This document shows positions 1-47,322 of a stretch of DNA of 47,322 bases, one piece after another; positions within the stretch are counted from its first letter, which is position 1, and every line of letters begins with the position of its first letter. This DNA comes from an uncultured Muribaculaceae bacterium (lineage in GTDB: Bacteria > Bacteroidota > Bacteroidia > Bacteroidales > Muribaculaceae). The notes below the pieces were generated by a model. The model was given only the letters and a program-made list of their open reading frames with translations. It was not told the origin of the DNA and searched no databases. Location of the stretch: contig CANRPJ010000023.1 in NCBI GenBank assembly GCA_947632485.1, positions 1-47,322 on the forward strand, read 5' to 3'. A program made the translations under genes and the position numbers.

Positions 1-564
1 GGTATTGTAACGGCGCTTAAGGTAGGTAAGGCTACCATTACGGCAAAGACTGCCAATGGTAAGGAGGCTACTTGCGTAATTACCGTTGTCGCTAAGGTAA
101 TTGATGCTGATGGCATCTCGCTTGATGTGATGGGGAAGACGATCAAGGAGGAGGAGACGCTGCAGCTTACGGCTACTGTTACTCCTGCTGACGCTACGGA
201 TCAGAGCGTTATGTGGAGCTCGAGCGACGAGACGGTTGCTACGGTGGATCAGAATGGTCTGGTAACGGCTCTGAAGGCCGGTACGGCTACGATTACCGCT
301 GAGACGGCTAATGGTCTGAAGGCTACCTGCGTGGTAACGGTTGAGACGAAGACTGGTATTGATGGCGTTGAGGCTGACGCTCAGATCAGCGCTGTGGCTC
401 GTGAAGGCGTAATCATCGTGACTGCGCCTGAGGGCATGGAGGTCGAGGTTTACTCGATGACCGGCATGCGCGTAGCCAAGACTCGCGAGCACCGCATCGA
501 GGGTCTTTCGCGCGGCGTCTACATCGTAAGCGTAGGCGGCAAGGCCTTCAAGGTGATAGTGTAA
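1..564 (+). CDS. Big_2 (bacterial Ig-like) repeat surface/secreted protein, C-terminal part
   Basis: The frame is open from base 1, so the N-terminus lies outside the window. It encodes the end of one bacterial Ig-like domain (about residues 1-37), a complete second one (about residues 40-118, with the usual alternating Thr/Val strands and a WSSSDETVATVD core), then a ~70-residue C-terminal domain. That last domain has an EVYSMTGMRV strand and ends GVYIVSVGGKAFKVIV, which resembles type IX secretion sorting domains of Bacteroidota. Big_2 domains are usually adhesive or spacer modules on large exported proteins. The two visible repeats are close at DNA level, as expected for repeat expansion. 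Target and function cannot be told from this fragment. Domain calls are firm; secretion by the type IX route is inference. Confidence 0.8.
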   Translation, partial: GIVTALKVGKATITAKTANGKEATCVITVVAKVIDADGISLDVMGKTIKEEETLQLTATVTPADATDQSVMWSSSDETVATVDQNGLVTALKAGTATITAETANGLKATCVVTVETKTGIDGVEADAQISAVAREGVIIVTAPEGMEVEVYSMTGMRVAKTREHRIEGLSRGVYIVSVGGKAFKVIV

Positions 565-590
565 GCCGCGAGGCTTCTGAATTGAATCGG

Positions 591-623
591 GCCGCTGTCC
601 TTCTCCGGGGCAGCGGCATTTTT
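591..623 (+). terminator. Rho-independent terminator after the Big_2 gene
   Basis: A GC-rich 10-bp stem (gccgctgtcc pairing with gggcagcggc, one G-U pair) with a short loop is followed by ATTTTT. It starts 27 nt after the stop codon. Confidence 0.8.
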
Positions 624-636
624 CGTGGCGGCTCAA

Positions 637-738
637 AGGAAAGCCGGCTTGACAGCCTTGACACGGTTATAAGGTTAGTGGCTTGATTACAACCTATTTA
701 ACCCTATGTCAATGTCAAGGCCGTCAAGCCTCCTTTCC
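637..738. repeat. Imperfect ~100-nt intergenic palindrome
   Basis: The left arm (637-663) and right arm (713-738) are near-perfect inverted copies, with TTGACAGCCTTGACA facing TGTCAAGGCCGTCAA. Inside, ggtta (666-670) faces taacc (699-703) and aggtt (672-676) faces aacct (691-695). The whole segment can fold into one long interrupted hairpin. It contains no ORF. It could be a miniature mobile element, a dispersed intergenic repeat, or a structured RNA. Confidence 0.6.
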
Positions 739-774
739 CCGCGCTGCGGTGACACGATTTATCGCAAAGTTTAC

Positions 775-1392
775 TTATTTTTCTGATTTATCACTCGGAA
801 GGATATTCTGAGCCCATTTGGGTATCTGATTTACATATAGCTTACCCAAAATTCCATTTCGGAGTCTGAAAAGAGGTTTGGCTTGCTGATCTTCAAGGGA
901 GTTATCGTAAACATAGAGTCGGTCTACATCTTGAGCTATATCAGCACAATTAGCAATCGACTTCTTATAACGCGAAATAATTTTTTGAATTGGTACATCG
1001 TGTCCACCTTTCATTACTCTCCACGCAATGCGCGAAGCGTTGATAGTTGGGCTTGCAGTAGATATGAAGAAAATCCTCACAAAGTATCCTGCTTTCTTAG
1101 CGCGCCTAATGAAATCTAGTTTGTCGGGTGACGACATAACCGTTTCAAAGATCAGACTTTCTCCATTGGAAAGACATTTTTCACGCCAGTCCTCACAAAA
1201 GAGAGCTGCCTTACACACCGACTCAGGAGAGTTCCAGTCTCCATATTTTTCCTGAGCTATAATATCAGGATTGATGTATACTGCATCTTCAAGCCAATCG
1301 CTTTTAAGCACTTCAGAAGTTATAGTAGTTTTTCCCGATCCGTTGGGACCGGCTATAACGATTAGTAGAGGCGAGTGTCCGTCTTTTCTCAT
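775..1392 (-). CDS. Zeta-toxin family P-loop kinase
   Basis: A 205-residue protein with a Walker A motif GPNGSGKT at residues 15-22. NPD follows at about 41-43. The second half carries the RVxxGGHDVPxxxIxxRYxxS signature (about residues 119-140) of the zeta-toxin/AAA_33 group common in Bacteroidota. Classical zeta toxins phosphorylate UDP-N-acetylglucosamine and block cell-wall synthesis, but many chromosomal relatives are uncharacterised and the substrate here is unknown. The start is 2 nt after the stop codon of the upstream 64-residue gene (TAAGCATG), so the two are almost certainly co-transcribed and translationally coupled. The pair is AT-rich compared with neighbours and sits alone between terminators, consistent with an accessory module. 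Family call is good; toxicity is inference. Confidence 0.8.
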   Translation of the reverse strand: MRKDGHSPLLIVIAGPNGSGKTTITSEVLKSDWLEDAVYINPDIIAQEKYGDWNSPESVCKAALFCEDWREKCLSNGESLIFETVMSSPDKLDFIRRAKKAGYFVRIFFISTASPTINASRIAWRVMKGGHDVPIQKIISRYKKSIANCADIAQDVDRLYVYDNSLEDQQAKPLFRLRNGILGKLYVNQIPKWAQNILPSDKSEK

Positions 1393-1394
1393 GC

Positions 1395-1589
1395 TTAATT
1401 TGAGTGGCTTAAACCGCGTTTCTTCGCATCTTCACATTCTTTGCGCAATTCAGCAAAGAATTTCTCTTCACATTCCCGATTACTTTTTCTTACCTTTTCA
1501 GCAGCATATTCCATTAGTTGACCTAACTGTGCATCACTCGGATCATTTATTGAATCAAAACGGTATGAGTTAAATTCAGCTTTAGTCAT
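1395..1589 (-). CDS. Small 64-residue protein, possible antitoxin partner of the zeta-like kinase
   Basis: A short, highly charged, probably helical protein (many Lys/Glu, with an AAEKVRKSNRECEEKFFAELRKE helical stretch at about residues 29-51, quoted here in two adjoining parts as AAEKVRKSNRECEE and KFFAELRKE). It has no signal peptide or membrane segment. I do not recognise the family. It is the first gene of a two-gene unit and ends 2 nt before the zeta-like gene, the position an epsilon-type antitoxin would take. A good TAnnTTTG promoter lies about 50 nt upstream. Its coding nature is supported by this tight coupling. The antitoxin role is a guess from position. Confidence 0.6.
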   Translation of the reverse strand: MTKAEFNSYRFDSINDPSDAQLGQLMEYAAEKVRKSNRECEEKFFAELRKECEDAKKRGLSHSN

Positions 1590-1627
1590 GTTATAAAGAT
1601 ATGAAAATTCACTTATTGCCTTTTTAG

Positions 1628-1670
1628 TATTGTAACAACAAAATTACTAATATTATCATACAGTACAATA
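1628..1670 (-). promoter_or_regulatory. Promoter of the zeta-like module with flanking inverted repeat
   Basis: On the minus strand TAATTTTG (1646-1639) fits the Bacteroidales -7 box, with TTG (1668-1666) 19 nt upstream as -33. A 7-bp inverted repeat, TATTGTA (1628-1634) and TACAATA (1664-1670), brackets the promoter, with one arm over the -33 box and one at the predicted start site. The arms could bind an autoregulator. Confidence 0.5.
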
Positions 1671-1770
1671 ATAAATGTCCTTATGTAAGCCTCTCTGTTT
1701 CCTCGGTCTTTAGTCAGAGCGCCTCGGGCACTCCGTAGATATGCGGTCTTAATAGCTTAGTGCTTTGCTA

Positions 1771-1810
1771 ATCTAAAGAATGACGCGATGCCGGAGGAGC
1801 ACCGCGTCAT
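1771..1810 (-). terminator. Terminator of the cyd operon
   Basis: A 12-bp stem with one mismatch (1780-1791 against 1799-1810, atgacgcgatgc facing gcaccgcgtcat) lies 20 nt past the cydB stop. On the minus strand it is followed by TTCTTTAGATT, a modest T-tract. The spacer between here and the zeta-like module (about 1671-1770) shows no gene. Confidence 0.6.
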
Positions 1811-1830
1811 CTGTTTGGTATGGGTTGTGA

Positions 1831-2979
1831 TTAATAGTGATGGTCGGTTTCGAGCTCTTTGGGAGTGAGTTTCTTGCGGTCCATGGAGTACCATGCGTAG
1901 GCGATATAGGCCAGCACGAAGGGCACAAGTATGGATACAAAACTCATCACTTTCAGGGTGAATTCCGATGAGGAGCTGTTGCGGATAGTGAGCGAGCTTG
2001 CAGGATCCGCGAGCGAAGGATAGTAGGCGGTGTCGCCATAGCCAGCTACCCAGAAGAGACTCATCACTACAAGGGCGGTGCCGATGCCGCTGTACCAGAT
2101 ACCGCTGCGGAAGCCCTTGTCGAATACGGTGCGCCCGATTCCGTAGAGCACGGCCACAACGCCGATGAGCAGAGCAAGACCAGCCCACCAGAGGTTCACG
2201 TAGTTGTGGAAGTACTTATACGGTGTCAGCGTTACCTCAAGCTCGCCGTAGGCATTGCTCACAGCAGTATAACCTACAGCGGTGAGAAGCATGGCGAGAA
2301 ACCAGAGCACGAACACTACAAAGATACCGCCGTTGATGAGCGCGCGCTGCCTGAGCGAAGCGGTGAACTTCGGGTCGGAGCCAAGGCAATTGATCATGTA
2401 GAGGCAGGCCTGAGTGCGGGCAAGGAAAAGCACAGCCACTCCGAGAATCAGATTCTTCCAGTTGAAGATGGCTTCGAATCCGTGGGTGGGACCCCACTGC
2501 GAGATTACGGGCGAGGCGGAATCGAGCACATTGCTTTTCACCACGGTGAAATCCGCACCGAAGAAGAACATCGATACGGCCACTCCAAGCAGAATGCAGC
2601 CTACGCAGCCATTGATGAAGAGGAAGAGGTCGTAGGTGCCTGTGCCGAGCACATTGCCCGGTTTACGGCGGTATTCATAGCTCACGGCCTGAATCACGAA
2701 GCTGAGCAGAATCAGCATCCAGAGCCAGTAGGCGCCGCCGAAGCTGGTGCTGTAGAAGAGTGGGAATGATGCGAAGAAAGCACCTCCGAACACTACGAGG
2801 GTGGTAAACGTAAGTTCCCACTTCCGCCCCATAGCGTTGATTATCAGGGATCGGTCTTCGTCGGAGCGCGTCCCTAACAGCATCGTTTGGCCGCCCTGCA
2901 CGAAAAGCAGGAACACCAGGGCGCTACCGAGCACTGATACCAGTAGCCACCAATAGTTCTGAAGATATTCGAGTGTCAT
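1831..2979 (-). CDS. cydB: Cytochrome bd ubiquinol oxidase subunit II
   Basis: A 382-residue integral membrane protein, partner of CydA in the high-affinity terminal oxidase that reduces O2 to water with quinol and builds proton motive force. About eight to nine hydrophobic segments are visible, and the N-terminus (EYLQNYWWLLVSVLGSALVF then FVQGGQTML) is characteristic of CydB. I chose the ATG at 2979 rather than the longer frame beginning at 3036, because the extension would overlap the end of cydA in another frame and is charged and non-membranous. The start lies 14 nt after the cydA stop. It is the last gene of the operon and is followed by a terminator. Confidence 0.95.
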   Translation of the reverse strand: MTLEYLQNYWWLLVSVLGSALVFLLFVQGGQTMLLGTRSDEDRSLIINAMGRKWELTFTTLVVFGGAFFASFPLFYSTSFGGAYWLWMLILLSFVIQAVSYEYRRKPGNVLGTGTYDLFLFINGCVGCILLGVAVSMFFFGADFTVVKSNVLDSASPVISQWGPTHGFEAIFNWKNLILGVAVLFLARTQACLYMINCLGSDPKFTASLRQRALINGGIFVVFVLWFLAMLLTAVGYTAVSNAYGELEVTLTPYKYFHNYVNLWWAGLALLIGVVAVLYGIGRTVFDKGFRSGIWYSGIGTALVVMSLFWVAGYGDTAYYPSLADPASSLTIRNSSSSEFTLKVMSFVSILVPFVLAYIAYAWYSMDRKKLTPKELETDHHY

Positions 2980-2993
2980 GACTTTTTCAGTGT

Positions 2994-4550
2994 TTAAGAT
3001 ATTTTCATCTTGCTGCCTTTCACGATCTGGCGCCACATTATGCTCATCTCGGCAATCAGGAAGATTGTGAATACGATAGCGAAGAGCCAGAAGGTAGTGA
3101 TAACCGACGATGCCGATATTGCCGAAATAGCAGCCTTGTTGGGCATGATATCCTGGATTATCCAGGGCTGACGTCCGACCTCAGCGGTGATCCAGCCCGC
3201 CTCGCTGCATACCCACACTATAGGCACCGTGAGGAACGCGAGAATGGGAAGCCACTGCGAATCGTACCAGCGCGGCTTCCAGTAAGCTGCCAGAAGCACT
3301 AATGCGAAGAAGCAGAGGAGCCAGCCTCCGAAAATCACCATAATATGGAAGCTATAGAAAGTCATGCCTACCGGCGGCACAGCCTCCTCTACGGAATCGA
3401 GATAGCCATAGCCGAAATAAGGATAGTATTCGCGGATACGCTTCTCGGCATCTTTCATGGCCTGATCATCATGGGCTGCACGGGCTGCATCGTAGTCTCT
3501 CAGGGCTGCGTGAGCCGCTTTGCCGATCTCGATGCGCTCAGCGTAGGATACGGTGCGCACCGTATCGCCCTGAGGCGTAAGCTCGATGCCTTCGATCAGG
3601 TCATCAATACCCGGCACGAATGTGTTCGGATCATTATTGGCGAGGATAGAAAGACCATAGGGGAGGGCTATTTTTGCCTTATAAACGTCCTGGGAATCGC
3701 CGGGCTTCTTGTCGGGGTTGAGCACGCCGACAGCCACGAGCTCCTGACCTACCTCACCGCGGTAGAGACCCTCCATGGCGGCGAGTTTCATGGGCTGGGT
3801 GCGGGCCACATCGACTGCAGAGCTATGACCGGTAGCAAAAGTGAGCAGGATACCGGCAGCTCCGACCCAGCCTCCAATCTTGATGGAGTCGAGAGCCATC
3901 TCGCGATTGCGCTTCTTGAACATGAACCAGCAGCTTACAGCCACGACAAACACTCCAGAGAGGCACCAGCCGCTGAGCACTGCGTGGAAGAACTTATTGA
4001 GGGCTACCGGCGAGAAAGCTACGGCCCAGAAATTGTCCATCACATTGCGCATCTGCGCCGGATCGAACTCCATGCCTACTGGGTACTGCATCCATGCGTT
4101 GGCCACAAGAATCCAGAAAGCGGAAAGGGTAGCACCGATAGCAGTGAGCCATGTTGAGGCGAGGTGGAACCCCGGGCTCACCTTCTTCCAGCCGAAAAAC
4201 ATCACGGCGATGAAGGTTGCCTCCATGAAGAAGGCGAGCAGGCCCTCGATAGCGAGAGGAGCACCGAAAATATCGCCTACGAACCAGGAGTAGTTGCTCC
4301 AGTTGGTGCCGAACTCAAACTCCAGGATAATGCCGGTGGCCACACCGATCGCGAAGTTGATTCCGAAAAGCAGCATCCAGAATTTGGTGATCTGGAGCCA
4401 TCTCTGCGATTGGGTCTTGAAGTAGATGCTCTCCATGATTGCCACTATCACACCTAAGCCGAGCGTGAGAGGCACGAAGAGCCAGTGGTAGATCGCTGTC
4501 AAAGCGAATTGCCAGCGCGACCAGTCTACTACTGTCATCAAATCATTCAT
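2994..4550 (-). CDS. cydA: Cytochrome bd ubiquinol oxidase subunit I
   Basis: A 518-residue membrane protein that oxidises quinol and carries haems b558, b595 and d. The expected ligands are visible: His22 near the N-terminus (AIYHWLF), His189 (NKFFHAV) and Met396 (PPVGMTF), matching E. coli His19, His186 and Met393. The GRQPW motif (459-463) is intact. The periplasmic Q-loop runs from about 250 to 390. The gene starts 7 nt after the DUF4492 gene. This oxidase lets Bacteroidales respire traces of oxygen and scavenge it to protect anaerobic enzymes such as the PFOR encoded at 26379. Confidence 0.97.
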   Translation of the reverse strand: MNDLMTVVDWSRWQFALTAIYHWLFVPLTLGLGVIVAIMESIYFKTQSQRWLQITKFWMLLFGINFAIGVATGIILEFEFGTNWSNYSWFVGDIFGAPLAIEGLLAFFMEATFIAVMFFGWKKVSPGFHLASTWLTAIGATLSAFWILVANAWMQYPVGMEFDPAQMRNVMDNFWAVAFSPVALNKFFHAVLSGWCLSGVFVVAVSCWFMFKKRNREMALDSIKIGGWVGAAGILLTFATGHSSAVDVARTQPMKLAAMEGLYRGEVGQELVAVGVLNPDKKPGDSQDVYKAKIALPYGLSILANNDPNTFVPGIDDLIEGIELTPQGDTVRTVSYAERIEIGKAAHAALRDYDAARAAHDDQAMKDAEKRIREYYPYFGYGYLDSVEEAVPPVGMTFYSFHIMVIFGGWLLCFFALVLLAAYWKPRWYDSQWLPILAFLTVPIVWVCSEAGWITAEVGRQPWIIQDIMPNKAAISAISASSVITTFWLFAIVFTIFLIAEMSIMWRQIVKGSKMKIS

Positions 4551-4557
4551 ATCAGGT

Positions 4558-4842
4558 TTAGTTTAAGTGGATTATAGTTTCAGAAGTTTGTTTTTTGGAG
4601 TCCTGCATCAGTTGCCGGCGCACATGGTCGGCCCGCTCCTGATCAGTATCGAAATCGCGGCTAAGTATGTTGGGGAAAAAGAAAAGCTTGAGCACCAGGA
4701 AGATAAAGATGAGCTTCACGATAATTAGAGCCCAAAGCTTGCGCCCTACGGTCATCTGACGGAATCCATCGAGGTAGAATCGCCATACGCCTGTAGCAGC
4801 ATTAGCCGCGTGTCTGACAAACAAGTTTACAGGAGAAAACAT
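4558..4842 (-). CDS. DUF4492 small membrane protein, cytochrome bd-associated
   Basis: A 94-residue protein with a charged N-terminal amphipathic part, one clear membrane segment (about residues 38-57, LWALIIVKLIFIFLVLKLFF) and a charged C-terminal tail containing FDTDQERADHVRRQL. It fits DUF4492, a family usually found immediately upstream of cydAB in Bacteroidota and Campylobacterota. It is the first gene of the operon, 7 nt ahead of cydA. A role as assembly factor or small accessory subunit of the oxidase (compare CydX/CydH elsewhere) is inferred from position; no activity is known to me. Confidence 0.85.
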   Translation of the reverse strand: MFSPVNLFVRHAANAATGVWRFYLDGFRQMTVGRKLWALIIVKLIFIFLVLKLFFFPNILSRDFDTDQERADHVRRQLMQDSKKQTSETIIHLN

Positions 4843-4862
4843 GTCAGCAAATATCTAATGAG

Positions 4863-4870
4863 CAAATTTA
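4863..4870 (-). promoter_or_regulatory. Candidate promoter for DUF4492-cydAB
   Basis: The minus strand reads TAAATTTG, matching the TAnnTTTG -7 box, 20 nt before the start codon of the first gene. No convincing -33 box is seen at the right distance. Confidence 0.4.
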
Positions 4871-5005
4871 GTTTTATTTTTTAATAGTTGCGTAATTTTC
4901 GGACATGATTTTTGCTAAAATATGACCATATAATCGTGATCAAATGTTTAAGTCTCTTATTGATATAAGGAGAGAGACTGAAGGTATGAAATCATAGAAA
5001 CTTTG

Positions 5006-5013
5006 TAACTTTG
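5006..5013 (+). promoter_or_regulatory. Promoter of cobQ-cobD-cbiB, predicted leaderless
   Basis: TAACTTTG is a perfect -7 box and ends exactly 8 nt before the cobQ ATG at 5022, so the transcript would begin at or next to the start codon. No -33 box is obvious. There is no room for a cobalamin riboswitch. A dyad lies just upstream (4951-4957 AGTCTCT facing 4973-4979 AGAGACT). Confidence 0.55.
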
Positions 5014-5021
5014 CTGATGGT

Positions 5022-6488
5022 ATGGAAAAGCGTTTGCGACCGGTGATGCTTGCCGGAACGGGGAGCGATGTGGGTAAGAGCCTGCTGGTGGCAGGTTTAT
5101 GCCGGATATTCCGGCAAGATGGTTACAATCCGGCTCCTTTCAAAGCTCAGAATATGGCTCTCAATTCTTATGTCACTTCCGATGGTCTGGAAATCGGACG
5201 GGCCCAGGCAGTTCAGGCTGAGGCGGCGGGACTTGAGTGTATGGCAGAGATGAATCCCTTGCTGCTGAAGCCGATTGCCGATTCTGAATCGCAGGTGATA
5301 CTGAATGGGCGACCTTTGGGCAACCGGAGTGCTTTTGACTATTATAAACCGGAATTTCGTGAGTTTCTAAGGCGAGAGGCTTGCGCAGCGTTCGACAGGC
5401 TTGTTGCGCTTTATAATCCTATAGTGCTTGAAGGTGCTGGAAGTATAAGCGAATTGAATTTGCGAGACTGTGATCTCGTCAATATGCCGATGGCAACTTA
5501 TGCTGGTGCCGATGTGATTCTCGTGGCAGATATCGACCGCGGGGGAGTATTTGCGAGTGCTTATGGATCAATAATGCTCCAGACTGAAGATGACAGGCGT
5601 AGGATCAAGGGCATAATAGTCAATAAATTCCGAGGCGACGAACGCTTATTTAATGAAGGGCGCCGCCTTCTCGAGGAGATTTGTGGCGTGCCGGTGCTGG
5701 GCGTAATGCCCTGGTTGCCTAATTTAAGAATTGAGGCGGAAGATTCTTTGACAATAAGGAAGGGCGCAGAGAAAGCGGAGCAGGTGAGAATTGGGGTTGT
5801 GATGTTGCCACGTATGGCGAACTTTACAGATTTTGATCCTCTTGAAAACGATAACCGCATCAGTCTCCGATATTTGAAGCGTCCAGAAGAAGTGTCAGAT
5901 TGCCAGATAATTATTCTTCCCGGTAGCAAAGCTACTATAGCAGATCTCCGTTGGCTTCGGAATTCCGGATTCGATGAATCGGTAGTGGAGGCACGCCGGG
6001 CTGGAAAAACCTTGATTGGAATCTGCGGAGGATACCAGATGCTGGGAATGAGTGTAGCTGATCCTGAAGGTATCGAGGGATCGGTGAGCGAAATGAGCGG
6101 TCTGGGTCTTCTGCGTGCCCGTACAGTAATCGGAGGTGAGAAAGCTACCAGAAGGAGGACATTTAAGTTTATGGATAAGTGCGAAGGGTGCACGGGTTAT
6201 GAGATCCACATGGGAATAACTGAAGTTAGCGGTGATCCGGTTAATGTGCTTGATGATGGGTTGTTGGAGGGCTGTATGGCTGATGACCGTTGCTTCGGCA
6301 CTTATATGCACGGTATTTTTGAGAATCCAGGAGTAGTAGATTTTATTATCAGCCCCTATTCAAAAGGAGCTTCGGGAAGTTTCGATTATAAAGCGTTCAA
6401 GGAGTCGCAATATGATCAGCTTGCTGCCGAAATGCGAAAACATATTGATATAAACAAATTATATAAGATTCTAAGCTCCAATGATTGA
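5022..6488 (+). CDS. cobQ: Cobyric acid synthase (glutamine-dependent amidation)
   Basis: A 488-residue enzyme (CobQ/CbiP) that amidates the b, d, e and g carboxylates of adenosyl-cobyrinic acid a,c-diamide using ATP and glutamine. The N-terminal dethiobiotin-synthetase-like ATPase shows GTGSDVGKS (12-20) and FKAQNMALNS (40-49). The C-terminal class I glutaminase shows the Cys335 nucleophile in GICGGYQMLG and His430 in YMHGIFENP. Length is normal for the family. The start at 5022 matches the usual short lead before the P-loop. The next gene overlaps by 8 nt. It is the first gene of the plus-strand cobalamin operon. Confidence 0.96.
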   Translation: MEKRLRPVMLAGTGSDVGKSLLVAGLCRIFRQDGYNPAPFKAQNMALNSYVTSDGLEIGRAQAVQAEAAGLECMAEMNPLLLKPIADSESQVILNGRPLGNRSAFDYYKPEFREFLRREACAAFDRLVALYNPIVLEGAGSISELNLRDCDLVNMPMATYAGADVILVADIDRGGVFASAYGSIMLQTEDDRRRIKGIIVNKFRGDERLFNEGRRLLEEICGVPVLGVMPWLPNLRIEAEDSLTIRKGAEKAEQVRIGVVMLPRMANFTDFDPLENDNRISLRYLKRPEEVSDCQIIILPGSKATIADLRWLRNSGFDESVVEARRAGKTLIGICGGYQMLGMSVADPEGIEGSVSEMSGLGLLRARTVIGGEKATRRRTFKFMDKCEGCTGYEIHMGITEVSGDPVNVLDDGLLEGCMADDRCFGTYMHGIFENPGVVDFIISPYSKGASGSFDYKAFKESQYDQLAAEMRKHIDINKLYKILSSND

Positions 6489-7485
6489 CGGCCACGGTGA
6501 CGATCTTTTCCGCTATAAAGAGAAAATCCGCTATAATTTCAGTTCCAATATTTACCAGGGCATGAATCATGCGCCTCTCTTCCGCCATTTGGCTGAAAAA
6601 ATGCAGGTAATAAGATCTTATCCTGAGCCAGAGCCGCGCACGCTCGAAAGAAAACTTGGAGCAGCAATGGGGATAGAGAGCGATAATGTTTATGTGGCAG
6701 GCGGAGCTACTGAGATAATTTATAGTCTCGCAGAACTATATCGCGCTAAGCGGAGTGCGGTTCTGTATCCTACTTTTTCTGAGTATGAAGATGCTTGCGG
6801 CCGCTATAATCACCAGATTTCCTTTTTCAAAGATATATCGCTAATTCCTGATACCGATATGGTCTGGCTCTGCAATCCCAATAATCCGACTGGCGATGTG
6901 ATTGCTCCGGATAAGCTTATGCGAATAATCAGCGAGCGCACTGAGACGTTTTTTATTGTAGACCAGGCGTATGGCAAATATTGTAGGGAAGTAGTGATTG
7001 CTCCGCAAGATGTGGTGAAACTATCCAATCTCATCGTACTCTATTCTTTGACAAAAGATTTCTCTGTGCCCGGACTCAGAATCGGCTACGCAGTGGGTTC
7101 AACTCCATTGATGGAAAAGCTCCGGAACAACCGAATACCTTGGTCTGTAAATGCAATAGCTCTCGAGGCAGCCGAATATCTGCTCGAGCATAGCTCCGAC
7201 TATCATATAAACCTCGAACTGCTGCTTTCTGAAGCAGTCAGGGTCAGAAATGCTTTTCAAGACCTTGGAATTGAGACAACGCCCTCATCTACTAACTATT
7301 TTCTCTGCCGGTTGCCGGCGGGAAAGGCGTCTGAAATGAAAGACTGGCTTGCAGAGAATCACGGTATCCTTATCCGCGATGCGTCCAACTTCCGTAGCCT
7401 CGGTGAGGGGTGCTTCAGGGTAGCGGTGCAAGATAGTAAAAGTAATGATATCCTCATAGAAGCCGTAAAGGAATGGCTGAGTTGA
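6481..7485 (+). CDS. cobD: Threonine-phosphate decarboxylase-type PLP enzyme
   Basis: A 334-residue fold-type I PLP enzyme of the histidinol-phosphate aminotransferase family. The PLP lysine is Lys192 in LYSLTKDFSVPGLRIGY. NPNNPTG (132-138) and the aspartate in IVDQAYGKY (161-167) complete the cofactor pocket. Its place between cobQ and cbiB shows it is the CobD decarboxylase that makes (R)-1-amino-2-propanol phosphate, the linker attached by CbiB, rather than HisC. It overlaps cobQ by 8 nt and cbiB by 13 nt, a sign of strict translational coupling. At 334 residues it is slightly shorter than Salmonella CobD. The function is assigned from context plus family. Confidence 0.9.
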   Translation: MIDGHGDDLFRYKEKIRYNFSSNIYQGMNHAPLFRHLAEKMQVIRSYPEPEPRTLERKLGAAMGIESDNVYVAGGATEIIYSLAELYRAKRSAVLYPTFSEYEDACGRYNHQISFFKDISLIPDTDMVWLCNPNNPTGDVIAPDKLMRIISERTETFFIVDQAYGKYCREVVIAPQDVVKLSNLIVLYSLTKDFSVPGLRIGYAVGSTPLMEKLRNNRIPWSVNAIALEAAEYLLEHSSDYHINLELLLSEAVRVRNAFQDLGIETTPSSTNYFLCRLPAGKASEMKDWLAENHGILIRDASNFRSLGEGCFRVAVQDSKSNDILIEAVKEWLS

Positions 7486-8411
7486 TTGCAATAGCGCCCC
7501 TTATAGCAGGCTGGATTCTCGATAAATGTCTGGGCGATCCGGCTTGGTTGCCTCATCTGGTAGTATGGTTTGGAAAAGTTATCGCATTTTGTGAACGCAA
7601 GTGGAACAGAGGTTCAGACCGGAGGCTGAAAGGTGCGTTAGTAGCTTTTTCGCTTATAGCCGCTACTTATTTTCTTACCTGGTGGTGTATTAGTCTACTA
7701 TACTTTTCATGGTGGCTACAAGTGTCGGTTGAGTCGATTCTCGTGTTTTATTGTCTGGCCGGCACTACTTTGATCCGGGAGGTAAAGGGGGTATTTATCG
7801 CGGTAGAGAAATCGCTTGATTCAGGCCGGAAGCAAGTAGCAAGGATTGTAGGGCGCGATACGACCGTGCTATCAGGCCAGGAGGTCAGAATAGCAGCACT
7901 GGAAACCGGGGCTGAAAATTTGAGTGATGGCGTGGTGGCACCAATTTTTTGGTATGTCTTATTGGGGGTGCCCGGAATGGTGACCTACAAGATGATCAAT
8001 ACTCTTGATTCAATGATCGGATATCGAACCGTCCGCTATAAGGAGTTCGGTACTGCAGCTGCACGCATTGATGATGCAGCTAACTATTTTCCTGCCCGTA
8101 TCACGGCGCTACTGATGCTGCTTGCGTCCGGAAGGCTTAGGCTTTGGCGCTTTGTGAAACTCCATAGCAGTAACCACCTTAGCCCGAATTCAGGCTGGCC
8201 GGAGGCAGCGCTGGCTGGAATACTCGGGTGCAGATTCGGAGGCCCACACAATTATTTCGGAGAACTCATAGAGAAGCCCTACATAGGAGAAAATGCAAGG
8301 GAGGTTTGCATGGTAGATGCTGCCATAGCCCTGCGTATCAACAGAATAGTGGAGGCAGTGGCGGTAGCTTTAGCCGCTGTTGTCAGATTTTTTATCGGGC
8401 ATCTGCTATAG
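7473..8411 (+). CDS. cbiB: Adenosylcobinamide-phosphate synthase
   Basis: A 312-residue integral membrane protein that joins aminopropanol (phosphate) to adenosylcobyric acid. Family marks are LDKCLGDPAWLPHLVVWFGKVI (about residues 12-33) near the start, the conserved ETGAENLSDGVVAPIFWY region (about 140-157), and NTLDSMIGY followed by GTAAARIDD and ANYFPAR. Several hydrophobic segments are present. It overlaps cobD by 13 nt. Its last 6 nt overlap the end of cobC on the opposite strand, leaving no space for an ordinary terminator between the two cobalamin operons. Confidence 0.95.
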   Translation: MAELIAIAPLIAGWILDKCLGDPAWLPHLVVWFGKVIAFCERKWNRGSDRRLKGALVAFSLIAATYFLTWWCISLLYFSWWLQVSVESILVFYCLAGTTLIREVKGVFIAVEKSLDSGRKQVARIVGRDTTVLSGQEVRIAALETGAENLSDGVVAPIFWYVLLGVPGMVTYKMINTLDSMIGYRTVRYKEFGTAAARIDDAANYFPARITALLMLLASGRLRLWRFVKLHSSNHLSPNSGWPEAALAGILGCRFGGPHNYFGELIEKPYIGENAREVCMVDAAIALRINRIVEAVAVALAAVVRFFIGHLL

Positions 8412-8930
8412 GTCGAGTGAAAGAATCTCACCAAATGAAATTTTTCTGCGGAACACCTCTTCTTCCGGCACTCCCGCAAGAATCTGTGCCTGCATCAGAA
8501 TGCCAGCATGAGTCACAATCAGCACATCGTTCTTTCCAAGCGCCTTGAGATCTGCAATAAAATCGCTGAAACGCGCCTGCTGGTCGAGAAATGATTCGCC
8601 GCCAGTAGCGCGGACGTGCACATAATCTGCATACCATTCCTGAAGTCGGGGATCCGTGATATCGTCATAATATTTTCCTTCCCATTCGCCGAAATCCATC
8701 TCCATAAGCCGGGAATCGCATACCGGTTCCATTGAGGTTAGAATTTCCGCAAGTTTCCGGCATCGGGTAGACGGGCTACAGTAGACGTATGGAAAGAACT
8801 GTCCCTGCAGTTTTTTCTTCACGGCGGCCGCTTCTTCAGGGAAAGTCGGAGCTGTAGCTACATCAGATTTCCCATAGCAGACGCCTGGAGGTAAGGCTAC
8901 GGAAGTATGGCGCACGAGAGTGATTTTCAT
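8406..8930 (-). CDS. cobC: Alpha-ribazole phosphatase, histidine phosphatase family
   Basis: A 174-residue histidine phosphatase with the phosphohistidine motif LVRHTS (His8), Arg57 in SPSTRC, Glu82 in FGEWEG and the second histidine in VTHAGI (His141). In this operon it most likely removes phosphate from alpha-ribazole 5'-phosphate or from adenosylcobalamin phosphate. I chose the ATG at 8930 because the motif then starts at residue 5, as is usual. The frame extends upstream to 8996 but that part overlaps cobS. The start overlaps the cobS stop by one base (TAATG). Specificity is from context. Confidence 0.9.
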   Translation of the reverse strand: MKITLVRHTSVALPPGVCYGKSDVATAPTFPEEAAAVKKKLQGQFFPYVYCSPSTRCRKLAEILTSMEPVCDSRLMEMDFGEWEGKYYDDITDPRLQEWYADYVHVRATGGESFLDQQARFSDFIADLKALGKNDVLIVTHAGILMQAQILAGVPEEEVFRRKISFGEILSLDL

Positions 8931-9667
8931 TAATATAAGATAGTTGCTGTCAGGAAGTAAGAGAGTTCGCAAAGCAGAAATGCAGCACCGCAACAATCAC
9001 CCGTGTAGCCCTCAATCTTGCGGTGCATCAGAAGGATCAGAAGCAGTGCGCATACCGGCGAGGCAAGCCACACCGGAAGCCAGGGAAGCGGCAGGAATAC
9101 CGATGGAATAAGGCTTATAAAGGCGGTGAGGAGGAGTTCCCATGCTGGAATCCTGAGATAGATCACTCCGCTTTTTGCTTCATTTTCCTTACGGCAATAA
9201 GGGAGAAACTTCACTAACAGCGAGGCGCACCATTTGCTCCATGGATCAGCAGCAAACACTACCGCACAGGCTATCGACAAGGGCATTGAAGATACGCAGC
9301 CTACCGCGAGCAGATAATAGAAAATGAGACCGACCACTCCGTATGTGCCTATATGCGAATCTTTCATTATGGCGAGAATGCGCTCGCGGGTTGTGCCTCC
9401 TCCGAAGCCATCGAAGAAATCGGCAAGTCCATCTTCATGAAGCGCCCCGGTAGCGAGCACTCTTATGGCAAAAGCACATACTACAGCCACCTGTAAAGGA
9501 AACAGATGAGCAAGAACCCACAGTGAACCTGCCGTGATTCCGCCAGTGAGAAGTCCTACCAGAGGCCACCATTCCACAACCCTCCGAAAAGCCTCGGGGG
9601 GCACTTTCGCAATGCGCCAGAACGGGAGGCGCGTAAAAAAGATGAATGAGGCCAGCAGAGTTTTCAC
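8930..9667 (-). CDS. cobS: Adenosylcobinamide-GDP ribazoletransferase (cobalamin synthase)
   Basis: A 245-residue membrane enzyme that joins adenosylcobinamide-GDP and alpha-ribazole (phosphate) to form the cobalamin product. The hallmark ALHEDGLADFFDGFGGG (75-91) is present, followed by MKDSHIGTYG (101-110) and AADPWSKW. About six hydrophobic segments are visible. The start codon appears to be GTG at 9667, 4 nt after the cobT stop; the resulting N-terminus (KTLLASFIFFTRLPF) matches the family, so GTG is preferred over any internal ATG. It lies between cobT and cobC. Confidence 0.95.
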   Translation of the reverse strand: MKTLLASFIFFTRLPFWRIAKVPPEAFRRVVEWWPLVGLLTGGITAGSLWVLAHLFPLQVAVVCAFAIRVLATGALHEDGLADFFDGFGGGTTRERILAIMKDSHIGTYGVVGLIFYYLLAVGCVSSMPLSIACAVVFAADPWSKWCASLLVKFLPYCRKENEAKSGVIYLRIPAWELLLTAFISLIPSVFLPLPWLPVWLASPVCALLLILLMHRKIEGYTGDCCGAAFLLCELSYFLTATILY

Positions 9668-9671
9668 GGAA

Positions 9672-10709
9672 TCAGAAATATTTGGTGACCTTAACGGCCT
9701 CGAAAGAATCCATTTCGTTGATCATGCGCACTGCAGATTCCAATATGGGATATGCGCACACAGCGCCCGATCCTTCTCCGAGGCGAAGTCCAAGCCGGAG
9801 AAGAGGTTTAGCCTTAAGGTATTCGAGCATTAACTTATGACCCGATTCATCACCTTGATGCCCATATACGGCATATTGACCTACTTCGGGATACAGTACT
9901 GACGCTGCAAGCATACAGGCAGTCATCAGAAATCCGTCGACTATAATTACCATTCCCAGCTCGGCTGCCTTAAGCATAGCCCCTACAGCCATTGCCAGTT
10001 CAAAACCTCCGAACCATGCCAGCTTTTCTTCCAGTGCTCCGGAGCCATCATAATTGGCAAGCGCCTTGCTCAGTACGTTGAGTTTGTGGCGTATACCGGG
10101 AGTGTCAAGTCCGGCGCCGGCTCCGATGCACCGGGGCAGTGGCACTCCTGTAAGCAGATGCATCCAGATTGAGGCAGCTGAAGTGTTGCCGCTACCCATC
10201 TCACCAAAACTTATTACGTTGCACCCCTTTAAGGCTACTTCACTCACTACGTCGGCACCTCGTTCAAGACAGAGATTGAATTCCTCTACGGTCATTGCGG
10301 GCCCATAAAGGAAGTTGCTCGTAGATTTTCTTATCTTTTTGTCAATGATTCCATGACCCGCTGGAATGTCGTAATCTACTCCTGCGTCGACCAGCACAAG
10401 CTCGAAACCATGCTGCCGGCATAGAAAATTTATGCCTGCTCCTCCCTTGCTGAAATGCCCTAACTGTTGCCAGGTCACCTCCTTGGGCGATACGCTTACA
10501 CCTTCTTCTATTATTCCATGGTCGGCTGCAAACAGAATATTATGAGGCTTCCGGAGCTGAGGTGAGAGAGAGTTCTGAATCAGCCCTACCTTAAGCGCGA
10601 ACTCTTCAAGGAGACCGAGCGAGCCTTTCGGCTTCGTAAGATTATCGATTTTATTCTGTAGTGCCGGCCGCAGATCATCGTTGAGCGGCAAAATATGGAA
10701 ATTCTTCAT
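9672..10709 (-). CDS. cobT: Nicotinate-nucleotide--dimethylbenzimidazole phosphoribosyltransferase
   Basis: A 345-residue enzyme that activates the lower-ligand base to its alpha-ribazole phosphate using nicotinate mononucleotide. The catalytic glutamate is Glu312 in LRLGEGSGA. The [18 protein letters not shown] opening, the [12 protein letters not shown] motif (61-72), [13 protein letters not shown] (168-180) and [11 protein letters not shown] are all intact. It starts one nucleotide after the cobU stop (TGA-A-ATG). The base actually attached (dimethylbenzimidazole, adenine or other) cannot be read from sequence; no benzimidazole synthesis gene is in the window. Confidence 0.96.
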
Positions 10710-10710
10710 T

Positions 10711-11220
10711 TCATTTGATTTTTACCGGAATACCAGATATCATAAGCACGACCTCATCGGCTCTCGCAGCTACATACTGATTGAAAAAGCCGAGTAGATC
10801 AGTGAATTTTCGAGCCATTGCATTGGGACTGATCCCGCTCATACCTATTTCGTTAGTCACGAATATAAAGTCGGCCTTTTTACCCGTGAGCAGATCGAAC
10901 TCATTTTTGAGGGCTGTCAGCGCGCTGTCGGTATCTTCTTTTTGATCGAAAAATATGTTTGTGGCCCAAAGTGTCATGCAGTCTACCAGCACCGTATGCC
11001 CCTTCAGATCCAACAGGCTGAGTTTAATGGGTTCTTCAAGATTGATCCATTGCGGCCCACGGCGTTCGCGATGCCTTCTTACCCGCTCTGCCATCTCTTC
11101 GTCGCCGATCGTAGCCGTAGCAAGATATACGGGGCGCTCCGACCGCTCGAGAGCAAGACGCTCGGCATAAGTGCTTTTGCCGCTTCGCTGCCCTCCCGTG
11201 ATTAAAGTAATATTTCCCAT
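10711..11220 (-). CDS. cobU: Adenosylcobinamide kinase / adenosylcobinamide-phosphate guanylyltransferase
   Basis: A 169-residue bifunctional enzyme that phosphorylates adenosylcobinamide and transfers GMP to it. It has the P-loop GGQRSGKS (9-16), His50 in RRHRERR (the residue position guanylated in the Salmonella enzyme), [10 protein letters not shown] (79-88) and [13 protein letters not shown] (121-133). It is the first gene of the minus-strand operon cobU-cobT-cobS-cobC. Its promoter box sits 8 nt before the ATG. Confidence 0.96.
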
Positions 11221-11228
11221 TGCGGTAA

Positions 11229-11236
11229 CAAAACTA
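11229..11236 (-). promoter_or_regulatory. Promoter of cobUTSC, predicted leaderless
   Basis: On the minus strand TAGTTTTG fits the -7 box and ends exactly 8 nt before the cobU ATG, the same spacing as at cobQ. The mRNA would have little or no 5' leader, hence no riboswitch. No clear -33 box is seen. Confidence 0.5.
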
Positions 11237-11312
11237 CAAAAAACTTGTCACATTTTCTATCTCCCGAGTGCTGATCTTGGAATAAGGTTCTAAAACAACA
11301 TCAGGATTTATT

Positions 11313-11342
11313 TTTGTCGTAACTGAAAAAATGTTAACTTTG
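11313..11342 (+). promoter_or_regulatory. Promoter of the DUF1080 lipoprotein gene
   Basis: TTTG (11313-11316) and TAACTTTG (11335-11342) are 18 nt apart, a good Bacteroidales -33/-7 pair. The leader would be about 25-31 nt. Confidence 0.65.
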
Positions 11343-11373
11343 TCACAATAACTTTAACTAACATTCTGAAACG

Positions 11374-12666
11374 ATGGAAATGAAGAAATGGTGTCTGGCC
11401 GGTCTGCTTCCCGCAATGATGTTGGGAGCCTGCGCCGGGCAGAAAGAACCGAACACTCTGACGAAGGAGGAAATCGCCGACGGGTGGGAGCTCCTCTTCG
11501 ACGGTAAGACAATGAACGGCTGGAGAGACTACAACGGTACGGAGCTAACCCAGCCCTGGCATGTGGTTGACGGCTGCATTCAGGCTAAGGGTTCCGGTAG
11601 CGATGGCGACGGCTACATAGTGACCGACCAGCAGTTTGACAATTTCATTCTCGACTGGGACTGGAAGCTGACCCACGGAGGCAACAGCGGAATGCTCTAC
11701 CATGTAGTGGAGAATCCTTATTTCAAGGTGCCTTATGTGACCGGTCCTGAGTATCAGCTGATCGACAATGAGGGCTGGGAAGAGGTTAACGCTCCTGATA
11801 CGCTACAGCCCTGGCAGAAGCTCGGTGTGGACTACGCCATGCATCTTCCTGATATGGAAGGCGTGACGGTGAATCCTCCGGGCGAGTGGAATAATTCCAG
11901 AATCGTGTTTGACAATGGCCACGTAGAGCATTGGCTCAACGGCAAGAAAATTCTTGAGTTTGAGGCATGGACAGAAGACTGGCAGGCTCGCAAGAACTCC
12001 GGAAAATGGGAGCACGCTCCTGAATACGGTCTTGGCCGCACGGGCGTAATCTGCCTGCAGGACCACGGCGATCCCGCTTCTTTCCGTAATATCAAGATCA
12101 AGCGTCTGCCCAAGAAAGAGGAGGGCAAGAAAGCTATCTTCAATGGCAAGGACCTTACCGGTTGGAAGGCTTACGGCACGGAGAAATGGTATGTAGATGA
12201 GGAAGGTCTGCTCGTATGCGAGAGCGGTCCTGACAAGAAATACGGCTATCTCGCTACCGACGACTATTACAAGGATTTCGACCTGACCGTGAAGTTCAAG
12301 CAGCTCGCCAACGGCAATTCCGGCATCTTCTTCCGCAGCTTCGTAGAGGAGCCCGCCATAGTTCATGGCTGGCAGTGCGAGGTGGCTCCCAAGGGAGAAG
12401 ACAGCGGTGGCATCTATGAGAGCTATGGACGCGGCTGGCTCGTGCAGATACCTGATGAGAAGGAAGATATCCTCAAGGAAGGCGAATGGAACGAGATGCG
12501 TATCCGCGTAGAAGGCGACCATGTGCAGACCTGGCTCAACGGTGAGCCGATGGCTGATTTCAACGATGAGGAGATCGGCAAAGCGCAGGGACGCATAGCT
12601 CTCCAGATTCACGACGGGGGCGGCATCAAGGTGCAGTGGAAAGACCTTGAAATCGAGCGTCTCTGA
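11374..12666 (+). CDS. Two-domain DUF1080 (3-keto-disaccharide hydrolase-like) lipoprotein
   Basis: A 430-residue exported lipoprotein. The signal peptide ends in a lipobox MLGAC with Cys20 as lipidation site. Two DUF1080 domains follow in tandem. The first (about residues 34-245) opens GWELLFDGKTMNGWRDYNG. The second (about 252-430) opens KAIFNGKDLTGWKAYG. Both have the concanavalin-like strands and the NGNSGIFF/GGNSGMLY core. DUF1080 members have been described as 3-keto-glycoside hydrolases or carbohydrate-binding domains, so a role in glycan processing at the cell surface or periplasm is plausible. The gene stands alone with its own promoter. Two fused copies suggest internal duplication. 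Substrate unknown. Confidence 0.85.
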   Translation: MEMKKWCLAGLLPAMMLGACAGQKEPNTLTKEEIADGWELLFDGKTMNGWRDYNGTELTQPWHVVDGCIQAKGSGSDGDGYIVTDQQFDNFILDWDWKLTHGGNSGMLYHVVENPYFKVPYVTGPEYQLIDNEGWEEVNAPDTLQPWQKLGVDYAMHLPDMEGVTVNPPGEWNNSRIVFDNGHVEHWLNGKKILEFEAWTEDWQARKNSGKWEHAPEYGLGRTGVICLQDHGDPASFRNIKIKRLPKKEEGKKAIFNGKDLTGWKAYGTEKWYVDEEGLLVCESGPDKKYGYLATDDYYKDFDLTVKFKQLANGNSGIFFRSFVEEPAIVHGWQCEVAPKGEDSGGIYESYGRGWLVQIPDEKEDILKEGEWNEMRIRVEGDHVQTWLNGEPMADFNDEEIGKAQGRIALQIHDGGGIKVQWKDLEIERL

Positions 12667-12687
12667 TTGGCAAAGGCTTTGGAGCGG

Positions 12688-12718
12688 TTGCCCGATAGGA
12701 GGAAAATTTTTAATTTTG
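12688..12718 (+). promoter_or_regulatory. Promoter of the DUF4494-yggS unit
   Basis: TTG (12688-12690) and TAATTTTG (12711-12718) are 20 nt apart. The leader is about 35-42 nt. It probably drives DUF4494, yggS and perhaps the sugar permease. Confidence 0.65.
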
Positions 12719-12760
12719 CGGAGATTACCCCTAAAACTGACATCTAACTGATATTAAGTT

Positions 12761-13225
12761 ATGGCCATTTGGTTTGAGACAAAAGTGCGTTACGACAAAA
12801 TGCAGGAGAACGGAACGGTTAAGACCGTTAACGAGCCGTATCTTGTCGATGCCCTTACCTTTACAGAGGCTGAGGCCCGGATAATCGAGGCCATTACTCC
12901 CTATCTCTCAGGGGAGTTCACGGTCTCGGCTGTGAAGAAGACCAAGATTTCCGAAATATTCTTCGATGACTCAGGCGACCGCTACTACAATGCCAAGGTG
13001 AATTTCATAACCCTCGATGAGAAGAAAGGTGTAGAGAAAAAGTCGGCAAGCTATATCCTCGTGCAAGCCTCTGATTTAGAGGGTGCTCTTGCGCGCTTTA
13101 AGGAGGGTATGCAAGGCACTATGGCCGACTATGATCTCGCATCGCTCGTAGAGAGCCCGCTCTGCGATGTGTTTCCTGTAGATCTCAGCGGCGCTCCGAA
13201 ACCAGCTCCGAAGGCAGAAGAATGA
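12761..13225 (+). CDS. DUF4494 domain protein
   Basis: A 154-residue soluble protein beginning MAIWFETKVRYDKMQENG, with YLVDALTFTEAEARI (about 27-41) and a C-terminal acidic tail. These fit DUF4494, a family of unknown function confined, as far as I know, to Bacteroidota. No signal peptide and no catalytic motif are visible. The central repeated beta pattern with KISEIFFDDSGDRYYNAKV suggests a compact alpha/beta fold. Its stop overlaps the yggS start by 4 nt (ATGA), so the two are coupled, which hints at a link with pyridoxal phosphate or amino-acid balance. That link is inference. Confidence 0.85.
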   Translation: MAIWFETKVRYDKMQENGTVKTVNEPYLVDALTFTEAEARIIEAITPYLSGEFTVSAVKKTKISEIFFDDSGDRYYNAKVNFITLDEKKGVEKKSASYILVQASDLEGALARFKEGMQGTMADYDLASLVESPLCDVFPVDLSGAPKPAPKAEE

Positions 13226-13887
13226 TAGCAGAAGAAATCAGACGTCTCCATGAGGAGCTCCCGGAGGGAGTGAGGCTTGTAGCGGTATCGAAATTCCACC
13301 CCGTCGAGGCCATCAAGGAGGCCTACGATGCGGGCCAGCGCCTGTTTGGCGAAAGCCGGGTGCAGGAGCTTCTGGAGAAGGAGCCGCAGCTGCCGGCTGA
13401 TATTGAATGGCATTTCATAGGTCATCTGCAGACTAATAAGGTGCGCTCCCTGATGGGAAAGACAGCCCTGATAGAGAGCGTTGACACGGAGAAGCTTCTC
13501 AAAGTGATCGACGATGAGAGCCGGCGCGCCGGCGTAACTACGCGGGTGCTGATGCAGATACATGTGGCGCGCGAGGAAACCAAATTCGGTTTCACGCCAG
13601 TAGAACTGTTTGAGTTTTTCCGCGACCGCAAATTTGAGTTGCTGACTAACACGCATATTTGCGGAGTGATGGGCATGGCTACGAATACGGACGATATGGA
13701 CCGTGTACGCGCCGATTTCCATCTGATCTATGATGTCTACGATACGATCCGCGCCAACAAGGAGCTCGGCCTCCGCGGTTTCGATACGGTATCGATGGGT
13801 ATGAGCGGCGATTGGAAAATCGCCGTGGAAGAGGGTTCCAACCTCGTGAGGGTCGGCACCCGGATATTTGGCAATCGTGAATATTAA
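13222..13887 (+). CDS. yggS: YggS-family pyridoxal-phosphate homeostasis protein
   Basis: A 221-residue alanine-racemase-fold protein. The PLP lysine is Lys24 in RLVAVSKFHP. GESRVQELLEK, EWHFIGHLQTNK (about 70-81), and the C-terminal SMGMSGDWKIAVEEGSNLVRVGTRIFG are all family signatures. These proteins bind PLP and buffer its level without a known catalytic turnover. Length is normal. It is coupled to the DUF4494 gene by a 4-nt overlap, and the sugar permease follows 29 nt later, probably in the same transcript. Confidence 0.93.
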   Translation: MIAEEIRRLHEELPEGVRLVAVSKFHPVEAIKEAYDAGQRLFGESRVQELLEKEPQLPADIEWHFIGHLQTNKVRSLMGKTALIESVDTEKLLKVIDDESRRAGVTTRVLMQIHVAREETKFGFTPVELFEFFRDRKFELLTNTHICGVMGMATNTDDMDRVRADFHLIYDVYDTIRANKELGLRGFDTVSMGMSGDWKIAVEEGSNLVRVGTRIFGNREY

Positions 13888-13916
13888 AAGAAATAACAAT
13901 AATAACAATTCAAGAA

Positions 13917-15212
13917 ATGGATAAACCTAACCAAAAGCGACCAATGGTCGCAATCGTCACGATGTGTTTCATCTTCGCGATGATCTCGTTTGTGACCAAC
14001 ATGGCCGCTCCTTTCGGCAATATCTGGGGCTACAGATACGACTGGGCCGGCATGGCAGGCAACCTTATGAACTTTACTGCCTACCTCTTCTTCGGTATTC
14101 CTTCCGGCAATATGCTTATCCGCTACGGATATAAGAAGACCGCGCTTATCGCTCTCGCTATCGGTGCAATAGGTCTGGCTATCCAGCTTTGCTCCAGCTA
14201 TGCCGGCACAGATGAGGTGCCTCTCTTCATCTATCTCGCCGGTGCTTTCGTCTGCGGTATCTGCGTATGTATGCTCAACACCGTGGTTAACCCGATGCTC
14301 AAGCTCCTCGGCGGCGGCGGCAACAAGGGCAACCAGCTTATCCAGATCGGCGGTACGCTCAACTCGCTGGCCGGCACGCTCACCCCGCTGCTTGTCGGAG
14401 TGCTTATCGGTACCCTCAGCATCAACACTTCGATGGCAGAAGTGCGTCCCCTGGTTATCACAGGTATCTGCATCTTCGTGGCAGCCTTCATAATCATCTC
14501 TTTTGTGAAGATTCATGAGCCCCAGGCTAACCTGAGCACTACGAAGTATGAGCACAGCCCGCTGGCCTTCCGCCACTGTCTGCTCGGTGTGATCGCCATC
14601 TTCTTCTATGTAGGTATTGAAATCGGTATCCCGGGCGAGCTCAATGCCTGGATAAGCCGTGAGAACTTCGAAGGTGCGGCTGCTGTGGCCGGCTCTCTCG
14701 CCGCTCTCTACTGGCTGATGATGCTCGTAGGCCGCTTCCTCAGCACCTTCATCAGCGGCAAGATTTCTCCCCGCGCGCAGATGGTAACCGTATCGGGAGT
14801 GGCAATCATTCTGGTGCTTGTGGCCATTCTTCTTCCCCAGGATATCACCTTCACCTCGCCTGCAATTCCTACGCTCAATATCATGAGCGGCGAAGTGCCC
14901 TTGAAGTGTCTCTTCCTCTTCCTCTGCGGTCTCTGCACCTCAGTGATGTGGGGAGGTATCTTCAGCCTCGCTACCGAAGGTCTCGGCAAATATACGGCCA
15001 AGGCTTCAGGTATCTTCATGATGATGGTGGTAGGCGGCGGTATCATGCCGTTTATTCAGGACTATATCGGCCGCACTGCTGGCTACGTTAACAGCTACTG
15101 GCTGGTAGTGGCAATGCTTGTCTACATCTTCTACTATTCGATCGTTGGTTCGAAGAATGTGAACAAGGATATTCCTGTTGGCGATCAGAGCGTCGATCTC
15201 CGCGACCTCTAA
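13917..15212 (+). CDS. Sugar:H+ symporter of the FucP/FHS type (MFS)
   Basis: A 431-residue major facilitator with about 12 membrane segments. It opens with a short cytoplasmic tail, then a first helix ending in NMAAPFGNIWGYRYDW. The loop motif RYGYKKTALIALAIG (after helix 2) fits the fucose/glucose/galactose symporter group. It probably brings a hexose or deoxyhexose across the inner membrane. The exact sugar cannot be told. It lies 29 nt after yggS with no own promoter seen, and a hairpin separates it from transketolase. The start ATG at 13917 gives a normal short N-terminus. Confidence 0.8.
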   Translation: MDKPNQKRPMVAIVTMCFIFAMISFVTNMAAPFGNIWGYRYDWAGMAGNLMNFTAYLFFGIPSGNMLIRYGYKKTALIALAIGAIGLAIQLCSSYAGTDEVPLFIYLAGAFVCGICVCMLNTVVNPMLKLLGGGGNKGNQLIQIGGTLNSLAGTLTPLLVGVLIGTLSINTSMAEVRPLVITGICIFVAAFIIISFVKIHEPQANLSTTKYEHSPLAFRHCLLGVIAIFFYVGIEIGIPGELNAWISRENFEGAAAVAGSLAALYWLMMLVGRFLSTFISGKISPRAQMVTVSGVAIILVLVAILLPQDITFTSPAIPTLNIMSGEVPLKCLFLFLCGLCTSVMWGGIFSLATEGLGKYTAKASGIFMMMVVGGGIMPFIQDYIGRTAGYVNSYWLVVAMLVYIFYYSIVGSKNVNKDIPVGDQSVDLRDL

Positions 15213-15222
15213 TTTCTCTAAT

Positions 15223-15276
15223 ATCAGTGGCAGATTGTCGGGTTTGCCGGCGGTTTGCCACTGATTCTATCTTCTT
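15223..15276 (+). terminator. Hairpin between the sugar permease and transketolase genes
   Basis: A perfect 10-bp stem, atcagtggca (15223-15232) and tgccactgat (15256-15265), with a partly self-pairing loop, is followed by TCTATCTTCTTCT. It is a plausible terminator with a weak T-tract, or an attenuating structure. Confidence 0.5.
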
Positions 15277-15340
15277 CTAAGAATCATTGATGTCGTCCGT
15301 GAGGTCAGACAAACTTACCCTTAAAGATTTAGATTCAGTT

Positions 15341-17368
15341 ATGGACGCAAAAATCATGAATCAGGCAGCCAATAATATTCGCGTTCTGGTTGCAGAGATG
15401 GTGGAGAAGTCGAAATCCGGTCACCCCGGCGGAGCTATGGGTGGTGCGGATTTTGCCAATGTGTTGTTCTCCAAATATATAGTTTATGACCCCGAGGATC
15501 CTACCTGGATAGCCCGCGACCGCTTCTTTCTCGATCCGGGCCACATGTCACCGCTGCTATATAGCGTTCTTGCTCTTACGGGACGCTACACTCTGGAGGA
15601 GCTCAAGGAATTCCGCCAGTGGGGTAGCGTGACCACCGGTCACCCCGAACTCGATGTGCACCGTGGCGTGGAGAATACCTCAGGCCCTCTTGGGCAAGGC
15701 CATGTGATGGCTGTAGGTTGCGCCATAGCTGAGCGCTTCATGGCAGCACGCTTCGGTGAGGTGGTGGCTCATAAGACGTATGCCTTCATCTCCGACGGCG
15801 GAGTGCAGGAAGAGGTGTCGCAGGGAGCCGGACGCATAGCCGGTCATCTCGGCCTCAGTAACCTTATAATGTTTTATGACTCCAATGAGGTGCAGCTCTC
15901 TACGAAGGTAGCTGATGTGACCGGAGAAGACACGGCGGCTAAGTATCGTGCATGGGGCTGGAATGTGCTTGAGGTTGACGGTAGCGACCCGGTAGCTCTC
16001 TCAGGTGCTCTCGAGGTGGCATTAGCTGAAAAGAAGCGCCCCACTCTGATCATCGGTCACACTACAATGGCTAAGGGCGCCGTGGCTGCCGATGGCTCAT
16101 CTGCTGAAGGTTGGGTGTCTACCCACGGTCAGCCCCTGAGTAAGGCCGGTGTAGACCTGGCTGCCACAGTGAAGGCTCTTGGAGGTGATCCTGAAGATCC
16201 CTGGAAGATTTGGCCCGACGTGGAGGCTCTCTATGAGGAGCGGCGCAAGGAGTTGGTGAAAATAGCCGCGGAGCGCAAGGCAGAGCAGAAGGAGTGGGCG
16301 CTTAAAAATCCCGAACTCGCTGCTACCCTGCAGAATTGGATTGCCGGTAAGCTGCCCGCACTCGATTGGAATTCCATTCCGCTCAAGCCCAATATGGCTA
16401 CCCGCAACGCCTCGGCTACAGTGCTGGGATTTCTTGCGGATCACGTAGGCAATATGATCGTTTCGAGCGCAGACCTTGCCAATAGCGATAAGACCGATGG
16501 CTTCCTGAAGAAGACCCATGCCCTGACGCGCGGCGATTTCTCTGGCGCATTCCTTCAGGCCGGTGTGGCTGAGCTTACTATGGCATGCCTGATCAATGGT
16601 ATCGCCCTTCATGGAGGTCTTATCGGAGCTTGCGCCACATTCTTCGTCTTCTCCGACTATGTCAAGCCCGCTCTTCGCCTGTCGGCGCTTATGGAGCTTC
16701 CTGTGAAGTTCATATTCTCCCACGATGCTTTCCGTGTGGGCGAAGATGGTCCTACCCATCAGCCTGTAGAGCAGGAAGCACAGGTGCGTCTCATGGAAGA
16801 GCTTCATAATCTTCATGGTAAGCGCTCCGTAAGGGTGTTCCGTCCCGGCGATGCTGCTGAAACAGTAGAATGCTATAAGCTCGCGATGGAAAATGACGAG
16901 ACTCCGAGCGTGATGATTCTCTCTCGTCAGGATATTCCTGATCTTCCGGCCCTTACCGATCGGCGCAAGGAAGCTGAGGAGTGCTCGCATGGTGGTTATG
17001 TGGTAGTGCCGTGTGAGAATCCCGATGTAGTGCTGGTAGCCAACGGTAGCGAGGTTTCGCTGCTTTGCGAGGTGGCCTCAACCCTTAAGAAGGAGGGAGT
17101 AAGCGCCCGCGTGGTATCGGTGCCTTGTATCGGCCTCTATCTCGACCAGCCTGAGAGCTACCGCGACTCTGTGATACCAGCTCATGGCAAGGTATTCGGC
17201 CTTACGGCAGGCCTTCCTTCCACTCTCTGGCCCGTGATGCGCGGAGACTGGGAGGTCTACGGAATGAATCGCTTCGGCGCATCAGCTCCGTATAAGGTTC
17301 TGGATGAGAAATTTGGCTTCACGGTCGAAAACATTGTTGATTTTGTTAAACATTTTTTAAGGAAATAG
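15341..17368 (+). CDS. tkt: Transketolase
   Basis: A 675-residue thiamine-diphosphate enzyme of the non-oxidative pentose phosphate pathway that moves two-carbon units between sugar phosphates. Visible marks are KSGHPGGAMGGADF, FFLDPGHMSPLLY, ENTSGPLGQGH, the TPP region SDGGVQEEVSQGAGRIAGHLG ending in FYDSNEVQLS, and the C-terminal FSHDAFRVGEDGPTHQPVEQ. The frame is open from 15287, but I prefer the ATG at 15341 because Bacteroidota homologues begin with a short MNxxK-like lead before AANNIRVL. The first position of the usual GDG motif is Ser here. No own promoter was found. It lies between a sugar permease and an OmpA-like gene. Confidence 0.93.
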   Translation: MDAKIMNQAANNIRVLVAEMVEKSKSGHPGGAMGGADFANVLFSKYIVYDPEDPTWIARDRFFLDPGHMSPLLYSVLALTGRYTLEELKEFRQWGSVTTGHPELDVHRGVENTSGPLGQGHVMAVGCAIAERFMAARFGEVVAHKTYAFISDGGVQEEVSQGAGRIAGHLGLSNLIMFYDSNEVQLSTKVADVTGEDTAAKYRAWGWNVLEVDGSDPVALSGALEVALAEKKRPTLIIGHTTMAKGAVAADGSSAEGWVSTHGQPLSKAGVDLAATVKALGGDPEDPWKIWPDVEALYEERRKELVKIAAERKAEQKEWALKNPELAATLQNWIAGKLPALDWNSIPLKPNMATRNASATVLGFLADHVGNMIVSSADLANSDKTDGFLKKTHALTRGDFSGAFLQAGVAELTMACLINGIALHGGLIGACATFFVFSDYVKPALRLSALMELPVKFIFSHDAFRVGEDGPTHQPVEQEAQVRLMEELHNLHGKRSVRVFRPGDAAETVECYKLAMENDETPSVMILSRQDIPDLPALTDRRKEAEECSHGGYVVVPCENPDVVLVANGSEVSLLCEVASTLKKEGVSARVVSVPCIGLYLDQPESYRDSVIPAHGKVFGLTAGLPSTLWPVMRGDWEVYGMNRFGASAPYKVLDEKFGFTVENIVDFVKHFLRK

Positions 17369-17390
17369 TGTTTAAGAAGAAAAAAAAGTG

Positions 17391-17398
17391 TAACTTTG
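17391..17398 (+). promoter_or_regulatory. Promoter of the OmpA-like gene
   Basis: TAACTTTG is a perfect -7 box. It leaves a leader of about 60 nt, long and AT-rich, as is common for abundant porins. Confidence 0.6.
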
Positions 17399-17464
17399 CA
17401 GCGCTTTTTTGCACAAACCAAATAGAAGTGAGAACTCTATTTTAAACTTAAATATTGTTGTTCT

Positions 17465-18652
17465 ATGAAAAAATTCGTATCACTTGCAGTCGCTGCTGTA
17501 GCTCTCTGTGGTGCAGCTACTGTTTCCGCTCAGGAGGTTACGTATGTGGAGGATTGCTCACAGGGCCTGCTCTACAACCGTAATGCCGACAACTGGTTCC
17601 TCACGGTTGAAGGTGGCGCTAACATGCTCTTCTCGTCTTACGACAAGGAGGCCGCTTTCAAAAACCGTATCGGTTCTCAGGCAGCTCTTTATGTAGGTAA
17701 GTGGGTTAGCCCTATCTTCGGTTTCCGCTTTGGCGCAAACTGGGTAATGCCTAAGGGTGCTACCAACGCTCACGGTACCTTCGTTGTTCCCAACCAGGGT
17801 CCCATCAAGAGAGGTGTTTACAACGAGAAATTCATGGGCATTGGTCCTGAGTTCGACGTGATGATCAACCTTACCAACTGGTGGGCAGGTTACAACCCCA
17901 ACCGCGTTTACAATGCTGTAGTTCACGCTGGTGCCGGCGGTTACTTCACCATGCACCGCGCTTACAAGGGTCGCGACCTGAAGTGGCGTTCCGCTCATGA
18001 CGCAGTGATGTTCTTCGCAGCTGGTCTGCAGAACAACTTCCGCGTAAGCAGCCACGTTCAGCTCTTCCTCGACCTGCAGGCTCAGCTCAACGACTTCTCC
18101 CGCGCTAACGGTATCGTAAGCGTACAGGCTGGTCTTACCTACAACTTCGGTAAGAGCGACTGGAACTGCCCGGTTACCGCTGTTTGCCCGACTTGGAAGT
18201 ACACCGATGCTGAGGGTGACGCTCTCGTAGCTCGCCTCGCCAGCGCTGACGCTAAGATCAAAGATCTCCAGGCTCAGCTCGACGCTTGCCTGAAGCGTAC
18301 TCCTAAGACTGAAGTCGTAAACTGCGAAGGTATCGCTACTGTTTACTATCCTATTAACGTCTACACTCTCACCAACCGTGAAAGAATCATCCTCAAGTCT
18401 GTAGCTGAGGTGATGAAGGAGAATCCTAACAAGAAGTATATCCTCACTGGTTGGGCTGACAACTACACCGGTACTGACGCTATCAATACTCGTCTCCGCA
18501 ACCAGCGTGTTGACGGCGTGAAGAAGTACCTCCTCAAGTGTGGTGTTAGCGAGTCGCAGCTTGATGCCCGCATCGACGCCAACAACCTCACCGATTTCGG
18601 TGTGAAGGGTGCTCCGCTGGATCGTGCAGTGACCATCAAAGAGGCTCAGTAA
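17465..18652 (+). CDS. OmpA-family outer membrane protein
   Basis: A 395-residue porin-like protein. The signal peptide (MKKFVSLAVAAVALCGAATV) ends at about Ala22 (VSA/QE). Residues 23-235 form a beta-barrel region rich in aromatic and alternating residues. A short coiled-coil (about 245-275, LASADAKIKDLQAQLDACLKR in pieces) leads to a C-terminal OmpA domain (about 285-395). The peptidoglycan-binding pattern is recognisable as GWADNYTGTDAINTRLRNQRVDGVKKYL, with the Asp and Arg that bind diaminopimelate. It anchors the outer membrane to the wall. Codon use is strongly biased, suggesting high expression, and a strong promoter and terminator flank it. Confidence 0.93.
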   Translation: MKKFVSLAVAAVALCGAATVSAQEVTYVEDCSQGLLYNRNADNWFLTVEGGANMLFSSYDKEAAFKNRIGSQAALYVGKWVSPIFGFRFGANWVMPKGATNAHGTFVVPNQGPIKRGVYNEKFMGIGPEFDVMINLTNWWAGYNPNRVYNAVVHAGAGGYFTMHRAYKGRDLKWRSAHDAVMFFAAGLQNNFRVSSHVQLFLDLQAQLNDFSRANGIVSVQAGLTYNFGKSDWNCPVTAVCPTWKYTDAEGDALVARLASADAKIKDLQAQLDACLKRTPKTEVVNCEGIATVYYPINVYTLTNRERIILKSVAEVMKENPNKKYILTGWADNYTGTDAINTRLRNQRVDGVKKYLLKCGVSESQLDARIDANNLTDFGVKGAPLDRAVTIKEAQ

Positions 18653-18689
18653 TCTGATAGATACATAAAACAGTAAGTTTAAAATGGGA

Positions 18690-18725
18690 CTCCCGGCGCC
18701 TTATGGTGCCGGGAGCTGTTTTATA
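18690..18725 (+). terminator. Strong terminator after the OmpA-like gene
   Basis: An 11-bp stem (ctcccggcgcc with ggtgccgggag, one G-U) closes a 4-nt loop and is followed by CTGTTTTAT. It lies about 38 nt after the stop and may also serve the convergent pseudouridine synthase gene. Confidence 0.8.
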
Positions 18726-18769
18726 TAATATCGAAAGTAAGTATCAGTTGACTGTCGTTGAGGTCTTGT

Positions 18770-19435
18770 TCAGGCTTCGAGAATCTTCTGCATCTCAGGA
18801 GTGGGGGAGGCTTCTACTTTGATGTTGTCGTGGCTCACCGGGTGCTCAAATTCTACGCTGCGGGCCAGAAGCGAAATGCTGCCGTCGGGATTGCTGCGAC
18901 GCGAACCGTATTTCAGATCGCCTTTGATAGGGTGGCCTATCGCAGCGAGTTGTGCCCGGATCTGATGTTTCCGTCCGGTAAGGAGTTCTATCTCGAGAAG
19001 CGAATAGCATAGCCCGCGTGCGAGCACGCGGTAGTGGAGGCGGGCAAGCTTGGCGTCCTTGCTGTCAGGTCTGGCTATAAAGGTCTTGTTGAGCTTCTGA
19101 TTGCTCACGAGGTAATTTTCGAGTGTCTCTTCGTCGTTGGCCGGACGTCCTTCCACAAGCGCCCAGTATAGCTTTTTGATCTGGCCATTACGCAGCATCT
19201 CGTTAAGTCGGGAGAGAGCCTTGCTCGTCTTCGCAAAAATCACAACGCCTCCTACCGGCCGGTCAAGCCGATGCACGACCCCGCAGAACACGTTGCCTGG
19301 TTTGTTGTGAAGCTCCTTAAGGTAAGCTTTAACTGTTTCCGATAAAGGGCGGTCGCCTGTCTTGTCGCCCTGCACGATCTCGCCGGGTTCCTTCGCCACC
19401 ACGATAAGGTGGTTGTCTTCGTAGAGAGGAGTCAT
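18770..19435 (-). CDS. RluA-family RNA pseudouridine synthase
   Basis: A 221-residue enzyme converting uridine to pseudouridine in rRNA or tRNA. The catalytic motif is VVHRLDRPVGGVV (catalytic Asp58), with LLTGRKHQIRAQLAAIGHPIKGD downstream. There is no N-terminal S4 domain, so it is a minimal RluA/RluC-like member and the target base cannot be named. I chose the ATG at 19435. The same frame runs on to 19645, but that extension is a translation of the tRNA gene and is not real. The gene starts 12 nt after the T-tract of the tRNA terminator, and no separate promoter is seen. Confidence 0.9.
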   Translation of the reverse strand: MTPLYEDNHLIVVAKEPGEIVQGDKTGDRPLSETVKAYLKELHNKPGNVFCGVVHRLDRPVGGVVIFAKTSKALSRLNEMLRNGQIKKLYWALVEGRPANDEETLENYLVSNQKLNKTFIARPDSKDAKLARLHYRVLARGLCYSLLEIELLTGRKHQIRAQLAAIGHPIKGDLKYGSRRSNPDGSISLLARSVEFEHPVSHDNIKVEASPTPEMQKILEA

Positions 19436-19446
19436 TGTAGTGTCGC

Positions 19447-19479
19447 TATAAAAAGAAACAGACCGCTTTCGGCGGTCTG
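19447..19479 (-). terminator. Terminator after the initiator tRNA gene
   Basis: On the minus strand an 8-bp perfect stem (CAGACCGC and GCGGTCTG, 5-nt loop) is followed by TTTCTTTTT. It lies between the tRNA and the pseudouridine synthase start, so that gene may depend on readthrough. Confidence 0.8.
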
Positions 19480-19488
19480 AAATCTGCT

Positions 19489-19563
<75 letters not shown>

Positions 19564-19576
19564 ATGTTTGATGGTG

Positions 19577-19607
19577 CAAAATTACTGCTTTTGGCCGGCA
19601 TGAGCAA
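19577..19607 (-). promoter_or_regulatory. Promoter of initiator tRNA
   Basis: The minus strand has TTG (19607-19605) and TAATTTTG (19584-19577) 20 nt apart. The mature tRNA begins 13 nt downstream of the -7 box. Confidence 0.7.
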
Positions 19608-19728
19608 GTATCAGAGGGGAAAACTGCGTTAAAAAAAGTTATCATGCAGATAAGATGCTGAAATAGCGAAATATAATAATTATTTCAGAGAAATCCCTTA
19701 CAATGCGTGGCGGTGTGGAAATAAATTG

Positions 19729-19748
19729 TTAATTTTGCTCAGAATTAA
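19729..19748 (+). promoter_or_regulatory. tetR promoter overlapped by a 20-bp dyad (candidate operator)
   Basis: The -7 box TAATTTTG (19730-19737) lies inside an interrupted palindrome, TTAATT-N8-AATTAA (19729-19748), with 8 of 10 half-site positions matching. Position and size fit an autoregulatory TetR operator. Confidence 0.5.
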
Positions 19749-19772
19749 AGAAAGTGTGCAACCCGTTGCGCC

Positions 19773-20357
19773 ATGGTAAGCAAGACGAGAGAGAAATTCA
19801 TTGAAGTGGCCCGGCAGCTCTTCGCCCGAAAAGGCGTGGAGAATACTACCATGAATGATATCGCCTCCGCTTCCGACAAGGGCCGGCGCACTATCTACAC
19901 CTATTTCAAAAGCAAGCGTGAAATCTTCAACGCGGTGATTCAGAGCGAGACAGATCAGCTCGTAGGTCGTCTTACCGCTATCGTCGCAAGCTCAGGAAGC
20001 CCTGAGGAAAAGCTTCGTGCGTTCATTCTCTGCCGGTTTGAAACGATGAAGGAGATCGTGACTCGCAATGGCTCTCTCCGCGCCGGCTTTTTTCTCGATG
20101 TGAGGAAGGTCGACCGGGCGCGCACCCGCATCTCTGAGGCCGAGGTGAGTCTTCTTAAGCAGGTGCTCCGAGAGGGGGTGGAAAGAGGCGAGTTTGAGGT
20201 GGAAGATATTGACCGCATGGCCGTAATAATCGTCAATGCTGCCCATGGCCTTGATGTGCCCTATATCAGGGGGTCGTTCATGGAGCAGGGAATTGACAAG
20301 ACGATGATGGCAGATTATATCTGCGATCTCGTGATTAAAGGAATTAAAAAAAGATAG
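19773..20357 (+). CDS. TetR/AcrR-family transcriptional regulator
   Basis: A 194-residue one-component repressor. The N-terminal helix-turn-helix is at about residues 25-46 (TTMNDIASASDKGRRTIYTY, then FKSKREI). The C-terminal part is an all-helical ligand and dimer domain. It lies 4 nt ahead of the KAS III-like gene and is followed by fabG, so it most likely senses an acyl or lipid compound and controls this small fatty-acid cluster and itself. A dyad over its promoter supports autoregulation. The ligand is unknown. Confidence 0.9.
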   Translation: MVSKTREKFIEVARQLFARKGVENTTMNDIASASDKGRRTIYTYFKSKREIFNAVIQSETDQLVGRLTAIVASSGSPEEKLRAFILCRFETMKEIVTRNGSLRAGFFLDVRKVDRARTRISEAEVSLLKQVLREGVERGEFEVEDIDRMAVIIVNAAHGLDVPYIRGSFMEQGIDKTMMADYICDLVIKGIKKR

Positions 20358-20361
20358 CCAA

Positions 20362-21306
20362 ATGTATATAAACGCCATTGGCCACTATATACCCTCCGGG
20401 AGGGTGCCGAATGAATATTTCCTCAACGTCAACGGGCTCACGAGCGACTGGATAATGCAGCGCACGGGAATAAAGACCCGGAGCAAGGCTGCCGATGAGG
20501 AGAATGTAGATACGATGGCGCTCGAAGCGGTAGACAATGCTCTGCCCTCTCTTCCTTACGATATTAAGGAGGTGAATCTTATCGTGGCTGCTGCCTATTC
20601 AGTGTTTGATACCGTAGGCACTACGGCCCATGTGGTTCAGAGGCAGTATGGCATTTCCCATGCCAAGGCTGTATACGCTTCGGCTGCCTGCTCCTCTTTT
20701 ATCAACGGGCTCGAGATTGTGGAAGGTTATTTCGCCTCCGGCAAGGCCGACAAAGCCCTGCTCATCTGCAGCGAGAAAAACACCTACTACAGCAATGAGT
20801 CTGACCCCAAGGCCGGTCATCTCTGGGGCGATGCCGCGGTAGCCTATTTCCTCTCAAAGGAGAAGCAGGCTGATACTGATATGGAGGTGCTGGGCATATT
20901 TACCGAAGGGCTGGGCGACCTTGGAAAAGGTCCGGCTGGAGTGCGCCTCAGGCCGAAGGAAGACGGCATTACCATGCCCGATGGCCGCGATGTATTTATC
21001 CATGCCTGCCGATATATGATCTATGCCCTCAACAATGTGCTCGACCAGACCGGGCTCAAGATCGACGATCTTTCGGCTCTGATCTGCCATCAGGCAAATA
21101 AGCGCATCGTGGCTCAGGTAGCCCATCAGCTTGATAAGCCGATGGAGGCTTTCCGCAATAATATTGAAGACTACGGCAATACCGGTTCAGCCTCAGCTCC
21201 TCTCGTATTTGCCGAGACGCGTGGAGAGTTTGCCAAAGGAGATAAGGTAGCTCTGATGGTGTTTGGCGGAGGCTACAGCTGCGGAGCCTTTATTTTAGAG
21301 ATATAA
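20362..21306 (+). CDS. Beta-ketoacyl-ACP synthase III-like (FabH family) thiolase-fold enzyme
   Basis: A 314-residue condensing enzyme with the complete Cys-His-Asn triad: Cys110 in ASAACSSFINGL, His243 in CHQANKRI and Asn273 in YGNTGSAS. Normal FabH starts fatty-acid synthesis from acetyl-CoA and malonyl-ACP. The presence of a TetR partner and a FabG gene suggests either a second FabH with its own acyl preference or a specialised pathway. It starts 4 nt after tetR. Length is slightly below the usual ~330 residues, without a missing core motif. Confidence 0.88.
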   Translation: MYINAIGHYIPSGRVPNEYFLNVNGLTSDWIMQRTGIKTRSKAADEENVDTMALEAVDNALPSLPYDIKEVNLIVAAAYSVFDTVGTTAHVVQRQYGISHAKAVYASAACSSFINGLEIVEGYFASGKADKALLICSEKNTYYSNESDPKAGHLWGDAAVAYFLSKEKQADTDMEVLGIFTEGLGDLGKGPAGVRLRPKEDGITMPDGRDVFIHACRYMIYALNNVLDQTGLKIDDLSALICHQANKRIVAQVAHQLDKPMEAFRNNIEDYGNTGSASAPLVFAETRGEFAKGDKVALMVFGGGYSCGAFILEI

Positions 21307-21327
21307 ACTAAATCATAGCATAACGAA

Positions 21328-22074
21328 ATGAAACTTCTTGAAGGAAAAGTGGCTCTCGTCACCGGTGCTGCCCGCGGCATCGGCAAGGCGCTCGCCCTCA
21401 AATTCGCTTCTGAAGGCGCAGATATCGCCTTCACTGACCTTGTGATTGACGAAAACGGTGAGGCCACCCGCAAAGAGATCGAGGCTCTCGGAGTGACCTG
21501 CCGTGCCTACGCTTCCAACGCAGCTGACTATACTCAGACAGAGGAGGTTGTAAAACAGATCGTAAAGGATTTCGGAAGAATCGATGTGCTGGTAAATAAT
21601 GCCGGTATCACTAAAGACGGTCTTATGATGCGCATGACCGAGGCTCAGTGGGACGCCGTGATCGCTGTCAACCTCAAGTCGGCCTTCAATTTTATCCATG
21701 CCGTTCTCCCCGTGATGCTCAAGCAGCGTGGCGGTTCGATCATCAATATGGCTTCCGTAGTAGGTGTGCATGGCAATGCCGGCCAGTCCAACTACGCCGC
21801 ATCGAAGGCCGGCCTTATCGCTCTGGCCAAGAGTATTGCCCAGGAGGTAGGTTCTCGTGGTATCCGCGCCAACGCTATCGCTCCCGGTTTCATCGAGACC
21901 GCTATGACGGCAGCCCTTCCGCAGGAGGTTCGCGACGACTGGGCTAAGAAGATTCCCCTCCGTCGTGCCGGTAAGGCTGAAGATATTGCCAATGTGGCTA
22001 CCTTCCTCGCCAGCGATCTTTCGAGCTATGTCAGCGGCCAGGTTATCCAGGTCGATGGCGGCATGAACATGTAA
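21328..22074 (+). CDS. fabG: 3-oxoacyl-ACP reductase (short-chain dehydrogenase)
   Basis: A 248-residue Rossmann-fold NADPH reductase. The cofactor motif TGAARGIGK is at 12-20, NNAG at 90-93, and the catalytic Ser143, Tyr156 and Lys160 are in place (MASVVG; SNYAASKAG). The C-terminus QVIQVDGGMNM is typical of FabG. It reduces 3-oxoacyl-ACP in fatty-acid elongation. It follows the FabH-like gene by 21 nt, so both probably act on the same acyl chain. Confidence 0.93.
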   Translation: MKLLEGKVALVTGAARGIGKALALKFASEGADIAFTDLVIDENGEATRKEIEALGVTCRAYASNAADYTQTEEVVKQIVKDFGRIDVLVNNAGITKDGLMMRMTEAQWDAVIAVNLKSAFNFIHAVLPVMLKQRGGSIINMASVVGVHGNAGQSNYAASKAGLIALAKSIAQEVGSRGIRANAIAPGFIETAMTAALPQEVRDDWAKKIPLRRAGKAEDIANVATFLASDLSSYVSGQVIQVDGGMNM

Positions 22075-22095
22075 TTCCACATTTCGTCAGAAACA

Positions 22096-22782
22096 ATGAC
22101 GGAGAAATACGCGGTCATAGTGGCCGGCGGCAAGGGCACGCGCGCGGGAGGCGGCGTGCCCAAGCAGTTTCGTGAGGTGGCGGGTAAACCTATGATCTGG
22201 TGGTCGCTCAAGGCCTTCCAAGCGGAAGATCCTCATGTGAGGATAGTGCTTGGGCTGCCTTCAGATGCCATAAGTTTCTGGCAGGATCTGCATTCAGGTC
22301 TGCCTGAGCAGGTGGCCCATGTATGCGTGGCCGGAGGTGCTTCGCGCACAGAGTCGGTGCGTGCCGGGCTCGCTGCGATTCCGGAAGCGGCAGGAGGGCT
22401 CGTGGCTGTCCATGACGCCGCCCGCCCGTTGGTCACCCCTGCCCTTATCAGCCGGGGTTGGGCTGCTGCGCTCGCTTCAGGTGCGGCAGTGCCCGTGGTG
22501 CCCGTAGCCGACAGTCTCCGCCATCTTGTTCCCTCTGGCAGCGAGGCCGTCGATAGGGCGCAGTTCGTGGCTGTGCAGACGCCTCAGGTCTTCAGCTTGC
22601 CGCTTCTCAGGGAAGCCTACTCCGGCATGAGGGAAGGCTCCTTTACCGATGATGCCTCAGTCGCTGAGGCCTTCGGGGTCATGCCCGTGCTCTATGAAGG
22701 CGATCCTGATAATTTCAAGGTAACCAACCCCGGCGATTTTATCAGGGCTCAGATTCTGTTATCGCAACGCGGAGATGCATAG
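22096..22782 (+). CDS. ispD: 2-C-methyl-D-erythritol 4-phosphate cytidylyltransferase
   Basis: A 228-residue enzyme of the MEP isoprenoid pathway joining CTP to methylerythritol phosphate. The nucleotide-binding opening VIVAGGKGTRAGGGVPKQF, the VHDAARPLVT motif (about 104-113), and AVQTPQVFSL, TDDASVAE and GDPDNFKVTNPGD are all present. The start at 22096 gives the normal length. It sits 21 nt after fabG and overlaps recG by 8 nt, so it is part of the same run of genes although the functions are unrelated. Confidence 0.95.
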   Translation: MTEKYAVIVAGGKGTRAGGGVPKQFREVAGKPMIWWSLKAFQAEDPHVRIVLGLPSDAISFWQDLHSGLPEQVAHVCVAGGASRTESVRAGLAAIPEAAGGLVAVHDAARPLVTPALISRGWAAALASGAAVPVVPVADSLRHLVPSGSEAVDRAQFVAVQTPQVFSLPLLREAYSGMREGSFTDDASVAEAFGVMPVLYEGDPDNFKVTNPGDFIRAQILLSQRGDA

Positions 22783-24904
22783 GTTCGGGAGTTCCGACAT
22801 AAAGTACCTCAAGGGAGTAGGTGCAGCCAGAGGCAGCGCCTTAGCCGATGAGTTCGGAATCCGCACTTTTCGCGATCTGCTGTATTATTTCCCGTTTCGC
22901 TACAACGACCGCAGCCGCTTCTACAAAATAGCGGAGCTGGAGGGCGAGATGCCGGCGATTCAGATTCGGGGTCGGTTTGTAAGATTCTCCACGGAAGGTG
23001 AGGGGGCGAGGCAGCGCTTGGTCGGTCTCTTTTCCGATGGCCGAAGCCTTATGGAAGTGTTGTGGTTTTCAAGGCGAAGACAGATTCGTGAGAGTCTTTC
23101 TCTTGACCGCGAATACGTGATCTTCGGCAAGCCGCAGTTCTTCAGGGGTAGCTATTCTATGGTTCACCCTGAGATAGAGATATTTGATCCTGAGAGGCCG
23201 CCCGAGGGCCTAAGAGGGCAGTATAATCTTTCGGAAGGAGCCCGCAAGAAAGGCTTTACAAGCAAGGCTATTGGAAAGCTGATAGCCAATGCACTGGAGC
23301 TCCCGGCATTCGCTTCCCTGCAAGACACTCTTCCTGCTTCCGTGGTTAAAGCGAAGCGGCTCATGCCGCTTGCCCAGGCTCTGCGCGCCATTCATTTCCC
23401 TACCGATCCTGTGGCGTTGCGGAGGGCGAGGGAGCGCTTCAAGTTCGAGGAGCTTTTCTATGTGGAGCTTCATATCCTCCGGTTCTCGCGCGAGCGCGGT
23501 GCGGCTATCCGCGGCCCGGTGTTCGCCTCGGTGGGGGAGAAGTTCAACCGCTTCTATGCTGATGTGCTTCCATTTCCCCTTACCGGAGCTCAGAAACGGG
23601 TGATTAAGGAGATCCGGGCCGATATGCGTACCGGGCGGCAGATGAACCGGCTCGTGCAGGGCGATGTGGGCTGCGGCAAGACCCTGGTGGCTTTCATGAC
23701 CATGCTGATAGCGGCCGATAATGGTTTCCAGGCTGCCCTGATGGCTCCTACGGAAATACTTGCCCGTCAGCACTATGCTGGCCTCAAGGAGTGGGGCGAT
23801 GCAGTCGGTGTGCGCGTAGAGGTTCTTACCGGAAGCAGTAAGGCCTCGGAGCGAAGAGAGATAGATGCCGGCCTTGCCGACGGGTCGATTTCGATTCTGG
23901 TCGGCACCCACGCCCTTCTTGAAGACCGGGTGAAATTCCGGAATTTGGGTCTCGCGGTAATCGACGAGCAGCATAGGTTCGGAGTGGCCCAGAGGGCGCG
24001 GCTGTGGGAAAAGAGCGTGGTGTCGCCTCATGTTCTGGTCATGACTGCCACACCTATTCCCCGCACCCTGGCGATGACCGTATATGGCGATCTCGACGTG
24101 TCCGTAATAGATGAGCTTCCGCCGGGGCGTAAACCGGTCACGACGCTGCTGCGTTATGAGGATTCCCGGTCAGATGTTTCGCGCATAGTTAACGCGGAGC
24201 TAAAGGCCGGCCGTCAGGTCTACATCGTGTATCCGCTTGTGCATGAAAGCGATAAGCTCGATTTGAAGAGCGTGGAGGAGGGTTATGAGCGCATCTGCGC
24301 CGCTTATCCTTCCTATAGGGCTTGCCTCGTTCACGGTCAGCTTTCTCCCGATGAGAAAGCGAGGCAGATGGAGTTGTTTGTAAGCGGTAAAGCGCGTATA
24401 ATGGTGGCTACTACGGTGATAGAGGTAGGTGTCAATGTCCCCAATGCCACGGTGATGATTATCGAGAATGCCGAGCGCTTCGGTCTTTCGCAGCTTCATC
24501 AGCTCAGAGGGCGTGTAGGTAGGGGAGCCGACAGGAGCTATTGCGTGCTGATGAGCCATTACAAGACTGCCGCGCCTACGCGTAAGCGCCTCGAAATCAT
24601 GACCGAAACTTCCGATGGATTCGTGCTCGCTGAAGCCGATATGAAGATGCGCGGTCCCGGCGATATGGAAGGCACCCAGCAGAGCGGCATAGCATTCAAT
24701 CTGCGTATAGCAAATCTGGCTACTGACGGCCAGATAATTGAGGCAGCCCGGGAAGAGGCGGGGAAGATACTCGATGCGATGCCAGAACTCTCAGGGGGGA
24801 AATCATCGGGAGAGACTGCGGTTTCTCCGGCTGATGCCGAGATTCTGAAAGGGGAGCTCGCGTTGAGATTCGGGCGTAGTGTAGACTGGAGTCATATATC
24901 CTGA
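22775..24904 (+). CDS. recG: ATP-dependent DNA helicase RecG
   Basis: A 709-residue branched-DNA helicase that remodels stalled replication forks and Holliday junctions. The N-terminal wedge/OB domain occupies about residues 1-200. The helicase core has Walker A GDVGCGKT (296-303), DEQH box (397-400), MTATPIPRTLAM, and motif VI QLRGRVGRG. The C-terminal region with GPGDMEGTQQSG is also characteristic. It begins inside the last 8 nt of ispD, an indication of coupling. Length is normal. Confidence 0.96.
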   Translation: MHRFGSSDIKYLKGVGAARGSALADEFGIRTFRDLLYYFPFRYNDRSRFYKIAELEGEMPAIQIRGRFVRFSTEGEGARQRLVGLFSDGRSLMEVLWFSRRRQIRESLSLDREYVIFGKPQFFRGSYSMVHPEIEIFDPERPPEGLRGQYNLSEGARKKGFTSKAIGKLIANALELPAFASLQDTLPASVVKAKRLMPLAQALRAIHFPTDPVALRRARERFKFEELFYVELHILRFSRERGAAIRGPVFASVGEKFNRFYADVLPFPLTGAQKRVIKEIRADMRTGRQMNRLVQGDVGCGKTLVAFMTMLIAADNGFQAALMAPTEILARQHYAGLKEWGDAVGVRVEVLTGSSKASERREIDAGLADGSISILVGTHALLEDRVKFRNLGLAVIDEQHRFGVAQRARLWEKSVVSPHVLVMTATPIPRTLAMTVYGDLDVSVIDELPPGRKPVTTLLRYEDSRSDVSRIVNAELKAGRQVYIVYPLVHESDKLDLKSVEEGYERICAAYPSYRACLVHGQLSPDEKARQMELFVSGKARIMVATTVIEVGVNVPNATVMIIENAERFGLSQLHQLRGRVGRGADRSYCVLMSHYKTAAPTRKRLEIMTETSDGFVLAEADMKMRGPGDMEGTQQSGIAFNLRIANLATDGQIIEAAREEAGKILDAMPELSGGKSSGETAVSPADAEILKGELALRFGRSVDWSHIS

Positions 24905-24920
24905 AAAACACCGATTTAAG

Positions 24921-26255
24921 ATGAAAGAGAAAGAATTTTTACCGCTTGTCAGCGAGCGTCTGGGCATTGAGGAGCTCAACCCGATGCAGAAGAAGATGAT
25001 GGAGAGCGCCTCGGGAGGGAAAGATATAATCCTACTCTCACCGACCGGCACCGGGAAGACTCTTGCTTTCGTGCTTCCCATGTTGAAGCTGATGAAAGCT
25101 CCTACCGGAAGAGTGCAATGCGTGGTAATTGCTCCGAGTCGCGAACTGGTGCTTCAGATTTCAGGAGTGATCCGGACGGTGGCTCCCGGATTCAAGACGG
25201 TAGCTTTATATGGCGGTCATAAGGTTGAAGATGAGGAGAACTCCCTCAGGATAGTGCCGGATATAGTGGTAGCTACGCCTGGCCGACTGCTCGATCATGC
25301 GAAGCGCAGGAATGTAGATCTGCTGCCATGCCGCTTGCTGGTGCTCGATGAATTTGATAAGACCCTTGAGCTTGGCTTTGAGGAAGATATGAGTAAGATA
25401 TGCTCGCGACTGAAGAATGTGAGCCGAACTATCCTCACTTCAGCCACCCGGGCTGACTCTCTGCCGGATTTCCTTCGGCTCGAAAGCGCCAGAACTCTCG
25501 ATTTTCTCGGTTCTGAAGGAAATGTGAGGAGCCGTATGAGGGTGCATAGGGTCGATGCCGATGGTAAGGATAAGCTTGATTCCCTTGCCTCGCTTCTTGC
25601 CGCTCTCGAGAAAGGGTCTGTGCCTGAGCGAACTATCGTGTTTGTGAACCATCGTGAAAGCGCGGAGCGTGTGGCTCAGTATCTGCGGAGTCAGAAAGTA
25701 GACTGCGTGCTTTATCATGGTGCTCTCGACCAGACAGAGCGCGAGAAGGCGATAGCGAGGTTCAACAATGGTTCCAGGCCTGTTTTAGTGGCTACTGATT
25801 TGGCTGCAAGGGGGTTGGACATAGAGCATGTGGCCAACGTGATTCATTATCACGCTCCGCTGACTGTCGAGGCGTGGACGCACCGCAACGGCCGCACTGC
25901 CCGAGTGGATCGCCAGGGCGATATCTACCTTCTGGTGGGTCCTGACGAAGATATTAAGGAGTTTGTAGATTTCGATGATACGCTCCATACCGATCCCACG
26001 GCCCGCCCGTCGGCGCGTTCCGAATGGGAGACTCTCCATATAGCCGAGGGTCGCAAGGAGAAACTGTCGAAAGGCGATATAGCAGGCTTTCTGATAAAGG
26101 AGGGAGGACTTGCTCCTGAAGAGATTGGAAAGATCGATGTGATGGACCATTATTCGCTTGTGGCAGTGGCCCGGAAGCAGGCTGCCGGGGTGGTGGAGCG
26201 CCTTGCCGATGCCAAGCTCAAGGGGCGGAAAAGGCGTCTTCGGATAGCTGACTGA
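24921..26255 (+). CDS. DEAD-box-family RNA helicase with a DEFD motif II
   Basis: A 444-residue superfamily 2 helicase. It has Walker A SPTGTGKT (40-47), motif Ia APSREL, TPGR, motif II DEFD (143-146) where most relatives have DEAD, SAT (174-176), ATDLAARGLD (291-300), and motif VI HRNGRTAR (321-328) in place of the usual HRIGRTGR. A C-terminal extension of about 110 residues, lysine/arginine-rich at the very end, may bind RNA. It lies 16 nt after recG. It probably helps ribosome assembly or mRNA turnover; no specific orthologue is recognised. Confidence 0.88.
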   Translation: MKEKEFLPLVSERLGIEELNPMQKKMMESASGGKDIILLSPTGTGKTLAFVLPMLKLMKAPTGRVQCVVIAPSRELVLQISGVIRTVAPGFKTVALYGGHKVEDEENSLRIVPDIVVATPGRLLDHAKRRNVDLLPCRLLVLDEFDKTLELGFEEDMSKICSRLKNVSRTILTSATRADSLPDFLRLESARTLDFLGSEGNVRSRMRVHRVDADGKDKLDSLASLLAALEKGSVPERTIVFVNHRESAERVAQYLRSQKVDCVLYHGALDQTEREKAIARFNNGSRPVLVATDLAARGLDIEHVANVIHYHAPLTVEAWTHRNGRTARVDRQGDIYLLVGPDEDIKEFVDFDDTLHTDPTARPSARSEWETLHIAEGRKEKLSKGDIAGFLIKEGGLAPEEIGKIDVMDHYSLVAVARKQAAGVVERLADAKLKGRKRRLRIAD

Positions 26256-26315
26256 TAAATGCTGCCGGAAACGCAAAAAGATGGAGAAAAACGAGGAAAT
26301 TTCAAGAAAAATGCT

Positions 26316-26323
26316 TACCTTTG
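26316..26323 (+). promoter_or_regulatory. Promoter of the PFOR gene
   Basis: TACCTTTG fits the -7 box, with a leader of about 50 nt. No clear -33 element is seen. Confidence 0.5.
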
Positions 26324-26378
26324 TGGTGTAAATCACGATTTCAAAAGACAATATTTAACTAACGAACATAACCTGATT

Positions 26379-29300
26379 ATGAACAAAGAGAAAAAATTTC
26401 TGACTTGTGACGGCAACCAGGCGGCTGCCCACATCAGCTATATGTTCAGCGAAGTGGCTGCGATCTACCCGATCACCCCTTCGTCGACAATGGCTGAGTA
26501 TGTCGACGATTGGAGCGCCGCCGGCCGGAAGAACATATTCGGCGAGACCGTGCTCGTGCAGGAGATGCAGAGCGAGGCGGGAGCGGCCGGTGCTGTTCAT
26601 GGTTCGCTGCAGGCAGGAGCCCTGACCTCTACATATACTGCATCGCAGGGTCTGCTGCTGATGATTCCCAACATGTACAAGATTGCCGGTGAGCTGCTTC
26701 CCGGAGTGTTCCATGTCTCGGCCCGCGCCCTGGCAAGCCACGCCCTAAGCATCTTCGGCGATCATCAGGACGTGATGTCTGTGCGTCAGACCGGTTTCGC
26801 AATGCTTTGCGAGGGTAGCGTGCAGGAGGTGATGGACCTTGCAGCAGTAGCCCATCTGTCGGCTATCAAGGGTCGCGTGCCTTTCGTGAATTTCTTCGAC
26901 GGTTTCCGCACTTCGCATGAAATTCAGAAGATCGAAGCTCTCGAGGCTGACCAGCTTGCTCCGCTGCTCGACCGCGAGGCTCTCGACGCTTTCCGCAAGC
27001 GTGCCCTTAACTCCGATAATCCGGAGGCTCGCGGCATGGCTGAGAATCCCGACGTATATTTCCAGCATGTCGAGACCCGCAACAAATACTACGAGGCTAT
27101 CCCGGAGATCGTAGAGGGCTACATGAAGGAGATCAATAAGCTGACCGGCCGCAACTATGGCCTCTTCACCTACTATGGAGCTCCCGATGCAGAGCGTGTG
27201 ATCATCGCTATGGGTAGCGTGACGCAGGCCGTGCAGGAGGTGATCGACAGCCTTACGGCAAAGGGTGAGAAGGTAGGTCTGGTGAGCGTGCATCTCTACC
27301 GTCCTTTCTCGGCCAAGCATTTCCTTGCCGCTGTGCCCGCTACGGCTAAGCGCATCGCAGTGCTCGACCGCACCAAGGAGCCGGGATCGAACGGCGAGCC
27401 CCTCTATCTCGACGTGAAAGACTGCTTCTATGGTAAGGAGAATGCCCCGCTGGTAGTAGGCGGCCGCTATGGTCTGGGCTCAAAGGATACCACTCCTGCA
27501 CAGATCCTCTCAGTATTCGACAACCTCGCACTTCCCGAGCCGAAGAATCATTTCACCATCGGCATTGTCGACGATGTCACCTTCACCTCGCTTCCCGTGC
27601 TTCCTGAGCTTCACCTCGGTGGCAAGGGCGTGGTAGCCTGCAAGTTCTTCGGTCTCGGTGCCGACGGTACTGTAGGTGCCAACAAGAACTCCGTGAAGAT
27701 TATCGGCGATAATACCGACAAATATTGCCAGGCTTATTTCAGCTACGACTCGAAGAAGTCGGGTGGCTTCACCTGCTCTCACCTCCGTTTCGGCGATGAG
27801 CCTATCCGCAGCACCTATCTGGTGACGACGCCAAACTTCGTGGCTTGCCACGTTCAGGCATATCTGCACATGTACGATGTGCTCCGCGGCATTCAGGAGG
27901 GCGGCACCTTCCTGCTCAATACCGTATGGGAAGGCGAAGAGCTCGCCAAGAATCTGCCTAACAAGGTGAAGCGCACTCTGGCCCAGAAGAATGTGAAGCT
28001 CTATTACATCAACGCCACCAAGATTGCTCAGGAAATCGGACTTGGCAACCGCACCAATACGATTCTTCAGAGCGCCTTCTTCCGCATCACGGAGGTGATT
28101 CCGGTGGATCTGGCTGTTGAGCAGATGAAGAAATTCATCGTGAAGAGCTACGGTAAGAAGGGCGAGAATATCGTCAACATGAACTATGCAGCCGTAGACC
28201 GCGGCTCTGAGTATAAGGAACTCGAAGTGGATCCCGCATGGGCAACCCTCGAAGATGAAGCTCCCGTGAAGCGCGATGAGCCGGAGTTCATCACCAATGT
28301 GGTTCGTCCGATCAATGCTCAGGACGGTGACCTTCTCCCGGTAAGCGCTCTTGTGGATCGTGCCGACGGCACCTGGCCGCAGGGCACAGCCGCTTATGAG
28401 AAGCGCGGTGTGGCTACCTTCGTGCCCCAGTGGATTCCAGACAACTGTATCCAGTGCAACAAGTGCTCCTACGTTTGTCCTCACGCTACTATCCGTCCGT
28501 TCGTCCTCACCGAGGAGGAGCAGAAGGGCTACTTCGCCGATCCCGCACGCAGCATTCCAGCTATCGGCAAGACAATGACCGGCATGCGCTTCGTGCAGCA
28601 GGTCGATGTGCTCGACTGTCTCGGTTGCGGCAACTGTGCCGACGTCTGCCCGGGTAAGAAGGGCGAGAAGGCGCTCGTAATGAAGCCTCTCGATACTCAG
28701 CTCGGCGTTCAGGAAGGCTGGGACTACTGCATGGAGCATGTGGCTAACAAGGCATCTCTCGTAGATGTGAAGGCCAACGTGAAGAACAGCCAGTTTGCCG
28801 AACCGCTCTTTGAGTTCTCCGGTGCTTGCTCCGGTTGCGGCGAGACTCCTTATGTGAAGCTGATGACCCAGCTCTTCGGCGACCGTCAGGTGATTGCCAA
28901 CGCTACGGGTTGCTCTTCGATCTACTCCGGTTCTGTGCCTTCCACTCCTTATTGCAAGAATGAGCAGGGCCACGGTCCGGCATGGGCTAACTCCCTCTTC
29001 GAGGATTTCTGCGAGTTCGGTCTCGGTATGCACATCGCTTACAATAAGATGCGTATGCGTGTGGAAGAGGCAGTGAAGAATATCGCAGCCTGTGAGAGCG
29101 CACCTGAAGAGGTGAAGGCAGCCTGCAACGAATGGCTTGAGAAGAAAGACGATGCCGAAGGTTCGCGTGCAGCAGCTGAAAAGCTCGTGGCAGCAGTTAA
29201 GGGCGGTGCGGAGAAGGGTTGCTCCGACTGCCAGACAGTGCTCGACCACAGCCACTATCTCGTGAAGCGCAGCCAGTGGATTATCGGCGGCGACGGCGCA

Positions 29301-29972
29301 AGCTACGATATCGGTTTCGGTGGTCTTGACCATGTGATCGCAAGCGGCAAGAACGTCAATATCCTCGTGCTCGATACCGAGGTCTACTCCAATACCGGTG
29401 GCCAGGCTTCCAAGGCAACTCCTATCGGTGCTATCGCTAAGTTTGCCGCCAGCGGCAAGCGCGTGCGCAAGAAGGATCTCGGCCTTATCGCCACTACCTA
29501 TGGCTATGTGTATGCAGCTCAGGTAGCTATGGGTGCTGACAATGCTCAGACGCTGAAAGCCTTCCGCGAGGCTGAGGCTTACGACGGCCCGTCGATCATC
29601 ATAGCCTATGCTCCCTGTATCAACCATGGTCTGAAGGCCGGAATGGGTCACAGCCAGGAGGAGGAGCGCAGAGCTGTAGAATGCGGCTACTGGCACCTCT
29701 GGCGCTACAATCCGGAACTTGAGAAGGAAGGCAAGACGCCGTTCACTCTCGACAGCAAGGAGCCCGACTGGAGCAAATTCTCCGACTTCCTGAAGGGTGA
29801 GGTGCGCTATGCATCGGTATGGAAGCAGTATCCTGCAGAGGCTGAGGAGCTCTTCAAGGCCGCTGAGGAGAATGCCCGCTGGCGCTACAACAACTATAAG
29901 CGTCTCAGCCAGATGCCTCCTATGGAAGATCCTGCAATGGGCTCCGATGAAGAGGCTCTCCGCAAATCCTGA
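26379..29972 (+). CDS. nifJ: Pyruvate:ferredoxin (flavodoxin) oxidoreductase, single-chain
   Basis: A 1197-residue enzyme converting pyruvate and CoA to acetyl-CoA and CO2 while reducing ferredoxin, the central anaerobic pyruvate step. The domain order is normal: N-terminal TPP/pyruvate domain with YPITPSSTMAE, CoA-binding domain, a two-cluster ferredoxin domain (first CxxCxxCxxxCP at about residue 690, second CLGCGNCADVCPG at about 747), then the TPP domain with CSGCGETPYVK and GGDGASYDIGFGG (about 967-979). I chose the ATG at 26379; the frame is open from 26259 but that part contains the promoter. Strong codon bias and a strong terminator suggest high expression. Confidence 0.97.
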   Translation: MNKEKKFLTCDGNQAAAHISYMFSEVAAIYPITPSSTMAEYVDDWSAAGRKNIFGETVLVQEMQSEAGAAGAVHGSLQAGALTSTYTASQGLLLMIPNMYKIAGELLPGVFHVSARALASHALSIFGDHQDVMSVRQTGFAMLCEGSVQEVMDLAAVAHLSAIKGRVPFVNFFDGFRTSHEIQKIEALEADQLAPLLDREALDAFRKRALNSDNPEARGMAENPDVYFQHVETRNKYYEAIPEIVEGYMKEINKLTGRNYGLFTYYGAPDAERVIIAMGSVTQAVQEVIDSLTAKGEKVGLVSVHLYRPFSAKHFLAAVPATAKRIAVLDRTKEPGSNGEPLYLDVKDCFYGKENAPLVVGGRYGLGSKDTTPAQILSVFDNLALPEPKNHFTIGIVDDVTFTSLPVLPELHLGGKGVVACKFFGLGADGTVGANKNSVKIIGDNTDKYCQAYFSYDSKKSGGFTCSHLRFGDEPIRSTYLVTTPNFVACHVQAYLHMYDVLRGIQEGGTFLLNTVWEGEELAKNLPNKVKRTLAQKNVKLYYINATKIAQEIGLGNRTNTILQSAFFRITEVIPVDLAVEQMKKFIVKSYGKKGENIVNMNYAAVDRGSEYKELEVDPAWATLEDEAPVKRDEPEFITNVVRPINAQDGDLLPVSALVDRADGTWPQGTAAYEKRGVATFVPQWIPDNCIQCNKCSYVCPHATIRPFVLTEEEQKGYFADPARSIPAIGKTMTGMRFVQQVDVLDCLGCGNCADVCPGKKGEKALVMKPLDTQLGVQEGWDYCMEHVANKASLVDVKANVKNSQFAEPLFEFSGACSGCGETPYVKLMTQLFGDRQVIANATGCSSIYSGSVPSTPYCKNEQGHGPAWANSLFEDFCEFGLGMHIAYNKMRMRVEEAVKNIAACESAPEEVKAACNEWLEKKDDAEGSRAAAEKLVAAVKGGAEKGCSDCQTVLDHSHYLVKRSQWIIGGDGASYDIGFGGLDHVIASGKNVNILVLDTEVYSNTGGQASKATPIGAIAKFAASGKRVRKKDLGLIATTYGYVYAAQVAMGADNAQTLKAFREAEAYDGPSIIIAYAPCINHGLKAGMGHSQEEERRAVECGYWHLWRYNPELEKEGKTPFTLDSKEPDWSKFSDFLKGEVRYASVWKQYPAEAEELFKAAEENARWRYNNYKRLSQMPPMEDPAMGSDEEALRKS

Positions 29973-30000
29973 AAGTTCAGCTGAATAACTGATACCGAGG

Positions 30001-30032
30001 GGGGCGCGGACGCTGGTCTGCGCCCCTTTTTC
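30001..30032 (+). terminator. Terminator after PFOR
   Basis: A stem of ggggcgcgga with tctgcgcccc (one mismatch) is followed by a run TTTTTCTCC. It lies 28 nt past the stop. Confidence 0.85.
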
Positions 30033-30051
30033 TCCTCAAATTGTACCGAAT

Positions 30052-31146
30052 ATGAAGAAGATAGCTTTGATTCTGGGGCTGATCCTTGTTTCAGCTTCCG
30101 CAGTGGCTGAGAAAACAGTAGTGTTCCGTCCTGGTGACGGCGGGTCGAAATATTACCGTATCCCGTCAGTCGTAGTGGCTCCTGACGGGGCGGTTCTGGC
30201 AGTAGCTGACAAGCGGATAGAGAGCATGCGCGATCTTCCTGGGAGGATAGAGATTGTAGCACGCCGAAGCGAAGACGGCGGCCGCACATGGGGCGAGACA
30301 GTGACGGTTGCACCCTATGACTCAGTAGGTGGTTGCGGCGATCCGGCGTTGGTGGTTGATGAGAAGCGCGGCAATGTGCTTTGCATCTATACGCATGGCA
30401 ATGGACTCTGGCAAAAAGAGCCGGGGCAGATCAGTGTATCCCATAGCGCAGATGGAGGCAAGACCTGGAGCGAGTCTATCAATCTGAATCCGCAGCTTCT
30501 CTCTGAGAGCGACGGAGTGCCCGGAAAGATATGCACTGAAACCTGGTTTGCCTCTTCAGGAAGGGCGTTGCAGCTGCGCGACGGGCGACTCATCTTTGCT
30601 CTTGTGGCGCGTCCGCATGGATCGAAGAGGTTCGTGAATTATGCGGTATATAGCGATGATGGAGGCTACACCTGGCGCGCTTCGGCACCAGCTTATAGAG
30701 ATGGTGATGAAGCCAAAATAGCGGAGCTTTCTGACGGAACCCTGATGATGAGCATTCGGGTGCGCGAGGAGGGACCGAGGAAATTCGTGTATTCCAAGGA
30801 CCGCGGTGAAACGTGGTCGGAGATGGTTGAGAACGGCGATATGCTCGATCCGGCATGTAATGGCGATCTTATAGTGGCTGAAGCAGATGGCCGCAAAGTG
30901 ATGCTGCATTCACTGCCGGGTACGCCCGACGACAGGCGGGACGTAAGCGTATATACGAGTTTTGATGAAGGCAAGACGTGGTCTGTGAAGACTCTCGTAG
31001 TGGAGGGCGGTTCTGCCTATTCCTCTTTGACGCAGCTTCCCGACGGCTCGATAGGAATCCTCACGGAAGAGGAAACTTCTGACGGCGAGGCCTTTGATAT
31101 AGTTTTCCGCGTTTTCCCGCTCAGCTATTTTCTTGGCGGCCGGTGA
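30052..31146 (+). CDS. Exported sialidase (GH33-like)
   Basis: A 364-residue exo-sialidase. A signal peptide ends at about residue 19 (SAVA/EK). The YRIP motif is at 35-38 with Arg36 of the arginine triad. Five Asp-boxes form the six-blade propeller: SEDGGRTW 73-80, SADGGKTW 132-139, SDDGGYTW 201-208, SKDRGETW 248-255, SFDEGKTW 303-310. Arg236 and Arg295/296 are likely triad members, and Glu220-224 contains the base partner. It would release sialic acid from host mucin or glycans. It stands alone without transport or catabolic genes nearby. Its last 26 nt overlap the 3' end of the convergent biotin gene. Confidence 0.9.
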   Translation: MKKIALILGLILVSASAVAEKTVVFRPGDGGSKYYRIPSVVVAPDGAVLAVADKRIESMRDLPGRIEIVARRSEDGGRTWGETVTVAPYDSVGGCGDPALVVDEKRGNVLCIYTHGNGLWQKEPGQISVSHSADGGKTWSESINLNPQLLSESDGVPGKICTETWFASSGRALQLRDGRLIFALVARPHGSKRFVNYAVYSDDGGYTWRASAPAYRDGDEAKIAELSDGTLMMSIRVREEGPRKFVYSKDRGETWSEMVENGDMLDPACNGDLIVAEADGRKVMLHSLPGTPDDRRDVSVYTSFDEGKTWSVKTLVVEGGSAYSSLTQLPDGSIGILTEEETSDGEAFDIVFRVFPLSYFLGGR

Positions 31147-32491
31147 GAGGTCTCGCTGCTGAGATATATAGCACCCTGTAGGTCAGGAGCGTAGGGAAAG
31201 CGGTTTCCTTATCAGGTCTTACGGGCAGAGAGGGGTGGCGCGGAGAGACTCCGGTAAAACGGAGGTGCATCTTCGCCTCACGCGGGCTTGCAAAGTCTAC
31301 AGGAATCTCTTCCTCTTCAACCATGACCTCCTCAAAAGCCTCATTCAGAAATTGTTCCAGTTCGCTTCGCGAAGGGTAGAGAATCGGAGCCGGGCGCAAT
31401 TGGTCGAGTTCTCCGAGATTACCGGGCAGAAATGTAGAGCAGATGAGCCGTCCTTCCGGGTTGAGAGTCTTGGCTATATTGCGGAAAAAGGCACGAGGAT
31501 TTGCAAACCATTGTATTGTGCTTGCAGAGAGGGCGAAATCGAAATCATGCAGATCGGAATTTCGCTCTATCGCCTCTTCCGCGTCTGCTTCCAGGTAGAT
31601 CTCTATAGGGGCTATCGCATAGCGCGGCATCTTGTAGAGATCGATGAATACAGCTTCGTGCGGCCTCAGAATGGGGGAGTAGAGCCTGGTAAAGAGGCCG
31701 GAACCTGAACCGATTTCCAAAGTGCGTAAGCCATTTGCAGGGGTAAGCATCGAGGCAAGATGACTTGCAATTTTCATCTGAGCCTCGGCATGACGGTCGT
31801 AGTGGGGGAGAGCCCGCTCGAAACTTGAAGACACCTGACGGCTATCGGGCAAGAAGGAGAGTATCAGACTCCTCAGATCCGGACAATGCGGCTCCTGAAG
31901 ATTCACAATCTCAGGGGCTCCAGGCGATTCCTTCCATGCGTTGAGCTGGTTTGCAGGAGGGAAAATAGCATCGTCGAGACCGATGTAGACCCTACGGAAC
32001 CGAAATGGACGGAAAGGTCTTGACGCCACTGCTTTAAGCTGCCTCTTAAGAGCCTCAATATCATCATTCTCAGGCAACAGAGCCGAGGTCTCCTGAAAAT
32101 CCTGAGCGCTGGAAAACATTCGGCGCCTGAATTTGCGCAGGTTTCTCTCGTCGAGATTCGCTTCAGTAGCCTTAAAAATTGATTCAGGAATTCCGCGCAT
32201 ATCATCGGCTGGCCACAAAGTGCCGTTAACGGCTACGGCGGCTGCTATCTTACCCTCCGGCAAACTTGCGGCTACCGCTGCAACTCCGAGCGACCATGCG
32301 AAGAGATAAACGGTAGAATATCCATCGATGAGGCGGCTGTCGAAATCCAGAGTCTCATAGTCAGAGCAGACCATCACGTCCCAGCCTTCTGGAGCGAAAC
32401 CGGCGAAAAAGCGCTCATCGCTGCTCCAACCGGTGAAGACCAGGAGCAAACGGCGGTTACGAGGGTTCTTGTGGGTGAAAACCTGTCTCAT
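31121..32491 (-). CDS. BioG-BioC fusion: pimeloyl-ACP methyl ester esterase and malonyl-ACP methyltransferase
   Basis: A 456-residue two-domain protein. Residues 1-215 form an alpha/beta hydrolase of the BioG (DUF452) type, with Ser67 in FAWSLGVAA, Asp173/174 in YIGLDDAIFP and His202 in EPHCPDL. Residues 219-456 form a BioC SAM methyltransferase, opening SSSFERALPHYDRHAEAQ with SAM motif TLEIGSGSG (257-265). BioC methylates malonyl-ACP to start pimelate synthesis on the fatty-acid machinery and BioG removes the methyl at the end, so both ends of the pathway are on one chain. It overlaps bioF by 4 nt and the sialidase gene tail-to-tail by 26 nt. Confidence 0.92.
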   Translation of the reverse strand: MRQVFTHKNPRNRRLLLVFTGWSSDERFFAGFAPEGWDVMVCSDYETLDFDSRLIDGYSTVYLFAWSLGVAAVAASLPEGKIAAAVAVNGTLWPADDMRGIPESIFKATEANLDERNLRKFRRRMFSSAQDFQETSALLPENDDIEALKRQLKAVASRPFRPFRFRRVYIGLDDAIFPPANQLNAWKESPGAPEIVNLQEPHCPDLRSLILSFLPDSRQVSSSFERALPHYDRHAEAQMKIASHLASMLTPANGLRTLEIGSGSGLFTRLYSPILRPHEAVFIDLYKMPRYAIAPIEIYLEADAEEAIERNSDLHDFDFALSASTIQWFANPRAFFRNIAKTLNPEGRLICSTFLPGNLGELDQLRPAPILYPSRSELEQFLNEAFEEVMVEEEEIPVDFASPREAKMHLRFTGVSPRHPSLPVRPDKETAFPTLLTYRVLYISAARPLTGRQENS

Positions 32492-33621
32492 TTCAATTCT
32501 GTAAGGGCTTGAAGAAGCCTCTCGATATCAGATTCAGAATGGGAGGCGGATAGGGAGATGCGCAGACGTTCCGTACCGGCAGGAACGGTCGGGTGGCGTA
32601 TTGGCAACACGTTGAGTCCTTTCCTCCTAAGCGCTTCCGAGAGCATCACCGCCTTTTCTGCATCACCGACCATGAAAGGCAGAATCTGTGACCTGCTTTC
32701 TGACTCTTCCGAGGTGATTGATTCCAGACCTTTGCGTGTGCGTTCTGCAAGATTCCTGAGTCGGTCACGTTCAGATTGCATATCTACCATCTTCTTCATC
32801 ATCAGTAGGCTCCATGCAGCGCTTGCGGGAGGCAGGCAGGTGGAGAAGATGAAGGAGCGTGCAGAATTGATCAGGAAATTGCAGATGCTTTCAGAGGCAG
32901 CTATGAATGCTCCGGAGGAGGCAAGAGCTTTCCCGAGAGTGCCAACAATAAGGTCTATTTCAGGAAGCAGCCCTAACTCTTCGGCGAGTCCGAGGCCGCG
33001 TTTGCCCATCACACCGAGCGCGTGAGCCTCATCAAGATATAGGAAAATCTCCGGGCGCCGGTGCTTCAGATTGACAAGTTCCTGAAGCGGCGCGAGATCG
33101 CCGTCCATACTGTAGATGGATTCTGCTATGACAATAACCGGTTGACCATCAGACGCATTTCGCTCTATGATGCGCTCAAGAGCCTTCATGTCATTGTGGG
33201 GAAACCGGTGAAACCGCGCTCCTGAGAGGCGCAGCCCGTCGATTATACTGGCATGAATCAGCTTATCAGCAATCACTAATGCACCGGGCAGGGAGGCAAG
33301 AGAGCTTACCGCGCCCACATTGGCATGATAGCCGGAATTGAAAAGCAATGCTTTCCTGTCGTAGAGAGCTCCAGTAAAGAGTTCAAACTCAGTATAGATA
33401 TCCTGATGCTGGGCCAGCAGCCTGGAGGCGGAAGAGGTGAAATCTGCGCGGCCGAAAGTATCTGCAAACTCTTCCGAAAACTCAGCACGGCGCTTAGCCA
33501 GACCGAGATAATCGTTAGATGTGAAATCGATACAATCGGCGTCAGGCTGCGGAATCCTCCGCAAGCAGCCTGCCTCCTGCAATTTATCAAGCCTTCCGGC
33601 AATGATCTCCTCAATGCTCAT
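32488..33621 (-). CDS. bioF: 8-amino-7-oxononanoate synthase
   Basis: A 377-residue alpha-oxoamine synthase joining pimeloyl-ACP (or -CoA) with L-alanine. Marks are [11 protein letters not shown] (32-42), the TSSASRLL region, LFNSGYHAN (93-101), [11 protein letters not shown] (196-206), and the PLP lysine Lys231 in [13 protein letters not shown]. The N-terminus is normal for the family. It overlaps bioA by 11 nt and the BioG-BioC gene by 4 nt, so the three are translated as a coupled set. Confidence 0.95.
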
Positions 33622-34900
33622 AGAGACGCTTCACGATGCTCAGAAGGGCATCACATAGCTTATGAACCTGCTCATCTGTAACCGCGAGGTAGGGCGGCAT
33701 GATATATGCGTTGTGACCGAAGGGACGGATCCACACTCCTTCCTTGATACATTCTTTCTGAAACGGCCCGACATCGATATAGTCGGCCACTTCAATCACT
33801 CCGATTCCTCCGAGCACCCTGACATCGCGCACGCATTTCCAGCCACGGGCCTCAGCGAGGCGCTCTTTCATGATAGTCTCAATCTCCTTGATTCTCTTTT
33901 GCCAAGGCGACTCAAGAAGAAGCTTTGTAGAGGCAACAGCTACCGCGCAGGCGAGAGGATTTGCCATGAAGGTAGGGCCATGCATCATCACCTTAGCCTC
34001 GCTTGCGGAGATCATATCGGCCACCTTTGCAGAAGTGGCTACGGCGGAAAAGGTCATGTAGCCTCCGGTGATAGCCTTTCCGACAAGCATGATATCAGGC
34101 TCCACTCCGGCGTGCTCCCACGCGAAGAGGCGACCTGTACGTCCGAATCCGGTAGCGATCTCATCGAATATCAGGAGAATCCCGTAGCGGTCGCACTCCG
34201 CTCTAAGCTCGCGAAGATACTGAGGGTGATAGAAACGCATTCCGCCAGCTCCCTGCACGATAGGCTCCAGAATCACGGCTGCAAGGCGCTTATGATTCTC
34301 TTCCAACAGCTTTCTCATCGGCTCGAAGTCAGCGGGATCCCATCCATCGCCGAATGAGCACCCGGGTGCGGGAGCAAAGAAGCGTACGGGAAGGGATTTG
34401 CCGAAAGCGGAATGCATACCCGTGACGGGATCACATACCGACATTGCATTCCAGGTGTCGCCGTGATATCCGCTCCTTATAGTGGCAAAGTCGGTGCGCT
34501 CCGGGTTATCCTGCGCCTGAACCGCCATTTTCATCGCCACCTCAGTAGCTACTGAACCGGAGTCGGCGTAGAAAATATGGTTCATCGAGGGAGGCATGAT
34601 CGATAGCAGAAGCTTTCCAAGCTCAATGGCAGGGCTGTGGGTGAAGCCTCCGAACATGACATGGCTCATGCGGTCGATCTGCCGCTTTGCAGCTTCATTC
34701 AGCACCGGGTGATTGTAACCATGAATCACACACCACCAGGAAGACATGCCATCGATCAGCTTAGTACCGTCGGCCAAGGTGATTACGGCTCCTTCGGCAT
34801 GATCCACGACATAGGTAGGCAACGGATCTATTGTGGAGGTATAAGGGTGCCATAGATGCCGGCGATCAAACTCGTCGACTGGCGTTGAATTCGTTTTCAT
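33611..34900 (-). CDS. bioA: Adenosylmethionine-8-amino-7-oxononanoate aminotransferase
   Basis: A 429-residue class III aminotransferase that converts 8-amino-7-oxononanoate to 7,8-diaminononanoate with SAM as amino donor. It has HLWHPYTS (15-22), the [14 protein letters not shown] block (52-65) typical of Bio[12 protein letters not shown] (246-256) and the PLP lysine Lys275 in VGKAITGGY. It starts 27 nt after priA with a weak promoter-like TAACTTCG at 34912-34905. bioD and bioB, needed to finish biotin, are not in the window. Confidence 0.95.
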
Positions 34901-34927
34901 ACTGCGAAGTTAACAAAAATCTATGGT

Positions 34928-37399
34928 TCAGACCGGGTCTACATCGTAGTAGAGCTGAGTAGACTTCATTCTGTGGTCGGAAGCCATCGTGGCATAGACG
35001 GAGCGCAGCAGCTCCTTTACCTTGCGCATCGAGGCGTTGGCTTCTACCTTAAGCATGATTGTCTGAAGGTAATATGTTGAGATTCTTCCGACAGGTGGCT
35101 GCTCCGGACCAAGCACTCGGGCGCCGAACACTTCGCGAAGTTTCTGAGTGTAGGCTACGGCTACGGAGTCGACCGTCGCGCGGTCTTTATTTTTGAGATA
35201 GATGTTGATTACGCGCGTAAACGGGGGATAGTTGAAGCGGCGGCGCTGTTCCAGTTCGTGGGTATAGAAACCGTTGTAATCGTGAGTCTTAACAAATTTG
35301 AGCACATCATGGTCTGGATCACTGGTCTGTATGAGCACGAGTCCTTTCTCTTTTCGTCTGCCCGCACGCCCGGCCACCTGCACAAGCATATTGAATGCCC
35401 TCTCGTCGCTTCTGAAATCGGGGAAGTTCAGGAGCGTGTCAGCATTGATCACTCCCACGAGATTCACCTTCTCGAAGTCGAGACCTTTAGTCACCATCTG
35501 GGTGCCGACGAGTATATCGGTCTCATGGCGGGCGAACTCTTCGATAATCTCCTGGTAAGCATTCTTATTCCTGGTAGTATCGAGATCCATTCGAGCCACT
35601 CTGTAGCCTTCGAACCGTTTGTGCAATTCCTCTGCGATGCGTTCGGTGCCATAGCCGAAGGTCTGTACCGAGTTCTGTCCGCATGAGGGACACAGAGAGG
35701 GCAGAGGCGCCGAGAAACCGCAGTAATGGCATGTGAGGCGGTCGATTCCTTTATGGTATACGAGCGAGACATCGCAGTTGCAGCATTTCGGAGTCCACCC
35801 GCATTCGTGGCAAATCACCATAGGCGCAAATCCCCGCCTGTTCTGAAACATTATCACCTGCCTCTTTTCGCCCAACGCCTTGTCGGCGGCTTCCATAAGG
35901 GGCTCCGAGAGGCTGCCGGAATTGCGTTTGCGCTTCCTTTGGTCGCGCATATCTACTATCTCCACCTCCGGCAGCACGGCCCCCTCAAAACGCTCAGTAA
36001 GAGTAACGAGACCGTATTTTCCGGTCTGCGACTTAAAGTAAGTCTCTACGGAGGGGGTGGCAGATCCGAGCAGGGTGTTTGCTCCGTGCATTGAGGCGAG
36101 CACTATGGCAGCATCGCGCGCATTATATCGTGGTGCCGGATCATACTGCTTGAACGACGATTCGTGTTCTTCATCTACAATCACGAGCCCGAGGCGCGCG
36201 AAGGGCAGGAATACCGATGAACGGACTCCCAGCACGAGCAGGGGCTCGTTGGTGGAAAGAAGGCGCTTGTAGATGTCTACCCTCTCTGCGTCAGAGAATT
36301 TTGAGTGGTAGACAAGGAGCCTGTTGCCAAACACCTTACGCAGCCGGTCGGTGAGCTGGGTAGTGAGCGATATTTCCGGCACGAGGTAGAGCACCTGATC
36401 TCCCTTGGCAAGGACTCGCTCAATGAGATGGGTATAGATTTCTGTTTTTCCGCTTCCCGTAACTCCGTGGAGCAGACAGACTTGATGGTCGCGAAATGCC
36501 GACAGAATCTCCTCGAAGGCTTTCTTCTGAGCCGGAGAGAATGAGGCAAGGGCTGCCGTGGGAGCGTCGAGGTCGGATTTGAAGCGATTCACCTCGCGGG
36601 TGTAGAGCTGGAAAATTCCTTTGTCGATAAGACTTTTTATTACCGCCGACGAGATGCCCACACGCTCAATCATCTCTTTCTTAGTGACCTCGACCACCGG
36701 TTCTTTTCTCGCCAGCCAGCGAGACCGGTCAAGATAGGCAAGCAGTGCCCGTTCTCCTTTTGGAGAGCGCTTCACCTTATCCATGAAGCCATTGAGAGCT
36801 TCGTGGTCATCTCTCTCAGCAGTCAGGCGGAGACAGGTCTCTTTCTTCGGACGATATTTCTCAATGAGCTTCTCATCGATCTCCACAATGCCTTCTTCGA
36901 GCATCGTGGTAATCACAGCTCCGAGCCGACGCAGACCCGTTTGCTCCTCGAGATCAGAAATCCGCATAGGGCCTTTAGCGGTAAGCAGTTGCACTACCGG
37001 AGCCTCGCGTTCCGACAGCGGGCGCCCTTCTGGATTTTCATAGTCGGGATTGATGGCGATATAGGTCTCGCTTTCAACTTTCATTCCGGTAGGAACCGCC
37101 GCCTTAAATACTTCGCCAATTGAGCAGAGATAATAGTCGGCTATCCAGTTCCAGAATTTTAGCTGAGGATAGCGCACGGCAGGGTGCCTGTCGAGCACTG
37201 CCATAACAGGCTTTACCTCGAATCCTTCCGGAGCGTAGGGCGAAAGCGATTCTACAATTCCGGTATAATATTTCTTGCGGCCAAACTGCACAAGAACCCT
37301 CGCCCCTACGCCGACGGCATCCTCCATCTCGGGAGGTACGCTGTAGGTAAACGTCGAGGCGAGCGGCAGCGGCAGTATGACCTGGGCGAATTTTGCCAA
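34928..37399 (-). CDS. priA: Primosomal protein N' (replication restart helicase)
   Basis: An 823-residue DNA helicase that reloads the replicative helicase at collapsed forks. The N-terminal 3'-DNA-binding domain (AQVILPLPLASTFTY) is followed by a helicase core with GVTGSGKTEIY, DEEHESSFKQYD and GSATPS. The zinc-binding insert (CHECG, CCNCD, CHYCGF and CPSCG) is complete. The only start that gives the family N-terminus is TTG at 37399, 3 nt after the stop of the upstream barrel gene. That gene order suggests priA is translated by coupling. Length is normal for Bacteroidota. Confidence 0.95.
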   Translation of the reverse strand: MAKFAQVILPLPLASTFTYSVPPEMEDAVGVGARVLVQFGRKKYYTGIVESLSPYAPEGFEVKPVMAVLDRHPAVRYPQLKFWNWIADYYLCSIGEVFKAAVPTGMKVESETYIAINPDYENPEGRPLSEREAPVVQLLTAKGPMRISDLEEQTGLRRLGAVITTMLEEGIVEIDEKLIEKYRPKKETCLRLTAERDDHEALNGFMDKVKRSPKGERALLAYLDRSRWLARKEPVVEVTKKEMIERVGISSAVIKSLIDKGIFQLYTREVNRFKSDLDAPTAALASFSPAQKKAFEEILSAFRDHQVCLLHGVTGSGKTEIYTHLIERVLAKGDQVLYLVPEISLTTQLTDRLRKVFGNRLLVYHSKFSDAERVDIYKRLLSTNEPLLVLGVRSSVFLPFARLGLVIVDEEHESSFKQYDPAPRYNARDAAIVLASMHGANTLLGSATPSVETYFKSQTGKYGLVTLTERFEGAVLPEVEIVDMRDQRKRKRNSGSLSEPLMEAADKALGEKRQVIMFQNRRGFAPMVICHECGWTPKCCNCDVSLVYHKGIDRLTCHYCGFSAPLPSLCPSCGQNSVQTFGYGTERIAEELHKRFEGYRVARMDLDTTRNKNAYQEIIEEFARHETDILVGTQMVTKGLDFEKVNLVGVINADTLLNFPDFRSDERAFNMLVQVAGRAGRRKEKGLVLIQTSDPDHDVLKFVKTHDYNGFYTHELEQRRRFNYPPFTRVINIYLKNKDRATVDSVAVAYTQKLREVFGARVLGPEQPPVGRISTYYLQTIMLKVEANASMRKVKELLRSVYATMASDHRMKSTQLYYDVDPV

Positions 37400-37402
37400 C
37401 CG

Positions 37403-38011
37403 TCAGAACATATAAGCTACCTTAATCTGCCAGCCGCTTGACCGGCCGGAGATGTTGGATAGTTTTACAGTCTGGATTTCATAAGACATACCCCAGGCAT
37501 AGCCTCCGGAAACCTGAATTTTCTCAAGAATTTCAGCACCGAGACCACACTGGAGACCAAAGCAACCGCCTGGATATTTGAGCGCGGGCACTTTGTTATG
37601 GCCTACCGTGATCGAGAAATACGGACCTGCATAGGCGAAGGGAGCAATGATACGCTCCAGACCGTTGAGGTTGGAATAGCGGAACTTCAGGTTTACAGGG
37701 ATCCGCAGCGCATGGATCCAGCATTGCTGGTCGCCGTAGCCCTCTGAAGCCCATACCTCTTTCTGCCCGAGATTCAGTTTGCCTCCGTGCATATTGTAGA
37801 GCAGGCTGATATCCATTCCGAAGCCGATACCCGGAAACATGATCTCTCCGATCACACCGGCGCTGAAACCAGGCGATCTGGAGGTATCGAAGAGGTAATT
37901 CTTGAAATGATAGCCGGATATTTCAGCACCGGCTACGGCACCCCACCTGTACTGCGCGGCCGCCGGGAGAGCGGCGACCGCCAGCAGCAGGGTAAGAAGA
38001 ATTTTTTTCAT
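37403..38011 (-). CDS. Outer membrane beta-barrel protein (PorT-like fold), copy 1
   Basis: A 202-residue protein with a signal peptide (MKKILLTLLLAVAALPAAAQ) and alternating beta strands ending in the aromatic KVAYMF typical of outer-membrane insertion. It fits the small eight-to-ten-strand barrel group (outer membrane beta-barrel family 2) of Bacteroidota. It shares order and motifs with the next gene (PVNLKFRYSNL and IIAPFAYAGPYFSITVG versus PINIKYKFNIP and LVAPYLYTGPDFAFKLAG), so the two arose by tandem duplication. It lies 9 nt after its paralogue and 3 nt before priA. Function unknown. Confidence 0.85.
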   Translation of the reverse strand: MKKILLTLLLAVAALPAAAQYRWGAVAGAEISGYHFKNYLFDTSRSPGFSAGVIGEIMFPGIGFGMDISLLYNMHGGKLNLGQKEVWASEGYGDQQCWIHALRIPVNLKFRYSNLNGLERIIAPFAYAGPYFSITVGHNKVPALKYPGGCFGLQCGLGAEILEKIQVSGGYAWGMSYEIQTVKLSNISGRSSGWQIKVAYMF

Positions 38012-38020
38012 CCTTTTAGC

Positions 38021-38587
38021 TTAGAAAAGGTATGCAGCCGTTACTGTCCAGTAGGAGTTGCGGGTCTTGATGTTACCGGTGGTGTTCACGCCTACAGCCT
38101 TCGCGATATTGTTGATACCGAAGGCATAGCCGGCTCCGATCTGAAGATGACGGATAAGCTCTGCGCCGATACCGATATTCCATGCGCACTGGAAAGTCTT
38201 GTAAGGATCCTTGTCTTTACCTGCGAGCTTGAACGCAAAGTCAGGACCTGTATAGAGATAAGGAGCTACGAGCGAGCTTACAGCGGGGATATTGAACTTA
38301 TATTTGATGTTGATGGGTATGTCCATGAAATCCTTGTGGCTGTGAAGCTCTCCGTTCATACGCGTGTACATTAAAGATGCGTCGAAGCAGAGGCCAACGA
38401 TGGGCACCGTAAACTCGGTCATGAAGCCGCCGGTGAAACCTGCACGGTTTTCGGAGCTGAAGTTGTTATTGCCCGAGAAGTGCAATTTATTGATGTCGAG
38501 ACCGGCTTTAACACCGAAACGTACCTGAGCCTGTGCGGCCACACCGCACATTAAAGCTGCCAAAATAGCGATGAGATACTTTTTCAT
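38021..38587 (-). CDS. Outer membrane beta-barrel protein (PorT-like fold), copy 2
   Basis: A 188-residue paralogue of the downstream barrel. Signal peptide MKKYLIAILAALMCGVAAQA/Q, then FGVKAGLDINKLHFSG and a barrel ending in WTVTAAYLF. The ATG at 38587 gives a clean signal peptide; the frame extends to 38617 but the added residues are polar and precede it. It is the first gene of an apparent six-gene minus-strand operon with the second barrel, priA and the three biotin genes. Role unknown; members of this fold include porins and secretion accessory proteins. Confidence 0.85.
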   Translation of the reverse strand: MKKYLIAILAALMCGVAAQAQVRFGVKAGLDINKLHFSGNNNFSSENRAGFTGGFMTEFTVPIVGLCFDASLMYTRMNGELHSHKDFMDIPINIKYKFNIPAVSSLVAPYLYTGPDFAFKLAGKDKDPYKTFQCAWNIGIGAELIRHLQIGAGYAFGINNIAKAVGVNTTGNIKTRNSYWTVTAAYLF

Positions 38588-38614
38588 AATCGTAATAATT
38601 GAATTGTTACGGTG

Positions 38615-38622
38615 CAAAAGTA
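38615..38622 (-). promoter_or_regulatory. Candidate promoter of the OMP-priA-bio operon
   Basis: The minus strand reads TACTTTTG, a -7 box 27 nt before the first start codon. No matching -33 element is seen at the normal distance. The divergent rpsP promoter lies about 45 bp away. Confidence 0.45.
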
Positions 38623-38661
38623 GGTAAAAAAGCCAAAGAATGAAAATTTTGTGGCAATCGC

Positions 38662-38691
38662 TTGCGGAATCAGGGAAAAGCAGTAATTTTG
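38662..38691 (+). promoter_or_regulatory. Promoter of rpsP
   Basis: TTG (38662-38664) and TAATTTTG (38684-38691) are 19 nt apart. The ~65-nt leader contains a small hairpin (cgggg 38703-38707 with ccccg 38714-38718) that could be a feedback site or be incidental. Confidence 0.7.
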
Positions 38692-38760
38692 CAGTCGCGT
38701 TTCGGGGGTGACTCCCCGGCGCACAGAAGAAACAAACACAATAATAAAACCGGAAAAGAA

Positions 38761-39309
38761 ATGGCAGTAAAGATCAGATTGCAGCGCCACGGCCGTAAGG
38801 GCTATGCGTTCTATCCTATCGTAGTGGCCAACAGCCGGGCGCCACGTGATGGCAAATTTATTGAGAGGATCGGTAGCTACAATCCCAATACCAATCCCGC
38901 TACAGTAAGTTTGGACTTCGACCGCGCCCTCTATTGGCTTGAAGTGGGCGCACAGCCTACCGACACAGCTCGCTCTATCCTCTCTCATGAGGGAGTGCTC
39001 CTGATGAAGCATCTCCGCGGAGGAGTGAAGAAAGGTGCTTTCACAGCAGAAGAGGCTCAGCGCCGCTTCGATGCCTGGAAGGCAGAGCGTGGTCAGGTTG
39101 CTGACCGTAAGCGCGTGCAGACGGCTGCAGAAGCTGAGAAAGCAGCTAAGGCTCGTCTGGAGGCAGAGCAGGAGAAGAACCGCCTGAAGGGCGAGGCTGT
39201 AGCCAAGAAGAAGGCTGAGCTCCTCGCAGCTCAGGAGGCAGCAGCTAAGGCAGCTCTCGAGGCAGAGGCAGCCGAGACAGCAGCTGAGGAAGCTCCCGCA
39301 GCAGAGTGA
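38761..39309 (+). CDS. rpsP: 30S ribosomal protein S16 with long C-terminal extension
   Basis: A 182-residue protein. Residues 1-85 are the normal S16 domain ([20 protein letters not shown], then [20 protein letters not shown]). Residues 86-182 are an added tail: a short basic part ([12 protein letters not shown]) and a long Ala/Glu/Lys-rich helix that probably forms a coiled coil. Such tails are usual for Bacteroidota S16, whereas other bacteria stop near 85. The start at 38761 is fixed by the conserved N-terminus; the upstream open frame to 38662 includes the promoter. Confidence 0.96.
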
Positions 39310-39315
39310 AAAAAT

Positions 39316-39342
39316 TTTCCGGAATAATTGCCGGAAAGTTTT
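39316..39342 (+). terminator. Weak terminator after rpsP
   Basis: A 7-bp stem (tttccgg, ccggaaa) with an 8-nt loop is followed by GTTTTG, 6 nt after the stop codon. The same T-run forms the -33 element for tRNA-Glu. Confidence 0.5.
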
Positions 39343-39370
39343 GCAGAGTTAAAATTAAGTAGTAACTTTG
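39340..39370 (+). promoter_or_regulatory. Promoter of tRNA-Glu
   Basis: TTTG (39340-39343) and TAACTTTG (39363-39370) are 19 nt apart, one of the best promoter matches in the window. The transcript would carry a ~40-nt 5' leader with a GC-rich hairpin (ttccgg repeats near 39389-39410). Confidence 0.7.
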
Positions 39371-39417
39371 CATCGTAAAAATAAGGTTTCCGGGTCTTCC
39401 GGATCCGGAAACAGAAT

Positions 39418-39489
39418 GGCCGATTAGTGTAGCGGTTAGCACGCCACTCTCTCACAGTGGAGACTCGGGTTCGAGTCCCGGATCGGCTA
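39418..39489 (+). tRNA. tRNA-Glu (CTC)
   Basis: A 72-nt cloverleaf: acceptor GGCCGAT/ATCGGCT with G1-U72, D-stem GTGT/GCAC, anticodon stem CCACT/AGTGG with loop CTCTCAC (anticodon CTC at 39451-39453), T-stem TCGGG/CCCGG with TTCGAGT, discriminator A. CCA is not encoded, unlike in the initiator tRNA. Confidence 0.93.
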
Positions 39490-39495
39490 CAGAAG

Positions 39496-39528
39496 AGACC
39501 TGAGCAGTAGATTGCCCAGGTCTTTTTC
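39496..39528 (+). terminator. Terminator after tRNA-Glu
   Basis: A stem of agacctg (39496-39502) with caggtct (39517-39523) is followed by TTTTTC, directly downstream of the tRNA. Confidence 0.75.
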
Positions 39529-39701
39529 TGCTTATGGCCTTCGATCGTTTTCTACGGCCAATGCAGGAGGGCAATCCAAATATCGTAAGAATCTGATTTT
39601 CAATTGATATTTCAAGTGTTTTTTCAATAAAATGAAAAAAGTCAGTAGATGATGTCACAAATTAGAGATTTCTGCGTCTCTATAGTAGAACCATCAACTA
39701 C
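39529..39701. other. AT-rich intergenic spacer without a recognised gene
   Basis: Together with the tRNA-Glu unit this makes the longest stretch without a protein gene (39310-39709). After the tRNA terminator I see no ORF with coding character and no clear TAnnTTTG box for the gene at 39710. A short inverted repeat (agaga 39664-39668 with tctct 39677-39681) and single GTCAG (39641) and GTCA (39653) words are present, 12 nt apart. Confidence 0.5.
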
Positions 39702-39709
39702 ATGATTGC

Positions 39710-40771
39710 ATGAGAAAGCTTCTTTTGGCTGTTGCCTTTGCTCCGCTTATCGCTTTCGCAGCGATAGAAGACTGGAATTATACCCCTTATGTAAGTTATA
39801 ACACTTATAAGCCTTCTCCCTTCGCCATAATCAGGCAGGGAGGCAACTTTAGGTTGCTTCAGACCTTGTGGGAGAAACCACAATCGTTAAAGAATCTGGA
39901 AAAGTCAGGATTCGATTTCTCTGACGTGGATACGGTTCTTCTACTGAATCAGGGTATGATATATCCCTCGGATGGGAAATATCGATCCGCTGTACCGTTT
40001 ATCGACAGCGTAGCGATAGCCGATATTAGGGAAAAGGCGAGGTTTCTGGCTCAAAATATTGTAGAGGATACACGCCCTGAGATGAACTCTTTTATGGCTA
40101 CTTTAGATGCCGCAGGTGTATGTGAGTCAGCTTTCCCGTTGGTCCACTCTTTGGTTTTCGATGGGATTACTTGGGACCACCTTGATGTATCACATGAGTC
40201 AGCTACAATTTGCCAGACCGACAGTATGTCATGGAACGGCTTATTTTATTTCTTCCGACCGGAAGCCCCGGACATTTACGGTACAAACGGAATTAGTCTG
40301 GGTGATAAAGGGTTCCTCAAATTTTCATGGGGCGATAGTTCTAACGCATATCTGTGTACCGCTTTCATCAAGACCAATATCCGTAGGGCTCTGATAAATT
40401 ATCTTAATGGTGAAGAACTTACGCCTGAAATGGTTCGTGACTGCGAAGAGTATGGTGTGATCGATGAAAATGGTAAGTTAAGATTGCCTGTGCTTGATGG
40501 TACCGATGCGATTAGCCTGTCAGCCGATTTATGGGCCAAAGCAGTAGCGAGTTCTTTCATGCGCCATTTCAATGTAGGAGATATCGCTGCTGCTGTAGGA
40601 TTGTCTCCAGAAAATGAGGCGGCTTTGAAGGTGATTCTTTATCATGAGGTTCTGTTTGAGGTAGATCGTATTCTTGATGAGCAGGGTCACGTGAAGCTGC
40701 CTGAGATACTTAAGGTAGCGGCGCCGGAAGATAAGAAGGCAACCGCTACAGTAGCCTACATCAAGCTATAG
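39710..40771 (+). CDS. Exported protein of unknown family
   Basis: A 353-residue protein I do not recognise. Residues 1-17 form a signal peptide (RKLLLAVAFAPLIAFAA, then IEDW). Two helical regions resemble winged-helix or helix-turn-helix patterns in spacing: about 44-95 (FRLLQTLWEKPQSLKNLEKS, then GFDFSDVDTVLLLNQGMIY and PSDGKYRSAVPF), and about 285-330 near the C-terminus. The middle has an aspartate/histidine-rich patch (DGITWDHLDVSHES, about 152-165) and two cysteines (139 and 169). No transmembrane helix follows the signal, so it is periplasmic or secreted. A terminator follows, so it is probably transcribed apart from the regulator downstream. The low-bias codon use and AT content differ from the housekeeping genes. 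Confidence 0.75.
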   Translation: MRKLLLAVAFAPLIAFAAIEDWNYTPYVSYNTYKPSPFAIIRQGGNFRLLQTLWEKPQSLKNLEKSGFDFSDVDTVLLLNQGMIYPSDGKYRSAVPFIDSVAIADIREKARFLAQNIVEDTRPEMNSFMATLDAAGVCESAFPLVHSLVFDGITWDHLDVSHESATICQTDSMSWNGLFYFFRPEAPDIYGTNGISLGDKGFLKFSWGDSSNAYLCTAFIKTNIRRALINYLNGEELTPEMVRDCEEYGVIDENGKLRLPVLDGTDAISLSADLWAKAVASSFMRHFNVGDIAAAVGLSPENEAALKVILYHEVLFEVDRILDEQGHVKLPEILKVAAPEDKKATATVAYIKL

Positions 40772-40823
40772 ATTTTTACTCTCTATGATAGAAGATCCGG
40801 ATTCGAGGACCGGACCAACTCCA

Positions 40824-40860
40824 AGATACTCAGGTATTACAGATGCCTGGGTATCTTTTA
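40824..40860 (+). terminator. Terminator after the exported unknown protein
   Basis: An 11-bp stem (agatactcagg with cctgggtatct, one G-U) with an 11-nt loop is followed by TTTTA. It separates the gene at 39710 from the regulator gene at 40933. Confidence 0.8.
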
Positions 40861-40894
40861 GCCTATGAAGTAGAGATGTGAGGAAATTAATTTG

Positions 40895-40902
40895 TATCTT
40901 TG
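40895..40902 (+). promoter_or_regulatory. Promoter of the membrane winged-helix regulator gene
   Basis: TATCTTTG matches the -7 box, 30 nt before the start codon. No clear -33 box is seen. Confidence 0.55.
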
Positions 40903-40932
40903 TGATAAGTAATCAGTTCGATATTAGAAACT

Positions 40933-41757
40933 ATGAGTTCTGTTAAAAATATAGCTCCTAAGAGAGCCAGTTCTCTCCGGTATTGTCTTCTGCTTCCGCT
41001 TGCGTTGCTCTGTGCATCGGTGGTGGCAAGCATCATTTCCTATTCAGATGCCAGGAAGACTGTAGCCGACGATCTGAACAGAGCGATGGTTTCTCTGGCT
41101 AATGAATACAGCGAGGTATGGACCCGTCAGGATACGATAGCTGCCCTACGCACTATGTATGCCGCTACAAGAAAGCCAATCATATACCGGGCTTCAGAAC
41201 TGAATCTACGCAATATAGCGCTCAAAGATGAAGTCTACTTCACTTTGGCGCTTACCGATAGGAAAAATACTCCTCAGGAGATTCAAGGCCATATTATCAA
41301 ATCAGACTCCATTATGCTGGTGCCGGCGAAATCGGCTGAAGGCATTGCAATTCAAGTACAAGGCTTTACTGATTGCTCTATGGCCTCACTCTTCGCGGCA
41401 TCTGATCAGACCTTGCCGGGAGCGCTCTTCGGCCTTGCTATATTGTCGGCTGTCGGGATGCTTATATGGAGAAGTAGAAAGTCGGAGCTGACGCCTGATG
41501 TGGAGATGCCGGCCTCTGAAATTTTCGGGCAGATCAAACTCACTCCAATGCAGAGGAGATTAGCATTGATGCTTTATGATGCGCCGGGAAGGAAAGTGGA
41601 TAAGAATATCCTGTGTGATTCCCTGTGGGGTAACAAGCTTAACGCGGAGGAGTCGCTTTATACGTTGGTGAAGCGCACCAAAGCTGCACTGGTGGATACG
41701 GATATGGAGATAATATGCAACCGTGGCGAGTCTTATGAGCTTCGCGTAAAGGCTTGA
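40933..41757 (+). CDS. Membrane-bound one-component regulator with C-terminal OmpR-type winged helix
   Basis: A 274-residue protein. A basic N-terminus (KNIAPKRASSLR) precedes membrane segment 1 (about 17-37), a ~120-residue extracytoplasmic domain (38-160), membrane segment 2 (161-179) followed by arginines and lysine, then a cytoplasmic winged helix (about 198-274). The last part follows the Trans_reg_C/OmpR pattern: LTPMQRRLALMLYDAPGRKV, NILCDSLWG, SLYTLVKRTKAAL, IICNRGESYEL. ToxR and CadC have this DNA-binding domain at the N-terminus and one membrane segment, so the order is reversed here. It probably senses an envelope signal and acts directly on DNA. The barrel gene follows after 96 nt with phased repeats in between. 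Topology and domain are well supported; signal unknown. Confidence 0.82.
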   Translation: MSSVKNIAPKRASSLRYCLLLPLALLCASVVASIISYSDARKTVADDLNRAMVSLANEYSEVWTRQDTIAALRTMYAATRKPIIYRASELNLRNIALKDEVYFTLALTDRKNTPQEIQGHIIKSDSIMLVPAKSAEGIAIQVQGFTDCSMASLFAASDQTLPGALFGLAILSAVGMLIWRSRKSELTPDVEMPASEIFGQIKLTPMQRRLALMLYDAPGRKVDKNILCDSLWGNKLNAEESLYTLVKRTKAALVDTDMEIICNRGESYELRVKA

Positions 41758-41768
41758 TAAATAGCGAT

Positions 41769-41800
41769 GTCAGGAATTGTCAGATAAAGGTCAGATAAAA
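41769..41800 (+). promoter_or_regulatory. Three phased GTCAG direct repeats, candidate regulator-binding site
   Basis: GTCAG occurs at 41769, 41779 and 41790, spaced 10 and 11 bp, about one helical turn. The last two extend to GTCAGATAAA. They lie between the regulator gene and the barrel gene, just upstream of where a -33 box would be. Head-to-tail repeats on one DNA face are the classic site for OmpR/PhoB-type winged helices. Confidence 0.55.
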
Positions 41801-41827
41801 TTTTAGGTTCTGCCGATGGCTTGAGGC

Positions 41828-41835
41828 TTACTTTG
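41828..41835 (+). promoter_or_regulatory. Candidate -7 box of the receptor-like barrel gene
   Basis: TTACTTTG deviates by one base from TAnnTTTG and lies 18 nt before the ATG at 41854. No -33 box is seen, as expected for an activator-dependent promoter. Confidence 0.45.
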
Positions 41836-41853
41836 CAGCCAAAAACCATCAGC

Positions 41854-43935
41854 ATGAAAAAGACTTTTATCGTAGTTTCACTTTTACTGCCAGCAGTCTC
41901 GTTCGCCCAACAAGATCTTGCGACAGATTCTCTTTCTACCAGGCTTGAAGAGGTAGTAGTTCAAGGTAGCCGGCAGCAGCTCGGAGCCGAGGTTTCCACC
42001 TATGTTCCGACTTCGAAACAGAAAAATTCAGCGCAGACAGCTGTCGATTTGCTTAATCGAATGGCTATACCTCAACTTAAGGTCTCACCCAACTACGTGG
42101 TTACAGATATGGCGGGAAAAAGCGTGGATATCTTTATAGATTTCCTGCCCGCCTTGAAAGAAGACCTTGTGGGCATGAGGCTTCAGGACGTGAAGAAAAT
42201 AGAGTATTACGATTATCCTTCGAACCCTCGCTTTCAAGGCAAGGCTCATGTGGTGAACTTCATAATGCAGAAGTATGAGTACGGAGGCTATGTGAAGACC
42301 TACGGTTGGGAGAATACCTCAAATGCAGGGCAGATAAGCCTCTACAGCAAGGTTCAGTATAAGCGAATCATGATTGACTTAGCTGCCGGAGCCTTCTATC
42401 TCAACCAAAGCCATACAGGAGGCGATGTTTATGAGACGTTCAGGCTTCCGCAACCTGACGGCTCGCTGAGTGTGTTTGAGCGAAATTTCATTCAAGATAG
42501 CGGCAAACTGCGTAAGCGAACTTATTGGCCTACATTTAAGGTGCTCTATTCTACCGATAAAATTACAATTCAGAACATGGTTGGCGCAAGTTTTGACCAT
42601 ACTCCGTTCAACGATGTGATGGGTCATATATCATATTCACCAGAAATTTCTCCTGCAGCTGCTGTATCAGATTGCAAAGCAAACAGGGTCAATACTTTAT
42701 CCTATAAAGGTTATTGGAACTTTATTCTCAACGACCGCAATAGTATTACATTCTCTCCCCATTTTACCTATTCCCATACGAATACGATGAGCCGCTATGC
42801 GGAGGATAATACTGACGAATTCGAAAACTCGGCTATAGATAATTCATATCAGTTAAGTGGCGATCTGGCTTACTCACATTCTTTTGGCGAATGGGGGAGG
42901 TTGAATACAATGGTGAAAGCCTTGATAACCAGGAACCGGACAACCTATTCAGGTACAACTAACACAAGTGATCGGGTCAATAATTATCGTATGGGGCCCG
43001 GGGTGCAATATAGTATATCGAAAGGAAAGATCTACGGCATGTTAGGAATCGGCCTTAACTATAATAGGCTGGAATGTCTTGATTATAAAGAAATTTCCTC
43101 CTCTCCCTGGTTCGACTTTTCATTACAATATTCTCCGTCAGACCGTCATTCAATCCGTGGAGATTATCATTACTTCAAGATAATGCCATCTTCGAGCTAT
43201 CGTTCGGCTGCTGTGATTCAGAGCAATCCGCTTATGAGCTATACCGGCAATCCTGATATCAGGTCGGAAGGAAGCTATAATGCAGGCGCGAGTTATACTT
43301 TCATTCCTGCCAATCGGTTCAGCATCACAGCGTTCGCAGATACCTGGATTCTCGCTAATCGGTTTGTCTACGAATATGTACCCTACGCTACAGGATTATT
43401 GAGAATTATCAGGCAGCCCGGAGGAGGCTATTCGCAATGGAACTACGGATTTGCGGGCACTTTGCGCCTCTTTGACCGAAGTCTTCAGCTTACAGCGCAG
43501 ATGAGTGCGAACTCAGTGCGTAACGGGGAGCCCTATAATTTCAACAGGACAAAACTCGGATATGCCTTTCAGGCAAGTTATTATCTGGATCACTGGACTT
43601 TCTCCGGCCTCTATTATTCTTCACAAGGCTACTCCGACGGCAGTATGGTCGGCACATGGATGATGACCCGACCATACTATAATATCCAGATTGGCTGGGC
43701 TAATTCTACATGGAACTTCCAGCTCCAGGTGGCCAGTTTAGCGCGCTGGCACTGGAGGAGCGACCGCAGCGAGATGCGCAGCAGATACTACGATAAGGCA
43801 GAACAGACCTATTCAATCAATGATCATGCTCTGGCGCGCCTGGCCGTCACCTACACTTTAGGATTCGGAAAGAAAGTGAAGCGCGGTGATGAGGCTACTC
43901 AGCTCTCAGGTATTGAATCGGGCATTCTTAAGTGA
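41854..43935 (+). CDS. TonB-receptor-like outer membrane beta-barrel protein
   Basis: A 693-residue protein with signal peptide MKKTFIVVSLLLPAVSFA/Q. A TonB-box-like LEEVVVQGSR (31-40) leads to a plug-like domain (about 40-145) containing TAVDLLNRM, then VKKIEYYDYPSNPRFQG and VVNFIMQ. From about 150 on it is a large barrel of alternating strands with many Tyr/Trp/Asn residues. It lacks a carboxypeptidase-like N-terminal domain and a SusD partner, and is shorter than SusC proteins, so it fits the outer membrane beta-barrel family 3 rather than a glycan importer. The start at 41854 is preferred over an upstream TTG at 41821, which lies in the promoter. Likely controlled by the regulator encoded upstream. 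Ligand unknown. Confidence 0.85.
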   Translation: MKKTFIVVSLLLPAVSFAQQDLATDSLSTRLEEVVVQGSRQQLGAEVSTYVPTSKQKNSAQTAVDLLNRMAIPQLKVSPNYVVTDMAGKSVDIFIDFLPALKEDLVGMRLQDVKKIEYYDYPSNPRFQGKAHVVNFIMQKYEYGGYVKTYGWENTSNAGQISLYSKVQYKRIMIDLAAGAFYLNQSHTGGDVYETFRLPQPDGSLSVFERNFIQDSGKLRKRTYWPTFKVLYSTDKITIQNMVGASFDHTPFNDVMGHISYSPEISPAAAVSDCKANRVNTLSYKGYWNFILNDRNSITFSPHFTYSHTNTMSRYAEDNTDEFENSAIDNSYQLSGDLAYSHSFGEWGRLNTMVKALITRNRTTYSGTTNTSDRVNNYRMGPGVQYSISKGKIYGMLGIGLNYNRLECLDYKEISSSPWFDFSLQYSPSDRHSIRGDYHYFKIMPSSSYRSAAVIQSNPLMSYTGNPDIRSEGSYNAGASYTFIPANRFSITAFADTWILANRFVYEYVPYATGLLRIIRQPGGGYSQWNYGFAGTLRLFDRSLQLTAQMSANSVRNGEPYNFNRTKLGYAFQASYYLDHWTFSGLYYSSQGYSDGSMVGTWMMTRPYYNIQIGWANSTWNFQLQVASLARWHWRSDRSEMRSRYYDKAEQTYSINDHALARLAVTYTLGFGKKVKRGDEATQLSGIESGILK

Positions 43936-43958
43936 TCACATCAGTGAAATTATCATTC

Positions 43959-43983
43959 TTCCCCGGCAATTATTGTCGGGGAA
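43959..43983 (+). terminator. Hairpin terminator after the barrel gene
   Basis: An 11-bp stem (ttccccggcaa with ttgtcggggaa, one G-U) closes a 3-nt loop, 24 nt after the stop. The T-tract is poor (AGTTACTCTT). The rest of the spacer to 44178 shows no gene. Confidence 0.6.
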
Positions 43984-44178
43984 AGTTACTCTTAGGGATT
44001 GATGAGCGTATCATGCTTAAAATGGCAGAGGATAAAAAAGAGCGCGCAGTGAGTGGAAATTTGAGGAAAATTGCGTAATTTTACGCCACAAAGCTACCTG
44101 CGCGTGCGCTGGTCAAAACTTATGGCGCTGCGATTTGTTAGAATTGTAAAAGAAACACAAATCAAAACATCGAAAGTT

Positions 44179-44391
44179 ATGAGAGGCTCAGACAACAACG
44201 ACATGGGAACCCCTAAGAGCGTAAGGGTATGGTTCGGTATCTTCATGATATTAGTTTATCTTGGTGTGGGCTTATTGTTCATCTTGGATATCTTTAACAT
44301 TGATAATACGGCTATTAGCTGCACTGTAGGAGGTATCTTGATCGCCTATGGAATCTGGCGCGGATATCGTCTGTATCGCGGTATGAACTGA
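44179..44391 (+). CDS. Small two-helix membrane protein
   Basis: A 70-residue protein with a short polar N-terminus (MRGSDNNDMGTPKSVRV), two hydrophobic segments (about 18-37, WFGIFMILVYLGVGLLFILD, and 44-58, ISCTVGGILIAYGIW) and a basic end (RGYRLYRGMN). The frame is open from 44071, but the ATG at 44179 (or at 44203) gives a sensible membrane protein. It ends 27 nt before the PstS-like gene. In many Bacteroidales a PstS-like gene and a TPR gene follow exbB-exbD-tonB; here this small protein takes that place. I recognise no family. Confidence 0.65.
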   Translation: MRGSDNNDMGTPKSVRVWFGIFMILVYLGVGLLFILDIFNIDNTAISCTVGGILIAYGIWRGYRLYRGMN

Positions 44392-44418
44392 TGGCTTTAT
44401 GATTGTTGACTTCTTGAT

Positions 44419-45417
44419 ATGAAGAAATATAACTGGCTGTGTATGCTGCTCGTTGCCCTTATGGTCGGGGCAGCGGGCTGTACCCCTATTAAGAAAGGGG
44501 AGTATGCCAAGGGTTCGGCCACAATTTTCTGCGATGACGGCTTCAAGAACATTCTCGACGAAGAAATCGAGGTGTTTGAATATTCCTATCCGGAAGCTTC
44601 GATTATTCCCTTCTATGTGAGCGAGGCCGAGGCTGTCGATACTCTGCTTGCCGATAAGACGCAGGCTATAATCATCACTCATGAGCTTACGCCTGAGCAG
44701 ATCAAGTATATGAAGGGTAAGCATAAGAGAGTGGTGCGTACCAACTGTATAGCTGTAGATGCCGTAGCGCTGATTACCAATAAGGATAATCCGGTGAAGG
44801 CCTTGAGCATGGACGATATCAGCCAGATTCTTAACGGACAGATCACTCATTGGAGCCAGCTTGCCCGCAATGATTCGGCTGCTATCAAGCTCGTGTTTGA
44901 TAACGCCGGTTCCTCTACGGTCAGCTATATGCGTGAGCGTTTTATGGACGGGAAGAAGATTTCCGACAATCCCAACGCTTACGCCCAGAATACCAACGCT
45001 CAGGTGTTTGATATCGTTAAGAAAGATCCTTCGGCTCTCGGCATCATTAGCGTGAGCTGGCTGGGCGATGAGCTGCAGGCAGCCAAGAAGGTGCCTCTTG
45101 ATAAGAGAATGGAGGATTATGCTAATGAGACCGATACGATCGTGACTAATCTTACGACCGAGGTAAATGTAGTGAAGGTAAGCAATCCTACTGAGGAAAA
45201 TGATCATGACCTGATGTCGTATGCCCCATACCAGCTCTACATCAACTCCGGTCAGTATCCTCTGGTCAGGAAGGTTTATATGATCTCTACCGCGCCCAAT
45301 TCTACGGTGCTTCATAGCTTCTATACCTTCGTCACTGGGTTTGTAGGTCAGAAGATTATATCAAAAACCGGTATCATGCCCTATAGGGTTCACGCCAGGG
45401 TAGTAAACCTTATGTAG
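44419..45417 (+). CDS. PstS-like substrate-binding lipoprotein
   Basis: A 332-residue lipoprotein with lipobox GAAGC (Cys21). The body is a PstS-type periplasmic binding fold: GSATIFCDDGFKNIL near the start, then the hinge and phosphate-loop-like regions IITHEL, DAVALITNKDNPVKALSMDD and ISQILNGQITHWS, and DNAGSSTVSYMRERF in the second lobe. No permease or ATPase genes are adjacent, so a normal phosphate ABC importer is unlikely here. In Bacteroidota such genes often accompany TonB energy genes and a TPR protein. It may be a binding or sensing component in the periplasm. The ligand is not certain. Confidence 0.83.
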   Translation: MKKYNWLCMLLVALMVGAAGCTPIKKGEYAKGSATIFCDDGFKNILDEEIEVFEYSYPEASIIPFYVSEAEAVDTLLADKTQAIIITHELTPEQIKYMKGKHKRVVRTNCIAVDAVALITNKDNPVKALSMDDISQILNGQITHWSQLARNDSAAIKLVFDNAGSSTVSYMRERFMDGKKISDNPNAYAQNTNAQVFDIVKKDPSALGIISVSWLGDELQAAKKVPLDKRMEDYANETDTIVTNLTTEVNVVKVSNPTEENDHDLMSYAPYQLYINSGQYPLVRKVYMISTAPNSTVLHSFYTFVTGFVGQKIISKTGIMPYRVHARVVNLM

Positions 45418-45471
45418 ACTTTTTAGTCTAAGCAACACAACAACAGAAATAACAAGACGTTTTATAGCAAT

Positions 45472-47106
45472 ATGAGAAAACTTAAATTCCTATTAGCAGC
45501 CTGCATTGCAGGCGCTTCGCTCAACGGCATGGCGCAGACCCACGCCGAGGGTGCGGAGTATTACCGTGCCGATCAGTTTGAGAATGCCAAGGAGCTGCTG
45601 CTCCGCAACATGAACAATGCCGGCACCGATAAGGCTGTAAGCAACTACTATCTCGGTCTTATCGAGCTGAAAAATGGCAATAAGGCTGAGGCCAAGAAGT
45701 ATTTCGACCAGGGTGTGGCCGCTAATGCCGATTTCGCCGGCAACTATGTAGGTCTTGGCATGCTGGAGTTGGGTCAGGGCGACCAGAAGAGCGCAGAGCA
45801 GAATTTCAAGACTGCTGAGTCGCTCGGAAAGAAAGATGCCGGAGTGCAGATCGCTATTGCCCGCGCTTACTATGAGGCTGATCCCGTGAAATACGCCAAG
45901 GAGATCGACAAGCGCATCGAGAAGGCTCGCAAGCTCAACATGAAGGATCCCGACATCTACCTCTTCGAAGGTGATCGTCTGGCCGACAATAAGGATTGGG
46001 GCGGCGCCGGAGGTATGTATGAGATGGCTGCCAACTACGACAACCAGACCCCGGAGGCTTATGTGAAGTATGCCAACCTCTTTACGATGGTTAATCCTGA
46101 CTATGCTATCAGGATGCTTACCCAGCTGCTTCAGAACAATCCGAACTCAGCTCTCGGACAGCGCGAGCTCGCTAACGCTTACTACAATAAGAAAGACTAT
46201 AAGAATGCAGCTTCCGAGTATGCTAAGTATGTGGCTAACCCCAACCACTTCAAGCAGGACGAAGACCGCTATTCTTTCCTTCTCTTCTACGGAGGCGACT
46301 ATCAGCAGGGCTACGACTTCGCAACCAAGCTCCTGAAGGAGAATCCCTCTAACTTCACCGCTCAGCGCTATCAGTTCATGAACGCCGCTCAGATCCCCTC
46401 GATGAAGGAGCAGATTCTTCCTCTTGCAGAGAGCCTCTACAAAAACCACATGGCAAATTCCAACAATAAGCTTGCTCCGATCGACTATACTCTGATTTCT
46501 GAGGAGCTTAGCGCCAACGGCCGTCGTGATGAGGCTGTAAGCGTACTGGAGGAGGCAATCAAGGAAATGCCTGAAAACGCCAACTTCAATAAGCAGCTCG
46601 CCATGATCTATGTTGACGACAACAAGATCAGCAACGCTGCCGATGCCTTCGCCGGCTATCTGGAGAAGACCGAAGAACCCAGCTACAACGACTTTATCCA
46701 GCAGGCTACCTTCGACTACTATGCAGGAATCGAAAATCAGGCAACCGACGCAGCTAAATCTGATGCCTATTATGCCGATGCTGAGAAGTATATCGATAAG
46801 GCAGCTGCCGCTTATCCCGGCTTCTACAAGCCCGTGAAGATGAAAGGTGATATCGCAAAGCAGCGTGCTGCTGAAGGCGATGTAGCGAAGGCTGCCGTAC
46901 CCTACTATACCGAGGCTCTTAAGGCTCTTGAAGGTATGGACGATACGAGCCGTTACGCTAACGATGCAAAGGATATGTACAACTACATGGGCAACTACTA
47001 TCTGGATCAGAAAGACGTGCCCACGGCTAAGCAGTATTTCAACAAATATCTGGAATACGATCCTAACAACGACGGCTATCGCAAGTTCGTGGAAGGACTT
47101 CAGTAA
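45472..47106 (+). CDS. Exported tetratricopeptide-repeat protein
   Basis: A 544-residue protein with signal peptide ending at about residue 21 (NGMA/Q) and TPR-type helical repeats throughout, for example AEYYRADQFENAKELLLRNM, YLGLIELKNGNKAEAKKYFD, and the C-terminal YNYMGNYYLDQKDVPTAKQY then FNKYLEYDPNN. TPR proteins scaffold complexes in the periplasm or outer membrane. It follows the PstS-like gene by 54 nt in the same direction and shares strong codon bias with it. A terminator follows. Partners unknown. Confidence 0.88.
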   Translation: MRKLKFLLAACIAGASLNGMAQTHAEGAEYYRADQFENAKELLLRNMNNAGTDKAVSNYYLGLIELKNGNKAEAKKYFDQGVAANADFAGNYVGLGMLELGQGDQKSAEQNFKTAESLGKKDAGVQIAIARAYYEADPVKYAKEIDKRIEKARKLNMKDPDIYLFEGDRLADNKDWGGAGGMYEMAANYDNQTPEAYVKYANLFTMVNPDYAIRMLTQLLQNNPNSALGQRELANAYYNKKDYKNAASEYAKYVANPNHFKQDEDRYSFLLFYGGDYQQGYDFATKLLKENPSNFTAQRYQFMNAAQIPSMKEQILPLAESLYKNHMANSNNKLAPIDYTLISEELSANGRRDEAVSVLEEAIKEMPENANFNKQLAMIYVDDNKISNAADAFAGYLEKTEEPSYNDFIQQATFDYYAGIENQATDAAKSDAYYADAEKYIDKAAAAYPGFYKPVKMKGDIAKQRAAEGDVAKAAVPYYTEALKALEGMDDTSRYANDAKDMYNYMGNYYLDQKDVPTAKQYFNKYLEYDPNNDGYRKFVEGLQ

Positions 47107-47130
47107 TTCCCTTTCAGACAATCATAGGAG

Positions 47131-47164
47131 GCCCGGTGCTATAAGCATCGGGTCTTTATTTTAC
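47131..47164 (+). terminator. Terminator after the TPR gene
   Basis: A stem of cccggtgc with gcatcggg (one G-U) around a short loop is followed by TCTTTATTTTA, 25 nt after the stop. Confidence 0.75.
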
Positions 47165-47202
47165 CCTTCCTGTTTGATTAATGCAGCCACAGCATACGCA
47201 TA

Positions 47203-47322
47203 GGGACGCGAATTATCGCGTCCGCCTATACAAAGGTAAGTAGACAGTAGGGACGCGATTTTTCGCGTCCGCCGATACAAAGGCGAGCAGAGAGTAGGGA
47301 CGCGATTTTTCGCGTCCGCCGA
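47203..47322. repeat. 47-bp tandem repeat with palindromic core, running off the window
   Basis: Units start at 47203, 47250 and 47297, exactly 47 bp apart. Each contains GGACGCGA-N4-TCGCGTCC (8-bp perfect stem, 4-nt loop ATTA or TTTT), then CCGCCNATACAAAGGNNAG and AGTAG. The third unit is cut by the window end. Unit 1 differs from unit 2 at several positions outside the palindrome. No ORF with coding character covers it. Confidence 0.9.

Follow-up and report, generated by a model that had tools for sequence, protein, structure and literature searches.

In this study, a phased array of GTCAG repeats was analyzed in 47,322 nucleotides of DNA from an uncultured Muribaculaceae bacterium, the whole of which is referred to here as the window. 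The array lies in the 96 bp separating the stop codon of a regulator gene (ending at 41757) from the ATG of a barrel gene (41854). Comparison of related loci suggested that the array is the operator of the adjacent regulator, which is predicted to span the membrane and which probably activates the adjoining barrel promoter via winged helices bound head to tail.

The array and its promoter

Three copies of GTCAG on the forward strand begin at 41769, 41779 and 41790, in steps of 10 and 11 bp, as the earlier note on this DNA had reported. The last two units read GTCAGATAAA, and the final one ends at 41799. From the end of the array, 28 bp lead to TTACTTTG at 41828-41835, which has one mismatch to TAnnTTTG. 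The promoter of the Bacteroidota sigma factor is given in PMC7366714 as TAnnTTTG at -7 and TTTG at -33. At the -33 position of the barrel promoter the sequence is TAGGTTC, without TTG, which confirmed the earlier description of a 28-bp gap, a one-mismatch -7 box and an absent -33 element. With its TGTCA direct repeats, 11-bp steps and fixed distance to a core promoter, the array is of the pho-box type; that of the window deviates in having steps of 10 and 11 and a third unit without the leading T.

Across the window, GTCAG is the sole 5-mer with three copies at 10/11-bp steps, as compared with a mean of 0.25 such triple 5-mers in 20 Markov sequences. When the 96-bp intergenic stretch was Markov-shuffled 20,000 times, 12 of the shuffles held any such triple, and the pattern GTCAGN{5,6}GTCAGATAAA matched the window twice, with a maximum of 0 over 100 shuffles. 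In the whole genome (2.6 Mb), GTCAGN{5,6}GTCAG had 10 matches against 7 for the reversed pattern, and single GTCAG pairs are near background. The GTCAG triple occurs once in the whole genome, at the regulator-barrel locus, and a regulon of many arrays was ruled out on this ground. The genes that contain or adjoin the eight remaining pair matches seem unrelated, and two of these matches are on contig C22. On this contig, two TTTTGTCAGCnnnTTGTCAGCGAAT-like words stand about 20 kb apart (C22:71-87 and C22:19987-20003; L086, L087), one upstream of a gene that by eye resembles an integrase and the other near the contig start, and it is possible that they are the ends of an integrated element.

Table 1. 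Predicted features of the regulator-barrel locus, in window coordinates
Feature	Position	Strand	Basis
TATCTTTG, perfect TAnnTTTG, predicted -7 box of the regulator's own promoter	40895..40902	+	motif match
Regulator gene, 274 aa; two hydrophobic segments with a predicted periplasmic part between, C-terminal winged helix	40933..41757	+	ORF, hydropathy, PF00486, homologues
OmpR/PhoB-type winged helix (PF00486), codons 200-268, predicted DNA-binding part	41530..41736	+	Pfam
Phased array of three TGTCAG-type units, predicted operator	41769..41799	+	pattern, conservation, family-genome scan
TTACTTTG, predicted -7 box of the barrel promoter, 33 bp past the last GTCAG	41828..41835	+	TAnnTTTG consensus (PMC7366714)
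Barrel gene (693 aa) for a predicted TonB-receptor-like protein of the outer membrane; at or before its start, homology to loci carrying other barrels stops	41854..43935	+	homologues, pair comparison

The regulator

Hydropathy placed the two hydrophobic segments of the regulator at about residues 12-40 and 159-181, and the predicted membrane topology follows from this profile. The charges at the segment ends further suggested that both ends of the protein lie inside, with about 120 residues outside. The match of PF00486 to the window regulator as a single sequence (E 6.2e-5, 23.4 bits) was below the Pfam cut-off of 26.2; the same domain was matched by 47 of 47 family members (E up to 0.01; best 1.6e-9), and a profile of these 47 members, compared with solved structures, found two PhoB-family chains over the winged helix. 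No sequence relative of the periplasmic part was found. Pfam and NCBIfam gave no match to a receiver domain, and the protein is thus not classed as a response regulator. The regulator had 854 homologues, and a genome-wide search with it gave a single match. In seven distant homologues, residues 237-253, which form the recognition-helix stretch, were 53-65% identical and the periplasmic part 21-24%; conservation of the recognition-helix stretch runs in step with the preserved TGTCAG.

A phased GTCAG array was absent from the region 5' of the regulator gene in the window and in 34 of 34 loci examined, which ruled out autoregulation via a second array. A small ORF starting MSEVELLLVNSS or similar was observed upstream of the regulator, at about 780-300 bp, in three loci (L023, L041, L033) and downstream in L052, and it is perhaps part of a co-travelling unit. 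A search of open-access papers, with subscription journals largely outside its scope, found no literature on this regulator family or its operator.

Conservation of the array among relatives

In the genus, 15 of 111 genomes carry a relative of the regulator, and in the family 42 of 297 do (26 close, 16 distant); relatives were further found at 41 named loci. They belong mostly to Muribaculaceae or to unplaced Bacteroidales MAGs, and distant ones occur in Bacteroides, Phocaeicola, Parabacteroides and Prevotella; some records are titled Bacillota and were taken as mislabelled or mixed bins. One locus of the module comes from an isolate, Phocaeicola coprophilus (L057).

Alignment of the intergenic region across relatives had been set beforehand as a test, and the repeats were found to be conserved. 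The comparison covered 46 non-redundant downstream stretches, with 31 groups of identical loci each counted once, and excluded L076 and L077, whose match ends before residue 260, and L018, which has no match. A phased chain with at least two exact GTCAG lies just 3' of the regulator in 44 of the 46 loci. In the near group (n = 37), the chain has three exact GTCAG in 27 loci, two in 8, one in 1 and none in 1; in the distant group (n = 9), it has four in 1, three in 6 and two in 2, and a chain of at least two units is present in all nine loci, in which identity of the regulator is only 25-32%. In 43 loci a control stretch (130-230 bp downstream) is free of GTCAG, and in 3 it holds one.

The distance from GTCAG to T(A/T)nnTTTG is exactly 33 bp in 36 of 46 loci and 32 bp in 4, and it was not found in 6. 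Of the six, the last unit is in the right place but decayed in L006 and L010, the box is altered in L070 and L075, L058 is different, and L072 has a regulator with neither array nor barrel behind it. Moreover, an extra 11-bp unit in L010, L011, L012 and L013 is accompanied by an equal shift of the -7 box, and the columns of the last GTCAG are invariant across 31 near promoters. Regulator gene, array, -7 box and barrel gene stand in a fixed order and at near-fixed spacing both in Muribaculaceae and in the distant homologues of Bacteroides, Phocaeicola, Parabacteroides and Prevotella.

A further feature of these promoters is an inverted repeat of 6-11 bp in 19 of 46 loci (for example, TTTGCATCGAA / TTCGATGCAAA in L078), which the window does not have. 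In its arms, TTTGC of the -7 box pairs with the bases just before the barrel ATG; shuffles gave an expectation of 1.4 against the 19 seen, and the arms covary between loci.

The array was also sought without reference to any gene. In the 297 family genomes, the strict triple TGTCAG-TGTCAG-GTCAG had 34 matches in 32 genomes, and the reversed control had 0. A same-strand regulator match precedes 28 of the 34 triples at a distance of 13-20 bp. The remaining six comprise three in 10-bp simple repeats (L127, L128), two without a regulator (L134, L165), and one (L138) that has a barrel behind it and, ahead of it, what look like the final codons of a regulator gene, which no long frame precedes. By genome, the strict triple lies beside the regulator in 28 of 42 regulator genomes, and the ten of the other 14 that were inspected had a decayed unit, a missing leading T, a cut contig or, at L072, no array. 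Among 61 close and order-level relatives, triples were found at 5 places in 4 genomes, 2 beside a regulator (the window and G008) and 3 intragenic. In the wider order, 3 of 295 genomes had one, namely that of the window and two others in which the triple is intragenic and within TGTCA-rich repeats, respectively, and in neither case next to a regulator. Genome G213 has the array and a barrel behind an apparent regulator remnant on contig C74 (L138), together with a whole regulator gene without array or barrel on contig C6 (L072 / L043), and a split or moved module is possible.

A chance origin of the array was ruled out by the shuffles, by the conservation in 44 of 46 loci and by the family-genome scan. 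The tie of the array to the regulator across loci (44/46, 36/46 and 28/34) makes the array very likely the operator of this regulator.

The barrel gene and its exchange

Protein queries for the barrel were started at 41851, one codon before the ATG at 41854. Pfam gave no match to the window barrel at E up to 1. The barrel had 791 homologues, and PF14905 was present in 3 of the 120 listed and in 3 of 7 related proteins tested (3 of 6 barrels of other classes). In the other classes, one barrel had a TonB-receptor barrel match and another a carboxypeptidase-regulatory-like domain.

A long ORF starts at most 140 bp from the regulator in 42 of 44 loci. Single-linkage clustering divided these ORFs into classes A (19), B (10), C (6) and D (3), the window barrel (1), a Prevotella barrel (1) and two that do not look like barrels (L038 and L049). 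In L038, about 2.0 kb comprising most of the barrel is deleted relative to L040, and the start runs into the next gene, encoding a secreted protein that is found 3' of the barrel in L040; L049 likewise has a non-barrel-like ORF behind the array.

The identities of barrel and regulator do not agree with each other. L056 and L023 share only 29.5% identity in the regulator as against 80.7% over 679 residues in the barrel; conversely, the regulators of L022 and L023 are 73.5% identical and the barrels 29% (over 127 residues only), and the corresponding values for L056 and L055 are 59.8% and 21.3%. At the DNA level, L020 and L025 are 88% identical across regulator, array and promoter to about 8 bp beyond the ATG, after which there is no match. 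In different-class pairs (n = 285), the median end point of homology was +7 bp relative to the ATG (range -65 to +116; 215 within -20..+30), and homology never resumed inside the barrel, whereas in same-class pairs (n = 178) it extended to a median of +2078; these are the 463 of 496 possible pairs with a spanning match, and the pairs are not independent. For the window, the end of homology fell between about -50 and +7 in the pairs listed. A quick tree of the 39 of 44 regulators that were long enough gave 10 barrel-class changes against a minimum of 6, which is a rough count with 8 of 36 inner branches starred. These comparisons showed that regulator and promoter are kept while the predicted barrel past the start codon falls into six or more sequence classes.

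Identity in the sensor part does not follow the barrel class. In successive bins of winged-helix identity, mean periplasmic identity in same- and different-class pairs was 63.3/62.9, 67.5/66.0, 75.3/72.5 and 77.9/82.3, and no such tracking was seen.

A first search of the window genome listed 20 candidate barrels, three of which pass 1e-60 (the window barrel itself, one on C5 at 42% and one on C2 at 34% identity). Barrels of this kind are numerous in one genome and could be donors. Inverted repeats of at least 16 nt in 41700-44400 were limited to two local ones inside the barrel gene, with none flanking it.

Barrels without the regulator

Window-type barrels elsewhere were represented by 29 loci, 41-68% identical, with no regulator within the stretch fetched. 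A tandem array was found in 0 of the 28 loci that had upstream sequence, with the start codon, and hence the upstream stretch, unsure for several longer barrels. For class A, the best 30 of 76 listed matches (75 genomes) were taken. Where the regulator was present, the array was found in 9 of 9 loci, 8 having two exact units 10-11 bp apart and L172 a decayed middle unit; without the regulator, an exact GTCAG pair at 10/11 bp was found in 0 of 21, of which L176 was flagged by a loose rule only, on a one-mismatch word. The tandem array as a general property of these barrels was ruled out (0/28 window-type and 0/21 class-A loci without regulator), although a single GTCAG at 33 bp may be such a property; the comparison showed that the predicted operator goes with the regulator gene rather than with the barrel.

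The class-A loci without the regulator have a different organization. Two GTCAG stand exactly 63 bp apart (six helical turns) in 19 of the 21, the nearer one 33 bp before the -7 box, and TTG is present at -33 in 19 of 19 promoters of class-A barrels behind the other regulator. An upstream ORF with an end that by eye resembles a LuxR-like helix-turn-helix was found in 20 of 21 loci, and L173 has an intervening ORF. In the three proteins of this second type that were measured, the length was 327 aa, the start is lipobox-like and residues near 137-163 form a strong hydrophobic segment; Pfam gave no helix-turn-helix match in these three, and the labels LuxR-like and TPR were assigned by eye. Loci with this second pair type, all upstream of class-A barrels, are L171, L173, L174, L176, L177, L179-L184 and L186-L195. 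Like the window regulator, the TPR-type protein is encoded upstream of class-A barrels, has a predicted membrane span and has GTCAG 33 bp before the -7 box; it differs in being an unrelated protein and in having two GTCAG 63 bp apart plus TTG at -33 in place of a tandem array. Thus, the same barrels occur behind two unrelated, apparently membrane-type regulators, and GTCAG lies 33 bp ahead of the -7 box in the promoters of both types. This likeness might stem from replacement of the regulator at an older promoter, from convergence or from a shared GTCAGA-binding factor.

The view that the GTCAG word belongs exclusively to the window-type regulator was not borne out, since other regulator-barrel pairs hold two GTCAG 63 bp apart. 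The occurrence of GTCAG at 33 bp in 19 of 21 second-type loci means that the word at that distance is no proof of this regulator.

Discussion

The winged helix of ToxR-like proteins is N-terminal. ToxR, CadC and TcpP are described in PMC5430869 as having a periplasmic sensor, a single transmembrane helix and a cytoplasmic OmpR-type domain, with CadC1-107 as the DNA-binding part of CadC. The window regulator is similarly predicted to combine an outside part, a membrane span and an inner OmpR-type winged helix in one protein, and it may work like the ToxR type. However, it is not itself ToxR-like, as hydropathy predicts two hydrophobic segments in place of a single helix and the winged helix is C-terminal.

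According to PMC10294691 and PMC3264566, PhoB sites consist of TGTCA(T/C) direct repeats that recur every 11 bp and are strictly spaced relative to the core promoter; the head-to-tail TGTCA half-sites, the step and the strict spacing are shared with the arrays in the present study. Unlike PhoB, the window regulator has no receiver domain or sensor kinase partner and has one predicted genomic target, adjoining its own gene; unlike the pho box, the arrays have three or more units, and the first step is often 10 bp.

From these parallels, the following mechanism is proposed. The regulator would be made from its own promoter, with the perfect -7 box at 40895, and would stay in the membrane, where a signal would be received through its outer part. 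The C-terminal domain would read TGTCAG half-sites much as PhoB reads TGTCA, and the winged helices would, by analogy with PhoB, stack on the head-to-tail TGTCAG units. From just upstream of the -33 position, the bound units would then recruit polymerase carrying the Bacteroidota sigma factor, at a promoter that has no good -33 box. The earlier note had proposed that the array replaces the -33 contact. This agrees with the presence of TTG at -33 in only 7 of 36 array promoters, as against 19 of 19 in the second type, but not with the position of the array, which ends upstream of -33. For a protein that is held in the membrane and needs to catch its DNA site, a target beside its own gene would be a good fit, which is offered as an idea only; this search problem is treated in PMC7888679.

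Among the alternatives, both kinds of locus might be served by a third, unlinked factor that binds GTCAGA 33 bp ahead of the -7 box, with the neighbouring membrane protein only modulating its action. The two regulator types share a barrel class, and 19 of 21 second-type promoters have GTCAG at the same 33 bp, both of which speak for such a factor. Nevertheless, tandem arrays with 10/11-bp steps are confined to the winged-helix regulator (28 of 34 places, plus one beside its apparent last codons), and the two promoter types are built differently, the second having two sites 63 bp apart with TTG in 19 of 19 and the first three units with TTG mostly absent. In addition, the 63-bp spacing with a perfect box was found at 24 places in 41 relatives against 4 for the control, and only 3 of these are such barrels, the others looking unrelated. 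A third factor is considered unlikely.

Some OmpR-type regulators repress. The sign of regulation is not fixed by anything in the sequence, and the regulator might bind the array and repress the barrel until a signal arrives. Against this, the whole of the array is located upstream of the core promoter, and its distance from the -7 box hardly varies, an arrangement that suits polymerase contact better than occlusion; moreover, only 7 of the 36 promoters have TTG at -33. Repression appears somewhat less likely again than a third factor.

It is very improbable that the array is a pho box of a cytoplasmic PhoB, with the barrel in a phosphate regulon. The half-site and the 11-bp period do match E. 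coli PhoB sites, and a PBP_like_2 / PstS-type match lies downstream of the barrel, at 44419. However, there is no TGTCA separating the barrel from the PstS-like gene, and the genome has five further TGTCAN6TGTCA sites (reversed pattern 2), where no neighbouring ORF listed looked phosphate-like by eye; across genomes, moreover, the arrays follow the regulator gene. Lastly, the repeats might be a by-product of drift or barrel exchange, bound by nothing, and in favour of this the 5-bp word is short and genomic GTCAG pairs are near background (10 vs 7). This reading is scarcely credible, however, because the array is conserved in distant homologues at a constant -7 distance and only 3 of 46 control stretches contain the word.

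Operator function under the predicted membrane-spanning regulator, with activation of the barrel, is thus the preferred reading. The periplasmic part would sense something independent of the resident barrel, because it does not track barrel class, and the module would serve as a fixed expression site for exchangeable receptors. An arrangement with a similar outcome is described in PMC4747536, where shufflon-type inversions at SusC/SusD loci of Bacteroides fragilis bring different outer-membrane receptors under one promoter. The two cases share the placing of differing receptors under a single promoter (PMC4747536), whereas in the shufflon an invertase rearranges copies within one genome and in the window module the exchange is seen between genomes, with its junction at the start codon. 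It is tentatively proposed, at somewhat short of even confidence, that this is a fixed receptor site of Bacteroidales in which a membrane regulator of reversed ToxR order, a pho-box-like operator and a promoter stay in place while unrelated TonB-receptor-like barrels plug in at the start codon. The same barrels would also occupy a second site, with an unrelated membrane-spanning regulator and GTCAG at the same 33 bp, and the sensor would ignore the receptor, so that a lineage could swap it without rewiring its control.

In conclusion, a predicted membrane-held winged-helix protein was paired with one exact DNA site by comparative sequence analysis alone, and the pairing was found outside the Proteobacteria with the usual domain order reversed. 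Transcription from the membrane thereby becomes testable in a system of a single regulator, a single operator and a single target. The barrel receptor is a likely gate for nutrients, phages or bacteriocins, and receptor exchange at the start codon suggests how gut Bacteroidales may change a surface receptor yet keep its control.
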